From assembly GCA_017545185.1 (NCBI GenBank), contig JAFWQJ010000020.1, positions 1 to 64,000 of the forward strand: a stretch of 64,000 bases of DNA. Reading direction: 5' to 3'. The first letter of the stretch is position 1; every line of letters begins with the position of its first letter. Both the position numbers and the translations under genes were made by a program. This document shows positions 1-64,000 of this stretch, one piece after another. This stretch comes from Oscillospiraceae bacterium (GTDB lineage Bacteria > Bacillota > Clostridia > Oscillospirales > Ruminococcaceae). The notes below the pieces were generated by a model. It did not search any database and was not told the origin of the DNA. It saw only the letters and a program-made list of their open reading frames with translations.

Positions 1-5
1 AAAAG

Positions 6-79
<74 letters not shown>

Positions 80-138
80 GAATTGGTTACCTGATTATTA
101 TACCACATTCCGGCGCGTTTGTCAAGCCCCAAAGAAAA

Positions 139-174
139 GAAAATTGCTCTGCAGCAAAAAACGCCGCAGAGCAT
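139..174 (-). terminator. Rho-independent terminator of the rhomboid gene
   Basis: On the minus strand GCTCTGC pairs with GCAGAGC around an interrupted GGCGTTTTTTGCT section, followed by AATTTTC. It lies just downstream of the rhomboid stop codon. Confidence 0.7.
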
Positions 175-179
175 TTCTG

Positions 180-797
180 TCAGATCTTCAGATCGGTGAT
201 CTCAGCGGGCTTCTCCGCTTCTTCCTTCGGGTTTGCGATCACCCAGCCGAACAGCATACCGCAGAGGCCGCCGATGATATGCGCCATCTGGGAGATGCCG
301 TCATTCGGTTTTGCGACCGCGTTGATGATCTCACCGGTCAGATAAAAGATCGCGACAAGGATCAGCGTGATCGGGATATATCCTTTTTTATAGTTGGCAT
401 AGGAGCTGAGCAAGATCATCATAAACAAAATGCCGCTTGCGCCGAGCCCCGCTTCCTTGGGGAAGAAGATGAACTGGATCAAACCCGTTACCAAGGCGGT
501 GATCGCAATCATTTCCAGCAACTGCTTGGATCCGTACTTCTCCTCGATCATCGGGCCGACAAGCAGGATCATCGTAAAATTATTGATGTAGTGCGTATAA
601 TTCACGTGGCCGAGTACGAACGTAAAGAACCGCAGATACGTCAGCGGACTGGCAAGACTGCAACGGTAAACGGAGAACAAAGCATGGTTGCTCCAACCGC
701 CCGTCAGGTAGTTGAGCACCAGCGCAACGGCAGAAACGATCGTCATGGTCAGGATGACCGGTGCATTATACTGGAATTTCGGCATTTTGATTTTCAT
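180..797 (-). CDS. Rhomboid-family intramembrane serine protease
   Basis: A polytopic membrane protein of about 205 residues with the rhomboid fold. The GASG motif carries the predicted nucleophile Ser121, and His173 in the AHIIGG segment is the predicted dyad partner. A His/Asn-rich stretch (GHVNYTHYINN, around 63-73) in an early helix matches the family's HxxxN region. The family cleaves single-pass membrane proteins within the bilayer; the substrate is unknown here. I chose the second in-frame ATG because AAAGGAG lies at normal spacing before it, while the ATG two codons earlier sits only one base from that site. It lies downstream of the dockerin-bearing GH26 gene, with a long hairpin between them. 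The family call is confident, the role is not. Confidence 0.88.
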   Translation of the reverse strand: MKIKMPKFQYNAPVILTMTIVSAVALVLNYLTGGWSNHALFSVYRCSLASPLTYLRFFTFVLGHVNYTHYINNFTMILLVGPMIEEKYGSKQLLEMIAITALVTGLIQFIFFPKEAGLGASGILFMMILLSSYANYKKGYIPITLILVAIFYLTGEIINAVAKPNDGISQMAHIIGGLCGMLFGWVIANPKEEAEKPAEITDLKI

Positions 798-828
798 GTT
801 CATACTCCTTTGTCAGAATAGCAGAATG

Positions 829-864
829 ACTGCACAGATACCGCCGGAGCGGTACCTGTACAGT
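829..864 (-). other. Long intercistronic hairpin after the GH26 gene
   Basis: A 16-bp stem (arms 829-844 and 849-864, with two G-T pairs) closes a four-base loop between the GH26 stop codon and the rhomboid start. There is no following T-run, so it may be an mRNA-stabilising or processing hairpin rather than a simple terminator. Confidence 0.6.
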
Positions 865-870
865 ACGATG

Positions 871-2733
871 TCATATCATTTTGGCAATTTTCTTGAGGAT
901 CAGCGTGATATCGTCCGGATCGGGCGAGCCGTTCTCATTCATATCGGCATTGAGGATCCCCTGCTCCGTCACGACTGCTTCGCGATCCTCCACGAGCAGG
1001 CGTGCCAGCAGCACCGCGTCCGAAACATCGACCTTCGTATCGCAGGTGACGTCGCCGCGCAGCGTGGCTGCTCCGGCAGCCGTACTGCTCAATACGGTCG
1101 TTTCGGGGGCTGCCGTGGTCTTTGCGGGTTCCGTTGTCTCAGCAGGCCCGGTCGTCTTTGCCGGCTCCGTCGTCTGCTGCGGAACATCCACGCTGTAGAG
1201 ATCTGCGGGCACTTCGTCGAGCGTGAGCACCTGCTCGCTGTTATAAAACGCCTTCAGCAGATCCTTCGGGTTATTGCTCTCGCCGGTGATGTACTCATCG
1301 TACCACGGGCAGACGTACGACCACCATGCACCCTCGTTCGTGATCTTTTTGATATCGGGGATGCGGTCACATTCGGCGAGCGCGACCATTTTGGTATCGC
1401 CGGAATAACCGACGAGCTTCAGGAACACGGATGTCGCCGGATCGGTGCCCCAGCGTGTCGGCGAACCCTCGTATTTGTCATACGCGATCATGTCCACCCA
1501 TTCGCCGCCGGGATACCATTCATCCGAGGTATCCGTTTCGTAGAGATTGATCTCCCAGATCAGATTGTGCAGATTGTAGGTTTCGGTCAGCTCCGTATAG
1601 AGCAGCTTCCAGAGCTCCTTGTAGACCTCCGGACCGCGGTCGCCCCACCAGAACCATGCGGTGCCGTCGCCGTATCTGCCGTAATTGCCCTGCGCCTCAT
1701 GGAGCGGGCGGAAGATGACCGGCACACCGGCATCCTGCACGCGTCCGAGCTGCTCCGCGAGCATCTTGACAGCCGCGTCAAAATACTGCCGTTCCTTGGA
1801 ATCCTCTTTCAGGATGTTGGCGGTATTGAACGTGCTGTTGGACGCCTGATAGTTCTTGTAGGTGCACTGCTGCCAGTCCACCGCGTCGCCGAGCGTATAG
1901 CCTGCAAAGTCGATCGGCACATTGAGATGCCAGCTTGCAGTCGCGATGCCGTTGCGTTCCTTGCACCACTCGATCACGCGCTCCGTGGTATTGTCGTCCC
2001 AGCCGTACAGCGGATTATAGTTCATGAAATCGAATCCGCGGACGACCGGCAGTTTGCCTGTGGTCTCCTTGAGGTAATCGAATTCATACTCATAATTGCC
2101 GTCATGGCCGCTGCCGTAGATCTCCTGCTGGCCGGTGATGACGCGCTTGCCGTAGTTGTCGGTCAGGAACTTCATGAGTGCCTTTGTCTCTGCGGTCGCC
2201 TTCGGATCACACGGCACCGGCGAGATCTTCATCTCCGGCATCTTTGCATAGCCGAAGGTCACGGTATCGTAGAGGATGTAGCCCCAGCTTCCGGTCGAGC
2301 CGATCTCGATCGTGTGCTTTCCCTCCGGGATATAGAAGAATCCGAAGCTGACATCTGTCCACGTATCGGTCTGCTGAATATTGATCTCCGCGGCCTTTTC
2401 ACCGTCCACGGCAAGATCCTGCAGCCGGTCGCCGAGGTAGCTTAAACAGCGCGTTTTGACCTCATACATCGCGCCCTGTTCCAGATCGACCTCGAACTTC
2501 ACGCCGCCGGAGCCCTGCGCCCAGACAAAGCCCTCGCCGGAAAAGCCCGGATATTCGTCGTTATAGACCTTTGTCGCGACCTGTCCGCCCGTCGTGACCG
2601 GCAGCGCCTCCGCCTCCGAATGCAGGATCACGAGATCCTGATCGGCAGCCGTCACCGGAAGTGCTCCCAGCACACCGCCGGCGATGACCGCAGCAGAAAC
2701 AGCCGCCGTCAGACGCCTGTAAATCCTTTTCAT
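871..2733 (-). CDS. Secreted GH26 beta-mannanase-type enzyme with CBM35-like module and dockerin
   Basis: A cellulosomal glycoside hydrolase. Numbering here is from an ATG seven codons upstream of the start I chose. A signal peptide (to about 37) precedes a CBM35-like carbohydrate-binding module (about 42-170, starting near HSEAEA). The GH26 catalytic domain follows (about 183-505). The predicted acid/base is Glu353 in RPLHEAQG and the nucleophile Glu461 in ALAECDR. A Thr/Pro/Glu-rich linker (TTEPAK repeats, 527-560) leads to a C-terminal type I dockerin (566-627) with two calcium-binding segments (DVTCDTKVDVSDA and DMNENGSPDPDD). The start MKRIYRRL is preferred because AAAGGGG lies eight bases before it. 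Most GH26 enzymes are beta-1,4-mannanases; the exact substrate is inferred. The dockerin should anchor it to cohesin scaffoldins encoded elsewhere. Confidence 0.93.
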   Translation of the reverse strand: MKRIYRRLTAAVSAAVIAGGVLGALPVTAADQDLVILHSEAEALPVTTGGQVATKVYNDEYPGFSGEGFVWAQGSGGVKFEVDLEQGAMYEVKTRCLSYLGDRLQDLAVDGEKAAEINIQQTDTWTDVSFGFFYIPEGKHTIEIGSTGSWGYILYDTVTFGYAKMPEMKISPVPCDPKATAETKALMKFLTDNYGKRVITGQQEIYGSGHDGNYEYEFDYLKETTGKLPVVRGFDFMNYNPLYGWDDNTTERVIEWCKERNGIATASWHLNVPIDFAGYTLGDAVDWQQCTYKNYQASNSTFNTANILKEDSKERQYFDAAVKMLAEQLGRVQDAGVPVIFRPLHEAQGNYGRYGDGTAWFWWGDRGPEVYKELWKLLYTELTETYNLHNLIWEINLYETDTSDEWYPGGEWVDMIAYDKYEGSPTRWGTDPATSVFLKLVGYSGDTKMVALAECDRIPDIKKITNEGAWWSYVCPWYDEYITGESNNPKDLLKAFYNSEQVLTLDEVPADLYSVDVPQQTTEPAKTTGPAETTEPAKTTAAPETTVLSSTAAGAATLRGDVTCDTKVDVSDAVLLARLLVEDREAVVTEQGILNADMNENGSPDPDDITLILKKIAKMI

Positions 2734-2790
2734 AATGAATACCCCTTTCCTCATGCAGAAGGCGGTGCCCGTTCCGCCGTCCGTAGTTTG

Positions 2791-2819
2791 ATTATATCAC
2801 AAATGCACAAAAAAATCAA
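2791..2819 (-). promoter_or_regulatory. Sigma-A promoter of the GH26 gene
   Basis: On the minus strand TTGATT and TATAAT are separated by exactly 17 bases, about 60 bases upstream of the GH26 start. Confidence 0.75.
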
Positions 2820-2906
2820 GATATCCGGTCAGATTCTCACAAATAAGCAAACGGAAAGCGGCAAAAATTTGGTAAAGCTGTCAGACTGCACAATCATAAA
2901 GTGCAG

Positions 2907-2936
2907 AAAAGGCGCCACCCGTAACGGAGCGCCTCT
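2907..2936 (-). terminator. Terminator of the sigma/anti-sigma unit
   Basis: On the minus strand AGGCGC and GCGCCT form a stem followed by TTTTC, downstream of the stop codon of the large membrane protein at 2968. Confidence 0.6.
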
Positions 2937-2967
2937 CTGCGTATATCATGAAAAATGGGAAATTGCA

Positions 2968-5535
2968 TCAGCCGCGCGGTGCCCATTCCGGCAGATCGGT
3001 AACCAAGATGCCGGTGCCGTCCTGTGTGCTGAACGGAACGTAGCAGGTGTTGCCGGACATCCGGACATCATCCCACAGACCGATCAGCGGCGTAATATTC
3101 TGAATGTGATGCTCCTCGCTGTTCGCCCAGTCATAGCGGAACATCAGAATTGTTCTGCTGTAGCCGTCCTCCGACGACCTGATTGCAAAGAACATACCGT
3201 CCCAGTACAGAACCGGCGCATAGGCCTCGTACTGGCAAACCGGGACATTCTCCCGGACGGCTCTGAACGCGCCTGTATTCAGATCATAGCTGCACCACTG
3301 CTCTTTGGTATTCTTGAACCAGAACACATGATCGTGAACGCAGCACAGCTCTGTGTTCTGTACAAGCTCGCCTTCCGGGAGGCGGTATTCCTTTTTGTTC
3401 GTAAAGCTGCCGTCAAACTGTATAATGACATTGCTGTCCTTTACCGAATAGAAGTTGCCGTCCGCCGCGCTGCCCTGCGCGAGCAGCACACCGATCGCAT
3501 TGTCAACGCCCTCCGGACCGGGCTGTGCGACCAGCTTCTGCGTATCGCTGACAGTGTCCGCCAGAATCATATAGGTCGCATCCGGATCGACACCCGGCAC
3601 GTTCAGACCGACCGAACCGGTGACCAGATACTTTCCGGTTGCCGTTCCGCCTGCGCCGGTAACACTGACGATCTGCCGGACATAGAGGTCATCCGCACCG
3701 ACCGTCATGCCGTTGATCTGCGTGATCCGGAACATCTGCGTTTCCGTTCCGTTTTCCATATTGACGCGGTACAGGTCATTGCCGCGCTGCATCCACATAG
3801 CGGTATCGCCGCTGCAGTGCAGGGGCATCTCGACTTTGCCGTTCCGGACATAATCAGTGGAATCCGGATGGCTCTGCCGCATATTGAAATGATAAGCAGG
3901 GCAGCTCTCGCTGTCATGCCGGCAGTCCTTTTTATCGCAGAGATCGCCCAGATAGTTCAGCATCACGGAATCCTCGCTGTGATAGGTGAAACGGGAGCCG
4001 TCACTGCTGTAGACATACGCGCTGTCTGCCCAGTAATCTCCGCAGAGCCATGTCAGGGCGCCCTTGCCGCCGAAGATATTGGAGCCGTCCGCAGCGGTCA
4101 ATGCCGGAGCACCCGTGGTCTGCGCCGCGGTCTTTGCTGTCGTCTCCGCAGCGGTTCCGCTCACGGCCGTACCGGTCACGCCGGTATCCGTACCGCCGCC
4201 GCTCACAGCAGTCGTCACGGTCACTTCCGCAGAACTGCTGCTGTCGTCCGGCGTGCTGTAATTGTAATTCTCACCGAAGTACAGCACCTTTTCGGTTTTC
4301 AGGTCGATCATCGCACCGTCCTCGCCGTGTTTCGAGGGACGCGGAATACCGTCCGACGTCATCGGCAGATACACGATGATCAGGTCATCGGACTCGTACA
4401 TGCCCAGGAAGGCCGCCATATCCGGCATTCCGTAGCGTTCCGTATCATAATACTGATCAACCGGCACGGAATACACAAGCTTCTCATCTTCCGAATCGTC
4501 GAGGTCATTTCTGTACAGGCAGAAAACGCCGTTCTTGATCTCCGCCGCGTAAAATGCCTTTCCGACATAGCAGCGCGCATCCGGCGCAAGCACAGCATCC
4601 GTCCGGAGCCGCCCGCTGCCGAGCTCCACGACCATATAGCGCTCCGGCGCATCGTTCGGGTTCTCGTAGCTGCCGTCGTTCTTTTTTGCGGTCAGATACA
4701 GACAGCCGTTCTGCACCGCAGCAGCACTGCAGTCAAAATAGGCTTCATCGGCCATCCAGAGCGGTTCCTCGGTCAGAGAACCGGTTTTCAGCTCATAATG
4801 CGTCAGCGCTTTTGTCACCGGGCTGAATCCGTAGTAGCTTGTTTCGCCGTCCGGGAACAGCATACAGCTGGTCGGGTTCTCCTGCTGATAGGCGACCCTG
4901 TTCGCAAGGTCTGCGATCAGCAGCGTCGGATACTGTGCATCCTCATTGTAGTCAATGCAGAGCAGCCGGTCGCTGAGCTTCCGCAGTTTGACGATCCGTT
5001 CCGGATCGATCTGCATCGGGAACTGGAATGCTTCGATGTCAATGAGCTCTGTCTCCTTCCCGAAGCTGTCCGTCTCAAAGATTTTGCCGTCATGCAGGCG
5101 CAGCAGGTGTTTGCCGTCCATATAAAGGCCATTCTTGCACGGATTCTCGTCCATATAAGTCACCTTGCCGCCGCTTTTGACGGACCATTTCGCATCGCCC
5201 GAATAGACATTCTCATCGTCATAGCAGACCGTGCCGTAATTGCCGGTCATCTGCCGCAGCGCGCCGTGTCCGCCGTAGAGATTCTCCGTTGTTTCGGGAG
5301 CGTCAACCATGCTGCTTTCGGTATCGGAATGTGCAGTGTCGATCTTATCCTTGTTTGCCTTATATGCGATCATGCCGACGACGACCGCAAGGGCTGCCGC
5401 GACCGCGCCGAAGCTGACGGTCATTCTCCGGATCTGCCGGATCCTGCGGCGTTCGGAGCCGTCCCACGAGACAGCCTCCTCGAGATACTCGCCGCGAATG
5501 GAACTCATAATATTCATATAATCCTGCTCTTTCAC
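2968..5535 (-). CDS. Single-pass membrane protein with duplicated extracytoplasmic sensor domain; probable anti-sigma partner
   Basis: A protein of 855 residues: a short charged cytoplasmic N-terminus, one transmembrane helix (about 39-58) and a very large outer part. The outer part holds two related halves, each opening with a similar block (NLYGGHGALRQMTGNYG and NIFGGKGALTWLCGDYW), joined by a Thr/Ala-rich linker. Repeated short beta-type segments suggest propeller-like folds. The start is GTG: AAAGGAGGG lies upstream, and GTGA overlaps the TGA stop of the sigma-factor gene, so translation is coupled. ECF sigma factors usually pair with a membrane regulator in this position, so an anti-sigma or signal-sensing role is likely. 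I see no recognised anti-sigma domain, so this rests on context. The second half contains a Cys-rich patch (CDKKDCRHDSESC) that might bind metal. Confidence 0.75.
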   Translation of the reverse strand: MKEQDYMNIMSSIRGEYLEEAVSWDGSERRRIRQIRRMTVSFGAVAAALAVVVGMIAYKANKDKIDTAHSDTESSMVDAPETTENLYGGHGALRQMTGNYGTVCYDDENVYSGDAKWSVKSGGKVTYMDENPCKNGLYMDGKHLLRLHDGKIFETDSFGKETELIDIEAFQFPMQIDPERIVKLRKLSDRLLCIDYNEDAQYPTLLIADLANRVAYQQENPTSCMLFPDGETSYYGFSPVTKALTHYELKTGSLTEEPLWMADEAYFDCSAAAVQNGCLYLTAKKNDGSYENPNDAPERYMVVELGSGRLRTDAVLAPDARCYVGKAFYAAEIKNGVFCLYRNDLDDSEDEKLVYSVPVDQYYDTERYGMPDMAAFLGMYESDDLIIVYLPMTSDGIPRPSKHGEDGAMIDLKTEKVLYFGENYNYSTPDDSSSSAEVTVTTAVSGGGTDTGVTGTAVSGTAAETTAKTAAQTTGAPALTAADGSNIFGGKGALTWLCGDYWADSAYVYSSDGSRFTYHSEDSVMLNYLGDLCDKKDCRHDSESCPAYHFNMRQSHPDSTDYVRNGKVEMPLHCSGDTAMWMQRGNDLYRVNMENGTETQMFRITQINGMTVGADDLYVRQIVSVTGAGGTATGKYLVTGSVGLNVPGVDPDATYMILADTVSDTQKLVAQPGPEGVDNAIGVLLAQGSAADGNFYSVKDSNVIIQFDGSFTNKKEYRLPEGELVQNTELCCVHDHVFWFKNTKEQWCSYDLNTGAFRAVRENVPVCQYEAYAPVLYWDGMFFAIRSSEDGYSRTILMFRYDWANSEEHHIQNITPLIGLWDDVRMSGNTCYVPFSTQDGTGILVTDLPEWAPRG

Positions 5536-6098
5536 AGCAATCCCTCCTTTCCGAGATGCTCCTTCAGATTGTTGCGGGTACGCAGCAGCGTCATTTTGAC
5601 CTTGCTCTGGCTGACCCCGCACTTGTCTGCGATCTCCTTGATGCTGAGATTGCTCCAGTACCGCAGCACGAACATAACTCTGGTTTCAGCCGGCAGATCG
5701 CCGAGAAAGCTGTTCAGCTCCTCGGAGACCGCGCGTGCATCGAGCTCCGCCTCGGGGTTATCCTGCGAGGCGAGCACCTCCTCAATTTCACTCAGCGCGA
5801 CCGCGACCTCACCGCCGCCGCGCTTGGCGGCTTTTTTCTGTGCTCTGCGGTTGCACGCCATGTTCCGCACCGTAACAGTCAGGAATGCGGCTAAGTTCTG
5901 CGGCTTGGCAGGCGGGATCGCCTCCCACAGCTTGAACAGCGCATCGTTGACGCATTCCTCCGCGTCCTCGCGGCTGCCGAGAATGCATTTTGCGATGCTC
6001 TGGCAGAGCCCGCCGTATTTTTTCTCGGTATGTGCAATGGCCTGCTGGTCACGGCGGAAATACAGCGCGATGATCTGGTCGTCGGCTATGTTCTGCAT
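5532..6098 (-). CDS. ECF-type RNA polymerase sigma factor
   Basis: A protein of 188 residues with the two domains of extracytoplasmic-function sigma-70 factors. Region 2 (about 15-90) contains the DAEECVNDALFKLWEAI helix and the promoter-melting segment NLAAFLTVTVRNMACN. Region 4 (about 130-182) contains the helix-turn-helix LSIKEIADKCGVSQSKVKMTLLRTR, quoted here in part as SIKEIADKCGVSQSKV. AAGGAG precedes the ATG by nine bases. Its stop codon overlaps the GTG of the large membrane protein, indicating one regulatory pair. The target genes are unknown; a candidate autoregulated promoter lies just upstream. Confidence 0.92.
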   Translation of the reverse strand: MQNIADDQIIALYFRRDQQAIAHTEKKYGGLCQSIAKCILGSREDAEECVNDALFKLWEAIPPAKPQNLAAFLTVTVRNMACNRRAQKKAAKRGGGEVAVALSEIEEVLASQDNPEAELDARAVSEELNSFLGDLPAETRVMFVLRYWSNLSIKEIADKCGVSQSKVKMTLLRTRNNLKEHLGKEGLL

Positions 6099-6144
6099 AC
6101 GGTTTCACTCCTTATGTTTTGACTTCTGAGGTCCCTCTATCCTT

Positions 6145-6174
6145 TACGACAGAAAAAGCATGGGGTGCGTCACA
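6145..6174 (-). promoter_or_regulatory. Candidate ECF-type promoter upstream of the sigma gene
   Basis: On the minus strand TGTGACG and TGTCGTA are spaced by 16 bases, 47 bases before the sigma-factor start. The CGT-containing -10-like element resembles those of ECF sigma factors, which often control their own operons. Sequence resemblance is the only evidence. Confidence 0.3.
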
Positions 6175-6245
6175 GCATTTTCTTTTTTTTTGCAAAGCAT
6201 GGTATGGATAAAGTGCAGACTTGATGAATAATGAATAAAAAAGGT

Positions 6246-6444
6246 ATCCGCTTCGCGGATGCTATTTAAGAATGGGGGCCTCTGATCGCCCATGTTTCGC
6301 GAAGCGAAACTGTGCCAGTTTGCCTTCGGCAAACGTGAGGTCCCCAAGCCCGTCTGGCTCTTTGCACGCTGGGGGAGTTTCGCGCTCTGCGGAGCGCGAC
6401 TTAGGGCTCCGCCCTAAGAACCTGCAAGCTTTTAAAAAAGCTTG
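6246..6444. repeat. Cluster of six short perfect hairpins
   Basis: Intergenic stretch between the divergent sigma operon and the hypothetical gene at 6584. It holds six palindromes: 6246-6260 (ATCCGC stem), 6294-6310 (GTTTCGC stem), 6318-6334 (GTTTGCC stem), 6381-6398 (CGCGCTC stem), 6401-6417 (TTAGGGC stem) and 6425-6444 (CAAGCTTT stem). Stems are 6-8 bp, and four of the six loops are three bases. No open frame is convincing here. It looks like an assembled repeat element or structured RNA. Confidence 0.65.
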
Positions 6445-6522
6445 ACCAAAACTTTTGATTTGACATCGCCGGATACGAAGTGATAAACTTCCCGATTACC
6501 CACTCCTAAGGAATCCGCCCGA

Positions 6523-6551
6523 TTGACATTCCCCCGCAACTGTGTTATAAT
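6523..6551 (+). promoter_or_regulatory. Consensus sigma-A promoter
   Basis: TTGACA and TATAAT are both perfect and 17 bases apart, 33 bases before the start of the hypothetical gene at 6584. Confidence 0.88.
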
Positions 6552-6583
6552 GAATACAATTCAGAAAAACGGAGGACTTGACT

Positions 6584-7447
6584 ATGGCAATGGGGATCCG
6601 GCCGGAGGAGCTGATCGCGGAATACTGCGATCTGGAAGCGGTTTCCGGCGCACTGCACCGCGGCGACAAGCAGGCGGCAGAGCAGGAAATCGACAAAGCA
6701 ATGCAGGCATTTCTGGCAGAGGAGCCGGACAGCGAAACGCTTGCGCTGTTCGTGAACTGCCTGTTCGTGGTGCTGCAGTACCATGTATTTTATACGTATC
6801 TTGACGAAAAATCGCTGACGCTCGGCGAAAGCTATGCGGAGCGTCTTGCGATGCGGAAGGACTGGGATGCATGGAAGGGCGGTTCGCCGCTTTCCGATGC
6901 GGCGTGGATCTCTCCCGCGGCGGCAGAGACCAAGGCGGAGATCTTTTCCGCGATCGGCGCGCTGCATCTGACGGCGGACGACTTTGACGAAGTCCCCGCC
7001 CCCGAGATGAAGGAGCCGAAGTGGCAGAAAAAGACCTACGGCGATTTTGAGCTCGTCACGATCGCGGACGCCGAGATCATTGACGACGGCGGCCTGCACG
7101 ATGACCCGGATCCCTCCGGCAAGAGCTATATCCTGAAGGACGCCGACGGCGTCACGTATTATCTGAACAATATCCGGAAATCGGCTGTTCCGGGCGGTCT
7201 GGATGCGGATACAGAGCATCTGTATACGGCAGACGGCCGGATCGACGGCTACACCGGAGACACGCTGCGCGAGATCGAATTTGAGATCTACGACGGCGGC
7301 TATATCTTCACATACAGCACCGACGGCGTGGACGATTCCTGTGCGGAAAAAGACCCGCGCTGGATGCCCTACGAGATCTGGGTGCAGAGCCGCATTGCAA
7401 GACGCCGCGCACAGCAGAAGGCGTTTCTTGCACGCTACGGGCGGTAA
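6584..7447 (+). CDS. Hypothetical protein upstream of whiA
   Basis: An acidic soluble protein of about 287 residues that I do not recognise. GGAGG stands eight bases before the chosen ATG (MAMGIRPEEL); a TTG two codons earlier is too close to that site. The N-terminal half is helical (IAEYCDLEAVSGALHRG and similar). The middle and C-terminal half are rich in Asp/Gly and beta-type segments (SYILKDADGVTYYLNN, YIFTYSTDGVDD), ending in a basic helix. There is no signal peptide or membrane segment. It has a consensus promoter of its own and sits 25 bases before whiA, so the two are probably co-transcribed. Confidence 0.8.
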   Translation: MAMGIRPEELIAEYCDLEAVSGALHRGDKQAAEQEIDKAMQAFLAEEPDSETLALFVNCLFVVLQYHVFYTYLDEKSLTLGESYAERLAMRKDWDAWKGGSPLSDAAWISPAAAETKAEIFSAIGALHLTADDFDEVPAPEMKEPKWQKKTYGDFELVTIADAEIIDDGGLHDDPDPSGKSYILKDADGVTYYLNNIRKSAVPGGLDADTEHLYTADGRIDGYTGDTLREIEFEIYDGGYIFTYSTDGVDDSCAEKDPRWMPYEIWVQSRIARRRAQQKAFLARYGR

Positions 7448-7472
7448 TCCCATGTGAAAGGCGTGAGAAGCT

Positions 7473-8381
7473 TTGACTTCCTTTTCCAATCAGACCAAGC
7501 AGGAGATCTGCGGCGGCATCCGCAGAACAGCGGAGCGGCGCGCATTCCTGACCGGCATTCTGCTCGGTACAAGGCGGTTCTCCGCAGAGGAGATCGTCCT
7601 GCAGACCGAATGTGAGGCGCTGGCGGGACTGTTCCCGCAGCTCATCCGCGAGGCAGCGCCGAAGCTGAAATACGATACCGAATTTCGCGGCAGAAGCGGC
7701 AAGCAGCCGGTCTGGTGCTTTACGGTCAGCGGAACGGCGGAGACCGCCGCGCTCTGCAGGGCACTCGGCATTTCGCAGACGGCGCGCAGTGAGAGCGTCA
7801 GCGCCCTGCCGGTCAAGATATTTGCTGCGGCACTCGCGGGATGCTTTGTCATCAGCGGCAGCATCACCGACCCCGAACGCGGCTATCATCTCGAAATGCT
7901 GCTGCCGGACGCGGCACTCGCAGAGGCACTCCGCGAACGGCTTGCGGAGATCCAGCCGATGATCCCGCTAAAAGCAACGGTACGCAAGGGCGGCACGCTG
8001 CTCTACCTGAAGCAGAACGAGCAGATCTGCGATGCGCTGACCTATATCGGCGCGCCGAACGCGTCTATGGCACTGGTCGAGCAGCAGATCTACAGAAGCT
8101 TCCGCAGCCAGACGAACCGCCGCATGAACTGCGACCTCGCCAACATTGACAAGACGATCACGGCGGGCACGCAGCAGGTACAGGACATTGAGCGCATCCG
8201 CGATACGATCGGGCTGGAGCAGCTCCCGGAAAACCTGCAGGAGATCGCCGCGGCGAGACTGCGCGACCCCGAAGCAAGCCTCAGCGATCTGGGGGCACAG
8301 TGCAGTCCCCCGCTTTCGCGCTCCGGCGTCCATCACAGAATGCAGCGCATCTCGGAGATCGCGAAAAAACTGAACACCTGA
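7473..8381 (+). CDS. whiA: DNA-binding protein WhiA
   Basis: WhiA family, 302 residues: an N-terminal LAGLIDADG-like domain followed by a C-terminal helix-turn-helix domain. The motif RRMNCDLANIDKTI (around 218-231) is highly characteristic, as is the C-terminal SRSGVHHRMQRISEIA. In Actinobacteria WhiA drives sporulation genes; in Firmicutes it affects cell division and chromosome segregation. The start is TTG, giving MTSFSNQTKQEI, which matches the usual family N-terminus; an AAAGG site lies upstream. The usual yvcK/rapZ neighbours are absent here, which is a little unusual. Transcription ends at the hairpin at 8386. Confidence 0.93.
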   Translation: MTSFSNQTKQEICGGIRRTAERRAFLTGILLGTRRFSAEEIVLQTECEALAGLFPQLIREAAPKLKYDTEFRGRSGKQPVWCFTVSGTAETAALCRALGISQTARSESVSALPVKIFAAALAGCFVISGSITDPERGYHLEMLLPDAALAEALRERLAEIQPMIPLKATVRKGGTLLYLKQNEQICDALTYIGAPNASMALVEQQIYRSFRSQTNRRMNCDLANIDKTITAGTQQVQDIERIRDTIGLEQLPENLQEIAAARLRDPEASLSDLGAQCSPPLSRSGVHHRMQRISEIAKKLNT

Positions 8382-8385
8382 ACAA

Positions 8386-8417
8386 AACGCAGCAGGAACT
8401 CCCCTGCTGCGTTTTTT
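8386..8417. terminator. Bidirectional terminator between convergent genes
   Basis: AACGCAGCAGG and CCCTGCTGCGTT form an 11-bp stem followed by a T-run on plus and TTTTGTT on minus. It can stop both whiA and the convergent minus-strand operon. Confidence 0.88.
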
Positions 8418-8418
8418 G

Positions 8419-9384
8419 TCACGATTTCGGCATAAGCTGCGGCACGATCTGATCGAGCACTGCCTTGGCCTTGTCATAGGCCGCCTGCATTTCCTCTTTG
8501 CTGTTCATGGTCTCCTCCGGGATGCGGAGTGCCAGATAGCTGCCCTCTTTCAGCTGCGATTCCACATTTGCAAGATCCGTGAAATTCGTCTTGTCAATGT
8601 GCAGCCGGAAGCTCTCCGCGAACGGGCAGTCCGGATACAGCTCCTTCATGCTGACGAACATATCCGCCGGCTGAAGATATTCCTCCGCATCGGGATCGGC
8701 CAGCACCAGCATACAGGTATCGCTCTGGAACTGCACGTAAAGCTGCGTATTATACGCCGCGACCGCCGTGCCGCCCATTTCCATCGTCACCTTGGAAACG
8801 GGAACATAGAGCACCTCGGCGATCTGCTTGCCGTCGCCGTTATAGTCCGGCACCATGCCCGCCAGCCAGTCGCTGACCAGATAGGAATCCGATTCAAACT
8901 CCGCATTCTCCGAGAGCAGCAGCAGCCGGAAATCCGGATCGACACGCGTCACATAATCATAGATCAGGAATGCGCCCAGCAATACCACAAACGCCGCAAT
9001 GCCGAGCCACCATTTTGCGTGATAGAACCAGTTGCCGATGCGCTGCCAGAGGGTATACTTCTTCGGTGCATCTTCCTCGCGGAACACCTTGTCGCTGTCG
9101 GTGATGACGCCCTGCTTCAGGCGGATCAGATCGACCTTTTCCTCTGCCAGCTCCTTTGCATATTCCTCGCGTGCACGGTAGGCGGCCTCCTCGGCAGCCT
9201 GCTGACGCCTGCGCTCCTTCAGTTCCTCGTCACGTCGCAGCTTTGCCTGCTGCTCCGCCGCATTCCGGAATGCGGAGACCTTTCCGGCGGGCAGATTTTC
9301 CTGCTCTGCCTCCGGCTGACTGTTCTGCTCCGCCTCCGGCTGATTCTCTTTCTCTGCCTGCATTTCCGGTTCTTTCTCCTGCAA
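8419..9384 (-). CDS. Membrane-anchored protein with long charged coiled coil
   Basis: A protein of 321 residues that I do not recognise. Residues 1-110 are Gln/Glu/Lys/Arg-rich, with a predicted coiled coil (about 37-90) and Q-E-A repeats at the very N-terminus. One transmembrane helix (about 127-146, IAAFVVLLGAFLIYDYV) follows, and then an outer domain of about 170 residues. The start is TTG: AGGGGGTGA, overlapping the stop of the PHP gene, is well spaced for it. It is the last gene of the dut/DUF4321/PHP operon. The layout suggests a cytoplasmic coiled coil linked to an extracytoplasmic domain, but no function can be assigned. Confidence 0.82.
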   Translation of the reverse strand: MQEKEPEMQAEKENQPEAEQNSQPEAEQENLPAGKVSAFRNAAEQQAKLRRDEELKERRRQQAAEEAAYRAREEYAKELAEEKVDLIRLKQGVITDSDKVFREEDAPKKYTLWQRIGNWFYHAKWWLGIAAFVVLLGAFLIYDYVTRVDPDFRLLLLSENAEFESDSYLVSDWLAGMVPDYNGDGKQIAEVLYVPVSKVTMEMGGTAVAAYNTQLYVQFQSDTCMLVLADPDAEEYLQPADMFVSMKELYPDCPFAESFRLHIDKTNFTDLANVESQLKEGSYLALRIPEETMNSKEEMQAAYDKAKAVLDQIVPQLMPKS

Positions 9385-9390
9385 TGCAGT

Positions 9391-10077
9391 TCACCCCCTG
9401 TTTATATCCGGCCGGATCAACCCGGCGATTTTCCCCTGCAGAACCGCGTCTGCATAATCCTTTGACGAGCGGATATCGGCCTCTGTCAGGATGCCGCCGC
9501 CGAACGCCCCGGGTGCATGTGCATCGGAACCGGAGGTCTGCAGCAGACCGTAGCTTTCGGCATACCACACCGCCCGTTCATTGTCAATTTCTTCGTAATT
9601 GCCTCTGTTATACGTCTCCACGGCATCGACCTTATCCGGAAGCAGCTTCAGATACGGCACATAATGTGCGATCCGGAACGGGTGCGCATGGACAATGCAT
9701 CCGCCCTCGCCGCGGATCATCCGGAAATAGTCCAGCGGTGCAAGCGTCACGGTCTCGGGATGCGCGATCAGCCATTCCGGGGAAAAGCCGTAGGTCAGGA
9801 AGTCGTTTCCCTCCCATGTGTATTCCCAGCCAAAGCACACGCGCAGGCCGATCTGCTCCCCTGCCGCTTTTGCATGTTCATAGCCGAGGCAGAACTGCCG
9901 CGCCCATTCCTCCCACGGCAGATCGCGGTTCACCGCCGTATTGCCGTGCCAGAAGTGATCGGTGACGATCATCCCGTCATAGCCTGCCGCTTTGCAGGCC
10001 GCAGCCATTTCCGCAGCAGATGCCTTTCCGCAGGCACTGCCCTCCGCGGTGTGCATATGCGTTTCCCAGCGCATCAT
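9391..10077 (-). CDS. PHP-domain metal-dependent phosphoesterase
   Basis: A protein of 228 residues with the PHP signature motifs in order: HMHT near the N-terminus, TDHFWHGN, HAHP in the middle and SGSDAHAPG near the C-terminus. These His/Asp clusters bind two or three metal ions in PHP phosphoesterases related to the polymerase/histidinol-phosphatase domain. The start is the first of two adjacent ATGs, eight bases after GGAGG. An in-frame ATG eleven codons upstream lacks a site. Substrate unknown. It lies between the DUF4321-like gene and the coiled-coil membrane gene. Confidence 0.88.
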   Translation of the reverse strand: MMRWETHMHTAEGSACGKASAAEMAAACKAAGYDGMIVTDHFWHGNTAVNRDLPWEEWARQFCLGYEHAKAAGEQIGLRVCFGWEYTWEGNDFLTYGFSPEWLIAHPETVTLAPLDYFRMIRGEGGCIVHAHPFRIAHYVPYLKLLPDKVDAVETYNRGNYEEIDNERAVWYAESYGLLQTSGSDAHAPGAFGGGILTEADIRSSKDYADAVLQGKIAGLIRPDINRG

Positions 10078-10149
10078 AGAACATGCCTCCGCTCCTGACG
10101 CAGACAGCATGTGCCGCAGAGTTTCCCCGACGGTACATGCCGTTTCCGT

Positions 10150-10413
10150 TTATTTGATCATATCAGAGACCTTCGGTGCAATGGCGACTGCCAGCGCGAT
10201 AAAGAAGATCTGCAGGAAATTGATCGAGACATTCAGCTCCACCGTCAGCTTCAGCGCACTGAGCCCGAGTGTCGCCGGTCCGATATCGAAGATCAGACTT
10301 TTTCCGAGCCAGCGAAGCGCCGGCTCACTCACATTGAGACAGGCATTGCCGAGGTAATGCCCGACTAAAATCGCAATGATAATGAGGAACAAATATGTCA
10401 GCTTCAGTTTCAT
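10150..10413 (-). CDS. Small DUF4321-like membrane protein
   Basis: An 87-residue protein with two membrane helices: an N-terminal one (LTYLFLIIIAILVGHYLG) and a C-terminal one (INFLQIFFIALAVAIA). The hydrophobic layout, length and conserved G-P/L-G-L-S-A-L-K-L segment fit the DUF4321 family of small Firmicutes membrane proteins of unknown function. AAAGGA precedes the ATG. An open frame continues upstream of this start but has no signal and an unlike composition, so I exclude it. Confidence 0.8.
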   Translation of the reverse strand: MKLKLTYLFLIIIAILVGHYLGNACLNVSEPALRWLGKSLIFDIGPATLGLSALKLTVELNVSINFLQIFFIALAVAIAPKVSDMIK

Positions 10414-10459
10414 TTGGCAGTATCCTTTCTTTTGGTTTTCTTTTGTTCTTTCTGTATGG

Positions 10460-10897
10460 TCATCTTCCGGTCGAGCCGAAGCCGCCCTCACCGCGTACCG
10501 TTTCCGGCAGCGTGTCGGCCTCCGCCGTTTCCGGCAGATAAACAGGAACCGTAATGAGCTGCGCGATGCGCATTCCGTCTGTGATCTCAAAGGGCACGCT
10601 GCTCTGATTGATGAGCGGCACGCAGATCTCGCCGCGGTAATCGGTATCGACAATGCCGACGCCGTTTGCCATGCCGATGCCGTGCTTTGCAGCCAGTCCG
10701 GAGCGTGCGCAGAGCATCAGCATCGCATCGCAGCGGTCGAGTGCCGCAGCCAGTCCCGTGGGGATCAGGCGGATCTCATGCGGCGGAATGACGACCGGCG
10801 CCTCCAGGCAGGCCGAGAGGTCGAGTCCGGCACTTTCGGCAGTTGCGCGCACGGGGATCACGGCGGATTCCCGCAGCCGTTTGAATGTCAGCTTCAT
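10460..10897 (-). CDS. dut: Deoxyuridine 5'-triphosphate nucleotidohydrolase (dUTPase)
   Basis: A trimeric-type dUTPase of 145 residues. It hydrolyses dUTP to dUMP and pyrophosphate, keeping uracil out of DNA and feeding thymidylate synthesis. All family motifs are present in order: SAGLDLSA, the CARSGLAAKHGI region, GIVDTDYRGE with the catalytic Asp, the M-RIAQLI motif, and the C-terminal RGEGGFGSTGR arm that closes the active site. AAAGGGA precedes the chosen ATG; an ATG seven codons upstream lacks a site. A sigma-A promoter lies at 10950-10978, making this the first gene of the operon. Confidence 0.95.
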   Translation of the reverse strand: MKLTFKRLRESAVIPVRATAESAGLDLSACLEAPVVIPPHEIRLIPTGLAAALDRCDAMLMLCARSGLAAKHGIGMANGVGIVDTDYRGEICVPLINQSSVPFEITDGMRIAQLITVPVYLPETAEADTLPETVRGEGGFGSTGR

Positions 10898-10949
10898 GGT
10901 TATCCCTTTCATTCGCAATGTTCAGGACGAACATCCGTCTTATCAATTA

Positions 10950-10978
10950 AGTATACCATAAACCGGAGAATTTTGCAA
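10950..10978 (-). promoter_or_regulatory. Sigma-A promoter of the dut operon
   Basis: On the minus strand TTGCAA and TATACT are spaced by 17 bases, about 50 bases before the dut start. Confidence 0.75.
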
Positions 10979-11033
10979 GCGATTCCGGTAAATTTGTTGC
11001 GGATCACAGAAAAAAAACGTCTTTTTTTGCGGT

Positions 11034-11561
11034 TCAGCAGTACCGGAGATACCGGAGATCCTCAAAAAGGGAATCCGGCTCCTTCCGGAAAAAGAGCTTC
11101 GGCCGGTATTCGCAGTACGGCGCACAGACAAAATTGCAGACCGTCAGATCATAATACCAGATGCCGGTATAGTCGTAAGCCCCGCGCTGATTGTACACGA
11201 TCCTGCCGTATCCGCCGGGCAGGATGCGCATTTTCTCGCTGTAAAGCCCGTCGCTTTCCTTTCCGCAGTATGCGACCCGGTATGCGCCGTCTGCTTCCGT
11301 GATCTGCAGCCTTGCCGGATACGGCGGCTTCCGCAGCGGTTCGGCGGACAGAATCTCTGCGCCGTAAGTACGGACAGTCTCACCGGTGCAGGCAATGCCC
11401 GCCTGATTTTGCCGCAGCATCACCGAATGGATCAGCACGGCATCCTCCTCCGGCATCTCCTGCGGCAGCAGCCGGAAGCGTACCGCCTTTCGCGCTGCCG
11501 CATGAACGGGATCGCGGACATCCTTCTGCCAGCGCAGCGTAATCAACTGGATATAGAGCAT
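11034..11561 (-). CDS. Hypothetical protein
   Basis: A 175-residue soluble protein of mixed alpha/beta composition, unrecognised. It is rich in Tyr and Arg, with a C-terminal half of short aromatic beta segments (GIWYYDLTVCNFVCAPYCEY) and several Cys residues. GGAGGG precedes the ATG at normal spacing, supporting a real gene. It follows the BspA-like gene at 11643, with a complex hairpin between them. No function can be inferred. Confidence 0.7.
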   Translation of the reverse strand: MLYIQLITLRWQKDVRDPVHAAARKAVRFRLLPQEMPEEDAVLIHSVMLRQNQAGIACTGETVRTYGAEILSAEPLRKPPYPARLQITEADGAYRVAYCGKESDGLYSEKMRILPGGYGRIVYNQRGAYDYTGIWYYDLTVCNFVCAPYCEYRPKLFFRKEPDSLFEDLRYLRYC

Positions 11562-11585
11562 GGTTTCCCTCCGGAAAACAGCGCA

Positions 11586-11637
11586 CGGGCACCGTCCGGA
11601 GCCTCTGCGGAAACCCGCAGCCCCGGACAGCGCCCGT
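11586..11637 (-). terminator. Complex hairpin downstream of the LRR_5 gene
   Basis: An extended stem is possible: GGGC/GCCC outer pairs, then GTCCGG/CCGGAC, then an inner CTGCGG/CCGCAG hairpin. TGTTTT follows on the minus strand. It may terminate the gene at 11643 or structure a shared mRNA with the next gene. Confidence 0.45.
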
Positions 11638-11642
11638 TGTGT

Positions 11643-12476
11643 TCAGCGATACATCGCAATGATTTCTTCCTTCTGCAGACCGACTCTGTCGGAGCAGTCA
11701 TACTCCTCATAGAACAGTCTGGTCGGCGTATTGACCGGCACGGTATGCCGTCCGCCCGCGTGCTTATACTGCGTGATGCGGAAGCTGATGCCGGTATCGT
11801 CCACGGCATCCAGCATGACGGACATATTGCTCTCGCTCTGCTCCGTCCCGATCAGATGCGCGGATGTGGAGAACTGATAGATCTCCGGCAGCGTATACGA
11901 TCTCGTATGCGTGATCGTCAGCACGCGCTTTCTGGTCGCAAGGATCCGCTCCTGCTGCGGCGTATTGACGAACGCGTCCAGCGCGATCAGATCCGGCATG
12001 GATGCGACGCGCAAAGTCTTGAGTCTTGCGCAGCCGGAAAACGCACCGGTGCGGATCGCACGCAGCGAGCGCGGCAGCGTGACAGCCTCCAGCGCGGCGC
12101 AGTTATGGAACGCGTTTGCACCGATCACCGCGACGCCCTCCGGGATCGTGATCTCCCGCAGGAGACCGCAGCCCTCAAAGCAGCCGATCCCGATCACGCC
12201 CGGCGCACCGTCCGGATACCGCATTTCACCCGGCATCACGACGTTTTCAAGCATATCGCAGTCACGGAACGCATAGGCGCCCAATTCGCAAAGCGAATTG
12301 GAAAGCGTTGCACGGCTGAGCTTCCGGCACTCCCGGAATCCGCTCTCACCGATGATGATGACAGAATCCGGCATTTCCAGCTCTGTGATCTCCCGTCCGC
12401 GGAACTCGGCGCGGTCAACGCGGTCTGCTCTGCGGTAACGGATCTTTTCCGCATTTTGTTTTTTGAATAAACCCAT
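11643..12476 (-). CDS. Cytoplasmic BspA-like leucine-rich repeat (LRR_5) protein
   Basis: A 277-residue protein with at least five LRR_5 units between about 30 and 160 (for example FRECRKLSRATLSNSLCELG, FRDCDMLENVVMP, FHNCAALEAVTLPRSL, FSGCARLKTLRVASM), then a beta-rich C-terminal domain of unknown type. Unlike the five LRR proteins at 40745-50946 it has no signal peptide and no dockerin, so it should remain inside the cell. The chosen ATG follows GGGG at eight bases. LRR_5 domains generally bind proteins; the partner is unknown. Confidence 0.82.
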   Translation of the reverse strand: MGLFKKQNAEKIRYRRADRVDRAEFRGREITELEMPDSVIIIGESGFRECRKLSRATLSNSLCELGAYAFRDCDMLENVVMPGEMRYPDGAPGVIGIGCFEGCGLLREITIPEGVAVIGANAFHNCAALEAVTLPRSLRAIRTGAFSGCARLKTLRVASMPDLIALDAFVNTPQQERILATRKRVLTITHTRSYTLPEIYQFSTSAHLIGTEQSESNMSVMLDAVDDTGISFRITQYKHAGGRHTVPVNTPTRLFYEEYDCSDRVGLQKEEIIAMYR

Positions 12477-12548
12477 GATAAATACCCCAATCCCATTCAA
12501 AGATGATATTTTATGCAAGTACGCGGTACTGCCGCGAACCCCATCACT

Positions 12549-12588
12549 GAAAAAACGGAATGCTGCCGTACTCCCCAATACGGCGGCT
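12549..12588 (-). terminator. Terminator of the dlt-like operon
   Basis: On the minus strand GCCGCCGTA and TACGGCAGC form a nine-base stem, followed by ATTCCG and TTTTTT. It closes the seven-gene unit that starts at the promoter at 20056-20084. Confidence 0.85.
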
Positions 12589-12593
12589 TTCCC

Positions 12594-13256
12594 TTACATC
12601 ACGATCGTGTAGACGATCTGCTTGATGCTGTCGCCGTTCAGGAAGAATCTGACGGCCTTCCCCTCCGTCTGATAGCTTGCGTAGGCCGGTGTTTCCTGTG
12701 TCGGCGTGCCGTACTTCGCAATGAGATCATCATAGGAATCCCCGACCTTGATGCCCTCATTCGTTGCAGCGGAGCTGTCGTTCAGATCGACCTCATAGAG
12801 CCGGTTGAGCGACTGATCGTGCTCGTCCGGATAGGTGACGACCTGTACGCCGCCGTAGGTGTAGTAATAGCTGGAGCCGGTGAAGGCGCAGGACGGCGCC
12901 TCAAAGACGCTTTCCGCCTCACCGAGCTTTTCGAGCACCGGTGCGGCCTCCTCACCGACGACGATCGCCGTGCCGTTCAGCACATAGTCAAACGCGATCG
13001 AACCTGCATCCGCGGGCGTATCCTGCGGTGCTTCGCTGTCAGAGCTTTCTGCCGGCTCTGCGCTGTCTGTTTCAAAATCATCGTCCGGCATGACCTCCGG
13101 CAGCTCGTTCTGTGCGCTGTCAGCCGCTTCCGATGCCGCGCTGTCACCCGCTGCGGACGAATCCGCCGTGCTGCTGCCGGTATTTCCGCCGCAGCCGGTC
13201 ATTCCCGTGAGCATCGCCGCAGCGAGCACCGCTGCGAGGATTGCTTTTCTGTTCAT
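12594..13256 (-). CDS. Lipoprotein at the end of the dlt-like operon
   Basis: A 220-residue exported lipoprotein. A short signal peptide ends in the lipobox MTGC (Cys23), followed by a long Ser/Ala/Asp/Glu-rich spacer and a globular domain from about 95. The segment GIKVGDSYDDLIAKYGTP resembles motifs in SmpA/BamE-type and related small lipoproteins, but I cannot assign the family. AAAGGAAG precedes the ATG (MNRKAILAAV). It lies 31 bases downstream of the SGNH gene and shares the operon terminator, so it may assist surface modification. Confidence 0.8.
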   Translation of the reverse strand: MNRKAILAAVLAAAMLTGMTGCGGNTGSSTADSSAAGDSAASEAADSAQNELPEVMPDDDFETDSAEPAESSDSEAPQDTPADAGSIAFDYVLNGTAIVVGEEAAPVLEKLGEAESVFEAPSCAFTGSSYYYTYGGVQVVTYPDEHDQSLNRLYEVDLNDSSAATNEGIKVGDSYDDLIAKYGTPTQETPAYASYQTEGKAVRFFLNGDSIKQIVYTIVM

Positions 13257-13287
13257 GTGTGATCTTCCTTTCCTTGTGTTGAAAGGC

Positions 13288-14355
13288 TCACGCCTCTCCC
13301 TTGACATTGCCGTACTGCTCCAGATTCTTCAGCTGCCGTTCGATCTCCGCGTCATATCTGGCGCAGATATCGTTCCACTCTGCCTGAAGCACCGGCTCCT
13401 GACTGCGATCCTGAAGATCGTATCTGTCCTTCAGATACCCGCCGAACCAGTCGGCAAGCTTTTCCGCACCGTACACATTCAGGTGCAGGCCGCCGTCGTA
13501 GGTATCCGTCTCAAAATCAATGCCTGTCGCTTCCAGCTTGTCATCATTCAGAAAGTTGACATAGGGTAAATGATACTTCTCCGCGTAGTCGGTGATCTGC
13601 CGATCCCATTCGTCATACCAGAACGGATACAGCGACGGCGCCTTGATGAGCACCAGCTGAATATTGTTCTCCGCGCAGAGCTGCATCATTCTGCCGAGAT
13701 AATCCCAGCAGGTATCGCTGAACGCATAATCGGTCAGCGGTGTCGGATTCGGGACTTTCTGTGCAGGCTTCACATCCGCCCGCAGATAATAGCCGGAAAA
13801 GAAATTCGGCTCCGCCCCGAAGTAATATTTGAGATCGTCCGATGTCAGCTCACTCCAGCGGGAATGATACCGCAGCACCGGAAAGACGTAGGAAAGCGCG
13901 CTTTCCTCATCCGTCATGGACGCCCTGATGTTGCCGATCTTCGAGGACGACCAGCGCATCCCCTCAATGGACATGCGGTTATAGGCCTCATTCTGCGGCT
14001 CGCCGTATTTCATCGAAAGCACGTTGAATACAACGACCTTCGGCTTCTCATACCGCAGCGTATCCTCCAGCAGATAATAGGACTGCCAGATCAGCTGCTG
14101 TGCAGAGCCGCGGATCGCGGACGAGATGCCGTAATTGCGCCAGAGCGTCACCGGCGAGAAATTCTCGTAGCATTCGCAGTCGCCGACGAACAGCACATCA
14201 TGATCCATGCCGCTGCTGTAGTAATCCGCAATGAGATTGCCCTCGACCACATCGGACATATATTTCGGCTGGACAAGCCGCTGATAGGCAGCCAGCACGG
14301 CACCGGCGGTCAGCGTCATGGCCAGACCGGCGATCAGCACTTTATTCTTTGCCAT
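13288..14355 (-). CDS. SGNH-hydrolase-like, DltD-position protein with Cys in place of the nucleophile Ser
   Basis: A 355-residue protein with one N-terminal membrane helix and an outer SGNH/DltD-like domain. In block I, where the family has G-D/S-S, this protein reads VLFVGDCECYENFSP, so Cys60 takes the expected nucleophile position. The C-terminal Asp-His region is present (YDGGLHLNVYGAEKL; Asp287, His291). Partners of MBOAT acyltransferases in dlt-type operons sit in this position and take part in transfer of the acyl group outside the membrane. GAGGAG lies five bases before the ATG; the gene follows dltB by 22 bases. It is DltD-like by context; sequence similarity to canonical DltD is weak. 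Confidence 0.8.
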   Translation of the reverse strand: MAKNKVLIAGLAMTLTAGAVLAAYQRLVQPKYMSDVVEGNLIADYYSSGMDHDVLFVGDCECYENFSPVTLWRNYGISSAIRGSAQQLIWQSYYLLEDTLRYEKPKVVVFNVLSMKYGEPQNEAYNRMSIEGMRWSSSKIGNIRASMTDEESALSYVFPVLRYHSRWSELTSDDLKYYFGAEPNFFSGYYLRADVKPAQKVPNPTPLTDYAFSDTCWDYLGRMMQLCAENNIQLVLIKAPSLYPFWYDEWDRQITDYAEKYHLPYVNFLNDDKLEATGIDFETDTYDGGLHLNVYGAEKLADWFGGYLKDRYDLQDRSQEPVLQAEWNDICARYDAEIERQLKNLEQYGNVKGEA

Positions 14356-14377
14356 GGTCACTCCTCAAAGCCTGCCG

Positions 14378-15970
14378 TCAGAACTGATTGTAGATGAACT
14401 GACTGGAATCGTAGCCGATGCCGTAGGCACCGAAGATCAGCACGGTCAGCAGCAGCACGACAGTCAGGCAGCAGCTCAGCACGCGGGATCTTTCCCAGAC
14501 GCGCTTTCTGACGCTGCCCTTTCTGCCGAGCATACTTGCCGTGAACAGGATCAGCGTTCCGGCGATCAGCACGCCGTAATCCGCCGCAGTCAGCTTCAGC
14601 TTCATCAGGCTGCCGTCCGTAAAGATCTGCACATTCCACATGGTAAACATCGTGCCGAACATCTTAAACGTCAGCGGCACATCGCGGTAGCAGTCGAACA
14701 TGCGCAGGCAGCCCATCATGAGCGTGGTGCGGATCGCCATGAACCCGTCATAGGGGCGCGAATTGCTCCACGCACATTTCTTGTGGAATTTGTTGTAAAG
14801 CGGGGTGCAGCGCTCGGAGATCAGGATGATGACCGCATTCAGCAGACCCCAGACGATGAAGTTCCACGCCGCGCCGTGCCAGAGACCCGTCACGAACCAG
14901 ACGGCGATCGTCGAAACATACACCGGCAGATATTTGCCGATGTTCTTGCCGAGCTTTTCGCGGCTCCATTTGGAGAGCTTCAGCATCGGCTGCGCCACGC
15001 TGACCGGATAGAACAGATAGTCCTTGAACCACGTACCGAGCGTGATATGCCAGCGGCGCCAGTATTCGGTGATATTCTTCGAGAAGAACGGGCGCTGGAA
15101 ATTCTCCGTGACCGGAATGCCGAGCACCTGCCCGATGCCGATCGTGATATCAATGCCGCCCGTGAAATCGGCGTAAAGCTGCAGCGTATAGTAGAGCATC
15201 CCGAGCAGCGCGTACATGCCCTGATACTGCTCCGGATCGGAGATCAGCAGCGTGACGGCGGGCAGGATGCGGTCTGCCAGCGCGACCTTTTTGAAGTAGC
15301 CCCAGAGGATGCGCTGCACGCCGAGCTGGACGCGCTCCGCGTCAAATCCGTTTCCGGCATAGAGCCCCTTTGCAAGGTCGTCATACCGGGAGATCGGTCC
15401 CTGAATGAGCTGCGGGAAGAAGGACACGAACAGTGCCAGTCTCGCAAAATTCTTTTCGCAGGGATATTTCTCGCGGTAGACGTCGATCGCATAGCCCATG
15501 GTCTGGAACAGATAAAAGGAAATGCCCATCGGCAGCAGGAAATTCGGGACAGGCAGCGTCCCGCGCTCCCCGAACCAGCCGATGATGCCGTTCAGATTGT
15601 TCATCGTGAACGCGCCGTACTTGATGACGGCGAGCATCCCGAAATTGAACACGAGCAGCAGTATGAGCCAGCGTCTGCGCTTTTTCTTTTCGGCTTCCTT
15701 GAACGCTTTTTTCTCGTCCCTGCTCCATTCGGATTTATGCGCAGAAACGGCATCCTTTGCCGCCGCCGCCATTTTCTCGATGCGCTTCGTGACAAAGAAT
15801 GTCGTCGCCGCAGTCGCCCCGATATAGAGCAGATTCGTCCAGCCGGAATACGCATAAAACGCGATGCTTGCCGCAAGCAGCAGCATCCAGCGGAATTTCT
15901 GCGGGATCAGGAAATAGACGAAAAACAGCAGGATCAGCCCGAAGATAAAGAGCGAATCGGTGAACAGCAT
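14378..15970 (-). CDS. dltB: MBOAT-family O-acyltransferase, DltB-like
   Basis: A 530-residue polytopic membrane protein with about eleven hydrophobic segments. The MBOAT signature with the catalytic His is VTGLWHGAAWNFIVWG, preceded by FWRRWHITLGTWFKDYLFYP, here FSKNITEYWRRWHITLGTWF in part. DltB passes the aminoacyl group from the charged carrier protein across the membrane. The ATG overlaps the TAA of the carrier gene (TAATG), so the two are translationally coupled. The order ligase, carrier, MBOAT, SGNH differs from the usual dltA-B-C-D. The Lys/Glu-rich loop around 70-105 is cytoplasmic-like. Confidence 0.9.
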   Translation of the reverse strand: MLFTDSLFIFGLILLFFVYFLIPQKFRWMLLLAASIAFYAYSGWTNLLYIGATAATTFFVTKRIEKMAAAAKDAVSAHKSEWSRDEKKAFKEAEKKKRRRWLILLLVFNFGMLAVIKYGAFTMNNLNGIIGWFGERGTLPVPNFLLPMGISFYLFQTMGYAIDVYREKYPCEKNFARLALFVSFFPQLIQGPISRYDDLAKGLYAGNGFDAERVQLGVQRILWGYFKKVALADRILPAVTLLISDPEQYQGMYALLGMLYYTLQLYADFTGGIDITIGIGQVLGIPVTENFQRPFFSKNITEYWRRWHITLGTWFKDYLFYPVSVAQPMLKLSKWSREKLGKNIGKYLPVYVSTIAVWFVTGLWHGAAWNFIVWGLLNAVIILISERCTPLYNKFHKKCAWSNSRPYDGFMAIRTTLMMGCLRMFDCYRDVPLTFKMFGTMFTMWNVQIFTDGSLMKLKLTAADYGVLIAGTLILFTASMLGRKGSVRKRVWERSRVLSCCLTVVLLLTVLIFGAYGIGYDSSQFIYNQF

Positions 15971-16209
15971 TATTCGTCCTCAAGCTCCGCGATCATATTG
16001 GCGAGTGCATCCGCCGAGTTGAAGTTCTCCGGCACGATCTTGTCCGCCCGAATGGTCACGTCAAATTCGTTGCTCAGCTCGGAAATGAGCGTCACAATGT
16101 CAAAGGAGTCCAGGATCTTGCCGTCGATCAGTCTGGTTTCGTTTTCAAAATCAACATCCTCATGCAGATCCTGCAGGATGCCGATGATCGTTTCGCGAAT
16201 CTCGTTCAT
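15970..16209 (-). CDS. dltC: Aminoacyl carrier protein, DltC-like
   Basis: A 79-residue acyl-carrier-type protein. The phosphopantetheine attachment site is Ser35 in the sequence GKILDSFDIVTL, and the acidic four-helix layout (NEIRETIIGILQDL, DSFDIVTLISELSNEF, SADALANMIAELEDE) is typical. In dlt systems this protein carries the amino acid made active by DltA and hands it to DltB. It sits between the ligase and MBOAT genes and overlaps the latter. The size matches DltC; the amino acid carried is not settled (see findings). Confidence 0.92.
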   Translation of the reverse strand: MNEIRETIIGILQDLHEDVDFENETRLIDGKILDSFDIVTLISELSNEFDVTIRADKIVPENFNSADALANMIAELEDE

Positions 16210-16229
16210 CTTAGCTTCCTCCGTTTTTG

Positions 16230-17744
16230 TTATGCTTCCTGCTCGTACATCGCGGTGAGCGCCTTGCGGTCGAGCTTGCCGTTCGGCGTATGCGGCATGG
16301 ATTCGATCTGCCGGATGCGGTTCGGCTGCATGTAGCGCGGCAGGCGCTGCTTCAGATAGGCAGCGAGTGCCGCCTTCTCCGCCGGACCGGTATAGAACAG
16401 AACGATCTTGCCCTTTCCTTTGTCATAGATGCATCCGACGGCTTCGACGCCCTCGAACAGACCGCAGTTGATCTCGATCTCGCCGAGCTCGATGCGGTGC
16501 CCCATGTGCTTGATCTGATAATCCTTGCGGGAGACGAACACAAGGTCGCCGTCCTCGTTATAATGCGCGATGTCGCCGGTGCGGTAGATGAGCTCCGGAT
16601 AGCGCTTCTGCAGCGGGTTCTGCGTAAAGACCTCGGCGGTTTTCTCCGGCTGTCCGAAGTAGCCCATGGTCAGGCAGGTGCCGCGGATGCAGATCTCGCC
16701 GGGCTCACCGTATTTTGCCTCATTGTTGTTCTCGTCCAGCAGAATGATGCCGGTATTGCGGAACGGTCTGCCGATCGGGATCGCGTCAGTATCCTCAAAG
16801 TCGCGGTCAACATGATAATAGCAGCTCATGCCGGTCGCCTCGGTCGGGCCGTAGAGGTTCGTGAACTTTGCATCGGGCAGGACCTCGCGCCACAGCTTGA
16901 ACTGCTTGACCGGAAAAACCTCGCTGCCGAACGCCACGGTATGCAGCGTTTCGGGCTTCACGGTCTTGAACGTGCCGGTCGCAGAGATCATGGTCAGCGC
17001 GGAAACGACCCAGCAGACCGTGTTGATCTGATGCGCATTCAGGTACTCGACCAGCTTGATCGGGAACGAGAAGCACTGCTTCGGGACGAGCCATGTGGTC
17101 GCGCCGAATTTCAGCGTCGGATAGAGCTCCTTCAGGCAGGCGTCGAAATAAAGCGGCGTCTGGTTGCCGAACACGGTGTTTTCGCTGAAGCCGAGCGTCT
17201 CCGAGAGATTTTCGATATAGTCGATGACCGACCGGTGACATGCCTGAATGCCCTTCGGCACGCCGGTCGAGCCGGACGTAAACACAATATAGATCGGGTC
17301 GATATCGAGCTGCTTTTCGCGGATCTTCGCGAGTGCCGCATCGCTGACCGGCGTTTTCACGGTCTCGTCAAAGAGATAGGTCCTGCCGGTGTAGCCGAAC
17401 TGTGCGAGCTGCGGCTCCGTGGTGCCGTCGCAGATGACCGCGCGCGGCTGCAGCTGTTCGAGGATCATCTCAATGCGGAATGCCGGCATTTCGATATCCA
17501 GCGGAACATAATAGCAGCCCGCATAGATCACGCCGAAAAAGGCATTGATCGCCGCGGGTGATTTTTCCATAAACACAACGACAGGCTCACCCGAAAGTCC
17601 GTCCGCAGCGAGTGCCGAGCCGATCGCCCGTGCATTCTGCGAGACCTGCGCAAAGGTGAGCTGTGTCTGATCGTCCGCGAATGCGACCTTATCGGGCACC
17701 CGCGGGAGCGTCTGCTCCAGATATTCCAGTAAATTGGTCTGCAT
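16230..17744 (-). CDS. dltA: Amino-acid:carrier-protein ligase, DltA-like
   Basis: A 504-residue adenylate-forming enzyme. The core motifs are present: VFTSGSTGVPKG (155-165), YGPTEATG (298-305), YRTGDIAHYNEDGDL, SRKDYQIKHMGHRIELGEIE, and NGKLDRKAL near the end with the catalytic Lys. Asp201 (YFDAC) matches the Asp that binds the amino group of amino-acid substrates. In Bacillus DltA the sequence around the substrate pocket reads FCGE, and its Cys favours D-alanine; here it is FGSE with Gly273, so specificity may differ. The start ATG follows AAGGAAGG by eight bases. It lies 25 bases downstream of the racemase gene, which may supply its substrate. Confidence 0.88.
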   Translation of the reverse strand: MQTNLLEYLEQTLPRVPDKVAFADDQTQLTFAQVSQNARAIGSALAADGLSGEPVVVFMEKSPAAINAFFGVIYAGCYYVPLDIEMPAFRIEMILEQLQPRAVICDGTTEPQLAQFGYTGRTYLFDETVKTPVSDAALAKIREKQLDIDPIYIVFTSGSTGVPKGIQACHRSVIDYIENLSETLGFSENTVFGNQTPLYFDACLKELYPTLKFGATTWLVPKQCFSFPIKLVEYLNAHQINTVCWVVSALTMISATGTFKTVKPETLHTVAFGSEVFPVKQFKLWREVLPDAKFTNLYGPTEATGMSCYYHVDRDFEDTDAIPIGRPFRNTGIILLDENNNEAKYGEPGEICIRGTCLTMGYFGQPEKTAEVFTQNPLQKRYPELIYRTGDIAHYNEDGDLVFVSRKDYQIKHMGHRIELGEIEINCGLFEGVEAVGCIYDKGKGKIVLFYTGPAEKAALAAYLKQRLPRYMQPNRIRQIESMPHTPNGKLDRKALTAMYEQEA

Positions 17745-17769
17745 GTTCAATGCCTTCCTTATTCCTTCA

Positions 17770-18471
17770 TCATAACGCCTTGACGCGGTAGCCGCAGGCC
17801 TCGATCGCGCAGTCCGCGAGCACCTCCATGGCATCGAGGAACCCCGTGCCGATCTTCTGCGTCTGCCGGATGACCGAAAGCTCCGTACATCCGAGGATGA
17901 CGCATTCCGCGCCCTTGGCACGCATCGAGTGCGCAACGGAATGGAACCGTTCCATATCCGCCGGGCGGCCGGACTTCACATCGTCATAGATGATGCCCAT
18001 GACCTCCGCCTGATAGGCGGCATCCGGCACGATCGGCTCAATGCCGCATTCCGCGAGCGCCTTCTGGAACGTCCCGACCTGCAGTGTGCCGTCGGTCGCC
18101 ATGATGCCGGCTTTTTTCAGTCCCCTTTTCTGCAGAACGGCAGCGCTCTCCAGAATCGGATTGATGAGCCTTGCGTGAAATTCCGCCTTCAGTTCCGGAT
18201 AAAAGCTGTAGGCGGTCATGCAGGGCATCACAAGCACCCCGCAGCCGAGCGCCTCAAGCTTTCTGCCGGAATCGAGCAGCACCGGGTACGGGCTGTCCGG
18301 CGAATTGCCGAGCAGGAACGCCGTTCTGTCCGGCGTCTGCGGGCGGCTGTAAAGGAACACCTCAATGTGCTCCTGATCGGTCGCGGCATCGGTCCGGTCG
18401 GTCAGCAGTTCAAGGAACTGTGCTGACGCCATCGGGCCGAGCCCGCCGATGATCCCGAGCTTTTCCTTCAT
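17770..18471 (-). CDS. Aspartate/glutamate-racemase-family amino-acid racemase
   Basis: A 233-residue cytosolic racemase of the Asp/Glu (RacX/YgeA-like) family. The N-terminal GIIGGLGPMAS loop and the two catalytic Cys regions are present: VMPCMTAY around 78-85 and ILGCTEL around 192-198. The family interconverts L- and D-amino acids without cofactor; members range from aspartate-specific to broad. The ATG lies eight bases after the stop of the transglutaminase-like gene, with GAGGCG as the site, and the DltA-like ligase follows by 25 bases. This context suggests it makes the D-amino acid that the ligase loads. Confidence 0.88.
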   Translation of the reverse strand: MKEKLGIIGGLGPMASAQFLELLTDRTDAATDQEHIEVFLYSRPQTPDRTAFLLGNSPDSPYPVLLDSGRKLEALGCGVLVMPCMTAYSFYPELKAEFHARLINPILESAAVLQKRGLKKAGIMATDGTLQVGTFQKALAECGIEPIVPDAAYQAEVMGIIYDDVKSGRPADMERFHSVAHSMRAKGAECVILGCTELSVIRQTQKIGTGFLDAMEVLADCAIEACGYRVKAL

Positions 18472-18479
18472 GCGGCGCC

Positions 18480-19994
18480 TCAGTTCGGTGTCGGCGGATA
18501 CAGGCTCTTGTCGCGGTTGAAGCAGTCCTGATTCCGTGCGGAGTAGTTGTCCATCTGTGCGTCTGTCCACATGAAGAAGTCGGAAACGTCAAAGCGCGGC
18601 GTCGTATCGAAGTGATACCATGCACCGTTGATCTTGACAAGATTCCAGTAATGGTTATTCTGCCAGTCGGCAGTTTTCTCCTTCTCGACGGTCATATTCT
18701 CAATATCGCCGCAGGTCAGGAGCAGTCTTGCGAACGCGTAGTAGTTGCGGCAGTCGCCGTAGCCGTTATAGATCGCGATGACCGCAGCATGCTGCCAGTC
18801 AAGGATATCCTTGTTGTCGCTGTAGAACATGTGCTCCTGCACATAGTTATAGATCGCTCTTGCAAATGCCTTCTGATCATTCTGATTTGTATTCTGCTTG
18901 ATGCCCTCGATGATCTTGTCACCGATGCGGAACACATCGTCAGAGGTCAGCTTTTCAATATCCGAGATCGCCGGGAGCACGACCAGCTTGGCAGTCGCCT
19001 CTGCGACATTGCCGGCCTTGTCCTCTGCGGTATAGGTGATCTCATAAGTGCCTGCCTTGCGGAAGCTGAAGCCCTCGGGTTCAGCTGCCGTGAACTCGAC
19101 CTCGCCGTCGCTGCCGTCGGTCGCAGTCACGCCGCGCATATAGCTGACCGGAATGCCCGCGATCGTGTGCATCTCCTCAATGCCCTCAAAGACCGGCGGC
19201 TCGCCGTCGCCCTCGACCATATACTGCACCTCGGCGGTCGCGCTGTTGCCCGCAGCATCCGTCACGACCAGCGTGACCTCATGGATGCCCTCGGTCATCG
19301 TGTCAGGCTCTCTGGAGAAATGATATTCCACCGAAGATTTATCCTCGCAGCTCTGGACAAAGTCCATGACCGAAAGCTTCTGGTGCCGATAGAATTTCAG
19401 CTCATTCTTGAAGGTCAGCACCGGTGCAACGGTATCCTGCACCACAAGCGTAAATTCCTTTTCGCGGCCGTTGTTCGTCACGGTCAGCGGATAGGAGCCG
19501 ACCGAAGAAAACTCCTTCAGCGGCTTGGAGATCTCTGCCTCCTCAAAGCCTCTGCCGAGCAGCTCCGCAGCCGTGGTATCGGAGCCGAGCTCATAGTGCA
19601 GCACGAGCTCCTTCACAGCCAGCACCGCATTTTCGGTGCGTGTCGTGCCGTCCTCCAGCTGCATCAGGATCGCGACGTCCTGATCGCCGGTCTTTTCCTC
19701 CGGCATGACCAGATAGCGCGTTTCCGTCACAAGCGAACGGGTATTGTCATACAGAAATGTATCCGCGGGCGGAATCGCCTCGCCCTCCCACATTTCCAGC
19801 CGGCTGACCGCATAGTCCATGCCGCCCGCCGCCTGAACGGTCTTGCTTTCTCCCCTGCCGGTCGCAACGGAAAACGCAATCAGGGCGAGCACAGCGACGA
19901 CAAGGCCGCCGCCGAAGATATAAGCGGTCTTCATCATGCTGTCACTGATCTGGGTGTCCTTCTTCCTCTTTGCATACTTTCTGGCACGTTTCAT
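18480..19994 (-). CDS. Membrane-anchored transglutaminase-like protein with Ig-like domains
   Basis: A 504-residue protein: Arg/Lys-rich cytoplasmic N-terminus (MKRARKYAKRKK), one membrane helix (about 24-43) and three or so Ig/HYR-like beta domains (about 85-345; motifs VTDAAGNSATAEV and TAEDKAGNVAEATAK). A C-terminal transglutaminase/protease core follows, with Cys in GYGDCRNYYAF, His in NNHYWNLVKI and Asp in HFDTTPRF. Such proteins can cross-link, cleave or amidate surface proteins. GAAAGG precedes the chosen ATG; the frame extends upstream without a site. It opens the seven-gene dlt-like operon, behind a consensus promoter. Confidence 0.88.
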   Translation of the reverse strand: MKRARKYAKRKKDTQISDSMMKTAYIFGGGLVVAVLALIAFSVATGRGESKTVQAAGGMDYAVSRLEMWEGEAIPPADTFLYDNTRSLVTETRYLVMPEEKTGDQDVAILMQLEDGTTRTENAVLAVKELVLHYELGSDTTAAELLGRGFEEAEISKPLKEFSSVGSYPLTVTNNGREKEFTLVVQDTVAPVLTFKNELKFYRHQKLSVMDFVQSCEDKSSVEYHFSREPDTMTEGIHEVTLVVTDAAGNSATAEVQYMVEGDGEPPVFEGIEEMHTIAGIPVSYMRGVTATDGSDGEVEFTAAEPEGFSFRKAGTYEITYTAEDKAGNVAEATAKLVVLPAISDIEKLTSDDVFRIGDKIIEGIKQNTNQNDQKAFARAIYNYVQEHMFYSDNKDILDWQHAAVIAIYNGYGDCRNYYAFARLLLTCGDIENMTVEKEKTADWQNNHYWNLVKINGAWYHFDTTPRFDVSDFFMWTDAQMDNYSARNQDCFNRDKSLYPPTPN

Positions 19995-20055
19995 TCCAAA
20001 CGCCTTTCTCTCTCTGACCGGAAAACCGATCATTTTTGATACAGTCGTACATTTT

Positions 20056-20084
20056 ATTATACCGCGTTTTCGGCCTGATGTCAA
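20056..20084 (-). promoter_or_regulatory. Consensus sigma-A promoter of the dlt-like operon
   Basis: On the minus strand TTGACA and TATAAT are perfect and 17 bases apart, about 60 bases before the transglutaminase-like gene. Confidence 0.88.
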
Positions 20085-20185
20085 GAATCTTTCGGATTTT
20101 GGGGCATATACCAGATTCTTTTGTTTATCGACCGACAAAATCATACATTTTCCCCGACTCAGCCGGAAAAATGCAGCACTGCGTC

Positions 20186-20231
20186 AAAACGCGCCGCGCG
20201 GAACTGTCTGCAAAAGGACAGCTCCGCGCGC
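20186..20231 (-). terminator. Terminator of the malQ transcript
   Basis: On the minus strand GCGCGCGGAGCTGTC pairs with GACAGTTCCGCGCGGCGC (one mismatch) around TTTTGCA-type loop bases, followed by GTTTTG. Confidence 0.85.
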
Positions 20232-20234
20232 TTG

Positions 20235-21743
20235 TTATGTCTCCTGTTTATCAGCCGCAGCCGTATTCAGTCTGCCGTAGATCTCGTTCATTTCCCGGAT
20301 ATACGCCTTCAGCTTATGCGTATAATCCGCCTTCGAGGTACGGAACACCCAGTTCCCGCCGAGCGTGGACGGCGTATTGATGCGTGCCGAGGGCGGCGCA
20401 TTCAGGAAATCCTGCAGCGGTGCGACGGCAATGCGCGCCGTGCTGCCCCATGCCGCCCGGAGCATCGCCTTCGGGAGCCGCTTTTCCTTCTTGACGCCGA
20501 GATACGCCATTGCGTAGGCGTTGACCTCTTCAGGATTGCTCCGCACCCAGCCGCGCAGCGTATGGTTGTCGTGCGTGCCGGTATAGCAGACGCAGTTTGC
20601 CGTCTCAAAATTATGCGGCAGATACGGATTCTCCGCGCCGCTGTCGAATGCGAACTGCAGCACCTTCATGCCGGGGAAGCCGGTGCGCTTCAGCAGCCGC
20701 TCGACCGCCGGCGTGATGTTGCCGAGATCCTCCGCGATGACGTTCATCTCCCCGAAGCGTTCCTTCGCCGCCTTCCAGAGCGCGAATGCGGGTCCCTTTG
20801 TCCATTTGCCGTGCTCGGCGGTCTCGTCCCCGTAGGGGATCGCGTAATACTTTTCAAAGCCGCGGAAATGGTCAATGCGCACCGTGTCGTACATATTCAG
20901 CGTAAACGCGATGCGGTCAAGCCACCATGCGTAGCCGTTCTTCGCCATGGCCTCCCAGTCCCAGAGCGGGTTGCCCCAGAGCTGTCCTGTCGCCGAGAAG
21001 CAGTCCGGCGGACATCCCGCGACCGCGACCGGCTTTTTCTCTTTGTCCAGCCGGAACAGCTCCGGCTTTGCCCAGACCTCCGCGCTGTCGTATGCCGCAT
21101 AGATCGGGATATCCCCGATGATGCGGATGCCGTGCGCGTTCGCGTATTTCTTGAGTGCTTCCCACTGCAGGAAGAAGCAGTACTGCACAAAGCTGTGGAA
21201 CTCGATGTCCTCCGCAAGCTTGCTCTTTGCCTCCGTGACGGCGGCTTTCTCGCAGCGCGCCAGCGCGGGCTCCCATTCATACCACGGCCGGCTGCCGTTC
21301 AGGTCTTTCAGCGCCATGAACGCCGCGTAATCCCCGAGCCATGTCTTCTGCTGACTGCAGAATTTCCGGAACCCGGCAGGCTTCTTCCTGCGGAAATTGT
21401 AGAACGCGATCCGCAGCACCGGCATGATCTGCTCATAGAGCAGCGTATACTCGATCGTATCCGAGGATTCGTCCCACTGGATGCCCTCGTAATCCGCAGC
21501 CGTCAGCCATCCGCAGGCCGCGAGCTTATCAAAGTCGATCAGATACGGATTGCCCGCAAAGCACGAGCAGGACTGATAGGGCGAATCGCCGTAGCCTGTC
21601 GGGGAAAGCGGGAGCACCTGCCAGTAATGACAGCCCGCATCCCGCAGGAAATCCACAAAATCATAAGCTGCCTGCCCGAGCTTTCCGATACCGTGTCTCG
21701 ACGGCAGCGCCGTCACGGGCAGCAGGATTCCGCTTTCACGCAT
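20235..21743 (-). CDS. malQ: 4-alpha-glucanotransferase (amylomaltase), GH77
   Basis: A 502-residue GH77 enzyme that transfers alpha-1,4-glucan segments between maltooligosaccharides in starch and glycogen metabolism. The N-terminal LLPVTALPSRHGIG and WQVLPLSPTGYGDSPY blocks are typical. Catalytic residues can be placed: nucleophile Asp291 in VRIDHFRGF, acid/base Glu338 in AEDLG, and Asp392 in GTHDNHT. The length matches the short bacterial form. GAGGT precedes the ATG. The GGDEF gene ends 25 bases upstream on the same strand without a terminator, so the two probably form one transcript. Confidence 0.95.
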   Translation of the reverse strand: MRESGILLPVTALPSRHGIGKLGQAAYDFVDFLRDAGCHYWQVLPLSPTGYGDSPYQSCSCFAGNPYLIDFDKLAACGWLTAADYEGIQWDESSDTIEYTLLYEQIMPVLRIAFYNFRRKKPAGFRKFCSQQKTWLGDYAAFMALKDLNGSRPWYEWEPALARCEKAAVTEAKSKLAEDIEFHSFVQYCFFLQWEALKKYANAHGIRIIGDIPIYAAYDSAEVWAKPELFRLDKEKKPVAVAGCPPDCFSATGQLWGNPLWDWEAMAKNGYAWWLDRIAFTLNMYDTVRIDHFRGFEKYYAIPYGDETAEHGKWTKGPAFALWKAAKERFGEMNVIAEDLGNITPAVERLLKRTGFPGMKVLQFAFDSGAENPYLPHNFETANCVCYTGTHDNHTLRGWVRSNPEEVNAYAMAYLGVKKEKRLPKAMLRAAWGSTARIAVAPLQDFLNAPPSARINTPSTLGGNWVFRTSKADYTHKLKAYIREMNEIYGRLNTAAADKQET

Positions 21744-21768
21744 GGTTCTTACCTCTGTTTCTCCGGAA

Positions 21769-23685
21769 TCAGTCCCGCCGAAGATAGCGGGAAGTTGACT
21801 TCCGTTTTTTTTGTTCGTACATGATCGTATCCGCTTCTGTGATCAGTTCAAAGAGCCGCATCTCCGGCGTCACCTTCGTGACGAACGTGCCGATGCTCGC
21901 CTCCACGCGGTAGGGCTTGCCGGTCACCGCATTGACGGCTCTGAGCTGCTCATGGAAATCGCGTTCAAACTGCTCGGCTTCCTCCGCCGTCATGCCGCAG
22001 CCGATGACGATAAACTCATCGCCGCCGAAGCGCGCGCAGGTCAGCCTGCTGCCGCAGCACGCACCGATGACATCGGCAAGTGTTTTCAGTGCGAAGTCGC
22101 CGTCATCGTGCCCGAAATTATCGTTGATGTACTTCAGGCCGTCCATGTCGATGAACCCGATCATCAGCTTTTCGCCGGAGCACATGCACTGCCGGAAGAT
22201 CTGATCCGCCAGCCGGATAAAGCCGTTCCGGTTATAGATGCCGCAGAGCTGGTCGATCACATAGAGCCGGTCAAGCTCGCGGATCGCATTGTTCATGTTC
22301 GTGAGTTTCCGGATATTCTCAAAGGACTGGCTGATGCCGAGCATGTAGGTATGGCACAGCATACTCCGGATCGGGAAGTCCCCGTTCGTAATAATATAGT
22401 ATCCGAGACAGTGCTCCCGGAAATGCAGCGGCAGAAAATAGCTGATATTGCCGCCGTCCGCCGGCGGGATCGGATACATATCCGCAGACCGGAACGATTC
22501 GACCGAGCCGCTGCCGCGCTCCGTCCGGACGTAAGGCGCGGACATGATCTCGGTATAGCCCTCGGCCTCAGACTGCTCCGCGTCCCCGCAGAATGCGTGC
22601 TGCCAGTTTTCGCAGAGACAGATGCTGCATTCCTCACAGCCAAGCTCCTGCATATACTGTCCGAGCAGCCGGACATTGTCCTCCGTCGTGTCGATGCCGG
22701 TCAGTGCGGAGATCATGCGGTCAAACAGCGACACATCCGCGCGGGTGCGCTGGATCAGATCATAAACGCTTTCGCGGTATTCCTTGAAATCCATGTCCCT
22801 GTCACTGACGCAGCCGCAGCTTTCGCGCAGCGCCGGAACGGTCTCCATCGTGACCGTCTTTTCGCAGGGCTCGCCGTCGAGAATCTGCATCAGCATTTTC
22901 ACGGCCACTCTGCCGGCCTCATAAAGCGGCCGTGCGACCGAGGTCAGCGAAGGATTGTGATGCTGCGCAAAATAGGTGTTGTCAAAGCCGGTGACGATCA
23001 CATCCTGCGGCACGCGGATGCCGTTTTTCCGCAGCACGGCGATCGCCTCCAGTGCCATGGCATCATTCGCACAGATGATCGCATCGGGCATCGGCTGACC
23101 GGAGCGAAGCAGCGCCTTTGCCGCTTCCTTTCCGCTGACCGGCCGGAAATCCCCGAAATAGATCTGCTCTCTGCCCGCAGGCAGACCGTGCGCCTTCATC
23201 ACGGAGAGGAAAGCCTGATAGCGGCTGTTCGCCTCGGGATTATCCAGCGGCCCGGAGATATAGCAGAGCGCTTTCGCATCATGCACGGTGACAACATGTT
23301 CCACGAGCTCGCGCATGGCTTTTTCGTTATCAATGCAGATATTGTAAAACGCAGGATTGCTGCTGTCGTCCAGCACGACAGCGGGGATCCCGGCCTGCAT
23401 GACCGCCTCGGTGATCTCCGCGCGCGTGATCGAATCCATGACCGTATTGGTCATGAGGATTGCGCCGTCGAATTTGCGGAAATTGATCAGCTTGTAGATC
23501 GCGTTTTCGCCCGCATCGCTGAGGGTATTGCCCAGCACGCCGCCGAACGAAACAAAGCAGGCGGTGTTGATCTGCTGTTCCTTTGTTTCATCGGTAATGC
23601 CGCTGAGCACGCTGCTCTGATATTCCTCGTTTGTTCCTGCCGCGACCACAGCAATGCTGCGGATATGCGCTGTCTGCATGTTCAT
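21769..23685 (-). CDS. LacI-type sugar-binding sensor fused to GGDEF diguanylate cyclase
   Basis: A 638-residue cytoplasmic protein. Residues about 8-285 form a periplasmic-binding-protein/LacI-type ligand domain (SGPLDNPEANSRYQAFL, PDAIICANDAMALEAIAVL, VTGFDN) without the usual N-terminal DNA-binding helix-turn-helix. A middle region (about 290-470) has a Cys-rich CEECSICLCENW patch. A C-terminal GGDEF domain follows, with an intact RFGGDEF and upstream DMDGLKYINDNFGHDDGD. The domain makes cyclic di-GMP; the usual RxxD inhibitory site is not seen. The start MNMQTAH follows AGGACGG. Sugar binding inside the cell may tune c-di-GMP. It is followed by malQ. Confidence 0.88.
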   Translation of the reverse strand: MNMQTAHIRSIAVVAAGTNEEYQSSVLSGITDETKEQQINTACFVSFGGVLGNTLSDAGENAIYKLINFRKFDGAILMTNTVMDSITRAEITEAVMQAGIPAVVLDDSSNPAFYNICIDNEKAMRELVEHVVTVHDAKALCYISGPLDNPEANSRYQAFLSVMKAHGLPAGREQIYFGDFRPVSGKEAAKALLRSGQPMPDAIICANDAMALEAIAVLRKNGIRVPQDVIVTGFDNTYFAQHHNPSLTSVARPLYEAGRVAVKMLMQILDGEPCEKTVTMETVPALRESCGCVSDRDMDFKEYRESVYDLIQRTRADVSLFDRMISALTGIDTTEDNVRLLGQYMQELGCEECSICLCENWQHAFCGDAEQSEAEGYTEIMSAPYVRTERGSGSVESFRSADMYPIPPADGGNISYFLPLHFREHCLGYYIITNGDFPIRSMLCHTYMLGISQSFENIRKLTNMNNAIRELDRLYVIDQLCGIYNRNGFIRLADQIFRQCMCSGEKLMIGFIDMDGLKYINDNFGHDDGDFALKTLADVIGACCGSRLTCARFGGDEFIVIGCGMTAEEAEQFERDFHEQLRAVNAVTGKPYRVEASIGTFVTKVTPEMRLFELITEADTIMYEQKKRKSTSRYLRRD

Positions 23686-23730
23686 CACCGTCCTGATCTT
23701 GGGATTCTTTGGCAGGCTGTTCCGTTTCGG

Positions 23731-23772
23731 TATAATTACTGTAATTATAACACATATCCGCCGGAAAATCAA
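23731..23772 (-). promoter_or_regulatory. Sigma-A promoter with a perfect 19-bp palindrome over the -10 region
   Basis: On the minus strand TTGATT (23772-23767) and TATAAT (23749-23744) are spaced by 17 bases. The palindrome TATAATTACAGTAATTATA (23731-23749) covers the -10 element and about the transcription start, so it would make an effective operator. Confidence 0.72.
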
Positions 23773-23829
23773 GCATTATTATGATTCTTCAGAAATCCTT
23801 TTGCAAAATCATGATTTCTCCCGCTCCCA

Positions 23830-23858
23830 TTGAAATTCACGAAATAATATGTTATAAT
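23830..23858 (+). promoter_or_regulatory. Sigma-A promoter of the NTPase/pentapeptide gene
   Basis: TTGAAA and TATAAT are spaced by 17 bases, 29 bases before the chosen start. The GGDEF gene's promoter diverges from the same short interval. Confidence 0.8.
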
Positions 23859-23887
23859 GTAGAAAAAAGACGAACGGGGTGATTCGG

Positions 23888-26365
23888 TTGCAGCAAAATC
23901 ATTTCAAATCCCTTGCGCCCGCGAATGACATCAAGGGCGTGGAATCGTATATCGAATGGCTGGACGGGATCGTCAGCGGCGAAAACAGCGATACCTTCGG
24001 CAACATCGCCATGACCGGCGATCTGGGCATCGGCAAAAGCAGCGTCGTCCGCACGTTTGAGCGCCAAAAGCATTACAAGTTCATCTATCTCTCCGCGAGT
24101 GATCTGGGCTACCGGTTTGACGAAAAGCAGCCGGATGCCGAAGCGGAACAGAAGCGCAACGAGGAGATTCAGCGGAGACTGGAAAAGGATCTGCTGGTGC
24201 AGCTGATCGCGCTCTGCAGGCGTTCGGATATCCCGAAAAGCCGGTTCCGTATGGTGCCGGAGAACGGCTCGCCTTTTTTGCTGAAAGCGTATTCGTTCCT
24301 CTGCGGCATCTCTGCGCTCTGCGGCGGAATGCTGGCCGTCAACAGACTGACAGCGCAGACCGTTTATCCGGGCAGTCTTTCGCTGTGGCCATGGATCGGC
24401 CTTGCAGGATTTCTTGGACTCAGCGTCTGGTTCTGGAGCAACCGGCTGTTTCAGAATTACCGGCTTTCCAAGCTGTCGTTCGGCACGGACAAGACTTATT
24501 CCGCGAGTGCTGAGATCAATCCGCAGACACTGGAACCCGAAACGCTGGACACCAACCTCCACGAGATCCTCTATCTGTTTGAGCGGCTTGCAAAGAAAAA
24601 GCATCTGTTCAAAAAGCGGCGTGCTGTTTTTATCATCGAAGACCTTGACCGCTACCCCTCGGATATCTGCATTCCGATTCTGACGAAGCTCAGACAGATC
24701 AACAGTATGCTGAACAACCGTTACCGGAATCAGCACGGCGGCTACGGCCTGCATTACAAATTCATTTACCTGCTGAATGACCGCATCTTTGATGCTTCCG
24801 AAAGCAGCAAAACGATTTCCGAAAAAGACCCCTACAAGTTCTTTGACGTGATTATCCCCGTGCTGCCGAAGCTTGGGTTTACGAACAGCTCGGAAACAAT
24901 CCGTCAAACATTCGAAAATTATAGTATTGAATCTAATTTCATTTCAGAAATCGGTAAATACATTTATGATTATAGAAAACTGCGCGACATTGAGAATGAA
25001 TTTTTTGTTTATTATATGAAATTTAAAAAAATGGCATCTAACACCAGTTTACTAGCCTTTGTAACATATAAAATTTTCTTCAAGGAAAAATATGATTTAC
25101 TATTTAAAAAAGATGAAGATACAGGTGAGCCACAAAATGGTTTACTAAAATGCTTCTTAAATCACGATTTCGCATCCCACAATTCCGTCGGATTTGAAAA
25201 ATCGCTTGAATCATACTTCATGAAAGACTTATTCGTAATTTTACAAACAGATTCCGCTACCATTCGCAAATGGCTAAAGAATTATCCTGCTAACAGTGCC
25301 GAAAATGAAAATCTCATAAATATTAATTTATCCGGATTAAATCTTTCATCTATGGAACTCGACCATATATCTTTAATAGGAGCTCGACTTGTCAACACAA
25401 ACCTGCAAAATACCAACTTGTCATTTTCTAATTTAAAAGATGCGAATTTACACAGTGCTAATTTATCCAGTGCCACATTAAGTCACGCAATTTTAAGTAA
25501 TGCCGATTTACAAAGTGCAAATTTAGCACATGCAGATTTAACTGAAGCTATATTAATCGGCGCAAAATTAAACAGAGCTCATTTATTTCATGCTACACTA
25601 TTGGATGCTAAATTAAACGGAGCTGATTTAACATCTGCGAACCTAAATGGTGCACGTTTAAGCAGAGCTATCTTAACCGAAGCCATTTTGGACTATGCCT
25701 TTATTAATACTGCTAGTTTTGTTCATGCCAATTTGAAAAAAGCACAACTAAAATGGACTCATTTAGCTAATGCCAGTTTTCAGCACGCCATTCTAACTGG
25801 CGCAAGTCTAATTAACGCAAACCTAGTTAAAGCTTACTTGACTGATACAGATTTAACCGATGCAAAATTAAACAATTCAAACTTATCCCGAGCCAACTTA
25901 ACAAACGCAACATTGACTAATGCTGTTTTAATCGGCACCAATATGACAAAAGCACGATTGCAGAACGCGATTCTTCACAACGTCAATTTAGCTAATACTA
26001 AACTAGTCAGAGCTTGTTTAATTGGAACTGATTTCAAAGAATCATACAATCTTTCATTAGCAAAATGGAAAAAAGCAAGATACTGTCTTTCATCCCCAAA
26101 TGGTTTATGCTCATTTGCTGAAAAATGTGAACATGTGAACGAATTCGGAATCAAAGAATGCTGTTTACATAATTCACATACCAACTTTCCTAGCAGATTT
26201 AACCCTCAAGCCAACCAAATGATAAAAGTAGATATAAACGATACCCTCGTTCCTCCGCCCGTCCCCGCAGAAGAAGCACCCGTCTCCGAATCAGACGACA
26301 GCACCAACAAAAAATCCGCATCTGCTCCCCCGCCGAAAAAGCACAAAAAGAAAAAGCGCAAATAA
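23888..26365 (+). CDS. YobI/KAP-type membrane P-loop NTPase fused to pentapeptide repeats
   Basis: An 825-residue protein. Walker A is GDLGIGKS (44-51) and Walker B FIIEDLDR (248-255). Two membrane helices (about 133-151 and 164-184) interrupt the NTPase, as in KAP/YobI families, some of which serve in phage defence. Residues about 475-720 are pentapeptide repeats of A-x-L-x-x type (SNADLQSANLAHADLTEAIL and many more), forming a right-handed beta-helix. The C-terminus is Pro-rich and ends in a Lys-rich tail. The TTG start follows GGGGTGA; GTG at 23879 is the alternative. From about 24900 to 26235 the DNA turns markedly AT-rich with different codon use, while both ends match the genome. This suggests a mosaic gene with an acquired C-terminal part. 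Function is inferred, possibly defence. Confidence 0.85.
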   Translation: MQQNHFKSLAPANDIKGVESYIEWLDGIVSGENSDTFGNIAMTGDLGIGKSSVVRTFERQKHYKFIYLSASDLGYRFDEKQPDAEAEQKRNEEIQRRLEKDLLVQLIALCRRSDIPKSRFRMVPENGSPFLLKAYSFLCGISALCGGMLAVNRLTAQTVYPGSLSLWPWIGLAGFLGLSVWFWSNRLFQNYRLSKLSFGTDKTYSASAEINPQTLEPETLDTNLHEILYLFERLAKKKHLFKKRRAVFIIEDLDRYPSDICIPILTKLRQINSMLNNRYRNQHGGYGLHYKFIYLLNDRIFDASESSKTISEKDPYKFFDVIIPVLPKLGFTNSSETIRQTFENYSIESNFISEIGKYIYDYRKLRDIENEFFVYYMKFKKMASNTSLLAFVTYKIFFKEKYDLLFKKDEDTGEPQNGLLKCFLNHDFASHNSVGFEKSLESYFMKDLFVILQTDSATIRKWLKNYPANSAENENLININLSGLNLSSMELDHISLIGARLVNTNLQNTNLSFSNLKDANLHSANLSSATLSHAILSNADLQSANLAHADLTEAILIGAKLNRAHLFHATLLDAKLNGADLTSANLNGARLSRAILTEAILDYAFINTASFVHANLKKAQLKWTHLANASFQHAILTGASLINANLVKAYLTDTDLTDAKLNNSNLSRANLTNATLTNAVLIGTNMTKARLQNAILHNVNLANTKLVRACLIGTDFKESYNLSLAKWKKARYCLSSPNGLCSFAEKCEHVNEFGIKECCLHNSHTNFPSRFNPQANQMIKVDINDTLVPPPVPAEEAPVSESDDSTNKKSASAPPPKKHKKKKRK

Positions 26366-26370
26366 ACACA

Positions 26371-26410
26371 AACAACCGGAGACGTCCCCGCCTCCGGTTG
26401 TTGTTTTGTT
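26371..26410. terminator. Terminator after the NTPase/pentapeptide gene
   Basis: AACAACCGGAG and CTCCGGTTGTT form an 11-bp stem followed by GTTTTGTTT on plus. The convergent CotH gene ends just beyond, so it may act on both strands. Confidence 0.85.
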
Positions 26411-26415
26411 TGATC

Positions 26416-29034
26416 TTATTTTCCGAGCACACGCTTTTTCAGCAGGCTGAGATCCTTGACCGTAATGGTCTGGGAGTTATCGAGGTCATACTTCTTCGCG
26501 TTTGCCTCGGAGAGCGTGCCCTTCTTCAGCAGATAGCTCTGCAGCCGCTGCACATCGGTCTTGGTGAAGGCGCCGCTTGCAGTCGTGGTCTTGCCGCTGA
26601 GGAACGAGGTCATCTGGGTCTTGGCATTTTCCGCGCGGGAATTCCAGAATGTACGGATCTTCTCGACCTCATTCTTGAACATCTCGGTATAATCGACCGG
26701 CTCTGTGGAAACCGGCTGCTGACCTGCACCGGGCTGCCATGCGCCGCCGGGCTGCTGAGCACCGGCTCCCGGCTGCTGTGCACCGGCTCCCGGCTGCTGT
26801 GCGCCCGCACCGGGCTGCTGCCATCCGCCCTGCTGCCAGCCGCCTGCACCGGGCTGCTGACCCGCCTCGGCACCCTGACCGTCCGCAGCACCCTGCTGCT
26901 GACCGGCCCAGTCGCCCATGTTGAAGTCACCCATGTTAAAGTCGCCCATGTTGAAATCGCCCATATTGAAGTCTCCGATGTTGAAGCCGCCCCAGCCGCC
27001 GTTATCCGGCTGCATGGAGAAACGCTCCAGCGTCGCGATCATCGAGGTCTGATAAACAGATTCGAGCTGGTTGATCCGCTGCACGACCTTGGATGCCTGA
27101 TAGCAGTTATCGCACTGGTCGTTGTAGCAGGTCAGGAACATGGTGCGGAACTGCTCGTTGTTCTCGAGCAGGCCGAAGAACAGCTTGGTGATCCATGTGT
27201 TCTTCGAGCGCAGGGAGTTGATCGCATTGGTGCTTGCATTGCTCTGGCCGTAGAGACCTGCGCAGTATTCGGTATCGAACAGGATGAAGCGCCATCTGCC
27301 GTCCGCATAGGGCTTGTTCGGATCGACGACCTCTGTTTTCCAGAGTGCGTAGTTATTGTTGCCGAAGTCGCTGTTGCCGACGATCAGCTCCGTCGCGAAG
27401 TAATCTGCGAGGCTTTCGAGATCCATCAGTGCTTCAAACTGATCGTAGATGCCTGCGTCGCTGTAATTCGCGGAATTCGCGAGCCGCTTGAGCTCCTCGT
27501 AATCCGCCCAGCCCTGATCGGTGCCGTCGGAGAGCTCATCGGTCTTGATCATGCAAACGCTGCCCTGCTTGACCTTGTAGTGATCGGCGATGTACTCCTT
27601 GCCGATCTTCTCAACGATATTGTAGGTGCCCCAGAACTCGCCGTCGAGGAAGACGACGCATTCAGTCTGTGCCTGCGTACCGTATGCACGGTCGCCGACC
27701 ATTTCCTGATTCAGGCGGTCGCGGATCTTGGTCTTGTCATCGTTGCCGCCGTTGCGGAGCGTGATTTTATCGAAGGAATCAATGACCTTGCCGTTGATGT
27801 TGGTCAGCTGGCCGTTGAAGAAATCGTAATCGAGCTTTGCGGTGCCGTAATCGGCGCGCGCATAGAGGTTAAAGCTCTTCTGTGCGGCCGCACGCGTCCA
27901 AGCACCGTGCATCCGGATGCCGACGCCCGCGGAATAGGTCGCCTTGCCCTTTTCAAAGACGGTGATATGTGCAGGACGCTCCCACTCTCTGCCTTCCTGC
28001 GTATAGTTTGCAGGATGATTGCCGCCGCCGAACATCACCATTCCGCCGCCGCCGGATTCGCGGTAGATCTTGCCCTTGACGTAGATACCCTTTTCATCGT
28101 CAAAGAGATTGTCCGGATCGGAGACCAGCGAGATGACGCGCATATTCATCGCGTAATCGTTCTGGGTATAGCCGATGAAGTAGGTCTTTGTTGCGATATC
28201 GGAAACATTGCCGCTTGCATCGACTGCGATCGCACGGACGATCATCGCCTTATCGACCGGATTTTCCGGTGCCTTGTAGCCGTCAGCGATATCGGTGATC
28301 GCGGAATAGACATTTTCCTCGGAGGACTTGTCATAGACCTGGATCGCGCCGGAATACCGGGTCGAGGAGGTCGTCGGATCGCTGCCGTCGAGCGTGTAGT
28401 AGATCGACGTGCCGGACTGACCGCTCAGTGTCAGATTGAAGCCGCTGGAATAGAAGCCGCTGTCCTGCGAGAAGGTCGGCTCCGGAACGATGATCTGCTC
28501 GATCGCGCCGGCAGAATTGGTGCTGCCCGGGGTCAGCTTGTTCAGGACCGCGAAGGTCTCGCTGCCGTCCGGGACTCTGCCGAATGCGGTATCATCCGCG
28601 AGTGCGGGAACATCCGCGGTTTCCAGCAGACCGCCGCCGGAATTGGAAAGCAGGATCTTCTCGCCGCTCTTGGAGAGGCCGAAGCCTGCGCCCTGAACGC
28701 TGCTGCCTTCCTCGACGCCGCAGTAAACGGTCAGATAGCCGTTGCCTGCAATGGTCGTGCCGGCCGGGATCGTGTAGCGCATCGGCTGCGCGTCGTCGTC
28801 GGAGATGCCGAAGCCGCCGACATTGACCGCAGAACCGCTGGTGTTGTAGAGCTCCACATAATCGTAGAACTGACCGTCTGCCGCCGCGACTGTTGTATTT
28901 TTGGTGCAGACCTCATTGATCACGATACTGCCTGCTGCAAGCACGGAGAACGACGGCATTGCCGAAAATGCACTTGCTGCAAGCATCACGCTGAGTCCCG
29001 CCGCAGCTGCGCGGCGGCATGTCTTTTGTATCAT
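26416..29034 (-). CDS. Secreted CotH-type kinase-fold protein with lamin-tail domain and dockerin-like C-terminus
   Basis: An 872-residue exported protein. After the signal peptide (to about 33) comes a lamin-tail domain (INEVCTKN... YDYVELYNTS), a chitobiase-type beta-sandwich (SIYYTLDGSDPTTSS) and a large CotH domain (about 320-650; RMHGAWTRAAAQKSFNLYAR, KITLRNGGNDDKTKIRDRL, FILFDTEYCAGLYG). Then follow five GDFNM-type repeats and a Gln/Pro/Gly/Ala-rich stretch of QQPGAGA units. The C-terminus (TDVQRLQSYLLKKG... YDLDNSQTITVKDLSLLKKRV) is dockerin-like; only the second calcium segment looks intact. GAAGGGGG precedes the chosen ATG. CotH proteins with dockerins are known from ruminococcal cellulosomes; their role is unclear. 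Confidence 0.88.
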   Translation of the reverse strand: MIQKTCRRAAAAGLSVMLAASAFSAMPSFSVLAAGSIVINEVCTKNTTVAAADGQFYDYVELYNTSGSAVNVGGFGISDDDAQPMRYTIPAGTTIAGNGYLTVYCGVEEGSSVQGAGFGLSKSGEKILLSNSGGGLLETADVPALADDTAFGRVPDGSETFAVLNKLTPGSTNSAGAIEQIIVPEPTFSQDSGFYSSGFNLTLSGQSGTSIYYTLDGSDPTTSSTRYSGAIQVYDKSSEENVYSAITDIADGYKAPENPVDKAMIVRAIAVDASGNVSDIATKTYFIGYTQNDYAMNMRVISLVSDPDNLFDDEKGIYVKGKIYRESGGGGMVMFGGGNHPANYTQEGREWERPAHITVFEKGKATYSAGVGIRMHGAWTRAAAQKSFNLYARADYGTAKLDYDFFNGQLTNINGKVIDSFDKITLRNGGNDDKTKIRDRLNQEMVGDRAYGTQAQTECVVFLDGEFWGTYNIVEKIGKEYIADHYKVKQGSVCMIKTDELSDGTDQGWADYEELKRLANSANYSDAGIYDQFEALMDLESLADYFATELIVGNSDFGNNNYALWKTEVVDPNKPYADGRWRFILFDTEYCAGLYGQSNASTNAINSLRSKNTWITKLFFGLLENNEQFRTMFLTCYNDQCDNCYQASKVVQRINQLESVYQTSMIATLERFSMQPDNGGWGGFNIGDFNMGDFNMGDFNMGDFNMGDWAGQQQGAADGQGAEAGQQPGAGGWQQGGWQQPGAGAQQPGAGAQQPGAGAQQPGGAWQPGAGQQPVSTEPVDYTEMFKNEVEKIRTFWNSRAENAKTQMTSFLSGKTTTASGAFTKTDVQRLQSYLLKKGTLSEANAKKYDLDNSQTITVKDLSLLKKRVLGK
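26911..26985 (-). repeat. Five tandem 15-bp units encoding a GDFNM-type repeat
   Basis: Five near-identical 15-base units (GTCGCCCATGTTGAA and variants on plus) lie in the CotH gene between the kinase fold and the Gln/Pro/Gly-rich linker. Most changes are at third codon positions (GTCGCC/GTCACC, TTGAA/TTAAA), so the peptide repeat appears to be kept. Confidence 0.85.
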
Positions 29035-29231
29035 ACCTGATACCCCCTTCTGAAGATTACGCATTTCCATAGACATCGGAGCTTACCGCTCTTTTCTGTC
29101 TATATCATGCCATATCAACCTTAAACAAAACTGAAACAGTATTAACTTATTTTATACCCATTTTATATTTTTCAAGTATTTCCGATATCACCGCAAGATA
29201 ATCCTGAATAAGCATTTAATGTAATATTTCA

Positions 29232-29275
29232 AATAAAATATACATCCGGTACTGCGTCACTGCAATACCGGATGT
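29232..29275 (-). terminator. Terminator after the PRPP synthetase gene
   Basis: On the minus strand ACATCCGGTA and TACCGGATGT form a ten-base perfect stem followed by ATATTTTATTT. Confidence 0.85.
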
Positions 29276-29282
29276 TTGTCAG

Positions 29283-30437
29283 TTATTTTGCAGCTCGCTG
29301 CTTCTCGAGCAGTGCCTGGATCTTGTCGTGCGGATTGATGACCGTGGTAATGGAAACATCGTGATTGATCGCCGCGATGAAGTAGGCCGCGTACTTGGAA
29401 ACATCGACCTCATGGAACCACTCGCGCTTCAGCAGCTCCGGCATACGGTAGGTCAGGTTCGTGCCGAACACGGCATCGAGCGTGCCGTCCGCATAGGCCT
29501 TGTCGAACTGCTCAAGACCGTGCGTGAACAGACCGTAGGTCGCATAAGCGATCATGCAGGAAGCCCCGCGGGATTTGAGGTTCTGCGCAAGGTCGAGCAT
29601 CGAGCCGCCGGACGCGATGATATCGTCAGCGACGAACACGGTCTTGCCCTCGACCGGATTGCCGAGGTACTCATGTGCGACGATCGGGTTCTTGCCGTCC
29701 ACGACGCGGGAGTAGTCTCTGCGCTTATAGAACATGCCGAGATTGACGCCCAGCATGGTCGCGTAGTACATGTTTCTGCCGAGTGCACCCTCATCCGGGC
29801 TGATGACCATGAACTTCTCCGGCGACATATCGAGGTCGGGGAAGGTCTTTAACATGGTTTTCAGAACCTGATAGGACGGGATGACGTTGTCGATGCCCAT
29901 GAGCGGAACGGCATTGTTCACGCGGGGATCGTGCGCGTCAAAGGTGATGATATTGTCAACGCCCATTGCCTGAAGCTCCTGCAGTGCACAGGCACAGTCA
30001 AGGGATTCGCGGTAGTTTCTGCGGTGCTGTCTGCCGCCGTAAAGGAGCGGCATGATGATGTTGAGGCGGTGCGCCTTGCCGGAGGCCGCCTGAATAATGC
30101 GCTTGAGATCCTGATAGTGGTCGTCCGGGGACATACAGTTGACCTTGTCGAACATTTTGTACTGGATGCTGTAATTGCCGACATCAATGACAATGAACAG
30201 ATCCAGGCCGCGGATCGTGGACTTGATGAGTCCCTTTCCGTCACCGGAGGCGAAGCGCGGGCATTCACATTCGATCAGATAGCTTTCGTCCGGAAAGCCG
30301 TTTTCGTTTGCCCATGCAACGAGGTAGCTGTTGACCTTTTCAGCGAGCTGTTCCGCGCCGGGCATCGCAATGATCCCGAGCGGGGCAACGCTCTTTCGGT
30401 TGTGATAAAGCTCATCAGTAGCAGCAGCAGCAGACAT
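29283..30437 (-). CDS. prs: Ribose-phosphate pyrophosphokinase (PRPP synthetase)
   Basis: A 384-residue phosphoribosyltransferase-fold enzyme, longer than the usual bacterial Prs of about 315. The PRPP-binding motif is VFVADDIIASGGSML, and the GGRQHRRNYRESL and TFDAHDPR blocks match ATP and ribose-phosphate sites of the family. It makes PRPP from ribose 5-phosphate and ATP for nucleotide, His and Trp synthesis. AGGAAG lies nine bases before the chosen ATG (MSAAAATDELY). It forms a minus-strand pair with the pyrophosphatase upstream. The extra length suggests the longer PRPP-synthetase subgroup of Clostridia. Confidence 0.9.
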   Translation of the reverse strand: MSAAAATDELYHNRKSVAPLGIIAMPGAEQLAEKVNSYLVAWANENGFPDESYLIECECPRFASGDGKGLIKSTIRGLDLFIVIDVGNYSIQYKMFDKVNCMSPDDHYQDLKRIIQAASGKAHRLNIIMPLLYGGRQHRRNYRESLDCACALQELQAMGVDNIITFDAHDPRVNNAVPLMGIDNVIPSYQVLKTMLKTFPDLDMSPEKFMVISPDEGALGRNMYYATMLGVNLGMFYKRRDYSRVVDGKNPIVAHEYLGNPVEGKTVFVADDIIASGGSMLDLAQNLKSRGASCMIAYATYGLFTHGLEQFDKAYADGTLDAVFGTNLTYRMPELLKREWFHEVDVSKYAAYFIAAINHDVSITTVINPHDKIQALLEKQRAAK

Positions 30438-30510
30438 AATCCGGTACTTCCTTTCCATTCCTCATTTTTTTACAGTCAGCCCTTATGCGGCAGGCTGTAT
30501 CGTCCTTCGG

Positions 30511-31041
30511 TCATTTGCAGAAGTATTCCACATAGCGGTCAATATCCGCGCGGATGATCTCGCGGGCTGCATCGGCGTCTCCGAATTCATCCACTGCTGT
30601 CGATTTCTTCTCGAGCTCTTTGTAGACGGAGAAGAAATGCACCATTTCCTCGACGATATGCGGCGGAAGATCCGCGATATCGTGATAGCTGTTGTAATTC
30701 GGATCATCGAACGGGATCGCAATGATCTTGTCGTCCCGGTGACCCTGATCGAGCATACGAATGACGCCGATCGGATAACAGCGAACCAGCGTCATGGGAA
30801 AGAGCGTCTCGGAGCAGAGCACCAGCACATCCAGAGGATCATTGTCATCCGCGTAGGTACGCGGGATCAGCCCGTAGTTTGCGGGATAATGCGTGGAAGT
30901 ATGCAAAATGCGGTCCAGCTGAAGCAGACCTGTCTCCTTGTCCAGCTCATATTTATTTTTACTCCCTTTCGGGATCTCGACAACGGCTACAAAGTCGTCA
31001 GGCGTGATGCGTTTCGGGTTTATATTATGCCAGATATTCAT
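30511..31041 (-). CDS. ppa: Inorganic pyrophosphatase
   Basis: A 176-residue type I (soluble) pyrophosphatase. The metal-binding motif DDNDPLDVLVL and the HYPANYGLIPRTYADD segment are clear, together with IPKGSKNKYELDKETG near the N-terminus. It hydrolyses pyrophosphate to phosphate and pulls biosynthetic reactions forward. AGGAAAGG precedes the ATG; a TTG one codon earlier is less likely. A promoter lies at 31095-31123. It is the first gene before prs. Confidence 0.95.
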   Translation of the reverse strand: MNIWHNINPKRITPDDFVAVVEIPKGSKNKYELDKETGLLQLDRILHTSTHYPANYGLIPRTYADDNDPLDVLVLCSETLFPMTLVRCYPIGVIRMLDQGHRDDKIIAIPFDDPNYNSYHDIADLPPHIVEEMVHFFSVYKELEKKSTAVDEFGDADAAREIIRADIDRYVEYFCK

Positions 31042-31094
31042 CAAATCAACCTTTCCTGCACTGTGTATCGAGATGAGGTGTATCGGACATCTTC

Positions 31095-31123
31095 AGTATA
31101 TCATAAATCGGCCTGAAAGTCAA
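31095..31123 (-). promoter_or_regulatory. Sigma-A promoter of ppa
   Basis: On the minus strand TTGACT and TATACT are spaced by 17 bases, about 55 bases before the ppa start. Confidence 0.78.
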
Positions 31124-31290
31124 TCGGCATTCGGATTTTTGTGATATTGCATGAAATCTTTTCCGGCATTGCGAGATGCATTTGCGCCGGCGGGGCGCTC
31201 CCCTCCCGCAGCCGCCTTATGAAAACCGCACAAAGTCTCTGAGAGCCCCGTTCCGCGTTTTGGCAATCTGTCAAATCTGATGCTTCCTTC

Positions 31291-31319
31291 TTGACAAATC
31301 CGCCTTCATCCGCTATAAT
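31291..31319 (+). promoter_or_regulatory. Consensus sigma-A promoter of the feo operon
   Basis: TTGACA and TATAAT are perfect and 17 bases apart, 115 bases before feoA. An iron-repressor-like box begins six bases after the -10. Confidence 0.9.
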
Positions 31320-31324
31320 GATTA

Positions 31325-31346
31325 TAGGTTAGGGTAACCTAACCTA
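31325..31346 (+). promoter_or_regulatory. DtxR/IdeR-like operator over the transcription start
   Basis: TAGGTTAGGGTAACCTA (31325-31341) is an inverted repeat, extended by a further ACCTA half-site. It closely resembles the DtxR-family box (TTAGGTTAGSCTAACCTAA) and lies where RNA polymerase would be blocked, fitting iron-dependent repression of feoAB. Confidence 0.75.
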
Positions 31347-31353
31347 TTGCAAG

Positions 31354-31376
31354 AAGGCCGGACATCGACCGGCCTT
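31354..31376 (+). promoter_or_regulatory. Leader hairpin between the two operators
   Basis: AAGGCCGG and CCGGCCTT form an eight-base perfect stem around a seven-base loop, followed by GCTTTAC. It lies in the feo leader between two iron-box-like sequences. It could be a weak attenuator; there is no full T-run. Confidence 0.5.
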
Positions 31377-31390
31377 GCTTTACGGTATAA

Positions 31391-31413
31391 AAGTTAGCTA
31401 AACCTAACCTATT
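31391..31413 (+). promoter_or_regulatory. Second DtxR-like box in the feo leader
   Basis: AGTTAGCTAAACCTAACCTA carries TTAG and CTAA half-sites like the upstream box, with the right side (AACCTAACCTA) almost identical. It lies about 20 bases before feoA and may add to repression. Confidence 0.55.
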
Positions 31414-31434
31414 GGAGATTTGCGGAGGGTATAT

Positions 31435-31656
31435 ATGAATACACTGAAGGATACGCCGGTCGGCGCAACGGTCACCGTGAAAAAGCTGCACGGCGAGGGC
31501 GCGATCAAGCGCAGGATCATGGACATGGGCATGACAAAGGGCACCGCCGTGACGGTCAGAAAGGTCGCGCCGCTGGGCGATCCGCTGGAGCTGACCGTGC
31601 GCGGCTATGAGCTGAGCCTCAGAAAAGCCGATGCGGCAATGATCGAGGTCGAGTAA
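31435..31656 (+). CDS. feoA: Ferrous iron transport protein A
   Basis: A 73-residue SH3-like FeoA protein: MNTLKDTPVGATVTV, then RRIMDMGMTKGTAVTV and the C-terminal GYELSLRKADAAMIEVE block. FeoA is a small cytoplasmic partner of FeoB. GGAGGG lies well before the ATG; five codons of open frame upstream are excluded. Two iron-box-like sequences in its leader suggest control by a DtxR-family repressor. feoB follows 20 bases later. Confidence 0.94.
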   Translation: MNTLKDTPVGATVTVKKLHGEGAIKRRIMDMGMTKGTAVTVRKVAPLGDPLELTVRGYELSLRKADAAMIEVE

Positions 31657-31676
31657 TTCATCAGGAGGTGTCAACC

Positions 31677-34169
31677 ATGGCGGATCTGCGCATTGCCCTT
31701 GCGGGCAATCCGAACAGCGGCAAGACCACGCTGTTCAATGCGCTGACCGGTTCCAATCAGTATGTGGGCAACTGGCCGGGTGTGACGGTCGAGAAGAAAG
31801 AGGGCAAATTAAAGCAGCGGGACGGCGTGACCGTGACCGATCTGCCGGGCATTTACTCGCTTTCGCCGTATACGCTGGAGGAGGTCGTCGCGCGGAATTA
31901 TCTGATCGGCGAGCGGCCTGACGCGATCCTCAATCTCGTGGACGGCACGAATCTGGAACGCAATCTTTATCTGACGACGCAGCTGATCGAGCTCGGCATT
32001 CCGGTCGTTATCGCGATCAACATGATGGACGTCGTCCGGAAGCGCGGCGACGAGATCCATATCCCGCAGCTTTCCAAGGCGCTCGGCTGCAGGATCGTCG
32101 AGATCTCCGCGCTGAAGGGTGACAATGTTCTGGAAGCGGCGGATGCGGCGATCGAGGCGGCAAAAGCGGGCAAGCCCGTGCTGACGCATTCGTTTTCCGG
32201 TGCCGTCGAGCACGCGATCGCGCATATTGAAGAAGCTGCCGTGCATGATATGCCCGAGGAGCAGCAGCGCTGGTTCGCGATCAAGCTGTTTGAACGCGAC
32301 GAAAAGGCGATCAAACAGCTTGGCCTCTCCGAGGAAAAGCTTGCACATATTGAAAAGGATATTCAGGCGGCGGAGCAGGAAATGGATGATGAGGCAGAAG
32401 CGATCATCATCAATGAGAGATACAACTATATTGCACAGGTGATCCGCTCCGCCTATGTCCGGAAGGATGCGGGCAAGCGTTCTGTCTCTGACAGGATCGA
32501 CGGCATTGTCACGAACCGCTGGCTCGGCCTGCCGGTCTTTGCGGTGATCATGTTCCTTGTGTATTATGTTGCGATGATTTCGGTCGGCGCCGCCGCAACG
32601 GACTGGGCAAACAACGGCCTGTTCGGTGACGGCTTTCATCTGTTCGGCATCGGCGCAAAGCAGTATGAAGCTGCCGTGACGGATTACGGCGATACCGATG
32701 AGATCATCCGCGGACTGCTGGACAGTGCCGCTGCAAAGGGCATTCAGACGGATGCCGCGGAAACGGCGGCCGACAACGTACAGAAAAACGCCGCTTCTGC
32801 TGCCGAATCGCTGCGGGCGGTCGCATCGCAGTATACGGCGGACGGCGCAGCACTTTCCTATCAGACGACGGATGAAGAAACGCTTGCCGTCACCGAAAAG
32901 ACCGCATCTGCGGCGGAGATCGGTCGGGCGATCGACCGGTTCACTGCAAACGGCGGTGCTGTCGATCCGGCAAAATACGGCCGGTGGATCCCCGGCATTC
33001 CGGTGCTGATCGGGCGGCTGCTCGACCGCGTCGGCTGTGCGGACTGGCTCCGCAGTCTCATCCTCGACGGCATTGTTGCGGGCGTCGGCGCGGTGCTCGG
33101 ATTCGTCCCGCAGATGCTCGTGCTGTTCTTTATGCTGTCGTTCCTCGAAGCCTGCGGCTATATGTCGCGCATTGCATTCGTGCTCGACCGGCTGTTCCGG
33201 AAATTCGGGCTCTCCGGCAAATCGTTCATCCCGATCCTCGTCGGAACGGGCTGCGGCGTTCCCGGCATCATGGCCTCGCGCACGATCGAAAATGTCCGCG
33301 ACCGCCGCATGACGATCATGACGACGACCTTTATTCCCTGCGGCGCAAAGGTGCCGCTGATCGCGATGATCGCGGGGGCGGTGTTTGGCGGCTCCGCATG
33401 GATCGCGACCTCTGCATATTTCCTCGGCATGGCGGCGATCATCGTATCCGGCGTCATCCTGAAAAAGACGAAGCTCTTTGCGGGCGACCCGTCCCCGTTT
33501 GTCATGGAGATGCCCGCATATCACATGCCGATGCTGAGCAATCTGCTCCGGACGGTCTGGGACCGCGGCTGGTCTTTCATCAAAAAGGCGGGCACCGTGA
33601 TCCTGCTGTGCACGGTCGTGCTCTGGTTCCTGTCGCGCTTCGGTACGGTGAACGGCTCGTTCGGAATGCTCGGTGCGGATCAGATGGACCGCTCGATGCT
33701 TGCGGCGTTCGGCAAGGCGATCGCATGGGTGTTCGCGCCGCTCGGCTGGGGCACATGGCAGGCGGCTGTCGCCTCGCTGACCGGACTGGTCGCAAAGGAG
33801 AACATCGTCAGTACGCTGGGCGTGCTGTACGGCAGTGAGGGCTCCGCGTACGCGGCGGTCAGCAGCGTATTCAGCAAGGCGGCGGCGTATTCCTTCCTCG
33901 CGTTCAATCTGCTCTGCGCGCCGTGCTTTGCCGCGATCGGCGCGATCCGGCGCGAGATGAACAGCCCCAAGTGGACGCTGTTCGCGATCGGCTATCAGTG
34001 CGGGTTTGCGTATCTGACCGCGTTTGTCTGCAATCAGCTCGGCGCGGTGCTGATCCCCGGTGCGGAGACCAGCGCCCTCGGTATACTGCTTTCCGCGGTG
34101 ATTCTTGTGTTTGCGGGCTATATGCTGTTCCGGCAGGATCCGAATGCGGCGAAGCGTGCGAAAAATTGA
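31677..34169 (+). CDS. feoB: Ferrous iron transporter B
   Basis: An 830-residue membrane GTPase that imports Fe2+. The N-terminal G domain has G1 GNPNSGKT, G3 DLPG and G4 NMMD, followed by a guanine-dissociation-inhibitor helical region to about 270. The membrane part has the family's Gate motifs with Cys (GTGCGVPGIMASRTI and later LLCAPCFAAIGAIRRE). An Ala/Thr/Asp-rich insert of about 100 residues (about 325-425) sits between the first membrane helix and the rest and makes it longer than average. GGAGGTG precedes the ATG. It lies between feoA and the Cys-rich peptide gene. Confidence 0.95.
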   Translation: MADLRIALAGNPNSGKTTLFNALTGSNQYVGNWPGVTVEKKEGKLKQRDGVTVTDLPGIYSLSPYTLEEVVARNYLIGERPDAILNLVDGTNLERNLYLTTQLIELGIPVVIAINMMDVVRKRGDEIHIPQLSKALGCRIVEISALKGDNVLEAADAAIEAAKAGKPVLTHSFSGAVEHAIAHIEEAAVHDMPEEQQRWFAIKLFERDEKAIKQLGLSEEKLAHIEKDIQAAEQEMDDEAEAIIINERYNYIAQVIRSAYVRKDAGKRSVSDRIDGIVTNRWLGLPVFAVIMFLVYYVAMISVGAAATDWANNGLFGDGFHLFGIGAKQYEAAVTDYGDTDEIIRGLLDSAAAKGIQTDAAETAADNVQKNAASAAESLRAVASQYTADGAALSYQTTDEETLAVTEKTASAAEIGRAIDRFTANGGAVDPAKYGRWIPGIPVLIGRLLDRVGCADWLRSLILDGIVAGVGAVLGFVPQMLVLFFMLSFLEACGYMSRIAFVLDRLFRKFGLSGKSFIPILVGTGCGVPGIMASRTIENVRDRRMTIMTTTFIPCGAKVPLIAMIAGAVFGGSAWIATSAYFLGMAAIIVSGVILKKTKLFAGDPSPFVMEMPAYHMPMLSNLLRTVWDRGWSFIKKAGTVILLCTVVLWFLSRFGTVNGSFGMLGADQMDRSMLAAFGKAIAWVFAPLGWGTWQAAVASLTGLVAKENIVSTLGVLYGSEGSAYAAVSSVFSKAAAYSFLAFNLLCAPCFAAIGAIRREMNSPKWTLFAIGYQCGFAYLTAFVCNQLGAVLIPGAETSALGILLSAVILVFAGYMLFRQDPNAAKRAKN

Positions 34170-34183
34170 AAGCAGGTGAGACT

Positions 34184-34372
34184 GTGCTGAACTGGCTGCG
34201 GGAAAATGCCGGAACGATCGCTGTGCTGCTGGTGCTGCTCGCGGTCATTGCGGCGATCATCCGGTATCTTATCAGAGAAAAGCGCAGCGGGAAAGGCTGC
34301 TGCGGAAACTGTCAGGGCTGTTCGATGCACGGGAATTGCAGCACCCAAAACAATTCAAACACACGCCGCTAA
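34184..34372 (+). CDS. FeoB-associated Cys-rich membrane peptide
   Basis: A 62-residue protein: one membrane helix (about 10-28) followed by a basic stretch and a Cys cluster (CCGNCQGCSMHGNC). This matches the small Cys-rich proteins that often follow feoB in Firmicutes and may deliver or bind iron. The start is GTG, nine bases downstream of GCAGGTGAG, and only 14 bases after the feoB stop. The last codons overlap a copy of an interspersed repeat (34361-34551), so the C-terminus may have been changed by that element. Confidence 0.85.
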   Translation: MLNWLRENAGTIAVLLVLLAVIAAIIRYLIREKRSGKGCCGNCQGCSMHGNCSTQNNSNTRR

Positions 34373-34551
34373 AGCGGCTTCTGCGCGGAGCCCGCGGTCG
34401 GCAGGGCCGACAGCCGATTCCCTCCGTGCGGGCAGTGCCCGCCTCCATTTTCCTCCGGGAACGGTGAGCGGAGCTCGCCCAATAAGCGAAGCACACGCCG
34501 CTAAAGCGGCTTCTGCGGAGTGTTTTCTCCCAATGCTGAAGCCCGCCGACA
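34361..34551 (+). repeat. Interspersed repeat element, copy A
   Basis: About 190 bp with self-complementary parts: CGCCGCTAAAGCGGC-type hairpins, GTCGGCAGGGCCGAC, and an end CTCCCAATGCTGAAGCCCG. The 25-bp unit at 34361-34385 recurs at 34493-34517 inside the copy. A related copy stands on plus at 53221-53362 and a diverged inverted copy at 35373-35474. It has no coding role that I can support. Confidence 0.75.
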
Positions 34552-34712
34552 GCAAACCGGTAACCCTTATTTCGGTGAATAGTGAATCGTGATTTATCGG
34601 GAGATGACCCCATTCACAGCGCATAAACGAAACGATACGCAAAGCTGAAATCGCCAAACAGACAAAGGTATGCGGTGCGCTCCAAGAGAGGGGAGAGATA
34701 AGGAAAGAGAGT

Positions 34713-34792
34713 CTGAGAGGAAACCTTAAGAGAGGGGAGAGAATAAGCGACGAAGGAGCGCTTCTCGCCCCTCTCTTGTGGTTTCCTCTCAG
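34713..34792. repeat. 25-bp inverted repeat with 30-bp spacer
   Basis: Arms 34713-34737 and 34768-34792 are complementary at 23 of 25 positions (both begin with CTGAGAGGAAACC on opposite strands). A further direct copy of the AAGAGAGGGGAGAGA part lies at 34684-34698. It may be the ends of a small element or a long RNA hairpin. Confidence 0.7.
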
Positions 34793-35039
34793 AATTTGCG
34801 CCCCGCACCCAGCCAAAATCAACCTCGGACAAAAAATAAAGTGAGAATGCTAAAAGACACACAACAACTGCAATATTCAATTGTCAAAGTACCAAAGCGC
34901 ATCCTGTCTTCGGCGTTCCCGGAAACGATCCGACCCCAATGACGACGTCCGGTCTGCTCACATGCCGGCGCATTCCGGCTCCGGAAACCCGGATGCCCGC
35001 AAATGCCCGTATCGCTCTCTGCTTAGGGTGCAGAAAACG

Positions 35040-35071
35040 AAAAAAGTTGCACGTTTCGGTGCAACTTTTTT
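35040..35071. terminator. Orphan bidirectional terminator
   Basis: AAAAAAGTTGCAC and GTGCAACTTTTTT form a perfect 13-bp stem around a six-base loop, with T-runs in both directions. No adjacent gene explains it. Confidence 0.8.
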
Positions 35072-35320
35072 GTTTTTGTCGATGATAGCACAGTGTTTCG
35101 GAGATGATAAGACAGAATCGGGGCTGTTTGGCGGTTTTGATGCTGCGTTCAATATTGCATATTTGTATCGTTCAGTATCCTCGCTCTATCCTTTTGTCCG
35201 TAGTGAATTTGGTTGGGCGCGGTGCGCGAGGCCGGGGGCATCTCCCGAATGGGCTTCCTGTGCTTATACGCGGTCATCTCCCGGACAGCTTCACAATTCG
35301 TTATCCACTGAAAAGATATC

Positions 35321-35355
35321 AAAAGGACGCCGATGCAGCATCAGCGTCCTTTTTG
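35321..35355. terminator. Orphan terminator near the nitroreductase gene
   Basis: AAAAGGACGC-C-GATG pairs with CATC-A-GCGTCCTTTT (one mismatch) around a short loop, followed by TTTT on plus. On minus it could end the stnC/nitroreductase transcript after read-through of copy B. Confidence 0.75.
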
Positions 35356-35372
35356 GCTTTTCAGGTAAATTT

Positions 35373-35474
35373 CCGGCGGGCTTCAGCATTGGGAGAAGTA
35401 ACCTTACAAAAGCCGCCCCGCGGCGTGTACTTGCCTAATTTGGGGAGCTTCGTTCACCGTCTCCGAAGGGAAAT
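35373..35474 (-). repeat. Interspersed repeat element, copy B (inverted, diverged)
   Basis: Reads as the reverse complement of copy A: CGGCGGGCTTCAGCATTGGG, then GCGGCGTGT, then a TTCACCGTCTCCGAAGGG-like end. It shares these blocks in the same order with changes and small gaps. It lies just after the nitroreductase stop codon. Confidence 0.6.
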
Positions 35475-35492
35475 GCCAGCGAGCGCTGCCCG

Positions 35493-36029
35493 CTATTCCT
35501 GGCCGAAGCGGTTGAACCATGCACGCTCGGAGAAAGGACGCTTCTGCACGGACTGCAGCGGCTCCGCAGCCTTGCCGATCGGCAGCACAGCGACCAGCTC
35601 ATAATAATCCGGCACAGCCAGCATCTCCGCGATGCGCTTGCCCTGCTCGTCGGCATCGGTCACATGACCTTCGATCCAGCAGCTCTGATAGCCAAGCTGC
35701 ACCGCCTCCAGCAGAATATTCTCGATCGCCGCCGCATAATCCTGTACGCTGTAACAGCGCTCCTTGCCCCAGCCGTCGCGGTAAGCCGCGATATGCTTGG
35801 TCAGCACGCAGATCACCGCCGGCGCAGACTTGCAGTCCGGCAGATCCATGATCGAAAAAATCTCCCGGAGCAGCGCCGGATCGTCTACCGCGATCAGCGA
35901 GGTCGTCTGCTTGTTGCAGCCCGACGGCGCCGAAAGCCCGGCTTCCAGCAAAGTAGTCAGATCCGCCCGCGGAACAGGATCCGGCAGATAGGCACCGCGA
36001 TAGCTTTTTCTCTGAAAAATCGCGTCCAT
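35493..36029 (-). CDS. Nitroreductase-family flavoprotein
   Basis: A 178-residue FMN-dependent oxidoreductase. The N-terminal block RKSYRGAYLPDPV and GLSAPSGCNKQ (about 33-41) match the FMN-binding Arg/Ser regions of the family, as do the C-terminal VQLGYQSCWIEGH and LAVPDYYELVAVLPIG. GAGGTGATC lies before the ATG, and the gene follows the GltD-like subunit by nine bases, so it is probably co-transcribed with the stn-like genes. It may use the reduced nicotinamide made by that complex; the substrate is unknown. Confidence 0.9.
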   Translation of the reverse strand: MDAIFQRKSYRGAYLPDPVPRADLTTLLEAGLSAPSGCNKQTTSLIAVDDPALLREIFSIMDLPDCKSAPAVICVLTKHIAAYRDGWGKERCYSVQDYAAAIENILLEAVQLGYQSCWIEGHVTDADEQGKRIAEMLAVPDYYELVAVLPIGKAAEPLQSVQKRPFSERAWFNRFGQE

Positions 36030-36038
36030 GGGATCACC

Positions 36039-38096
36039 TCAATCCTCAATGATTTTGAGTGCACCGGTCGGACATGCCAGCGCACATTTTTTGCAGGATC
36101 TGCAGATCGCAACAGCCGCAGGATCCTGAAATTCCGGTTTTACCGCTGTCGGGAAGCCTCTGCCGACCAGACCGAGGATCCCCTGCTTTGCGACCTCGTC
36201 GCAGATGCGGACGCAGAGGCCGCAGAGAATACATTTTCCGTTGTCGCGCTCGATGCAGACGAGCCTGCGCTCCTGCCCGGGCGTATGCTTCACGCCGCGC
36301 AGCCGCTCCGGATGAATCTCCTGCTGCTGTGCGTAGCGGATCAGTTTGCATTCCGCGTAATCATGGCAGCCGCATTCGAGACATCGCTTTGCCTCCTGCA
36401 CGGCCGTTTCATCGGAAAGCCCCAGATTGACCGGCGCGAAATCCTTTGCGCGCTCCGCCGCCGGACGCACCGGCATCTGACAGCGCGGCTGCTTTTCCCG
36501 CCCGGCAAGATCCTCCGCCGTGACGGTTTTCTGCGAATAATACGGCGCAGAATACGGCTTCATTTCCCCGCGCAGCGCGGAATCAACGACTGCCGCACAG
36601 CGTCCGGCCTCGCCGATTGCCTCGATCGCAATGGACGCGCCACGGTTCGTCAGATCGCCGACCGCATACACATCCGGCAGATTCGTCAGGAAGGTTGCGG
36701 TATCGGCTGCAACCGTGCCCTTTTTCGTCAGCGTGACGCCGTCCAGACCCGCGGTGTCAGGCTTCTGCCCGATCGCCATGATGACCAGATCAACGTCCAG
36801 CGTCTCGAAGGCGCCCGCGACCGGAACCGGCGAACGCCGTCCGGATGCGTCCGGCTCACCGAGCTCCATGATCTGCAGTCTGATCTGCTTCACACGGCCG
36901 TTTTCGCCGACGATCTCCGCGGGATTCGTCAGGAACTTATAGGTCACACCCTCCTCGGCCGACTCCTCGATCTCGATCTCCTCCGCGGGCATCTCGCTGC
37001 GCGTTCTGCGGTAGATGACATACACCGTCTCCGCGCCGCAGCGGATCGCCGTGCGGCAGGCATCCATTGCGGTATTGCCGCCGCCGCAGACCGCGACCTT
37101 TTTGCCGGTCAGATCGGGGATCTCACCCTCGCCGGAGCTGATATCGTGCAGGAACTGAATGCCGCCCGTGACGCCGTCCAGATCTTCGCCCGGCACGCGC
37201 ATCTGCATACTGCTCCACGCGCCCGCCGCAAGGATCACCGCGTCGCTCTCCTGACGGAGCTGCTCCAGCGTGATATCTTTGCCGATGCGGACATTGTTCT
37301 TCATGCTGACGCCGAGCCGCGCGATCTCCGCGATCTCGCGGTCCAGCACATCCTTCGGCAGACGGTACGCCGGTATGCCGTAGCGCAGCATTCCGCCCAT
37401 TTTGGCCGCCGCGTCATAGACCGTGACGCTGTGACCCTTCAGCCGCAGATAATACGCCGCGGTCAGACCCGCAGGGCCGCCGCCGACAACTGCGACCGTT
37501 TTGCCGGTCTCCGCCGCCGGTTCGGGACGGTAGGTCTCCCCTGCCAGATCGCGGTCGGCTGCATGTGCCTTCAGGAACGCGATCGAAAGCGGCTGCTCGA
37601 CCAGACCTCTGCGGCAGTTCTGCTCGCAGGGATGCGGACATACTCTGCCGATCGACGCCGGCAGCGGGATCTTTTCCTTGATGATCCCGACCGCGCCGCG
37701 GAAATCTCCGCCGGCGATCTTCTTCACATAGCCCTGACAGTCTGTACCTGCCGGACAGTTCAGCTGACACGGTCCGCGGCAGTCGCCGGTGTGGTCGCTC
37801 ATCAGCAGCTCCAGCGCGATCTTCCGCGAACGGTTCACGCGCTCGGTATCAAAGCGGATGACATAGCCCTCCATGACCTTTGCGGAGCAGGCGCGCAGCA
37901 GCTTCGGGACAGGCTTTCCCCTGCCGTCGTCAAGCACCTCGACCGCGCAGAGACCGCACGCGCCGTAAACGCGCACGCTCTCGTCATTGCAGAGGTTCGG
38001 GATCTCGATGTCGTTCAGCTTTGCAGCCTGCAGGATCGAAGCACCCGCCTCGCAGACGCAGGGCAAGCCGTTGATCGTAAAATGTATTTGATTCAT
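36039..38096 (-). CDS. GltD-like flavin/iron-sulfur subunit of an Stn/Nfn-type transhydrogenase
   Basis: A 685-residue iron-sulfur flavoprotein. Residues 1-75 form a plant-type [2Fe-2S] domain (Cys36, 47, 50, 70). A second Cys/His block follows (HTGDCRGPCQLNC). From about 190 comes a GltD-type pyridine-nucleotide:FAD domain (VAVVGGGPAGLTAA; GGGNTAMDACRTA), and at the C-terminus several 4Fe-4S motifs (CLECGC, CILCGLCVRIC, CRSCKKCALACPTG). With the NuoE/NuoF-like genes upstream it resembles the StnC subunit of the Sporomusa-type electron-bifurcating transhydrogenase linking NADH, NADPH and ferredoxin. The start ATG has only a weak site (GAGG). Two small hairpins lie in its leader. Confidence 0.82.
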   Translation of the reverse strand: MNQIHFTINGLPCVCEAGASILQAAKLNDIEIPNLCNDESVRVYGACGLCAVEVLDDGRGKPVPKLLRACSAKVMEGYVIRFDTERVNRSRKIALELLMSDHTGDCRGPCQLNCPAGTDCQGYVKKIAGGDFRGAVGIIKEKIPLPASIGRVCPHPCEQNCRRGLVEQPLSIAFLKAHAADRDLAGETYRPEPAAETGKTVAVVGGGPAGLTAAYYLRLKGHSVTVYDAAAKMGGMLRYGIPAYRLPKDVLDREIAEIARLGVSMKNNVRIGKDITLEQLRQESDAVILAAGAWSSMQMRVPGEDLDGVTGGIQFLHDISSGEGEIPDLTGKKVAVCGGGNTAMDACRTAIRCGAETVYVIYRRTRSEMPAEEIEIEESAEEGVTYKFLTNPAEIVGENGRVKQIRLQIMELGEPDASGRRSPVPVAGAFETLDVDLVIMAIGQKPDTAGLDGVTLTKKGTVAADTATFLTNLPDVYAVGDLTNRGASIAIEAIGEAGRCAAVVDSALRGEMKPYSAPYYSQKTVTAEDLAGREKQPRCQMPVRPAAERAKDFAPVNLGLSDETAVQEAKRCLECGCHDYAECKLIRYAQQQEIHPERLRGVKHTPGQERRLVCIERDNGKCILCGLCVRICDEVAKQGILGLVGRGFPTAVKPEFQDPAAVAICRSCKKCALACPTGALKIIED

Positions 38097-38185
38097 GGTG
38101 ATTCCATAGCCTCGCATTATCCTTACAAATTGCGCTCAGAATTGAGGGCTGCTGAGCTCAGCCGGAAAACCGCCGTCTGCTGCCC

Positions 38186-38243
38186 TGAACGTCTCCATCC
38201 GTTCAGCGCGCATGATAACCGACTGACCGTCTCCATCCGGTCA
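38186..38243 (-). promoter_or_regulatory. Two small hairpins with the same eight-base loop
   Basis: On the minus strand TGACCG-GATGGAGA-CGGTCA and, 18 bases later, TGAACG-GATGGAGA-CGTTCA. Loops are identical, and one stem pair differs in a compensating way (C-G versus A-T), which suggests a selected RNA structure. They lie between the NuoF-like stop and the GltD-like start, the first overlapping the stop codon. Confidence 0.65.
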
Positions 38244-39998
38244 TTCGACAATAACGGCTCCGAATTTGCAGACTGCCTTGCATCTGCCGCAGTGAATACA
38301 CGCATCTGCGTTGATCTCGTGCGGCTCCTTCACCGCGCCGGAGATCGCATAGACCGGGCAGTTCCGTGCGCAGGCCGTACAGCCGCGGCACTTTTCCGCG
38401 TCGATCGAGACATGCAGCAGCGCCGTGCAGGTATGCGCAGGACATCGCTTGTCCCGAATATGCGCCTCGAACTCGTCACGGAAATACCGCAGCGTTGACA
38501 GCACCGGATTCGGTGCCGTCTGACCGAGGCCGCAGAGTGCGCCGTCGCGCACCGCATTGCAGAGCTCCTCCATGAGCTCGATGTCGCCTTCCTGCCCTTC
38601 GCCCTCCGTGATGCGCGTCAGGATCTCCTGCAGGCGCTTGGTGCCGATGCGGCAGTGCACGCATTTTCCGCAGGATTCCTTCGCAGTGAAATCAAGGAAG
38701 AATTTTGCCATGCTGACCATACAGGTCGAATCGTCCATGACGACCATGCCGCCGGAGCCCATGATCGCGCCGGTCGCGGCCAGCTTTTTGTAGTCAATGA
38801 CCGTATCCAGCAGCGATGCCGGGATGCAGCCGCCCGAAGGCCCGCCCATCTGCACGGCCTTGAACGTGCCGCCGTCGCGGATGCCGCCGCCGATCTCGAA
38901 GATCACCTGCCGGAGCGTCATGCCCATCGGGATCTCGACCAGACCGCCGCGGCGGATCTTGCCGGTCAGCGCAAAGACCTTCGTGCCCTTGGAATCCTCT
39001 GTGCCCATGGCCGCGAACGCCTCGCCGCCGTTGCTGATGATCCATGCGACATTCGCAAAGGTCTCGACATTGTTGATGTTCGACGGCTTGTTCCAGTAGC
39101 CGGACTGCGCCGGGAACGGCGGTTTCAGCCGCGGCATCCCGCGCTGGCCTTCCAGCGATTCGATCAGTGCGGTCTCCTCGCCGCAGACGAACGCGCCCGC
39201 GCCCGCCTTGATGCGGAACTCACAGGAAAAGTCCGTTTCCATGATGTTTTTGCCGATATATCCCGCTTCTCTCGCGTCACAGATCGCGTTTTCCAGACGG
39301 CGGATCGCCAGCGGATATTCCGCACGGACATAGACAATCGCTTCCTTTGCGCCGATCGCATAGGCACCGATCAGCATACCCTCGATCAGCGTATGCGGGT
39401 CGGATTCGATGACCGCTCTGTCCATGAATGCGCCGGGGTCGCCCTCATCCGCATTGCAGATCAGATATTTTTCGTCGCCGGCGGACTGCCGCGCCGCGTT
39501 CCACTTGAACCATGTCGGGAAGCCTGCGCCGCCGCGTCCTGCAAGGCCGGAAACCTTGATGACTTCGATCACATCCTCCGGGGTCATGCCCGTGCTGAGG
39601 ATCTTGCCGAGTGCCGAATATGCGCCCGCAGCCTTTGCGCTTTCAAGAGACTCCGGATCAATGATGCCGCAGTTCCGGAGCGCGATGCGGGTCTGCTGTT
39701 CCAGAAAGGCGCTGTCCTCCGGCTGAATGACCAGCTCCGCAATGCCGGAGAGGTCGCCGGATTTTGCCGCTTCCGCGATCGCCTCCGCGTGATTGGGCTG
39801 CACTCTGACCAGACGCGCCTTCAATGTATCGTTTTCGTAAAGATCGACGATCGGTTCCAGCCAGCACATGCCGATGCATCCGACCGTGCCGAGCTGCACT
39901 TCCGAGCCTGCAAGCAGCGGACGCAGCGCATTTGCGACCTTCTGCGCGCCTGCCGCGATGCCGCAGCTTCCCTGCCCGACAGCAAGCCTGATACTCAT
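38241..39998 (-). CDS. NuoF/HydB-like NADH-binding flavin subunit
   Basis: A 585-residue subunit. An N-terminal thioredoxin-like [2Fe-2S] domain (GQGSCGIAAG, GCIGMC) precedes the NuoF core with NADH/FMN sites (GRGGAGFPTWFKW, ADEGDPGAFMDR, GAGAFVCGEETALIESLEG) and a 4Fe-4S site (SCGKCVHCRIGT). Two ferredoxin-type 4Fe-4S clusters are at the C-terminus (CRGCTACARNCP, CIHCGRCKAVCKFG). It matches the NADH-oxidising subunit of electron-bifurcating hydrogenases and Stn complexes. The ATG overlaps the stop of the NuoE-like gene (ATGA), so translation is coupled. Several frames run on the opposite strand but carry no signals. Confidence 0.9.
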   Translation of the reverse strand: MSIRLAVGQGSCGIAAGAQKVANALRPLLAGSEVQLGTVGCIGMCWLEPIVDLYENDTLKARLVRVQPNHAEAIAEAAKSGDLSGIAELVIQPEDSAFLEQQTRIALRNCGIIDPESLESAKAAGAYSALGKILSTGMTPEDVIEVIKVSGLAGRGGAGFPTWFKWNAARQSAGDEKYLICNADEGDPGAFMDRAVIESDPHTLIEGMLIGAYAIGAKEAIVYVRAEYPLAIRRLENAICDAREAGYIGKNIMETDFSCEFRIKAGAGAFVCGEETALIESLEGQRGMPRLKPPFPAQSGYWNKPSNINNVETFANVAWIISNGGEAFAAMGTEDSKGTKVFALTGKIRRGGLVEIPMGMTLRQVIFEIGGGIRDGGTFKAVQMGGPSGGCIPASLLDTVIDYKKLAATGAIMGSGGMVVMDDSTCMVSMAKFFLDFTAKESCGKCVHCRIGTKRLQEILTRITEGEGQEGDIELMEELCNAVRDGALCGLGQTAPNPVLSTLRYFRDEFEAHIRDKRCPAHTCTALLHVSIDAEKCRGCTACARNCPVYAISGAVKEPHEINADACIHCGRCKAVCKFGAVIVE

Positions 39999-40492
39999 TC
40001 CGCCGCCTCCTTTGCCTGAATATCCTTGAGGATCTCGAGCACCTGCTCCGGTGTCAGGGAACCGTAGGTATCCCCGTTGATCATCATGACCGGCGACAGC
40101 GAGCAGCAGCCCAGACATGCGACGATACTGAACGAGAACAGGCCGTCCTCCGTGGTGCCGCCGTTTTCCACATGCAGGTATTCCTGCACCGCTGCCGCGA
40201 TCCGTGCGCTGCCGTTGACATGACAGGCCGTGCCGTCACAGAGCATGATCAGATATTTGCCGACCGGCTGAAACCGGAACTGTGTATAAAAGGTCGCAAC
40301 GCCCAGCACCCTTGCCGGAGAATTGCCGGTGCATTCCGCGATGCGGTAAAGCACATCCGTCGGCAGATAGCCGTAGATCTCCTGCGCGTGCTGCAGAATC
40401 GTAATGAGGCTGCCGGGCACCGCCGCGTATTCCGCGAGTACGGGCTCCAGCAGTGAGAGGTCGCTTTTCTGCTTCGTACATTCACATTGCAT
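39995..40492 (-). CDS. NuoE/HydC-like [2Fe-2S] subunit
   Basis: A 165-residue protein with the NuoE-type thioredoxin-like [2Fe-2S] domain. The helical N-terminal part (LAEYAAVPGSLITILQHAQ) is followed by Cys ligands in LCDGTACHV and ACLGCC. It passes electrons between the NuoF-like subunit and the GltD-like subunit. AAGGAG precedes the ATG (MQCECTKQ). It is the first gene of the three-subunit set, behind a promoter at 40618-40646. Confidence 0.9.
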   Translation of the reverse strand: MQCECTKQKSDLSLLEPVLAEYAAVPGSLITILQHAQEIYGYLPTDVLYRIAECTGNSPARVLGVATFYTQFRFQPVGKYLIMLCDGTACHVNGSARIAAAVQEYLHVENGGTTEDGLFSFSIVACLGCCSLSPVMMINGDTYGSLTPEQVLEILKDIQAKEAAE

Positions 40493-40617
40493 GTTGAGGC
40501 TCCTTCCCGCACGGCTGCCTGATACCGTGCGCCGCCTGTTCCGGCAGGCGGATGCCAAAGATGTCCGGATACGGAAAAATTTACAGAATTTCGGATAGAA
40601 TCAATGTATACACTGTT

Positions 40618-40646
40618 ATTATAACATATATCGCAGAAAAAAACAA
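40618..40646 (-). promoter_or_regulatory. Sigma-A promoter of the stn-like operon
   Basis: On the minus strand TTGTTT and TATAAT are spaced by 17 bases. A TGTATACA palindrome lies 14 bases downstream of the -10 and could be an operator. Confidence 0.72.
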
Positions 40647-40689
40647 TGGGCGAAGACGATAAAAATTCTTTTGTTTTTTTCACAGGCGC

Positions 40690-40722
40690 AAAAAAGCGCT
40701 GCACCGTTCTGAAGCGGTGCAG
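40690..40722 (-). terminator. Terminator of the first LRR-dockerin gene
   Basis: On the minus strand GCTGCACCG and CGGTGCAGC form a nine-base stem followed by GC and TTTTTT. Confidence 0.87.
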
Positions 40723-40744
40723 CACCTGTTCTGCAGCATGATGA

Positions 40745-41971
40745 TTACTTGAGGATCTCCTCCCATGCGGTGTTCTTTTTGGCGACCTCATTCTCGGTGT
40801 AGTATTTCAGGATGTACTGTGCATCCATGACGTCCGCCTTGCCGTCGCTGTTGACGTCCGCACACTTCTTCTGCGTACCGGCGATCAGAGGCTCCTTCCC
40901 CGAAATTGTCTCGGTGTAGTATTTCAGCACGCCCTGTGCATCCTCCAGCGTCACCTTTTCATCACAGTCAAAATCGCCCTGCATGACCGGCAGCGCATCG
41001 CCGATCGACTCGAATTTGTATCCGTTTTTCACAGCATAAGCCTGTGCGGTGGAATCCGTATAGCCGCAGATCGTGCCGCTGAAAAGCTTGTCGCCTGTAA
41101 TGGTATTGCAGAACGTCGTTGCGCTCGCCGGGATCTCCAGCAGCGGATTTTCGATCGTGACCTTTTCCAGATCCGGGCAGCAATAACAGATATCCACACC
41201 GATGCTCGTGATGTTTTTGGAAAGCGTCAGCGATGTGATGCTGCTGCGCTCAAATGCCCAGTCACCGATGCGGTCAATGCCGGAGGAATCAGGAACTTCC
41301 ACATCTCCGATATATTCCGCGCCCTGGAACGCGCCGCCGCCGATCGCTTTCAGCTTGCCGGAAGATAAAGCATCAGCCGGATTACCGGGGGCTCTCCTGT
41401 AGCTTCCGTACAGTGTGCCGTCGATCAGCACGCCGTTCTCAGCAATGAAGCAATCAAAATCGCTGCCTGTCATCTGTTTCTGACTGTGCCGGATATTCAG
41501 CCACGCCGTATCATAGAACGCTGCGGCACCGAACTCCGTCACGCTTTCCGGAATATTGATCTCCGACAGGCAGCAGCATTCCGCAAACGCACTGTCGCTG
41601 ATCGCGGTCAGGCTTTCCGGCAGCTGCACGCTCTTCACATAATAATGGAATGCGAACAGACCGATGCCGATCTTCGTGATGCCCTCCGAGACGACGATCT
41701 TTTCGATGTCATTGCAGAACGCGCCCCACGGACACCCGTCTGCCGACAGCAGAGAGACCGTGTTATAATACGAACCTGTGTCACCGGTGCCGGAGACCGT
41801 CAGCGTTTTGGATGCCTCATCAAAACTCCATGTGATGTTTTTGTAGGTGCCGCTTGTCGGATGCTGCTGTGTCTCCTCCGCGGAGACGGTCAGTGCAAAG
41901 GCCGGTGAAGCTGCTCCCGCGAGCAGCATACATGCCGCCGATGCAATTGCAATTTGTTTCCTGAATTTCAT
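40745..41971 (-). CDS. Secreted BspA-like LRR_5 protein with dockerin (LRR-1)
   Basis: A 408-residue exported protein: signal peptide to about 32, a beta-sandwich-like opening (ITWSFDEASKTLTVSGTGD), LRR_5 units from about 85 to 290 (FHYYVKSVQLPESLTAISD and more), a conserved closing module (ICGYTDSTAQAYAVKNGYKFESIG) and a C-terminal dockerin. The dockerin has two calcium segments (DFDCDEKVTLEDA and DVNSDGKADVMDA), each followed by a YYTE motif, then a short tail ending KKNTAWEEILK. GGGTGAGGG precedes the ATG. The dockerin should place it on a cohesin scaffold. LRR_5 proteins of this kind are thought to bind host or plant surface proteins, but the target is unknown. Confidence 0.87.
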   Translation of the reverse strand: MKFRKQIAIASAACMLLAGAASPAFALTVSAEETQQHPTSGTYKNITWSFDEASKTLTVSGTGDTGSYYNTVSLLSADGCPWGAFCNDIEKIVVSEGITKIGIGLFAFHYYVKSVQLPESLTAISDSAFAECCCLSEINIPESVTEFGAAAFYDTAWLNIRHSQKQMTGSDFDCFIAENGVLIDGTLYGSYRRAPGNPADALSSGKLKAIGGGAFQGAEYIGDVEVPDSSGIDRIGDWAFERSSITSLTLSKNITSIGVDICYCCPDLEKVTIENPLLEIPASATTFCNTITGDKLFSGTICGYTDSTAQAYAVKNGYKFESIGDALPVMQGDFDCDEKVTLEDAQGVLKYYTETISGKEPLIAGTQKKCADVNSDGKADVMDAQYILKYYTENEVAKKNTAWEEILK

Positions 41972-42020
41972 TTCCCTCACCCTTTCTGTATTGTTTGCAG
42001 TCAATCCCGCTGCTGTCTAT

Positions 42021-42049
42021 ATTATACATCAATTCAGAGGAAATTGCAA
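42021..42049 (-). promoter_or_regulatory. Sigma-A promoter of LRR-1
   Basis: On the minus strand TTGCAA and TATAAT are spaced by 17 bases, 50 bases before the LRR-1 start. Confidence 0.75.
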
Positions 42050-42132
42050 TAAAATTTAGTTAAAGCTGTAGACATGCACAAATCCGGCGGCCAAAATACA
42101 GCACAACTCCGAAAACGCTGCCGCTTTTTCAT

Positions 42133-42153
42133 GATATTGCAAAAAGCAATATC
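42133..42153 (-). terminator. Hairpin overlapping the LRR-2 stop codon
   Basis: GATATTGC and GCAATATC pair perfectly around TTTTT on the minus strand, starting in the stop codon. No clear T-run follows, so it is a weak terminator or an mRNA 3'-end hairpin. Confidence 0.5.
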
Positions 42154-43651
42154 ACTCCATATCCAGGATATCCTGCCAGCCGACAGGGTTGTGCGCGACA
42201 ACGGTCTCCGTATAAAACCGGAGAATATACTGCGCGTCCTTCACGGTGAGCGCGCCGTCCTCGTCAACATCCGCCGCCGTTTCCAGCGCATCCGGCAGGG
42301 AATACGCCCTGCCCGCGAGCCGCTCCGTATATACCTTCAGGACTAACTGCGCATCTTCCACGGAGAGGGCGGTGTCCCCGTTTGCATCGCCGGGCTTCGC
42401 GCGGTATATTTCCCCCAAAGACAAGATCTGCACGCCGGCTTCCTCCCCGTACTTCATGGTGCTCGTGCCTTCATACGCATAAAGGGTCAGCTCCGGCGAA
42501 TCCGGAAGCACGTTCTTCCCGAACGAGGGGAATACACTGAACACCTGGAACTCCCCGACGCCCGTGCAGCCTGCAAATGCCTCATCCCCGATCTCAGCGA
42601 CCGCCTCATACAGCACGACACTGTGCAGTCCCGTGCAGTTCCGGAATGCGCCCGGCCCGATGATCCGCAGCATCGCCGTTTCGGTAAAAAACTGCAATCC
42701 GGTGCAGCCCGCAAAAGCCTCCTCGCCGATCTCCTCGGCATTACACACGCCGTCTGCCGAAGAAAGCAGACTGCATCCCGCAAACGCGCGTGCACCGATC
42801 CGCTTCACGTTCATGCCGGTGAAGCCGCGCAGCTTCCCGCAGCCGGAAAAGGTCTCCGGCGCAATGTCGGTGATGCTCTCCGGCAGCGTGAGATATTCAA
42901 GAGCGGTCTCCCGGAATGCTCCCGCGCCGATCTCCGTCAGCGTATCCGGCAGAATGAGTCCCAGCATTGCCGAACAGCCCGCGCACATCTCCGCCGGAAG
43001 CTTTGTGACGCTTTTCGGTATACTCAGCTGCTTGATCGCCGTGCAGCCGGAAAACGCGCCCTCGCCGATCTCTTTCAGGCCGTTGGAAAACCGCACGCCG
43101 GTCAGCGCCGTGTTGCCGCTGAATGCATACGGCGCGATCGCGGTGATCCCCTCGGACAGGCGGACGACCCCCTTGCATTTTGATGCGTCGATCAGAACAT
43201 GGCCTGCCGTGACCGGCTCGCCGGTTTTCTGCTGCTTGTTCAGCCAGAACGTCCCGCGGAACGCATCCCTGCCGATATCCGTCAGTGCGTCCGGGAATGT
43301 GCATACAACAAGCCGTTCACACGCCGCAAATGCCTCCGCACCGATCCTGCAGACAGACTCCGGCAGCTCAACATGCCGCACCAGCGTACCCGCAAAGGCA
43401 CCGTCTGCGACTGCCGTGACCTGCACGCCCCGCACCGATCCCGGCACCGTGACTGCCGCACTCTCACCCGTATATCTGCTGACCTCCGCATGATCCGCAT
43501 ACAGCGTATACACAATGCCCGCTGCCTCGACCGCCTCTGCCGCGCTGACCGCAGCAGCCGCCGGTGCCGGTTCATACGGCAGCACTGCCGCCGTTCCCGT
43601 CAGCAGCGCACAGGCCGTGATAAAAGCCGCAAGCCTCTGAAACTGTTTCAT
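42152..43651 (-). CDS. Secreted BspA-like LRR_5 protein with dockerin (LRR-2)
   Basis: A 499-residue exported protein with signal peptide (to about 35), an Ala-rich spacer, and about ten LRR_5 units (for example FAACERLVVCTFPDALTDIG, FSGCTAIKQLSIPKSV, FAGCSLLSSADGV, FRNCTGLHSVVLYEAV). It ends in the same dockerin type: DANGDTALSVEDAQLVLKVYTE, quoted here as NGDTALSVEDAQ, and DVDEDGALTVKDAQYILRFYTE, quoted as DEDGALTVKDAQ, then a tail with VGWQDIL. The start follows AAAGGCGGG; an ATG nine codons upstream is less well placed. It has its own promoter. Confidence 0.87.
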   Translation of the reverse strand: MKQFQRLAAFITACALLTGTAAVLPYEPAPAAAAVSAAEAVEAAGIVYTLYADHAEVSRYTGESAAVTVPGSVRGVQVTAVADGAFAGTLVRHVELPESVCRIGAEAFAACERLVVCTFPDALTDIGRDAFRGTFWLNKQQKTGEPVTAGHVLIDASKCKGVVRLSEGITAIAPYAFSGNTALTGVRFSNGLKEIGEGAFSGCTAIKQLSIPKSVTKLPAEMCAGCSAMLGLILPDTLTEIGAGAFRETALEYLTLPESITDIAPETFSGCGKLRGFTGMNVKRIGARAFAGCSLLSSADGVCNAEEIGEEAFAGCTGLQFFTETAMLRIIGPGAFRNCTGLHSVVLYEAVAEIGDEAFAGCTGVGEFQVFSVFPSFGKNVLPDSPELTLYAYEGTSTMKYGEEAGVQILSLGEIYRAKPGDANGDTALSVEDAQLVLKVYTERLAGRAYSLPDALETAADVDEDGALTVKDAQYILRFYTETVVAHNPVGWQDILDME

Positions 43652-43693
43652 CTGATGATCCCGCCTTTCTGTTTTCATCCCCCGGTTACTTCG

Positions 43694-43722
43694 ATTATAA
43701 CAGCTTTTTGAAGAAAAATCAA
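43694..43722 (-). promoter_or_regulatory. Sigma-A promoter of LRR-2
   Basis: On the minus strand TTGATT and TATAAT are spaced by 17 bases, about 43 bases before the start codon. Confidence 0.8.
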
Positions 43723-43732
43723 GCATTCAGCC

Positions 43733-43763
43733 AAAAAAGGACGCCGGCCGAAGCCGGCGCCCC
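43733..43763 (-). terminator. Terminator of LRR-3 with TTCG tetraloop
   Basis: On the minus strand GCGCCGGC-TTCG-GCCGGCGT is followed by CCTTTTTT. The UUCG loop makes this a very stable terminator. Confidence 0.92.
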
Positions 43764-43776
43764 TGCTGCTCTGCGC

Positions 43777-46700
43777 TCATGCGTTCCGCAGCTGTGCCCA
43801 TGTCACGGTCTTGCCCGCAACGGTGTTTTCCGTGTAGTATTTCAGGATCAGCTGGACGTCCTCCACGCTGACCTTGCCGTCGCGGTTAATGTCCGTCGCC
43901 TGAACCTGCGCCTGCGTCAGGCCGTTCGGCTTGCCCGAAAGTCCCTCGGTATACGCTTTCAGTGCAAGCTGTGCGTCGATGACCGAGACGTCATTGTCGC
44001 CGTCGGTATCGCCGAGTGCGGTCTCGCAATCGTAATCCGCAAGGGCATACTGTCCGCTGACGGTCTTGCCTTTCAGCAGTCTGAGTGCAGATGCACGTTC
44101 CGCCGGACTGTCCGACAGAGCCTTGCTCAGATCAAGAACGCTCATGAACTTGTCATAATAGGTCGTGACGCCGTCGCGGACGACAAATGCGACCGGATTT
44201 GCATTCACGTACATCAGCACATTGCCGGATGCATCCAGAAATTCAAAGACTGCCTCCGCCTTGCCGTTCACTTCATAGTACTCCCAGTAGGTCTGCACGC
44301 GGCAGGAAAGCGGTGCGCTGTCATACGCGCTCAGTGCGGCGATCTCCGCAGCATTGTCCTTCAGGGTATCCGTGACGTTGCGGTAAGGCTCGTAGTTTTC
44401 CGGATCGGCTTCATTCACGCGGAACAGGTCACCGGTGACGTTGATCTGCGCGACCTTCTTCATGAATTCGTCTGCCTGCTTCTGATATTCCGCCTGCTCT
44501 GCCGCGGTATAGCCGTCTGTTTTCAGATACGGCACCAGCTTCAGGGAAATCTGCATTCCGTTGACCGGTTCTTTGCTCTCCGGCTCAACTGTCAGCGGCT
44601 CAAACCGGTAGCCGTACTTCTGCGCATATTTCTGCGCGGTCGAACCCTCGAATCCGGCGATCGTGCCGTTGAAGAATGCGCGATTTGCCCGGATGCCGCT
44701 GCTGATCGTCCATTCGGTGTCTGCGATGTCGCATTCCGGATTCATGATGACGATGCGCTTCAGCGCGCCGCAGAGATAGAATGTATTTTCGCCGATCCTG
44801 CCGACGCTTTCCGGAAGGACAATGTTCTCCACGGATGCGCAGCTGAAGAATGCGCCTGCGCCGATGCCGGTGATGCTGTCATTGACAAAGATCGTTCTGA
44901 TGGAACGGTTGAAGTACGGATCGCCTGTGATCGCATATTCAAACCACGGTGCGGTCTCCTCCTTGTTGATGTCGTAATCATCCATGTCGCCGGAGCCTTC
45001 GATCTCCAGGTTCTGCAGCACAAAATTATATGCCCATGTTGCGTGCTCACCGCACTGGCCGCGGAAGGTATCATCGGGGAAGTGTGTCGTGACCACAGTC
45101 TCAGTTGTTGTCACGCCGGGGATATCCGTCGCTGTCGATGCAGCGGTCGTTGTCGTAACGCCGGTGATTCTGGTTGTCGCTGCGGTCGTTGCAGTTGTCT
45201 GCTTTTCGGTGCGGGTCACTGCAGTTGTGGCCGCGGTTTCAGCCGCCAGCGCCTCAAACTGATAACCGTACTTCTGCGCATATTTCTGCGCGGTCGAATC
45301 CTTGTAGCCTGCGATCGTGCCGTTGAAGTATGCGCGGCCATCCTTGATGCCGCTGCAGATCGTCCGGTCTGTATCCGCGATCTTGCATTCCGGATCACGG
45401 ATCTCAATGCGGTTCAGTCCGGTGCAGCTGCAGAATGCGTTTGCACCGATCCGGCTGACATGTTCCGGAACAGCAACGCTCTCCAGTCTATCGCAACCGT
45501 AAAACGCGTCGGAGCCGATGCCGGTGATGCCGTCCCCGAACCGGAGCGTGTTCGGGAAGCTGTAATTCCCGAATGCACCGAACCCGTCTTCATAATACCA
45601 CGGTGCAGGCTTTCCCTTGCTGACGTCGTAATCCGCGATATCGCCCTCGCCGTCAAAGGAAAGCTCTCCGTATACGATGTGATACGAGAATGTTGCGTTT
45701 TCGCCGCATTTGCCGTACAGCTTATCATCCGTCAGGACATCCGTGCCTGTCGTCACAAAGGTCGTGCCAGTTTCCTCCGCACTGTCCGGTGTCTTGGCGG
45801 TCGTGGCCGTTGTCTTTGTCCCGACGGAAACCTTTGCGATCGACGTCGCTTTCGTGTAGGGCTTGGTCGTCTTTGCAGCCGCGGTCGTTGTCACGCCGGG
45901 GATCACGGTCGTCTGTGCCGGTGTCGTGATATCACAGTCTCCGCCGCAGAATGTTGTTCCGGGCATTGTCATGGGATCGGGTGCCGTCGTCATAATGAGA
46001 ATCGGAGACTCTCCCAGTGTCTCAAAGGGAATATCATACTGATCTGCATATCCCTGCGCGCTCGATCCGTCATAGCCGCGGATCACGCCGCTGTAATACC
46101 GCCTGCCCGCTTCGTTAACGCCGTTGCTGATCGTGAATCTGCCGGTGGGGATCCTGCAGTTCGGATTCTCGAATGTCACGGATTCCATTGCCGTCATATC
46201 CGCCAGTGCACCAGGGGCAATATCGATCACAGCCGGGCCGACGACCACATTCTTGATCCTGTCGCGGTGCATGAACCATGGTGCCACATCCTGATAGCTC
46301 GATCCGGTGATCTCTCCGTTGACCTTTACCAGACCGGTGTAATCATCCATTTTGCCGTTCTCGGAAATCGTCAGAGTATCGCCCGTCAGCGCCCATTTCA
46401 GGCCGCCGCCGCATTCTCCGGACGTCGGTACTTCACCGGCCGGCTCAAAGCTGATGTTGAAATGCTCTGCGTATTCCTGCGCAAGCGAACCTTCCAGGCC
46501 GCGGAGCTTGCCGGTAAAGGTGAAATCATCCGCCCAGTGCCCGGAATTGCTGAACGCAACTGCGTTCCAGTCCTGATCGGAGAGATAGGTGTAATAGCCT
46601 TCCACGGTCACGGTTTCCAGATTCTCACAGTCCGTGAACGCTTCGGGATCGACCAGCTTCACGCTTGCCGGGATCGTGACCTCTTTCAGCGCGCTGCATT

Positions 46701-47517
46701 CGCTGAACGAACTGCCGATGCGCACCATTGTCGACGGGAAGCTGACGCTTTTCAGCGCGGTGCAGCCGGAAAATACGTCGTCCTCAATTTTGCGGATGCC
46801 GTCACCGAGCACCACGGATTCCAGACCCGTGCAGTTCTCGAAGCAGCCGCTCTCGATGAAGCTGTCCAGCGTACCCGGAAGGGTCACTTCCTTCAGGCCG
46901 GTGCAGCCTTTGAATGCCCAGCTTTCAATACAGCCCAGCGATTCCGGCAGCGTGATGCCGGTCAGCTTCGTGTTGTTTTTGAACGCCTGAATGCCGATGA
47001 TCGTGATCTCCTCCGGAATGGTGACCGCACCGGTGCAGCCGGTTCCGTCTACCACAACATTGGATGCTGTCACCAGCGGATTATTCGCCTGCCGGTCTGC
47101 GAGCCACTTTGTTCCCTGAATGGCATACTGCCCGAAATCCGCGATCTCCGTCGGGAATGTGATCTCCTCCAGATTGACGCAGTCCCGGAAGCAGGCAAAG
47201 CCGATTTCTTTGACCGTCTCCGGCATGATCACGGAACGCAGCTTTTTGCAGTTCGCAAACGCCTCCGAATCAATGCGCACCACATCCTTGCCGCCGACCT
47301 GCTCGGGGATCATGACATTCTCCGGCAGCTCGTCGGTATAGCCGGTGATCATACCGTATCCGTTTTCCGTTGTGTACTTCAGTCCGTCCACAACGCCGGT
47401 GGCTGCTTCTGTCGCTGCGCAGACGGCCGATCCCGTCAGCGGGGTGAATGCTGCTCCGCCTCCGGAGAGCATCAGACAAGCTGCGCTCAATGCTGCTATA
47501 GTTCTTGTAAATCTCAT
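43777..47517 (-). CDS. Large secreted multi-module LRR_5 protein with dockerin (LRR-3)
   Basis: A 1246-residue exported protein. After a signal peptide (to about 31) come LRR_5 units. Then three copies of one module follow: a CGxxATW-type beta opening, a GDMDDYD segment ending in APW, LRR_5 units, and a closing GTIAGYKDSTAQKYAQKYGYQFE-type block (quoted in part: STAQKYAQKYGYQFE). Thr-rich linkers separate the modules. An unrecognised domain of about 190 residues (start near SLKLVPYLKTDG) precedes the C-terminal dockerin (DGDNDVSVIDA; NRDGKVSVEDV) and tail (VAGKTVTWAQL). AAGGAAGG precedes the ATG. It is the largest of five related dockerin proteins. Confidence 0.86.
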   Translation of the reverse strand: MRFTRTIAALSAACLMLSGGGAAFTPLTGSAVCAATEAATGVVDGLKYTTENGYGMITGYTDELPENVMIPEQVGGKDVVRIDSEAFANCKKLRSVIMPETVKEIGFACFRDCVNLEEITFPTEIADFGQYAIQGTKWLADRQANNPLVTASNVVVDGTGCTGAVTIPEEITIIGIQAFKNNTKLTGITLPESLGCIESWAFKGCTGLKEVTLPGTLDSFIESGCFENCTGLESVVLGDGIRKIEDDVFSGCTALKSVSFPSTMVRIGSSFSECSALKEVTIPASVKLVDPEAFTDCENLETVTVEGYYTYLSDQDWNAVAFSNSGHWADDFTFTGKLRGLEGSLAQEYAEHFNISFEPAGEVPTSGECGGGLKWALTGDTLTISENGKMDDYTGLVKVNGEITGSSYQDVAPWFMHRDRIKNVVVGPAVIDIAPGALADMTAMESVTFENPNCRIPTGRFTISNGVNEAGRRYYSGVIRGYDGSSAQGYADQYDIPFETLGESPILIMTTAPDPMTMPGTTFCGGDCDITTPAQTTVIPGVTTTAAAKTTKPYTKATSIAKVSVGTKTTATTAKTPDSAEETGTTFVTTGTDVLTDDKLYGKCGENATFSYHIVYGELSFDGEGDIADYDVSKGKPAPWYYEDGFGAFGNYSFPNTLRFGDGITGIGSDAFYGCDRLESVAVPEHVSRIGANAFCSCTGLNRIEIRDPECKIADTDRTICSGIKDGRAYFNGTIAGYKDSTAQKYAQKYGYQFEALAAETAATTAVTRTEKQTTATTAATTRITGVTTTTAASTATDIPGVTTTETVVTTHFPDDTFRGQCGEHATWAYNFVLQNLEIEGSGDMDDYDINKEETAPWFEYAITGDPYFNRSIRTIFVNDSITGIGAGAFFSCASVENIVLPESVGRIGENTFYLCGALKRIVIMNPECDIADTEWTISSGIRANRAFFNGTIAGFEGSTAQKYAQKYGYRFEPLTVEPESKEPVNGMQISLKLVPYLKTDGYTAAEQAEYQKQADEFMKKVAQINVTGDLFRVNEADPENYEPYRNVTDTLKDNAAEIAALSAYDSAPLSCRVQTYWEYYEVNGKAEAVFEFLDASGNVLMYVNANPVAFVVRDGVTTYYDKFMSVLDLSKALSDSPAERASALRLLKGKTVSGQYALADYDCETALGDTDGDNDVSVIDAQLALKAYTEGLSGKPNGLTQAQVQATDINRDGKVSVEDVQLILKYYTENTVAGKTVTWAQLRNA

Positions 47518-47642
47518 AATAACCTTCCTTTCTGACTGTGCTGCCCTTTCAGCGGGCGGAAACACCGGCGAAAACCGCGCGTTTTATTTTCGCCTCTGCC
47601 TATATTGACCGCTTCCCGGCAGAAAGGTTACACATTGGTTTC

Positions 47643-47684
47643 AAAAAAAGACTGCACGCTGCAAAAATGCTGCAGCGGCAGTCT
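47643..47684 (-). terminator. Terminator of the LRR-5/LRR-4 transcript
   Basis: On the minus strand GACTGC-CGCTGC pairs with GCAGCG-TGCAGTC, followed by TTTTTTT. Confidence 0.88.
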
Positions 47685-47691
47685 TCCTGTC

Positions 47692-49140
47692 TTATTTCAG
47701 CAGATCCGCCCAGTCGATCTTTTTGCCTGCGACATACCGCTCTGTGTAATATTTCAGGATGATCTGTACGTCCTCGACAGTGACCTTGCCGTTCGCGTCG
47801 ATATCCGCGGCGTCCCGCTGCTTGGCGGACAGCACACCCTTTTTGCCCGAAAGCACCTCGGTATATTCCTTCAGTGCAAGCTGAGCATCGTCCACGCTGA
47901 TCTGTCCGTCGCCGTTGACATCGCCCGTGATGTATGAGGTATACGGGTTTTTGGTCGTCGTGGTGACCGGCGCCGTCGGTGCGGGTGCGGTCGTGACCGG
48001 CTTTGCAGTCGATGCAGCGGCATTCGTCGTGACGGCCGGCTTTGCGGTCACGGTCGTGTCGGCCGGCTTGGTCGATGCCGGAACGGTCACGGTCGTGACA
48101 GCTGCCTTTGTCGTCGTGACCGGTGCGGACGATGCGGTCACGGTCTTGGTCGTTGTGACCGGTGCCGTCGTTGTGGTCACGGTCTTGGTCGTTGTGACGG
48201 CCGGCGAAGTGGTCACGGCAGGGGCTGTCGTTGCAGGCGGGACGGCGCCGAGGGATATAAACTCCAGCTCGTTTTCCTCCGCATACTGCTTCGCCGCAGA
48301 GTTCTCATAGCTGCAGATCGCTCCGGTATAATAGCTGGTGCCGTTCAGCGTAAAATTGCAGATTGTATCCGGATTTTCCGATTCAGGGAACGTGCACTGC
48401 GGGTTCAGGACGATCACGCGTTCCAGTCTGGCGCAGTCCTTGAATGCCTGCGCTTCCAGTGCGGCGACATTCCCGGGCAGGACGATCTCCTTCAGATTCG
48501 TGCAGTTCATGAACGCCCGTTCGCCGACGGCCGTACAGCAGTCCGGCAGCGAGATCTCCTTCAGCGCCGTGCAGCCTTTGAAGGCACTGCCGCCGATCGC
48601 GGTGACCTTCTCCGGAATGCCGATGCCCGTCAGGCTGATGCAGCTCTCAAACGCACTGTCCGGAATCTTTTTCAGCTTTTTCGACAGCTGTACGCTGTTC
48701 AGTGCCTTGCATCCGCTGAACACGCCCTCTCCGATCACGGTCACGGAATCCGGGATCGCGATCGTTTCCAGCTTGGTGCAGCCGTGAAAAACATTCTTTC
48801 CGATATTCAGCAGGGTTTTCGGCAATGTCATCGAGAGGATCGTGCTGTTGCTGCTGCCGTCCGGGAATACATACGAATTGAACACATCATCCGCCAGACT
48901 CAGCACCGGCAGTTCATCAATATAGTCCGGAACCGTTACCTCTGTCTGGCTGCCCTTATATTTCACGATCTCCACATAGGTCTCATACTTCCGGATCGTA
49001 AAGCCCTCGTACTCCTCCTCGGTATAATCCGCGGCAGAGGCGAGCATCGCTGTCTCCTGTGCCGCCGGGAGCATCACCGCGCCGCCCGTCATCAGCAGAC
49101 ATGCTGCCTGCATTACTGCAATTTTCCGCAAACCCTTCAT
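47692..49140 (-). CDS. Secreted BspA-like LRR_5 protein with dockerin (LRR-4)
   Basis: A 482-residue exported protein: signal peptide to about 34, LRR_5 units from about 90 to 260 (FHGCTKLETIAIPDSVTVIG, FKGCTALKEISLPDCC), a closing block (AICSYENSAAKQYAEENELEF), a Thr/Val/Ala-rich linker of about 110 residues (TTTKTVTTTTAPVTTTK) and a dockerin (NGDGQISVDDA; DANGKVTVEDV) with the tail VAGKKIDWADLLK. AGGAAAAAG precedes the ATG. It begins 24 bases after the LRR-5 stop codon with no terminator, so the two are probably one operon; their signal peptides are nearly identical. Confidence 0.88.
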   Translation of the reverse strand: MKGLRKIAVMQAACLLMTGGAVMLPAAQETAMLASAADYTEEEYEGFTIRKYETYVEIVKYKGSQTEVTVPDYIDELPVLSLADDVFNSYVFPDGSSNSTILSMTLPKTLLNIGKNVFHGCTKLETIAIPDSVTVIGEGVFSGCKALNSVQLSKKLKKIPDSAFESCISLTGIGIPEKVTAIGGSAFKGCTALKEISLPDCCTAVGERAFMNCTNLKEIVLPGNVAALEAQAFKDCARLERVIVLNPQCTFPESENPDTICNFTLNGTSYYTGAICSYENSAAKQYAEENELEFISLGAVPPATTAPAVTTSPAVTTTKTVTTTTAPVTTTKTVTASSAPVTTTKAAVTTVTVPASTKPADTTVTAKPAVTTNAAASTAKPVTTAPAPTAPVTTTTKNPYTSYITGDVNGDGQISVDDAQLALKEYTEVLSGKKGVLSAKQRDAADIDANGKVTVEDVQIILKYYTERYVAGKKIDWADLLK

Positions 49141-49164
49141 GTTTCTTTTTCCTCTCTTTCGCGC

Positions 49165-50946
49165 TTATTTCATCAGTTCTTCCCATGTGACATGCTTGCC
49201 TGCGACCGTGTTTTCCGTGTAATATCTCAGGATCAGCTGGACGTCCTCGATGCTGACCCTGCCGCTTTCATCGACATCCGCGGCGGTCGTTTCCTTTTCA
49301 TTGAACGTCGCCGCCTTGCCCGAAAGACACTCGGTATACTCCTTCAGCACGGTCTGCACATCGTCAATGCTGATATCACCGTCACCGGTCACATCGCCGC
49401 GCTGATACGCGTTTTCCGGCGGGTCTAGCGCCTCGAACCGGAAGTTTCTCTGCAGCGCAATCTGATGCGCGATTGAATCTCTGAATCCGACGACTACGCC
49501 GGTATAATAGCCCCGGCCGTTTTCATCCGCACCGTTGCTGATCTGGTTGCTCATCATGCATTTCGGATTATGAAACGTGATGCGTTCCAGCACCGGCAGG
49601 TCGCTGAACGCGCCGATCGCGGTATCATCCACATAGGCGCCGACCACGACGTTCTTGATCTTGTCGCGATACATAAACCACGGCGCAACGTCCCAGAGGC
49701 GCATCCACTCCGAAATATATTCTGTCTTACTGTGATCATAGCCGGAGAACTCCTCCATATCGCCGTGTCCCTCGATATACAGCGTGTCTTCCTCAAATGC
49801 CCAGACCATTTCCTTTGCGAGATAGCCCGTTTTCGGCGGTGCGCCGAGCGACTGGAACCGCAGGCCGAGTTCCTTTGCAGACATCTGGGCAATGGAACCG
49901 TCATAACCCTTGATCACGCCGGTATAGCTGAACTTTTTGGAATATTCGCCGGTGTTGCTGATCGAAATGCCGTAGTCATAATTGACGTCCGCCGGCACCT
50001 TGCTGCCTGCCAGATTCGTATAAAAATATTGAAAGGTCACTTCCTTCAGGGATGTGCACTCCGCAAACGTGCCTGCGCCGATACCGCGCAGATACGCCGG
50101 CAATACGACAGCTTCCAGCGCCGCACATCTGTGAAATGCATAAAGCCGGATCTCCCGCAGGCTTTCCGGAAATTTGAGCGTTTTCAGTGCGGTGCAGTCC
50201 TCAAACGCAAACTGTTCAATGATCCTGACGCCCTCGCCGAATGACGCATCCGTCAGCGCCGTGCAGGACTGGAACGCCTTTGCCTCAACGGTCTCCACAC
50301 CGCCGGGAATGCTGATCTCTTTCAGGCCGCTGCCGCGGAACGCCTCCTTGCCGATCACGGCCAGCGTTTCCGGCAGCGTGATGCCTGTCAGTGCCGTGTT
50401 TTCCGCAAACGCGCCGGTCACGATCTCCTCCGTGCCCTCCGGGACTGTCACGGTGCCCGTGCAGCTTTTGCCGTCAATGACGGTGCGGTCGGCGATCACG
50501 AGCGGGTCCTTCGCCTTCTGCGCCGCATACCACTTTGTTCCCGCAAAGGGATTGTCAAAAAAATGTACCCGCTCCGTGCGCTCCGAAAACGTCACGGTCT
50601 CCAGATCGGTGCAGTTTGCAAAGCTGCCCGCAAGGACATAGCCGACCGTTTTCGGGATCGTGACGGATCTCAGCTTCGTGCAGCCCTTGAACGCTTCCTC
50701 GCCGACCCATTCGACGGTCATGTCCCCGATCTTCTCCGGGATGACCAGATCCGCCGGGAGCTCCGACGTAAAGCCGTTGATCATGCATCTGGTGCCGTAA
50801 TCCTCGTAGGTCATGCCGTTGTACTCTCCGGAAACGGTTTTATCTGCGGCAAAAACCGTCAGCGGGTCCACCGGGAGCATCCCCGCGCCGCCCGTCATCA
50901 GCAGGCAGGCTGCCTGCAATACCGCGAATGTTCCAATACCCTTCAT
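49165..50946 (-). CDS. Secreted BspA-like LRR_5 protein with dockerin (LRR-5)
   Basis: A 593-residue exported protein. The signal peptide (MKGIGTFAVLQAACLLMTGG) is close to that of LRR-4. LRR_5 units follow (FKGCTKLRSVTIPKTVGYV, FEDCTALKTLKFPESLREI and others), then one module with a GDMEEFSGYD segment and APWF, and a second closing block (VVGFRDSIAHQIALQRNFRFEAL). The dockerin (DGDISIDDVQTVLKEYTECLSG; DESGRVSIEDVQLILRYYTE) ends in VAGKHVTWEELMK. GAAAGGAAAGC precedes the ATG; forty codons of open frame upstream lack a site. It is the first gene of the LRR-5/LRR-4 pair, with a promoter at 51005-51033. Confidence 0.87.
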   Translation of the reverse strand: MKGIGTFAVLQAACLLMTGGAGMLPVDPLTVFAADKTVSGEYNGMTYEDYGTRCMINGFTSELPADLVIPEKIGDMTVEWVGEEAFKGCTKLRSVTIPKTVGYVLAGSFANCTDLETVTFSERTERVHFFDNPFAGTKWYAAQKAKDPLVIADRTVIDGKSCTGTVTVPEGTEEIVTGAFAENTALTGITLPETLAVIGKEAFRGSGLKEISIPGGVETVEAKAFQSCTALTDASFGEGVRIIEQFAFEDCTALKTLKFPESLREIRLYAFHRCAALEAVVLPAYLRGIGAGTFAECTSLKEVTFQYFYTNLAGSKVPADVNYDYGISISNTGEYSKKFSYTGVIKGYDGSIAQMSAKELGLRFQSLGAPPKTGYLAKEMVWAFEEDTLYIEGHGDMEEFSGYDHSKTEYISEWMRLWDVAPWFMYRDKIKNVVVGAYVDDTAIGAFSDLPVLERITFHNPKCMMSNQISNGADENGRGYYTGVVVGFRDSIAHQIALQRNFRFEALDPPENAYQRGDVTGDGDISIDDVQTVLKEYTECLSGKAATFNEKETTAADVDESGRVSIEDVQLILRYYTENTVAGKHVTWEELMK

Positions 50947-51004
50947 GACGCTTTCCTTTCTGTTTTTCTGTTGACTGTCGCTGTGCAGAACGCGCATCGT
51001 AAAC

Positions 51005-51033
51005 ATTATAACATATATTGCACAAAAAAGCAA
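51005..51033 (-). promoter_or_regulatory. Sigma-A promoter of the LRR-5/LRR-4 pair
   Basis: On the minus strand TTGCTT and TATAAT are spaced by 17 bases, about 60 bases before the LRR-5 start. Confidence 0.75.
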
Positions 51034-51054
51034 GGAATCGGAGAATATTTTTCG

Positions 51055-51087
51055 CAAAAAAGACACCGGCCGGATGCAGTCGGTGTC
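51055..51087 (-). terminator. Terminator of the pdxK/S-component operon
   Basis: On the minus strand GACACCG and CGGTGTC pair around a 12-base loop, followed by TTTTTT. Confidence 0.87.
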
Positions 51088-51094
51088 AGTTTGT

Positions 51095-51610
51095 TTATCC
51101 TTTCATTTTCCCGCGGGGATTCCGCGCCATGGCCGCTGCGATCACCGCATACACGATGCCGGATGCGATCGCCTGCACACAGTTGCCTGGCACCGTCTCA
51201 ACGAACTGCGCCGCCCAGCCGCCGTACAGGATCACCGCCGTGAGCCAGTAGCCTGTGACGGATACAAGCCCGCAGAGGATCATTGCAAGGATCCGCCGCT
51301 TTTCCAGCATCTGCGTGCCGCTGACTGCCGAAAAGACCAGCGCCAGCATCGCCTTGATGATGAAGGTCGGCAGCGCGTACACCGCATAGCCCGAAAGCAC
51401 ATCAGCCAGCGCGCCCCCGACCGCCGCCGCGCCTGCCGCATAGGGCAGAGGCAGCATCGCCGCGGCCAGATAGATCACCGCGTCGCCGCAATGGACATAA
51501 CCGTTCCCGACCGGGATATGCAGCGCCGCCGTCAGCAATGCCGTCAGCGCGGCGAACAGCCCCGCATAGACCGTGTTGACCAGCTTTTCATTTTCCCTGT
51601 TCAGTGCCAA
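51095..51610 (-). CDS. ECF-transporter-type S component (TIGR04002-like)
   Basis: A 171-residue protein with about five or six membrane helices. The segment PVGNGYVHCGDAVIYLAAAMLP is typical of substrate-binding S components (quoted in full length of 22 is avoided: key residues are GNGYVHCGD). The start is TTG, seven bases after GGAGGG, inside the 3' end of the pyridoxal kinase gene (23-base overlap), so translation is probably coupled. S components pair with a general energy-coupling module encoded elsewhere. Overlap with the kinase suggests a vitamin B6 compound as cargo, by context only. Confidence 0.82.
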   Translation of the reverse strand: MALNRENEKLVNTVYAGLFAALTALLTAALHIPVGNGYVHCGDAVIYLAAAMLPLPYAAGAAAVGGALADVLSGYAVYALPTFIIKAMLALVFSAVSGTQMLEKRRILAMILCGLVSVTGYWLTAVILYGGWAAQFVETVPGNCVQAIASGIVYAVIAAAMARNPRGKMKG

Positions 51611-52439
51611 ACCGCATCCCTCCCAGACGGTACAGCAGAGGCTCCAGCAGCACGCCCTCCGCTGCCGGCGTATTCTGCCGCAGCGTGTCCTGCGTGACCT
51701 CCGATAAAAATGCGCCCGCTGCGGATACCGCATCCGCAAGTGCCGCGCCGTTTGCCAGCGCGCCGCAGAGCACCGACGCAAACAGATCCCCCGTTCCCGA
51801 GAACAGGCATTCCGTCCGGTGTACGGCGGAATACGCCGATGCGCCGTTCTGATAGGTCAGGTTGCCGATCTTGTTTTCCTGCACGATGCCCGTGATGACC
51901 GCCGCGCCGCAGCCGAGCGTCATCAGCTTTTCCGCGAGCTGCTCCGCCTCCCGTTCGGTCAGGCATTCGCCGCGGTATTCCGTGCCGGTCAGCAGACAGG
52001 CCTCCGTGATGTTCGGCGTGATGACATCCGCCTCCGAGACCAGCTCCCGCATCGCGTCGCAGAGCGCCTGCGTATAGGTGCTGTAGCGTCTGCCGTCGTC
52101 GCCCATGACCGGATCAAGCAGCACCTTGCAGGACGGGTTCTTCTGCTTCTGTGTATGAAAAAACTGCTTGACGATCCCGATCTGCCCGAGCGACCCGAGA
52201 AAGCCGCTGTAGATCCAGTCAAAATCAAGATCCGACCAGCTCTCAAAATACGCGGGCAGCGTATCGGTCAGGTCGGTGAAGGTATACTGCGGAAAGCCGG
52301 TGTGCTTTGAAAGCACAGCCGTCGGTGCAGGACAGGCCTGCACGCCCATGACCGAAAGCACCGGCAGTGCCGTCGTCAGGGAACATCTGCCGAAGCCCGA
52401 CAGATCATTGATACAGGCCACGCGGGGTACCGTTCGCAT
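51588..52439 (-). CDS. pdxK: Pyridoxal/pyridoxine kinase
   Basis: A 283-residue ribokinase-fold vitamin B6 kinase. Typical blocks are VACINDLSGFGRCSLT at the N-terminus, VLLDPVMGDDGRRYS in the middle, ITPNITEACLLTG, and SGTGDLFASVL with the catalytic GTGD Asp. It phosphorylates pyridoxal and related vitamers towards pyridoxal 5'-phosphate. I chose the second in-frame ATG because AGGAGG lies nine bases before it; the first ATG is one base from that site. It overlaps the downstream S-component gene, which may import its substrate. Confidence 0.92.
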   Translation of the reverse strand: MRTVPRVACINDLSGFGRCSLTTALPVLSVMGVQACPAPTAVLSKHTGFPQYTFTDLTDTLPAYFESWSDLDFDWIYSGFLGSLGQIGIVKQFFHTQKQKNPSCKVLLDPVMGDDGRRYSTYTQALCDAMRELVSEADVITPNITEACLLTGTEYRGECLTEREAEQLAEKLMTLGCGAAVITGIVQENKIGNLTYQNGASAYSAVHRTECLFSGTGDLFASVLCGALANGAALADAVSAAGAFLSEVTQDTLRQNTPAAEGVLLEPLLYRLGGMRFGTEQGK

Positions 52440-52495
52440 CGGCTGCATTCCTCCTTTTGGAATCTCCCGTTTCAGAAAAGTGTTTCTGCGGTAAA

Positions 52496-53083
52496 TCAGA
52501 TTTTACAGATTACAGCAAGTGCTGTAACGATGATCGGTATAAGCCCGAGCAGAATGAAAACGATATTCCCTTTCATATTATGGAGTTTCTGTTCTGATCT
52601 CTTTTCTTCTGTTACCGTATCTCTTAACTTGTTCAGGATCGGTTCAGAACAATCGTTCTTTTTGAAAATCATCATCTTATTGATCTCAGTGAAACAGATA
52701 ATGTATTCGCTGTCTTCATACACTTCGCTTATTTTGTCATAGTAGATTTTTGAGGTAGATGTTTCATGATCTCTGAAAATATGATCGTCATAAAAAACGT
52801 AACGGTTTGTATTGCATCTGTTTTCCTGTAACACCCTATACGCTTTTTTTATGTTTCGTCCCGAAAAGAAAAATGACACAAGAATAAATGTACCCAAAAT
52901 CAGAAACAGAGTAGCCCAAAAATCAAAGCTCGGGGCAAATGCTCTGATGATAACAGATGACAGGACATAAATGACCGCAATGATTAAGATACATTTGTCC
53001 CCATGCTTATATCTGCATCTTACGCCAAGTTTATATTCCTCATAAGATATATTCGATTCGATTTCACCGATCTTGTTTTCCAT
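52496..53083 (-). CDS. YcxB-like membrane protein, AT-rich gene
   Basis: A 195-residue protein with two membrane helices near the N-terminus (about 32-48 and 56-74) and one at the C-terminus (VFILLGLIPIIVTALAVI). Between them is a domain with the YcxB-like pattern (YYDKISEVYEDSEYIICFTEINKMMIFKKNDC). Function unknown. The gene is clearly more AT-rich than its neighbours (many AAA, ATA, TTT codons), suggesting recent acquisition or relaxed origin. GGAAGG precedes the ATG; its promoter is at 53191-53219. Confidence 0.8.
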   Translation of the reverse strand: MENKIGEIESNISYEEYKLGVRCRYKHGDKCILIIAVIYVLSSVIIRAFAPSFDFWATLFLILGTFILVSFFFSGRNIKKAYRVLQENRCNTNRYVFYDDHIFRDHETSTSKIYYDKISEVYEDSEYIICFTEINKMMIFKKNDCSEPILNKLRDTVTEEKRSEQKLHNMKGNIVFILLGLIPIIVTALAVICKI

Positions 53084-53190
53084 ATTATGATCCTTCCGGC
53101 TATATCATGATCTTTCTCATTGAAACATATTCCGGTTGATCTCAGCAGCCCGATTTCCCAAAAGGACTTTGAAATCCGTTGTCAGATAGC

Positions 53191-53219
53191 ATTATACCAC
53201 GATTCCTGCAGAAATGCAA
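53191..53219 (-). promoter_or_regulatory. Sigma-A promoter of the YcxB-like gene
   Basis: On the minus strand TTGCAT and TATAAT are spaced by 17 bases, 107 bases before the start codon. Its -35 adjoins repeat copy C. Confidence 0.72.
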
Positions 53220-53220
53220 G

Positions 53221-53362
53221 TGCCCGGGCAGCGCCCGGTCGGCAGTGCCGACAGCCGTTTCCCTCCGGGGGCGGTTGGCGAAGTTCTCCCAACATTCTTT
53301 CCTGCACGCCGCTAGACGCGGCTTCTGCGGCTTTTTTCTCCCAATACTGAAGCCCGCCGCAG
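53221..53362 (+). repeat. Interspersed repeat element, copy C
   Basis: Shares with copy A, in the same order, GGTCGGCAG-GCCGACAGCCG, TTCCCTCCG, the GCACGCCGCTA/GCGGCTTCTGCGG hairpin and CTCCCAAT-CTGAAGCCCGCCG. It is about 50 bp shorter than A and lacks the first 25-bp unit. Confidence 0.75.
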
Positions 53363-53415
53363 GCATGATGAAAAAAGGACACTGATACAGCGATTCTATC
53401 CGTTTCCGCAAATAC

Positions 53416-53576
53416 AAACAAAGAAGCCTTCTCATCACGGTGAGAAGGCTTCTTTGTTTACGGGTAAATTCGAGAGGGCGATTGATTTATCTTGTATGGC
53501 GGGCAATGATAAATCAATTTATGGAGGAAAGGATGGATGCCGTAGCATTTGGATGCCGTAGCTTTTTGCTCGCCTT
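53416..53576 (-). ncRNA. Candidate orphan small RNA
   Basis: A consensus promoter at 53583-53611 on minus points into about 160 bases that contain no open frame with a ribosome binding site and end in a perfect 19-bp hairpin (arms 53416-53434 and 53441-53459). The predicted transcript begins with a 12-base direct repeat (GCTACGGCATCC twice, four bases apart). It then has an 11-bp stem-loop (53481-53491 with 53508-53518). The next gene downstream has its own promoter. Expression is not known. The plus strand has a 56-codon frame from ATG 53533 after GGAGGAAAGG, which is the alternative explanation. Confidence 0.5.
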
Positions 53577-53582
53577 GGTTAT

Positions 53583-53611
53583 ATTATATCAGATTTGTAT
53601 AAATACGTCAA
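53583..53611 (-). promoter_or_regulatory. Consensus sigma-A promoter of the candidate small RNA
   Basis: On the minus strand TTGACG and TATAAT are spaced by exactly 17 bases, in the gap after the DacF-like gene. Confidence 0.78.
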
Positions 53612-53693
53612 GAGGTTTTTTCGCAATTCATGTAAAATCGGCATTATGGCTAAGTTTCGGTCGAAATCGTTGTATAAAACGACAGCGCATATA

Positions 53694-54839
53694 CTATCTG
53701 TAATTGAAAAATACATTAAAAAACGCATGAATTATACGCAGAATCATATTTTGAGGAATGGGCTCTTGTTCATTCTGTATAATTTCAACATTTGCACAAA
53801 GGGGCAGCTCCGCGATCACCGTGCACCCGTTCGTCACCAGAAGCGTCCCGACCGGCTCCCCCTTGCGAACAGGTGCGGTCAGGAACGGCGGCAGAAGTAC
53901 GGTCATCTGATATGCGGGCGGCACCCCGCGCCATGCGGTCAGCACGGGCGGCTCCTTCAGATACACCTGCACGGAGTCTGCGTCCCCGCCCTCGACCGGT
54001 ACGGCGGGAAGCTCCGGCAGCGGCATCGGATAGGGCTGCGCGGACGCAAAGCCGTAATCGTAAAGCGCTTCGTGGTCTGCCCAGTCATTGCGGTCAAACA
54101 GCGTCACGCAGATCAGCCGCCGGCCGTCCCGCTCCGCCGCGCTGACTAAGCATCGCCCCGCCGCATCGGTAAAGCCGGTCTTGACGCCGATCACCGTATC
54201 ATCCATGGCAAGCAGCTTGTTCGTATTCGTCAGTGTGCGCAGATACGGCGGGTTCCCGAAGCAGACGCGCATCTGCTGCTTTTTGCAGATCTCCGCGAAA
54301 TCATCGTTCCGGAGTGCCGCCCGCGCAAGCAGTGCCATGTCATGCGCGGACGCGCCGTGCCCCTCGGCATCCAGTCCGGAGGGAGACGCAAAGCAGGTAT
54401 GCGTCATGCCGAGCTCCGCTGCTCTGCGGTTCATCATGTCCAGAAAGGCGGACTGCTCCCCAGCCACCGCGACCGCCGCGGCATTTGCCGCATCATTGCC
54501 GGAGGGCAGCAGCATTCCCGCGCAGAGCGCGCGCTTCGTGACCGTGTCGCCCTCCTGCAGCCCCATGGACGAGCCCTCCGTGCGGATCGCCTCGCTGTCC
54601 ACCGTGAACGGCCGGTCAAGCTCCCCGCTTTCCAGCGTCAGCAGCACAGTCATGATCTTCGTCGTGCTCGCCATCGGGCGCTTTTCCTCTGCGTGATCGC
54701 CGCAGACGACCTGTCCGGACTGCGCATCCAGCAGCACAAATGCCTTCGCCGAGACCTCCGGCACATCCGCGGATACCCGCAGAACCGGCATACACAGGAC
54801 AGTCACCGCCGCCGTCACCGCCGCAAGCTTTCGCATCAT
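53694..54839 (-). CDS. dacF: D-alanyl-D-alanine carboxypeptidase, DacF/PBP5-type
   Basis: A 381-residue exported peptidase S11 enzyme. After the signal peptide (to about 24) the three catalytic motifs stand in order: STTK (58-61), SGND (about 113-116) and KTG (about 213-215). A C-terminal beta domain and a last hydrophobic/amphipathic helix (MILRIIHAFFNVFFNYR) tie it to the membrane. It trims the terminal D-Ala of peptidoglycan stem peptides; the family includes sporulation forms (DacF) and vegetative ones (PBP5). GGGGGGC stands upstream of the paired ATGs. No partner genes are nearby. Confidence 0.92.
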   Translation of the reverse strand: MMRKLAAVTAAVTVLCMPVLRVSADVPEVSAKAFVLLDAQSGQVVCGDHAEEKRPMASTTKIMTVLLTLESGELDRPFTVDSEAIRTEGSSMGLQEGDTVTKRALCAGMLLPSGNDAANAAAVAVAGEQSAFLDMMNRRAAELGMTHTCFASPSGLDAEGHGASAHDMALLARAALRNDDFAEICKKQQMRVCFGNPPYLRTLTNTNKLLAMDDTVIGVKTGFTDAAGRCLVSAAERDGRRLICVTLFDRNDWADHEALYDYGFASAQPYPMPLPELPAVPVEGGDADSVQVYLKEPPVLTAWRGVPPAYQMTVLLPPFLTAPVRKGEPVGTLLVTNGCTVIAELPLCANVEIIQNEQEPIPQNMILRIIHAFFNVFFNYR

Positions 54840-54906
54840 CGCTATGCCCCCCTTTGCTGCATTCTATGCGGGGGCGGACGGATACAGAACAAATTATCAT
54901 ACAACA

Positions 54907-54936
54907 CGAAAACCCTGCACGCATAAACGTGCAGGG
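54907..54936 (-). terminator. Hairpin terminator upstream of dacF
   Basis: CCCTGCACG and CGTGCAGGG form a nine-base perfect stem; on minus it is followed by TTTTCG. It ends transcription from the 55191 region before dacF. Confidence 0.75.
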
Positions 54937-55076
54937 CTCCGCAGAAGGAAATGGAGGAAGTTGTCTATCCAGAAAGAGGATTTGTCTTTTATTCAGTGCC
55001 TCCGTTCGGGCTCCTCCCTGCGCGCCTGACAAGCACGCAGGGATTTGCAGAAGGAATGGAGGAAATTGTCTGCCTG

Positions 55077-55163
55077 TTATTCGTCCGCGTCAAGCTCGCC
55101 GATCCGTTCCGGCAGCAAAACAAATGCGCCGGCCGCTGCAATGATCTTTGTCGCTTTTTTCAT
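55077..55163 (-). pseudogene. Short N-terminal duplicate of the gene at 55191
   Basis: A 28-codon frame (MKKATKIIAAAGAFVLLPER and eight more residues) whose first ten codons and upstream bases (AGGAGTATTGAC before the ATG) nearly match the start of the downstream-numbered gene at 55955. After about twelve codons similarity ends. It is either a truncated duplicate or a tiny expressed peptide keeping the same ribosome binding site. Confidence 0.6.
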
Positions 55164-55190
55164 GTCAATACTCCTTGCTGCGCGGTCAGA

Positions 55191-55955
55191 TCACTGTATG
55201 ATCTCCGATGCCTCATAAGGCACCAGTGCAACGGAATTGGCCATCTGACAGACCGTGTCAAAATCCGGTGCGCCGAGGACAATCAGATTAGAGCGGTCTT
55301 TGTCATTCGGATCAAACACATCCAGATAGATCCTGTAACCTGTCACCGTGTCCTCGTGCGGCTTGACCACACCGGCAATGCCGGCCGCGGCCGGATTGTC
55401 GATCAGATAATGCACGTTTCCGGGGAAGATCATTTCTGTCTTGAGCTTCTCCAGCTTGTAGAAAATGCCTGCATCTATGAAGTTCCGCGTATTGCCGTCC
55501 TCTTTTTTCAGCGTAAAGAGAAGCCGGTGCAGGTCACCCTGCGTATGCGGCATCTCCTGCCCGACGGAATGCAGATATTTCTCAACGCGCTTTCCGATCA
55601 GCGGGTTCATGTCATCAAAGGTAAAGTCGCCCCACTCCTCCGGTGCCATGCAGATCACAAGGCGCTGTCCGCCTTCCGCATCGGGGGCTGTCTTGTAAGT
55701 GCGCGGCTCGTCCGGGCTCTGTGCAAGCCCCTTCGGCACGGTCAGCGAAACACCGTTCAGCGTCAGCTGCTCGCCGTCCGGGACGGTGCCCTTGCCCGCG
55801 AACTGCCACGGCTCCGGGTTCCATTCCAGAAAATCGTCGGTAAATTCCTTCTCGGCTTTCCGGTAATACAGCTGACCGCCGAAGCACATCAAACCGGCAT
55901 AGCCCGCGATCAGCACTGCGCCGAACGCTGCAATGATCTTTGTTGCTTTTTTCAT
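55191..55955 (-). CDS. Exported or membrane-anchored hypothetical protein
   Basis: A 254-residue protein with an N-terminal membrane helix (about 6-26) and a soluble outer domain of mixed alpha/beta type (LNGVSLTVPKGLAQSPDEPR, FIDAGIFYKLEKLKTEMIF, LIVLGAPDFDTVCQMANSV). I do not recognise the family. AGGAGTATTGAC precedes the ATG. A truncated copy of its beginning stands directly downstream (55077-55163). Related genes in Clostridia are often found as multi-copy paralogues, which fits the duplication seen here, but this is inference. Confidence 0.75.
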   Translation of the reverse strand: MKKATKIIAAFGAVLIAGYAGLMCFGGQLYYRKAEKEFTDDFLEWNPEPWQFAGKGTVPDGEQLTLNGVSLTVPKGLAQSPDEPRTYKTAPDAEGGQRLVICMAPEEWGDFTFDDMNPLIGKRVEKYLHSVGQEMPHTQGDLHRLLFTLKKEDGNTRNFIDAGIFYKLEKLKTEMIFPGNVHYLIDNPAAAGIAGVVKPHEDTVTGYRIYLDVFDPNDKDRSNLIVLGAPDFDTVCQMANSVALVPYEASEIIQ

Positions 55956-56499
55956 GTCAATACTCCTGTGTCAACCGGCACTGTCAGAACCGGCTGTGCT
56001 GTGCCGGCGGCCTTCTGCGCTGTTCCAATCCATACCATTCATTCTTCTTATCGCGCATCCGGTCGTCCGGCACCAGCCTGTTTCCGGTCTCATGCGCAGC
56101 ACCGTCCTCTGCCGGCTCCGCTGTGTGCTCTCAGACAGAGCAGGCATCCGGTCGGGCCGCTGCGGTTTGATGGGGGTTCTTTCCCCGATGACTGTATCAT
56201 ACCACAGATACACAGAAAGCGCAAAGCCCGAGAAAATGCCGTCAGCGGGACGGTTTCACATTTTGCTTCGTATGCTCACGATATCTCCGTTTTCCTCACT
56301 TTTTCAATCTATGTCATAAAACACAATATTATTTCAAAATAGCGTGAAATCGGCGTATCTGCTTGCAAAATATTTCGGATGTATACAGGACGCTTCTCAC
56401 CGCATCGGCAGAAAAATTTTTATGTGTCGGAATCAGACGTATCTGCGCGATTTTTCGTTGCAGCCGTTCAGCCGCGGGAAAAATTTTTCCGGAACCCCC
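55956..56499. other. Intergenic region without recognisable gene
   Basis: About 540 bases between the divergent hypothetical gene and the GntR operon. Both strands have open frames, but none has a ribosome binding site or recognisable sequence. GC content falls towards 56300-56480, as expected in a regulatory region. I see nothing else that I can support. Confidence 0.5.
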
Positions 56500-56542
56500 T
56501 TGACAAAACCGTACTAACTGTGTATACTGTATATGAACAGTT
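56500..56542 (+). promoter_or_regulatory. Promoter and probable operator of the GntR/ABC operon
   Basis: TTGACA (56500-56505) and TATACT (56523-56528) are spaced by 17 bases. The inverted repeat AACTGT (56516-56521) / ACAGTT (56537-56542) brackets the -10 and start site, and inner GTATAC/GTATAT symmetry adds to it. This is where a YtrA-type GntR repressor would act on its own operon. Confidence 0.75.
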
Positions 56543-56559
56543 GGCAAGGAGGTGTATGC

Positions 56560-56931
56560 ATGACTGTCTTCATAGACAACAAAAGCGGCGTGCCGATCTA
56601 CGACCAGATCTACACCCAGATCAAGGGGCATATCATCAGCGGCGCACTGCTGGAAAATGATCCTCTGCCGTCGATCCGGAGTCTGGCAAAGGACCTGCGC
56701 ATCAGCGTGGTGACGACCAAGCGCGCCTATGATGAACTGGAGCGGGAAGGCTTCATTTATACGGTACCTGCAAAGGGCTGTTTTGTGGCACCCAAGAACA
56801 CCGAGCTGCTCCGCGAGGAGCACCTGAAACAGATCGAAGCACATCTCACTGAGATCCGGCAGCTTGCCGCTGCGTGCGGGCTCAGCCGTGCAGAGATCCT
56901 CAGCATGTTTGAAATGCTGGATGACAACTGA
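56560..56931 (+). CDS. GntR-family regulator, YtrA type
   Basis: A 123-residue protein: a winged helix-turn-helix (about 10-75; YDQIYTQIKGHIISGALL, LPSIRSLAKDLRISVVTTKRAYDELEREGFI in parts) and a short two-helix tail (about 80-123), as in the YtrA subfamily, which lacks a large ligand domain. Members typically repress the ABC-transporter operon they head and respond to cell-wall-active antibiotics. AGGAGGTG precedes the ATG; nine codons of open frame upstream are excluded. The ATPase gene follows 17 bases later. Confidence 0.92.
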   Translation: MTVFIDNKSGVPIYDQIYTQIKGHIISGALLENDPLPSIRSLAKDLRISVVTTKRAYDELEREGFIYTVPAKGCFVAPKNTELLREEHLKQIEAHLTEIRQLAAACGLSRAEILSMFEMLDDN

Positions 56932-56948
56932 CCGAAAGGAGTATCACG

Positions 56949-57785
56949 ATGAACGCGATCGAAATAAAAGGACTGAAGAAGAATTACGGCGGCTTTACGC
57001 TCGGGCCGGTTGACCTGACCCTGCCGCAGGGCTGCATCATGGGACTGATCGGAGAAAACGGCGCAGGCAAGAGCACGACGATCAAGGCCATGCTCGGCAT
57101 GATCTCCGCAGGCGGCAGCATCAGGCTGCTCGGCAAAGAGATCAGCGGCGACGCTGCTGCGGTCAAGCAGGAGATCGGCGTGGTGCCCGACGAGATCGGT
57201 CTGCCGGAGATGCTGAATGTCCGCCATGTCGAAAAGATCATGCGCGATACCTTCACGAATTGGCGCAGCGATGTGTTCGCGGACTATATCAAGAAGTTTG
57301 ACCTGCCGGAGAAAAAGGCGTTCAAGAATTTCTCCAAGGGCATGAAAATGAAGCTCGGCATCGCGATCGCGCTGTCCCATGAGGCGAAGCTGCTGATCCT
57401 CGATGAGCCGACCAGCGGTCTTGACCCGCTCGTCCGTGACGAGATCGTCAACATTCTCAACGACTTTACCCGCGACGAATCCCACGCGATCCTGATCTCG
57501 TCGCATATCGTCAGCGACCTCGAAAAGATCTGCGACTATATCGCATTCCTGCACAAGGGCAGACTGATGCTCTGCGAGGAAAAGGACCGTCTGCTTGAGC
57601 AGTACGGCATTCTGCAGACGACGCCCGATGTCCTGAACGATCTGGGGGAGGGCGCTGTCCTCGGCAAGCGCGTGACCGATTACGGCGCGGAGGCGATCGT
57701 TGACCGCGAGAAGATCCCGCAGTCCTTCGACACCCGCCCGATCTCGATCGAGGAGCTGTTTGTCATTATGGCCAAGGAGGGGTAA
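56949..57785 (+). CDS. ABC transporter ATP-binding protein
   Basis: A 278-residue ATPase. Walker A is GENGAGKSTT, the signature region is FSKGMKMKLGIAIAL, Walker B is LLILDEPTSGLDP, and an H-loop His follows (ISSHIVSDL). The C-terminal extension is short. It is similar to YtrB/BcrA-type export ATPases. GAAAGGAGT precedes the ATG. It is the only ATPase for the five permease-like genes that follow, so it must serve several of them or pair with one only. Confidence 0.93.
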   Translation: MNAIEIKGLKKNYGGFTLGPVDLTLPQGCIMGLIGENGAGKSTTIKAMLGMISAGGSIRLLGKEISGDAAAVKQEIGVVPDEIGLPEMLNVRHVEKIMRDTFTNWRSDVFADYIKKFDLPEKKAFKNFSKGMKMKLGIAIALSHEAKLLILDEPTSGLDPLVRDEIVNILNDFTRDESHAILISSHIVSDLEKICDYIAFLHKGRLMLCEEKDRLLEQYGILQTTPDVLNDLGEGAVLGKRVTDYGAEAIVDREKIPQSFDTRPISIEELFVIMAKEG

Positions 57786-57787
57786 CA

Positions 57788-58432
57788 ATGAAAGGCCTGC
57801 TCAAAAAAGAATGGTTTGTGCTCTGGAACAAACCGATCATGATCCTCATTCCGCTGATCCTGTTCGCGGTCATGGGCATCACCTCCAAAAACTTTTTCAT
57901 GGTGATGTATCTTCCGCTGTATATCGGCATTCTGCCTGTTTCGCTCATTACGACTGACGAAACGAGCCGCTGGGAGCGGTTCGCGCTCGGGATGCCCTAC
58001 AGCCGCAAGGATCTTGTCTCCGCGAAATATCTGATGAGCCTGCTGCTGGTGCTGAGCGGCGTTCTGCTGACCTCTGCCATTCTGGTGTTCGTCATGCGCA
58101 GCACGCTGACCGTTCCGCAGATGCTCCTGCTGATCGCTGCGTCGTTCGCAGTCAGCCTGATCCTGCCCTCCGTGCTGCTCCCGCTGAACCTCAAATTCGG
58201 CACGGCAAAGGCAAGACTGGCACTCGCTGTCCTGCTGGCCGTCTTTGGCTGCATGGCTGCGACTGCATTCAACGCTGAAAACAGCGACAGCCCCTTCAAT
58301 GTGACCGCATGGCTCGCAAAGCTGCAGTTCAGCCCGCAGATCCTCGCGCTGCTGTTCGTCGCAGCCGCCGCGGTCATCATGGCAGTTTCGTGGGCAGTTT
58401 CCGTCATCATCTATCGCCGCAAGCAATTCTGA
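57788..58432 (+). CDS. ABC-2-type permease paralogue 1
   Basis: A 214-residue protein with six hydrophobic helices. It shows the family's shared block TSRWERFALGMPYSRKDLVS followed by AKYLMSLL after the second helix. The start is two bases after the ATPase stop, with AAGGAGG before it. It is the most likely partner of the ATPase, being coupled to it. Substrate unknown; antibiotic or peptide export is plausible from the YtrA-type regulator. Confidence 0.85.
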   Translation: MKGLLKKEWFVLWNKPIMILIPLILFAVMGITSKNFFMVMYLPLYIGILPVSLITTDETSRWERFALGMPYSRKDLVSAKYLMSLLLVLSGVLLTSAILVFVMRSTLTVPQMLLLIAASFAVSLILPSVLLPLNLKFGTAKARLALAVLLAVFGCMAATAFNAENSDSPFNVTAWLAKLQFSPQILALLFVAAAAVIMAVSWAVSVIIYRRKQF

Positions 58433-58468
58433 ATCGTATCAAACATCACTGCAAAAGGAGGTGTCAGC

Positions 58469-59173
58469 ATGAAAGGGCTGCTCCGCGTCACACATTATCT
58501 CTCCGGCGGGTACTGGATCATTTTGCTTGATTTCGGATTCCCGGTTCTGATCTCCCTGCTGCCGGTAAACCCGCCGAATATCAGTACCTGCATGATGTTC
58601 GTCGCGTATATTTCGATTTTTACCGGAATGATGCCGGTCAGGGAACACGAAGCCACATCCGTCAGCCGCTGGAAAAGCTACATCAAAACGATGCCGTATA
58701 CGCGCAGACAGCAGGTCGATGCGAAATTCCTGTATTCTCTGCTGACCGTCATCCCGGCTGTGCTGGCTGCGCTGCTTCTGCTTCCGTACTTTCAGCTTCG
58801 CAATCCGAACATGATGAACGAATTTCCTTACGCGCCGCCCGCTGCATTTCTCATGCTGATGTACGCCGCACTGACCGCCGCCGCCATTCTGCAAATGACC
58901 GCATTTCTGCTTCCGCTGTTCTTCATCCGGCGCGGCGGCATCGGAACCTATCTCGCCGGTACGGCAGTCGGCGCACCGTTTGTCTGCATCTATATAGGCA
59001 TCCTTGCGTATCTTTCGCATCACCTGTATCTCTGCAAATGGGAACCGGTCTCACAGACCGCGCTGATGATCCCGTTTCTGCTGCTTGTACCGGCCGTGAT
59101 CTGCTTTGCACTCTCCTGGCTGTACACGCGCAGAGCATACTGCCGCCGCAGAAGAAAGAAGGTGACCGCATGA
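58469..59173 (+). CDS. ABC-2-type permease paralogue 2
   Basis: A 234-residue membrane protein with six helices and the shared block SVSRWKSYIKTMPYTRRQ, followed by VDAKFLYSLL. AAAGGAGGTG precedes the ATG. The stop overlaps the next gene's ATG (ATGA). Short basic C-terminus (RRAYCRRRRKK) ends in the same way as paralogue 3. Confidence 0.83.
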   Translation: MKGLLRVTHYLSGGYWIILLDFGFPVLISLLPVNPPNISTCMMFVAYISIFTGMMPVREHEATSVSRWKSYIKTMPYTRRQQVDAKFLYSLLTVIPAVLAALLLLPYFQLRNPNMMNEFPYAPPAAFLMLMYAALTAAAILQMTAFLLPLFFIRRGGIGTYLAGTAVGAPFVCIYIGILAYLSHHLYLCKWEPVSQTALMIPFLLLVPAVICFALSWLYTRRAYCRRRRKKVTA

Positions 59174-59871
59174 AGGCACTGCTTCGCATCCGGTTTTACC
59201 TGTCCGGCAAACTGAAAATCGCTGCACGCGGGACAGCATTGTCGCTCCTGTATGCTCTGATCCGGCCTGCAGCGGAATCCGTGCTCAGAGTATCCGACGG
59301 ATTTCCTTCCGTTATCATGGCCGCATTTGTTTTCGGGATCGACGCGCTCTTTGTCAGCGCTGCCGAATCAGGAAGCCGCTGGCAGGAATACGCAAAAACA
59401 CTGCCGTATTCCGACGGGCAGCTTGTCGATTCCGCATATCTGTTCTCGCTGCTGTATGCCGCATTTGCCGCCGTTCCTGCCGCAGCCGTGCTTCCGGTGC
59501 TTCTGCTGCGGAATCCGGCACTGCTTTCCGGATCTCCGGATACGTCCGCAGCGGAAGCAGCACTGATGTTCGCGGTGACGGCAGCCGCAGCCGTGCTGCA
59601 GATCTCAGCATTTCTGTACCAGGTCTTTTACCGGAGAAACAGCAGTCTGAAATCGTTTGGGGTCTTTGCGGCGTTCCTCGTGCTGCTCCTGCTCCCGTAT
59701 CTGCTGTATGTCCCGGTTAAAGCGGCAGACGGACAGACAACCGCTTTCCTGAAGAATACACAAAAGCTGCCGCTTTGGATGCTTGCGGATGCAGCCGTCT
59801 GCTATCCGCTCTCGTGGCTGCTGTCCCGCAGACTGTACTGCCGCCGCGGAAGAAAGAAGGTGACCGCATGA
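59170..59871 (+). CDS. ABC-2-type permease paralogue 3
   Basis: A 233-residue membrane protein with about six helices and the shared block SGSRWQEYAKTLPYSDGQ, then VDSAYLFSLL. The ATG overlaps the previous stop (ATGA), and AGAAGGTGA lies before it. The C-terminus (SRRLYCRRGRKKVTA) almost repeats that of paralogue 2, showing recent duplication. An in-frame region upstream of the ATG belongs to the overlapping paralogue 2 and is excluded. Confidence 0.82.
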   Translation: MKALLRIRFYLSGKLKIAARGTALSLLYALIRPAAESVLRVSDGFPSVIMAAFVFGIDALFVSAAESGSRWQEYAKTLPYSDGQLVDSAYLFSLLYAAFAAVPAAAVLPVLLLRNPALLSGSPDTSAAEAALMFAVTAAAAVLQISAFLYQVFYRRNSSLKSFGVFAAFLVLLLLPYLLYVPVKAADGQTTAFLKNTQKLPLWMLADAAVCYPLSWLLSRRLYCRRGRKKVTA

Positions 59872-60524
59872 AGGCGCTGCTGTATCTCGAATACATCATG
59901 ACGGGCGGGAAAAAGCTCTACGGCATCATACTCGGCATCGGGCTGCTGACGACCGTTCTGCCGCCGGCTTTCCTGATGTTCTACATCATCGCGGGCATTC
60001 TGCTGCTGGCACTCGCGCCGCAGCTGATGAGCCTGCAGCGTCTCAAGGGACACTTTGACCGCTATACGCTGACGCTGCCGTATTCCCGCTTTGAGACAGT
60101 CGCTGCCCGGTATCTCTTTTACCTCGCAGCCGCGGCCTGCTTTACGGTCTGGATCACGCTGCTGTTTGCGCTGTTCTTCGTGATTCATCGGGATTCCGTC
60201 CTGAACGGGTATCTGTTTGTCGTGCTGTATCTGGCCGCGCATCTGTTCGGCGGCATCGCGCTCATCCTGCCGCTGACATTCCTCGCGGAGCGCATCGGCA
60301 GTACATGGCCGCTTGGCATCAGCTACATCATCATTTATGCCGGCCTGCTCAAAATCGTCATCCTGGCAATTTTCCTCATCCCGACTGCAGACAGCACCGT
60401 CATATTCTCCCCGGAAGAAAAAATGCTCACCCTGCTCGGCCCGCCGTTTCTGCTGCTGCTCTCATGGCTGCTCTCCCGCGCATTCTACTGCTGCGGCTTC
60501 AAACAAAAGAAGGTGATCGAATGA
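59868..60524 (+). CDS. ABC-2-type permease paralogue 4
   Basis: A 218-residue membrane protein with six helices. The shared block is degenerate here (KGHFDRYTLTLPYSRFETVA then ARYLFYLA, quoted in parts), so it has diverged most. The ATG overlaps the previous stop codon. It is followed at once by paralogue 5 (ATGA overlap). Confidence 0.8.
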   Translation: MKALLYLEYIMTGGKKLYGIILGIGLLTTVLPPAFLMFYIIAGILLLALAPQLMSLQRLKGHFDRYTLTLPYSRFETVAARYLFYLAAAACFTVWITLLFALFFVIHRDSVLNGYLFVVLYLAAHLFGGIALILPLTFLAERIGSTWPLGISYIIIYAGLLKIVILAIFLIPTADSTVIFSPEEKMLTLLGPPFLLLLSWLLSRAFYCCGFKQKKVIE

Positions 60525-61324
60525 AGGCACTGCTCCGCAAGGAATTTTATCTGTTCGGCGGCAAAAAAACGCTGCTGATCCTGGCACTTTCCGCGCTGCC
60601 TGCGATCCTGCTGAACTGGTCTGCGATCCCGTTTTCCTATGCGCTCACCGTTTGCATACTGCCGTTCAGCTTCCATACAAAGGATGACAGCGCCCGCTGG
60701 TGGACGTATTCCAAAACGCTCCCCTTTACCCGGAACCAGATCGTTGATGCGAAATATCTGTTTCAGCTGCTGCTGCTTCTGGCAGTCGGGCTGATGCTGG
60801 CGGCGGAATATACGGTCAGCATTCTGCGGCACCCGGGGGATCGGCAGCTTCACATGAGCCCGTTTTTTGCGCTTTATCTGTTCTTTATCCCCTGCTTTGT
60901 CAGTGCGCTTTCATTCCCGCTGCTCTTTTGGACGAAACGGCACGGCAGAAGGTGGCTGTCCGGTGTCGTCATTACGGTAATCGTAACGCCCCTGCTCGTG
61001 CTGACGGTTTTCATTCTGCCGACATTTCTGCTCAGCATGGCCGAAATTGCAAACCCGCCCGGCGAGGTGCCCCTGATGTTCATTGTCATCGGCGGGCAAC
61101 GGTATCAGATCACGCAGGCGGTCGTCCGGCAGGCGCTGCGGATCGCAAAACGGGTCGTACCGCTTTTCTCGCTGGCACTGTACGGCCTGTCGTGGCTGAT
61201 CTCCCGCAGAATCTACCGCCGCGGAAAAAAGCAGCGCATCCCGAAGGAATACCGCCCGCAGCTTCTGCTGAAACAGGATGACGATGCTGATTTTGCCGCG
61301 ATACAGACCATATTTTTCAGCTGA
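60521..61324 (+). CDS. ABC-2-type permease paralogue 5
   Basis: A 267-residue membrane protein with six helices and the shared block SARWWTYSKTLPFTRNQ, then VDAKYLFQLL. It has a longer cytoplasmic C-terminus (about 35 residues, RKEYRPQLLLKQDDDADF-like) than its paralogues. The ATG overlaps the previous stop. The operon ends at the terminator at 61330-61364. Confidence 0.83.
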   Translation: MKALLRKEFYLFGGKKTLLILALSALPAILLNWSAIPFSYALTVCILPFSFHTKDDSARWWTYSKTLPFTRNQIVDAKYLFQLLLLLAVGLMLAAEYTVSILRHPGDRQLHMSPFFALYLFFIPCFVSALSFPLLFWTKRHGRRWLSGVVITVIVTPLLVLTVFILPTFLLSMAEIANPPGEVPLMFIVIGGQRYQITQAVVRQALRIAKRVVPLFSLALYGLSWLISRRIYRRGKKQRIPKEYRPQLLLKQDDDADFAAIQTIFFS

Positions 61325-61329
61325 CACGA

Positions 61330-61364
61330 ACGCCCCCTGACCTTTTCAGTCAGAGGGCGTTTTG
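61330..61364. terminator. Bidirectional terminator of the ABC operon
   Basis: CGCCCCCTGAC and GTCAGAGGGCG pair around CTTTTCA with one bulge, followed by TTTTG on plus. The convergent lipoprotein gene ends just beyond. Confidence 0.83.
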
Positions 61365-61371
61365 CTGTCTG

Positions 61372-62391
61372 TTATGATTCGTTCAGGATCTTCACATGGT
61401 CGCTGTCCGTTACCGGGCTGCCGTCCCTGCCGCTCAGATACGGCGAAAATGCCGGATGCTCACCGGAATTGTCCGTGATCTGTATTTCAACATTGCTCGC
61501 GATCTCGCTCTGATTGCAGCGCAGCAGCACCGGCGCACCGTTATAGCTGCTGTAAATTCTGCCGTATTCCTTATTCTGCACCGGGTCAACCGCGGTGATG
61601 ACGACATGTGCCTCGCTGTCACGCGGGATGATGAGATACATCTCGCCGCCGTCGGTTTCCGCATAATTCGCTTCCGGGAGCTCCGAAAACCACGCATATT
61701 CTTGATTCTGCATCGGCAGCTCCATGAGCGCAACATTTCTGCGCAGCGTCTCCCGCAGGTCTGTATCCGTATTGCCGAGATACTGCACCGCACAGAAATC
61801 ATCGTCGCCGAACGCCCTGCGCAGCGTGACCTCCGGATTCCAGAGCGATCCCTCCAGATCGTTCAGGTTGATCAGATGATCCATGATATCCCGTCCGGCA
61901 GCGGTCGTCCGATCAACATAATACCATGCGGCGGTCGCGGTGTGGCTGTCAAACAGGTCATAAAGATGCAGCGTCACAATGCCGTTCTGCTCCGTATCGA
62001 CGTCGATGAACTGCGGGATGTGGTTCGTGCGGGAGCCGTAATACCGGCGCGCCATTGTGATGAGATCATCGTCCGAATAGGACTTCGCAGCCTGCGTCGT
62101 TTCCGGTGCCTTCGTCGTCTCCGCGGCAGTCGTTGCAGCAGCCGTCGCCGCAGCAGAAGTCTCCGCAGCCGTGGCTGCAGTGGATGCAGCGGTCGTGCGT
62201 TCAGTCTTTTTCGTCGTAACAGCTTCGGTTTCCGCTGCCGTGGCGGTCGTTTCTGCCGCTGCTTCTTCGGTCACGGCGGTCGTCTCCGCCGGTGCGGCTT
62301 CCGGCTCCGGCTCACCGCCGCGCGTACAGCCGGTCAGCAGGCCCGCGGCACAGACCGCAATGCAGATCAGTTTCTGATTCGGATTCTTCAT
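61372..62391 (-). CDS. Lipoprotein with long Thr/Ala linker
   Basis: A 339-residue exported lipoprotein. The signal peptide ends in LLTGC (Cys22), followed by a Thr/Ala/Glu-rich linker of about 80 residues. The C-terminal domain (about 105-339) begins SDDDLITMARRYYG and contains YVDRTTAAGRDIMD, but I do not know the family. AAGGAG precedes the ATG. It follows the PASTA kinase gene with a hairpin between. Confidence 0.82.
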   Translation of the reverse strand: MKNPNQKLICIAVCAAGLLTGCTRGGEPEPEAAPAETTAVTEEAAAETTATAAETEAVTTKKTERTTAASTAATAAETSAAATAAATTAAETTKAPETTQAAKSYSDDDLITMARRYYGSRTNHIPQFIDVDTEQNGIVTLHLYDLFDSHTATAAWYYVDRTTAAGRDIMDHLINLNDLEGSLWNPEVTLRRAFGDDDFCAVQYLGNTDTDLRETLRRNVALMELPMQNQEYAWFSELPEANYAETDGGEMYLIIPRDSEAHVVITAVDPVQNKEYGRIYSSYNGAPVLLRCNQSEIASNVEIQITDNSGEHPAFSPYLSGRDGSPVTDSDHVKILNES

Positions 62392-62424
62392 ATTCTTCTC
62401 CTTTTTTTATTGCATCTTCTGATA

Positions 62425-62453
62425 AAATGCAGCCTGACTCTCATCAGGCTGCA
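62425..62453 (-). terminator. Terminator of the PASTA kinase gene
   Basis: ATGCAGCCTG and CAGGCTGCAT form a ten-base perfect stem around a seven-base loop; TTTT follows on the minus strand. Confidence 0.85.
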
Positions 62454-62459
62454 TCATTG

Positions 62460-64000
62460 CTATTCGGACGGCGGGGTTTCCGCTCCGTTGTCCGGCGGCG
62501 TGACCGGTGTCGGCGGATCGGAGACCGGAGGCGGCGCGGGCGGATCGGAGACCGGCGGATTCGTGACCGGCGGTACATCCGGAGCCGGCGGATTTGTCAC
62601 AGGCGGAAGCGTTGCCTGTTGTGCAGGCGCCTGCGTATGCTGCGGCTGCTGCGCCTCTGTGCCCCTTGCTTCGGTATGCGAGGTCTTTGCGGTGGTCTTG
62701 GTCGTCTTGGTGGTCTTTTTGCCGTTGCCGGACGTAGACATCGTGCTGGCGTTTGCGACCGGCTCATTCACCGGATTATACGCATAATAGACGATGATCT
62801 CATAATCGTCCATTGCATCAAGCAGCTTGCCGACCTCCGGTTCGACGGCGCAGACATAACCGTTTTTGAAGTTGTAATTGACCGTCGCCTTATAAATGAC
62901 GCTGGCCTTGTTGCCGTACTTCGAGGTCATGACGGGCTCGGAACTGCCGTTCTGATTGTTCGACGTGGTGCCCAGCACCGTGCCGTTGCCCATATTGTTC
63001 GAGCCGCCGCCGTCAACTGCTTTCGAGAGACCCATTTCCTCCAGCTTTTTCAGATAGGACTGCAGCCGGAGTCCGTTAAATTCCGGGATCGTGATGATCG
63101 ACGGGCCGAGGCTGACCTTGACCTTCATGGACGAGCCGGAAGCGATCTCGGTACCCTGTTCAAATTCCTGCCAGAAAATCTGATCCTTCGCGATATGATC
63201 GTCAAAATCATATTCCGGTTCCAGATCCAGATCCATTTTCTCCTTCATCTCATCGCGCTTGATCTGGAAGTTCATGCCGATGAGGTTCGGGACCTCAAAA
63301 TCAAACCGCGCCGTCGGATCGGCTTTGCTCTCCTCCGGAAGATCGAGGCTGTCCGTCACAGAGCTTTCTTCCTCCATCAGCATATTGTTCTTGTTGAGGT
63401 TCAGGATCTTGGAAAGTGCAATGACCACGATCGTGACGATCGCAATAAACAAAAATGCAATGAGCAGCGGTGTGCGGATGCGCTCAAAGACCGTCAGCTC
63501 GTCTTCCCGGTAGCGTCCGTTATTCTGCGGACGGCGGCTGTTCGGACGTCCCTGCTGCGGATTTCTGCGCTGTGCTGCGGAACGGTTCGGTGCGCCGCCG
63601 CGGTTCGCGGGATGATTTCTTGACTGTGCACCGTTTCTCTGCGCTGCGTTCCCGCGCTGCTGGCCGCTTCTCTGCCGGTCGCTGCCGGCAGGTCTGCGCT
63701 GACCGTTTCCGGACGGTCTGTGCTGGCCGTTCTGCGGACGCCGCTGACCGCCCTGCTGCGGATGACTGCCGCTGCTGCTGCGCGGACGCTGTGCCGGCTG
63801 CTGGCCTGTTCCGGATGCTCTGTGCTGCCCGGTCTGGCCGCGCTGCGTATGTGTCTGGAACACCGCGGTCGCTTCCTTGTCGGGTGCGCCTGCGGGGACA
63901 TCGTCTCCGTTCTCCTGCTCCGGGAGTTCCTTATCAAAGAGCAGCATCACAAGATCGGTGACCGAACGGATGCGCTCATTGCTGTCCAGCTTCAGACCCT
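62460..64000 (-). CDS. prkC: Ser/Thr protein kinase with PASTA domains (5' end outside the window)
   Basis: The C-terminal 512 codons are visible; the gene continues beyond 64000. The first codons (GLKLDSNERIRSVTDLVMLL) match the last helix of a Hanks-type kinase domain. Then comes a juxtamembrane region of about 140 residues very rich in Arg, Gln, Gly, Asn and Pro, one membrane helix (TPLLIAFLFIAIVTIVVIAL) and PASTA domains (VPNLIGMNFQIKRDEM, GLRLQSYLKKLEEMGL and further). The tail is rich in Pro, Thr and Gln. PrkC-type kinases sense peptidoglycan fragments through PASTA domains and control growth. A frame starting inside the window would be artificial. Confidence 0.93.
   Translation of the reverse strand, partial: GLKLDSNERIRSVTDLVMLLFDKELPEQENGDDVPAGAPDKEATAVFQTHTQRGQTGQHRASGTGQQPAQRPRSSSGSHPQQGGQRRPQNGQHRPSGNGQRRPAGSDRQRSGQQRGNAAQRNGAQSRNHPANRGGAPNRSAAQRRNPQQGRPNSRRPQNNGRYREDELTVFERIRTPLLIAFLFIAIVTIVVIALSKILNLNKNNMLMEEESSVTDSLDLPEESKADPTARFDFEVPNLIGMNFQIKRDEMKEKMDLDLEPEYDFDDHIAKDQIFWQEFEQGTEIASGSSMKVKVSLGPSIITIPEFNGLRLQSYLKKLEEMGLSKAVDGGGSNNMGNGTVLGTTSNNQNGSSEPVMTSKYGNKASVIYKATVNYNFKNGYVCAVEPEVGKLLDAMDDYEIIVYYAYNPVNEPVANASTMSTSGNGKKTTKTTKTTAKTSHTEARGTEAQQPQHTQAPAQQATLPPVTNPPAPDVPPVTNPPVSDPPAPPPVSDPPTPVTPPDNGAETPPSE

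Follow-up and report, generated by a model that had tools for sequence, protein, structure and literature searches.

Apparent in-place exchange of the pentapeptide half of a YobI/KAP-type NTPase gene from an Oscillospiraceae bacterium

We describe a mosaic gene in a 64,000-nt stretch of DNA (the window) that encodes, in this order, a YobI/KAP-type NTPase with Walker A and Walker B motifs and a hairpin-like segment between them, a pentapeptide array, and a short tail. Compared to the syntenic gene of a relative, the block that starts in the C-terminal end of the NTPase domain and stops just short of the tail appears to have been replaced, whereas the front, the tail and both flanks lie at the local background identity. 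We favour, with modest confidence, the view that the gene encodes a Tmn-like, stand-alone, membrane-type KAP/YobI NTPase acting as an immune sensor with an exchangeable pentapeptide half. This is the best explanation because of the match to Tmn, the literature, the restriction-gene neighbours of two relatives and the variability of the repeat half; the anti-phage role is what we infer from them. The coordinates of the features are collected in Table 1.

Table 1. Positions in the window of the features of the NTPase gene and its surroundings.
Feature	Position	Strand	Remarks
Promoter-like TTGAAA-17-TATAAT, TG before the -10	23830..23858	+	11/12 match; TTGACA-17-TATAAT ahead of the G021 gene
Shine-Dalgarno-like GGGGTGATT ahead of the TTG start at 23888	23876..23884	+	sequence; GGGGTGAT(T/C)CGGTTG also in G021
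YobI/KAP-type NTPase with pentapeptide array	23888..26365	+	825 aa; 828 aa if GTG 23879 is the start
Host-style front, most of the YobI-ATPase domain	23888..24889	+	codons 1-335; GC3 about 0.70-0.71; 82-91% nt identity to G021
Walker A GDLGIGKS, aa 44-51	24017..24040	+	
First putative transmembrane helix, aa 131-149	24278..24334	+	most hydrophobic 19-mer of the protein, Kyte-Doolittle 1.52
Second putative transmembrane helix, aa 164-182	24377..24433	+	Kyte-Doolittle 1.47; between Walker A and B
Walker B VFIIEDLD, aa 247-254	24626..24649	+	
Apparently replaced AT-rich module: C-terminal end of NTPase domain, linker, pentapeptide array, cap	24890..26259	+	GC 0.34, GC3 about 0.27-0.28
Conserved NTPase C-terminal stretch YDYRKLRDIENEF, aa 360-372	24965..25003	+	inside the replaced module
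Pentapeptide array, ~44 repeats, aa 499-718	25382..26041	+	net charge +5
Pro/Lys-rich tail, ~34 codons and stop, common to G021	26260..26365	+	98% nt identity over 33 aligned codons; GC3 0.57
Terminator-like hairpin between convergent genes	26371..26402	-	scored on the minus strand only (CotH side)

Results

Codon Composition Changes Twice within the Reading Frame

A reading made from the sequence alone had placed an AT-rich stretch with different codons at about 24900-26235, within the frame, and the composition at third codon positions (GC3) agrees. The best two GC3 change points are 24893 and 26237, with a GC3 of 0.27 between them and 0.69 outside. The log-likelihood gain of these two breaks is 73.2, compared to 3.3-20.6 in 15 other selected window genes, and it also exceeds the maximum of 13.0 among 200 codon permutations. 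When the expected GC3 was normalised for amino acids, using the codon use of 11 window genes, the linker (0.26 observed, 0.71 expected) and the repeats (0.25 and 0.73) fell far below expectation and the NTPase front was at 0.70, with 0.74 expected. Leucine is encoded by TTA in 35 of 64 cases, compared to 1% in the 11 window genes. The GC3 shift is not an amino-acid effect.

The local GC-rich style had been claimed for both ends of the gene. This holds for the start (GC3 0.70) and only in part for the end, where the 35 codons of the tail reach 0.57 with 0.76 expected; by composition, the return to the host style is only partial. We place the tail in the host lineage on the strength of its 98% identity to that of the relative described below, and not of its composition.

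The Middle of the Gene Departs from a Syntenic Relative

The closest genome carrying the gene, G021, which we take to be Ruminococcus sp. Phil11 (MSGZ01000025.1), has the same neighbours on both sides. When the first 80,000 bases of its contig were divided into four stretches for the comparison, 95% of the window could be aligned, at a median identity of 94%. Within the gene, the DNA identity in 40-codon steps is 82-91% in the front, 37-66% in the middle (12 steps, one with too few aligned codons to score) and 98% over the last 33 aligned codons, and the downstream flank is 95% identical. This comparison puts the junctions near 24889/24890 and 26259. The replaced middle and the G021 gene have no 17-mer in common on the same strand. 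At the protein level, three sections of the front are 83, 80 and 94% identical to G021, and three of the replaced part 52, 57 and 43%.

The G021 gene itself shows a drop in GC3 from 0.72 to 0.46 (gain 24.8, compared to a maximum of 7.8 in 300 permutations), which maps to window codons 328-369 and overlaps the break of the window gene at codons 336-342. Since the two breaks map near the same codon, this boundary may have been used more than once; that an older low-GC middle was common to both ancestors and was later replaced once in the line of the window is also conceivable. In summary, an exchange of the module in place is well supported as the likely history of the gene, because the identity of the middle collapses between a matching front and tail and because the middle of G021 also departs from the composition of its host; three alleles are known. 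The sequence-only reading had proposed a chimera with foreign DNA inside the frame and had looked to relatives for different C-terminal halves. The GC3 breaks, the normalised codon shift and the loss of identity to G021 bear out the former, and the comparison with G021 and a further allele, G016, the latter.

Among 18 selected window genes, only this one contains a block without alignment to G021. As many as 21 of the 30 low-identity steps (among 425) lie elsewhere in the window and nine in this gene, so other variable blocks exist. Alignment to the G021 contig is poor or absent at about 2950-4130 and at 45240-45865. An AT-rich open reading frame at 52496-53083 (GC 0.36, 195 aa), with a YcxB-like match just under the Pfam cut-off, lies in another unaligned block. 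Two genes of the BspA leucine-rich repeat type are also divergent: the one at 42152-43726 (GC3 0.49) is 83% identical to G021, and the one at 49165-51066, which carries a dockerin, is only 72-74% identical at about 49501-50250 and is possibly another mosaic repeat gene.

The Junction Lies inside the NTPase Domain

The assignment to the YobI/KAP-type NTPases, already made from the letters, is borne out by a match to the Pfam family YobI-ATPase (PF20693; E 5e-58, 197.7 bits, cut-off 27). The break had been placed after the NTPase, and this was wrong: the Pfam match spans residues 36-410 in GTG numbering and the break falls near residue 338, inside the domain. The conserved stretch within the replaced module includes D361, R363, L365, N370 and E371, residues that all of 13 aligned YobI-type proteins have in common. 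The two putative transmembrane helices fall below the Kyte-Doolittle threshold of 1.6, and the corresponding hydrophobic pair of the G016 protein is clearer (2.56 and 1.78). Among the nine Pfam families listed for the protein (E up to 0.1), there was no NACHT/STAND NTPase domain, and Pfam revealed no separate effector domain in the window allele.

The pentapeptide profile PF00805 matches with 173 bits (E 6e-52), and the array lies within the module, as expected from the earlier statement that the acquired part carries the repeats. The suggestion of a new NTPase-pentapeptide fusion is not supported, given that the foreign DNA continues the NTPase domain and that pentapeptides are present in both other alleles as well. 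With the break located within the domain and the conserved residues retained in the foreign DNA, we rejected a fresh fusion of the NTPase with an unrelated pentapeptide gene. A gyrase protector of the Qnr/MfpA type was likewise rejected (Qnr 67.9 bits for a cut-off of 240, MfpA 54.4 for 360); the net charge of the array, to be compared with the DNA-like electrostatic surface of those proteins, is +5 by residue count only. The NCBIfam pentapeptide family Alr5209 (NF052603) scored above its cut-off (160.7 bits, cut-off 125) in six stretches. Since this 113-position model matches repeats only, the score mirrors the repeat number, and membership in the family has no bearing on immunity. By eye, the C-terminal cap FP..F.P....MI.VD is alike in YobI- and NACHT-pentapeptide proteins. 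Similar ends occur in other pentapeptide proteins, and the shared cap therefore carries no weight.

Start, Promoter and Neighbourhood

The TTG start at 23888 that had been proposed is backed by the Shine-Dalgarno-like GGGGTGAT, which is kept in G021, and the promoter noted in the earlier reading corresponds to a near-consensus site that has a counterpart 5′ of the G021 gene (Table 1). A scan of 3.3 kb scored 12 promoter-like sites, compared to 5.9 in shuffles. The gene does stand alone, flanked by two minus-strand genes. The neighbours identified by Pfam are a LacI/GGDEF protein, a CotH-dockerin protein, a PRPP synthetase-like protein and an inorganic pyrophosphatase; further genes, judged malQ-like and FeoB-like, were identified only by eye. 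The link to defence islands that had been expected is thus not seen at 23888-26365, where the neighbours are apparent housekeeping genes. A scan for the boundaries of an invertible element gave two inverted repeats: the terminator hairpin and, at the right junction, an imperfect one (19 nt, 84%). Given the synteny with G021, the idea that a mobile element recently brought in the whole gene is not supported. In two other genomes of the genus, G004 and G025, the orthologues of the GGDEF and CotH genes are on different contigs, so that an empty site is not definable.

The Repeat Half Differs among Alleles

Across 30 genomes of the genus, PF20693 was present in three, namely that of the window (G000), G021 and G016, and all three proteins have pentapeptides. 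The repeat number and net charge are ~44 and +5 in the window, ~12 and 0 in G021, and ~24 and -13 in G016. An AT-rich half kept throughout the genus, which would have spoken against the sequence-only reading, was not found: the gene is confined to these three genomes, each with a different half. In G016, the entire allele is AT-rich (GC3 0.30), but its two non-repeat replaced sections are only 45% and 29% identical to the window protein, so that it cannot be the direct donor. It lies at L021 5682-8198 and consists of an N-terminal stretch resembling HsdR_N (E 3e-4; 21.2 bits, under the cut-off of 25.1), the YobI NTPase and the pentapeptide array, with repeat-rich ITIPDSVTSIG-type genes on both sides.

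Three more genomes of the genus (G004, G025 and G003) encode an NTPase followed by pentapeptides. Only the G004 protein exceeds the NACHT cut-off; those of G025 and G003 stay under it but pass NPHP3_N, which we take to be a NACHT-like model. These three proteins have a long N-terminal extension, and none has a pair of hydrophobic 19-mers above 1.6. The G004 protein (L022 1202-4813; 1203 aa) has ~87 repeats by a simple register count. Its GC3, without amino-acid normalisation, is 0.66 in the repeats and 0.35 in the rest (gain 50.5), the reverse of the split in the window gene, and may result in part from amplified near-identical repeats. The corresponding gains are 12.5 in G025, 5.7 in G003 and 3.6 in G016. 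The G025 gene adjoins relaxase and mobilisation genes and the G004 gene adjoins a resolvase.

In a survey of 15 further loci, 14 matched the YobI type (L065 gave no match; L128 and L129 are one gene, which leaves 13 distinct genes), and no pentapeptide pattern was seen in any of them, their C-termini being partly out of view. Nine of the 13 reading frames have 882-1300 aa, and the others have 504, 643, 794 and 1793. Two distant YobI-type genes, noted individually, lie next to restriction genes: one on a plasmid directly beside hsdR and one beside an AlwI-type endonuclease gene. The former (L143 5013-7652, Wohlfahrtiimonas plasmid pBM-Y) is annotated as hypothetical and lies directly 3′ of hsdR in a type I restriction cluster.

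Search for a Donor

The foreign stretch continues the YobI-ATPase domain and keeps its invariant residues, and the donor gene was therefore most likely built in the same way and came from a genome richer in A+T. No donor was found among the phylum, order and family genomes, genome contigs, viral contigs, plasmids and phages within the following limits. The replaced half matched in three of 398 phylum genomes, that of the window included. The NTPase part matched in eight of 394 order genomes, again with its own, and in seven of 396 family genomes (G000, G021, G016 and four distant ones). The scan of genome contigs confirmed one of 78 candidates, which we take to be the G021 contig, and the viral contigs yielded 25 and 144 candidate stretches, none confirmed. 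A query coverage of at least 80% was not reached among the matches listed, the best 30 of 997 plasmid records and the best 30 of 402 phage records. We also rejected a silent store of alternative cassettes in G000, where the one match of the protein is the gene itself; the genome has one other pentapeptide match, which is weak and lies in a 193-aa frame.

Discussion

If the gene is an immune sensor, the C-terminal pentapeptide beta-helix would recognise a phage or invader molecule, and binding of the target would release the NTPase. The freed NTPase could then assemble at the membrane via the helical hairpin and halt the infected cell, either by damaging the membrane or by arresting growth. The replaced part would set the specificity of recognition, with a phage as the presumed trigger. 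The patchy distribution of PF20693 in the genus and the repeat half, which varies most among the three alleles, count for a sensor; the housekeeping-like locus, the partial match to Tmn, the moderate hydropathy of the hairpin and the lack of a separate effector domain count against it.

The same facts could be read as pointing to a membrane NTPase with no immune function, in which the pentapeptides form a scaffold and the C-terminal half was swapped by ordinary interspecies recombination with no selection for new recognition. We consider this unlikely, though far from negligible. It fits with the neighbouring genes, with the presence of the gene at one place in two species and with the other window blocks that are likewise unaligned to G021, and pentapeptide domains can serve as scaffolds (PMC8145042, in the part covered). 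It does not account well for the patchiness in the genus (3/30), for the similarity of the window, G021 and G016 proteins to Tmn, or for the strong differences in repeat number and charge among the three alleles.

The other explanations dispense with the proposed exchange, or reverse it. The genome is in 94 contigs with an estimated contamination of 3.85%, and reads of two species might have been joined in one contig; however, the frame is open across both junctions, the middle retains the invariant NTPase residues, and G021, a separate assembly with a different middle, has its own change in composition close to that of the window gene, which makes an artefact very improbable. Repeat arrays can gain and lose units, and in G021, too, the repeat half has a lower GC3 than the front, as would be the case if the repeat half simply drifted fast towards A+T without recombination. 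This is hard to reconcile with a shift that starts in a conserved globular domain and not at the repeats, with TTA rising from 1% to 35/64 of leucines, or with the third-position identity to G021, which falls from 0.71-0.86 to 0.30-0.52 in the middle and reaches 0.97 in the tail (40-codon steps), and we give drift little credence. It is equally implausible that the AT-rich half is the older part and the GC-rich NTPase front the newcomer: the AT-rich G016 allele would suit this order, but the front, the tail and both flanks are at about the background identity to G021 and only the middle departs. We retain the immune sensor with an exchangeable half as the preferred reading.

Pentapeptides and KAP NTPases are already known in conflict systems, and so are variable sensors in NLR-like proteins. 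What is new is the combination of a YobI/KAP NTPase with a pentapeptide array and the location of an apparent exchange inside a syntenic gene, of which we found no earlier account in the literature searched. A wider proposal, which we put forward tentatively as a possibility we would not yet bet on, is that these genes form a single-gene immune receptor family of gut Ruminococcus whose pentapeptide recognition half is a cassette traded in place between KAP/YobI alleles and also used behind NACHT-type NTPases, so that recognition would evolve by cassette exchange and not by point mutation alone. If the immune reading is true, it would give pentapeptide repeats a role in recognition, and in their mode of evolution Tmn-like NTPases would stand next to NLR-like receptors. 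Variable recognition halves recur in bacterial immune NTPases; here a natural exchange may be read with both junctions placed within a few bases. As three alleles combine the same kind of front with different repeat halves, a role of the pentapeptides in phage specificity is directly testable by exchanging modules.

Relation to Known Systems

Among known defence systems, the PADLOC model of Tmn matches the window protein with E 6e-27 over residues 9-410, the G021 protein with 4e-32 and the G016 protein with 1e-19. The match of the window protein covers only positions 26-425 of the 1273 in the model, and the C-terminal region of Tmn is unmatched. The part of PMC11846954 covered describes Tmn as an NTPase of the KAP family that has two transmembrane domains and inhibits several phages through a mechanism yet unexplored. 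The window protein is similar to Tmn in its YobI/KAP-like NTPase, its Walker A motif and two hydrophobic segments between Walker A and B, and it differs in length (825 aa, compared to 1273 model positions) and in having a pentapeptide array in place of the long C-terminal part. A KAP NTPase is a P-loop NTPase with two transmembrane segments inserted in the domain (from the title of Aravind 2004, as cited in PMC11846954); the most hydrophobic stretches of the window protein (aa 131 and 164) do lie between the Walker motifs, but reach only 1.52 and 1.47. It resembles the YobI-like P-loop NTPases of PF20693 (197.7 bits), unlike which it carries pentapeptides, the matched relatives having no such pattern in the part in view.

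In the portions of the literature covered, KAP ATPases possibly take the place of STAND NTPases in counter-invader systems (PMC8195603), pentapeptides are variable or fused modules in conflict systems (PMC7159879, PMC10853773), and pentapeptide domains are also gyrase-binding DNA mimics or scaffolds (PMC8145042). Counter-invader and related conflict systems thus share variable or fused pentapeptide modules and KAP NTPases with the gene described here; a KAP/YobI-pentapeptide fusion does not appear in the parts of PMC7159879, PMC8195603 and PMC10853773 covered, nor was a description of such a protein found in the literature searched, which included few subscription papers.

Like the NACHT/STAND-type bacterial NLR-like proteins, whose recognition is the subject of Bechon 2024 (as cited in parts of PMC12724215, PMC12169576 and PMC12931631), the window protein has an NTPase followed by a repeat half, and G004, G025 and G003 have such proteins with pentapeptides. 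Its NTPase belongs to a different family, and those three proteins differ further in their N-terminal extension and in lacking the >1.6 hydrophobic pair. KAP is also among the NTPases joined to recognition domains diversified by diversity-generating retroelements (DGRs), according to the part of PMC10907252 covered. Such STAND/KAP sensors have the same layout, an NTPase, sometimes of the KAP type, joined to a diversified recognition domain. They vary by reverse-transcriptase hypermutation of a C-type lectin fold (PMC10907252, same part), whereas the window gene seems to vary by block replacement of its pentapeptide half.
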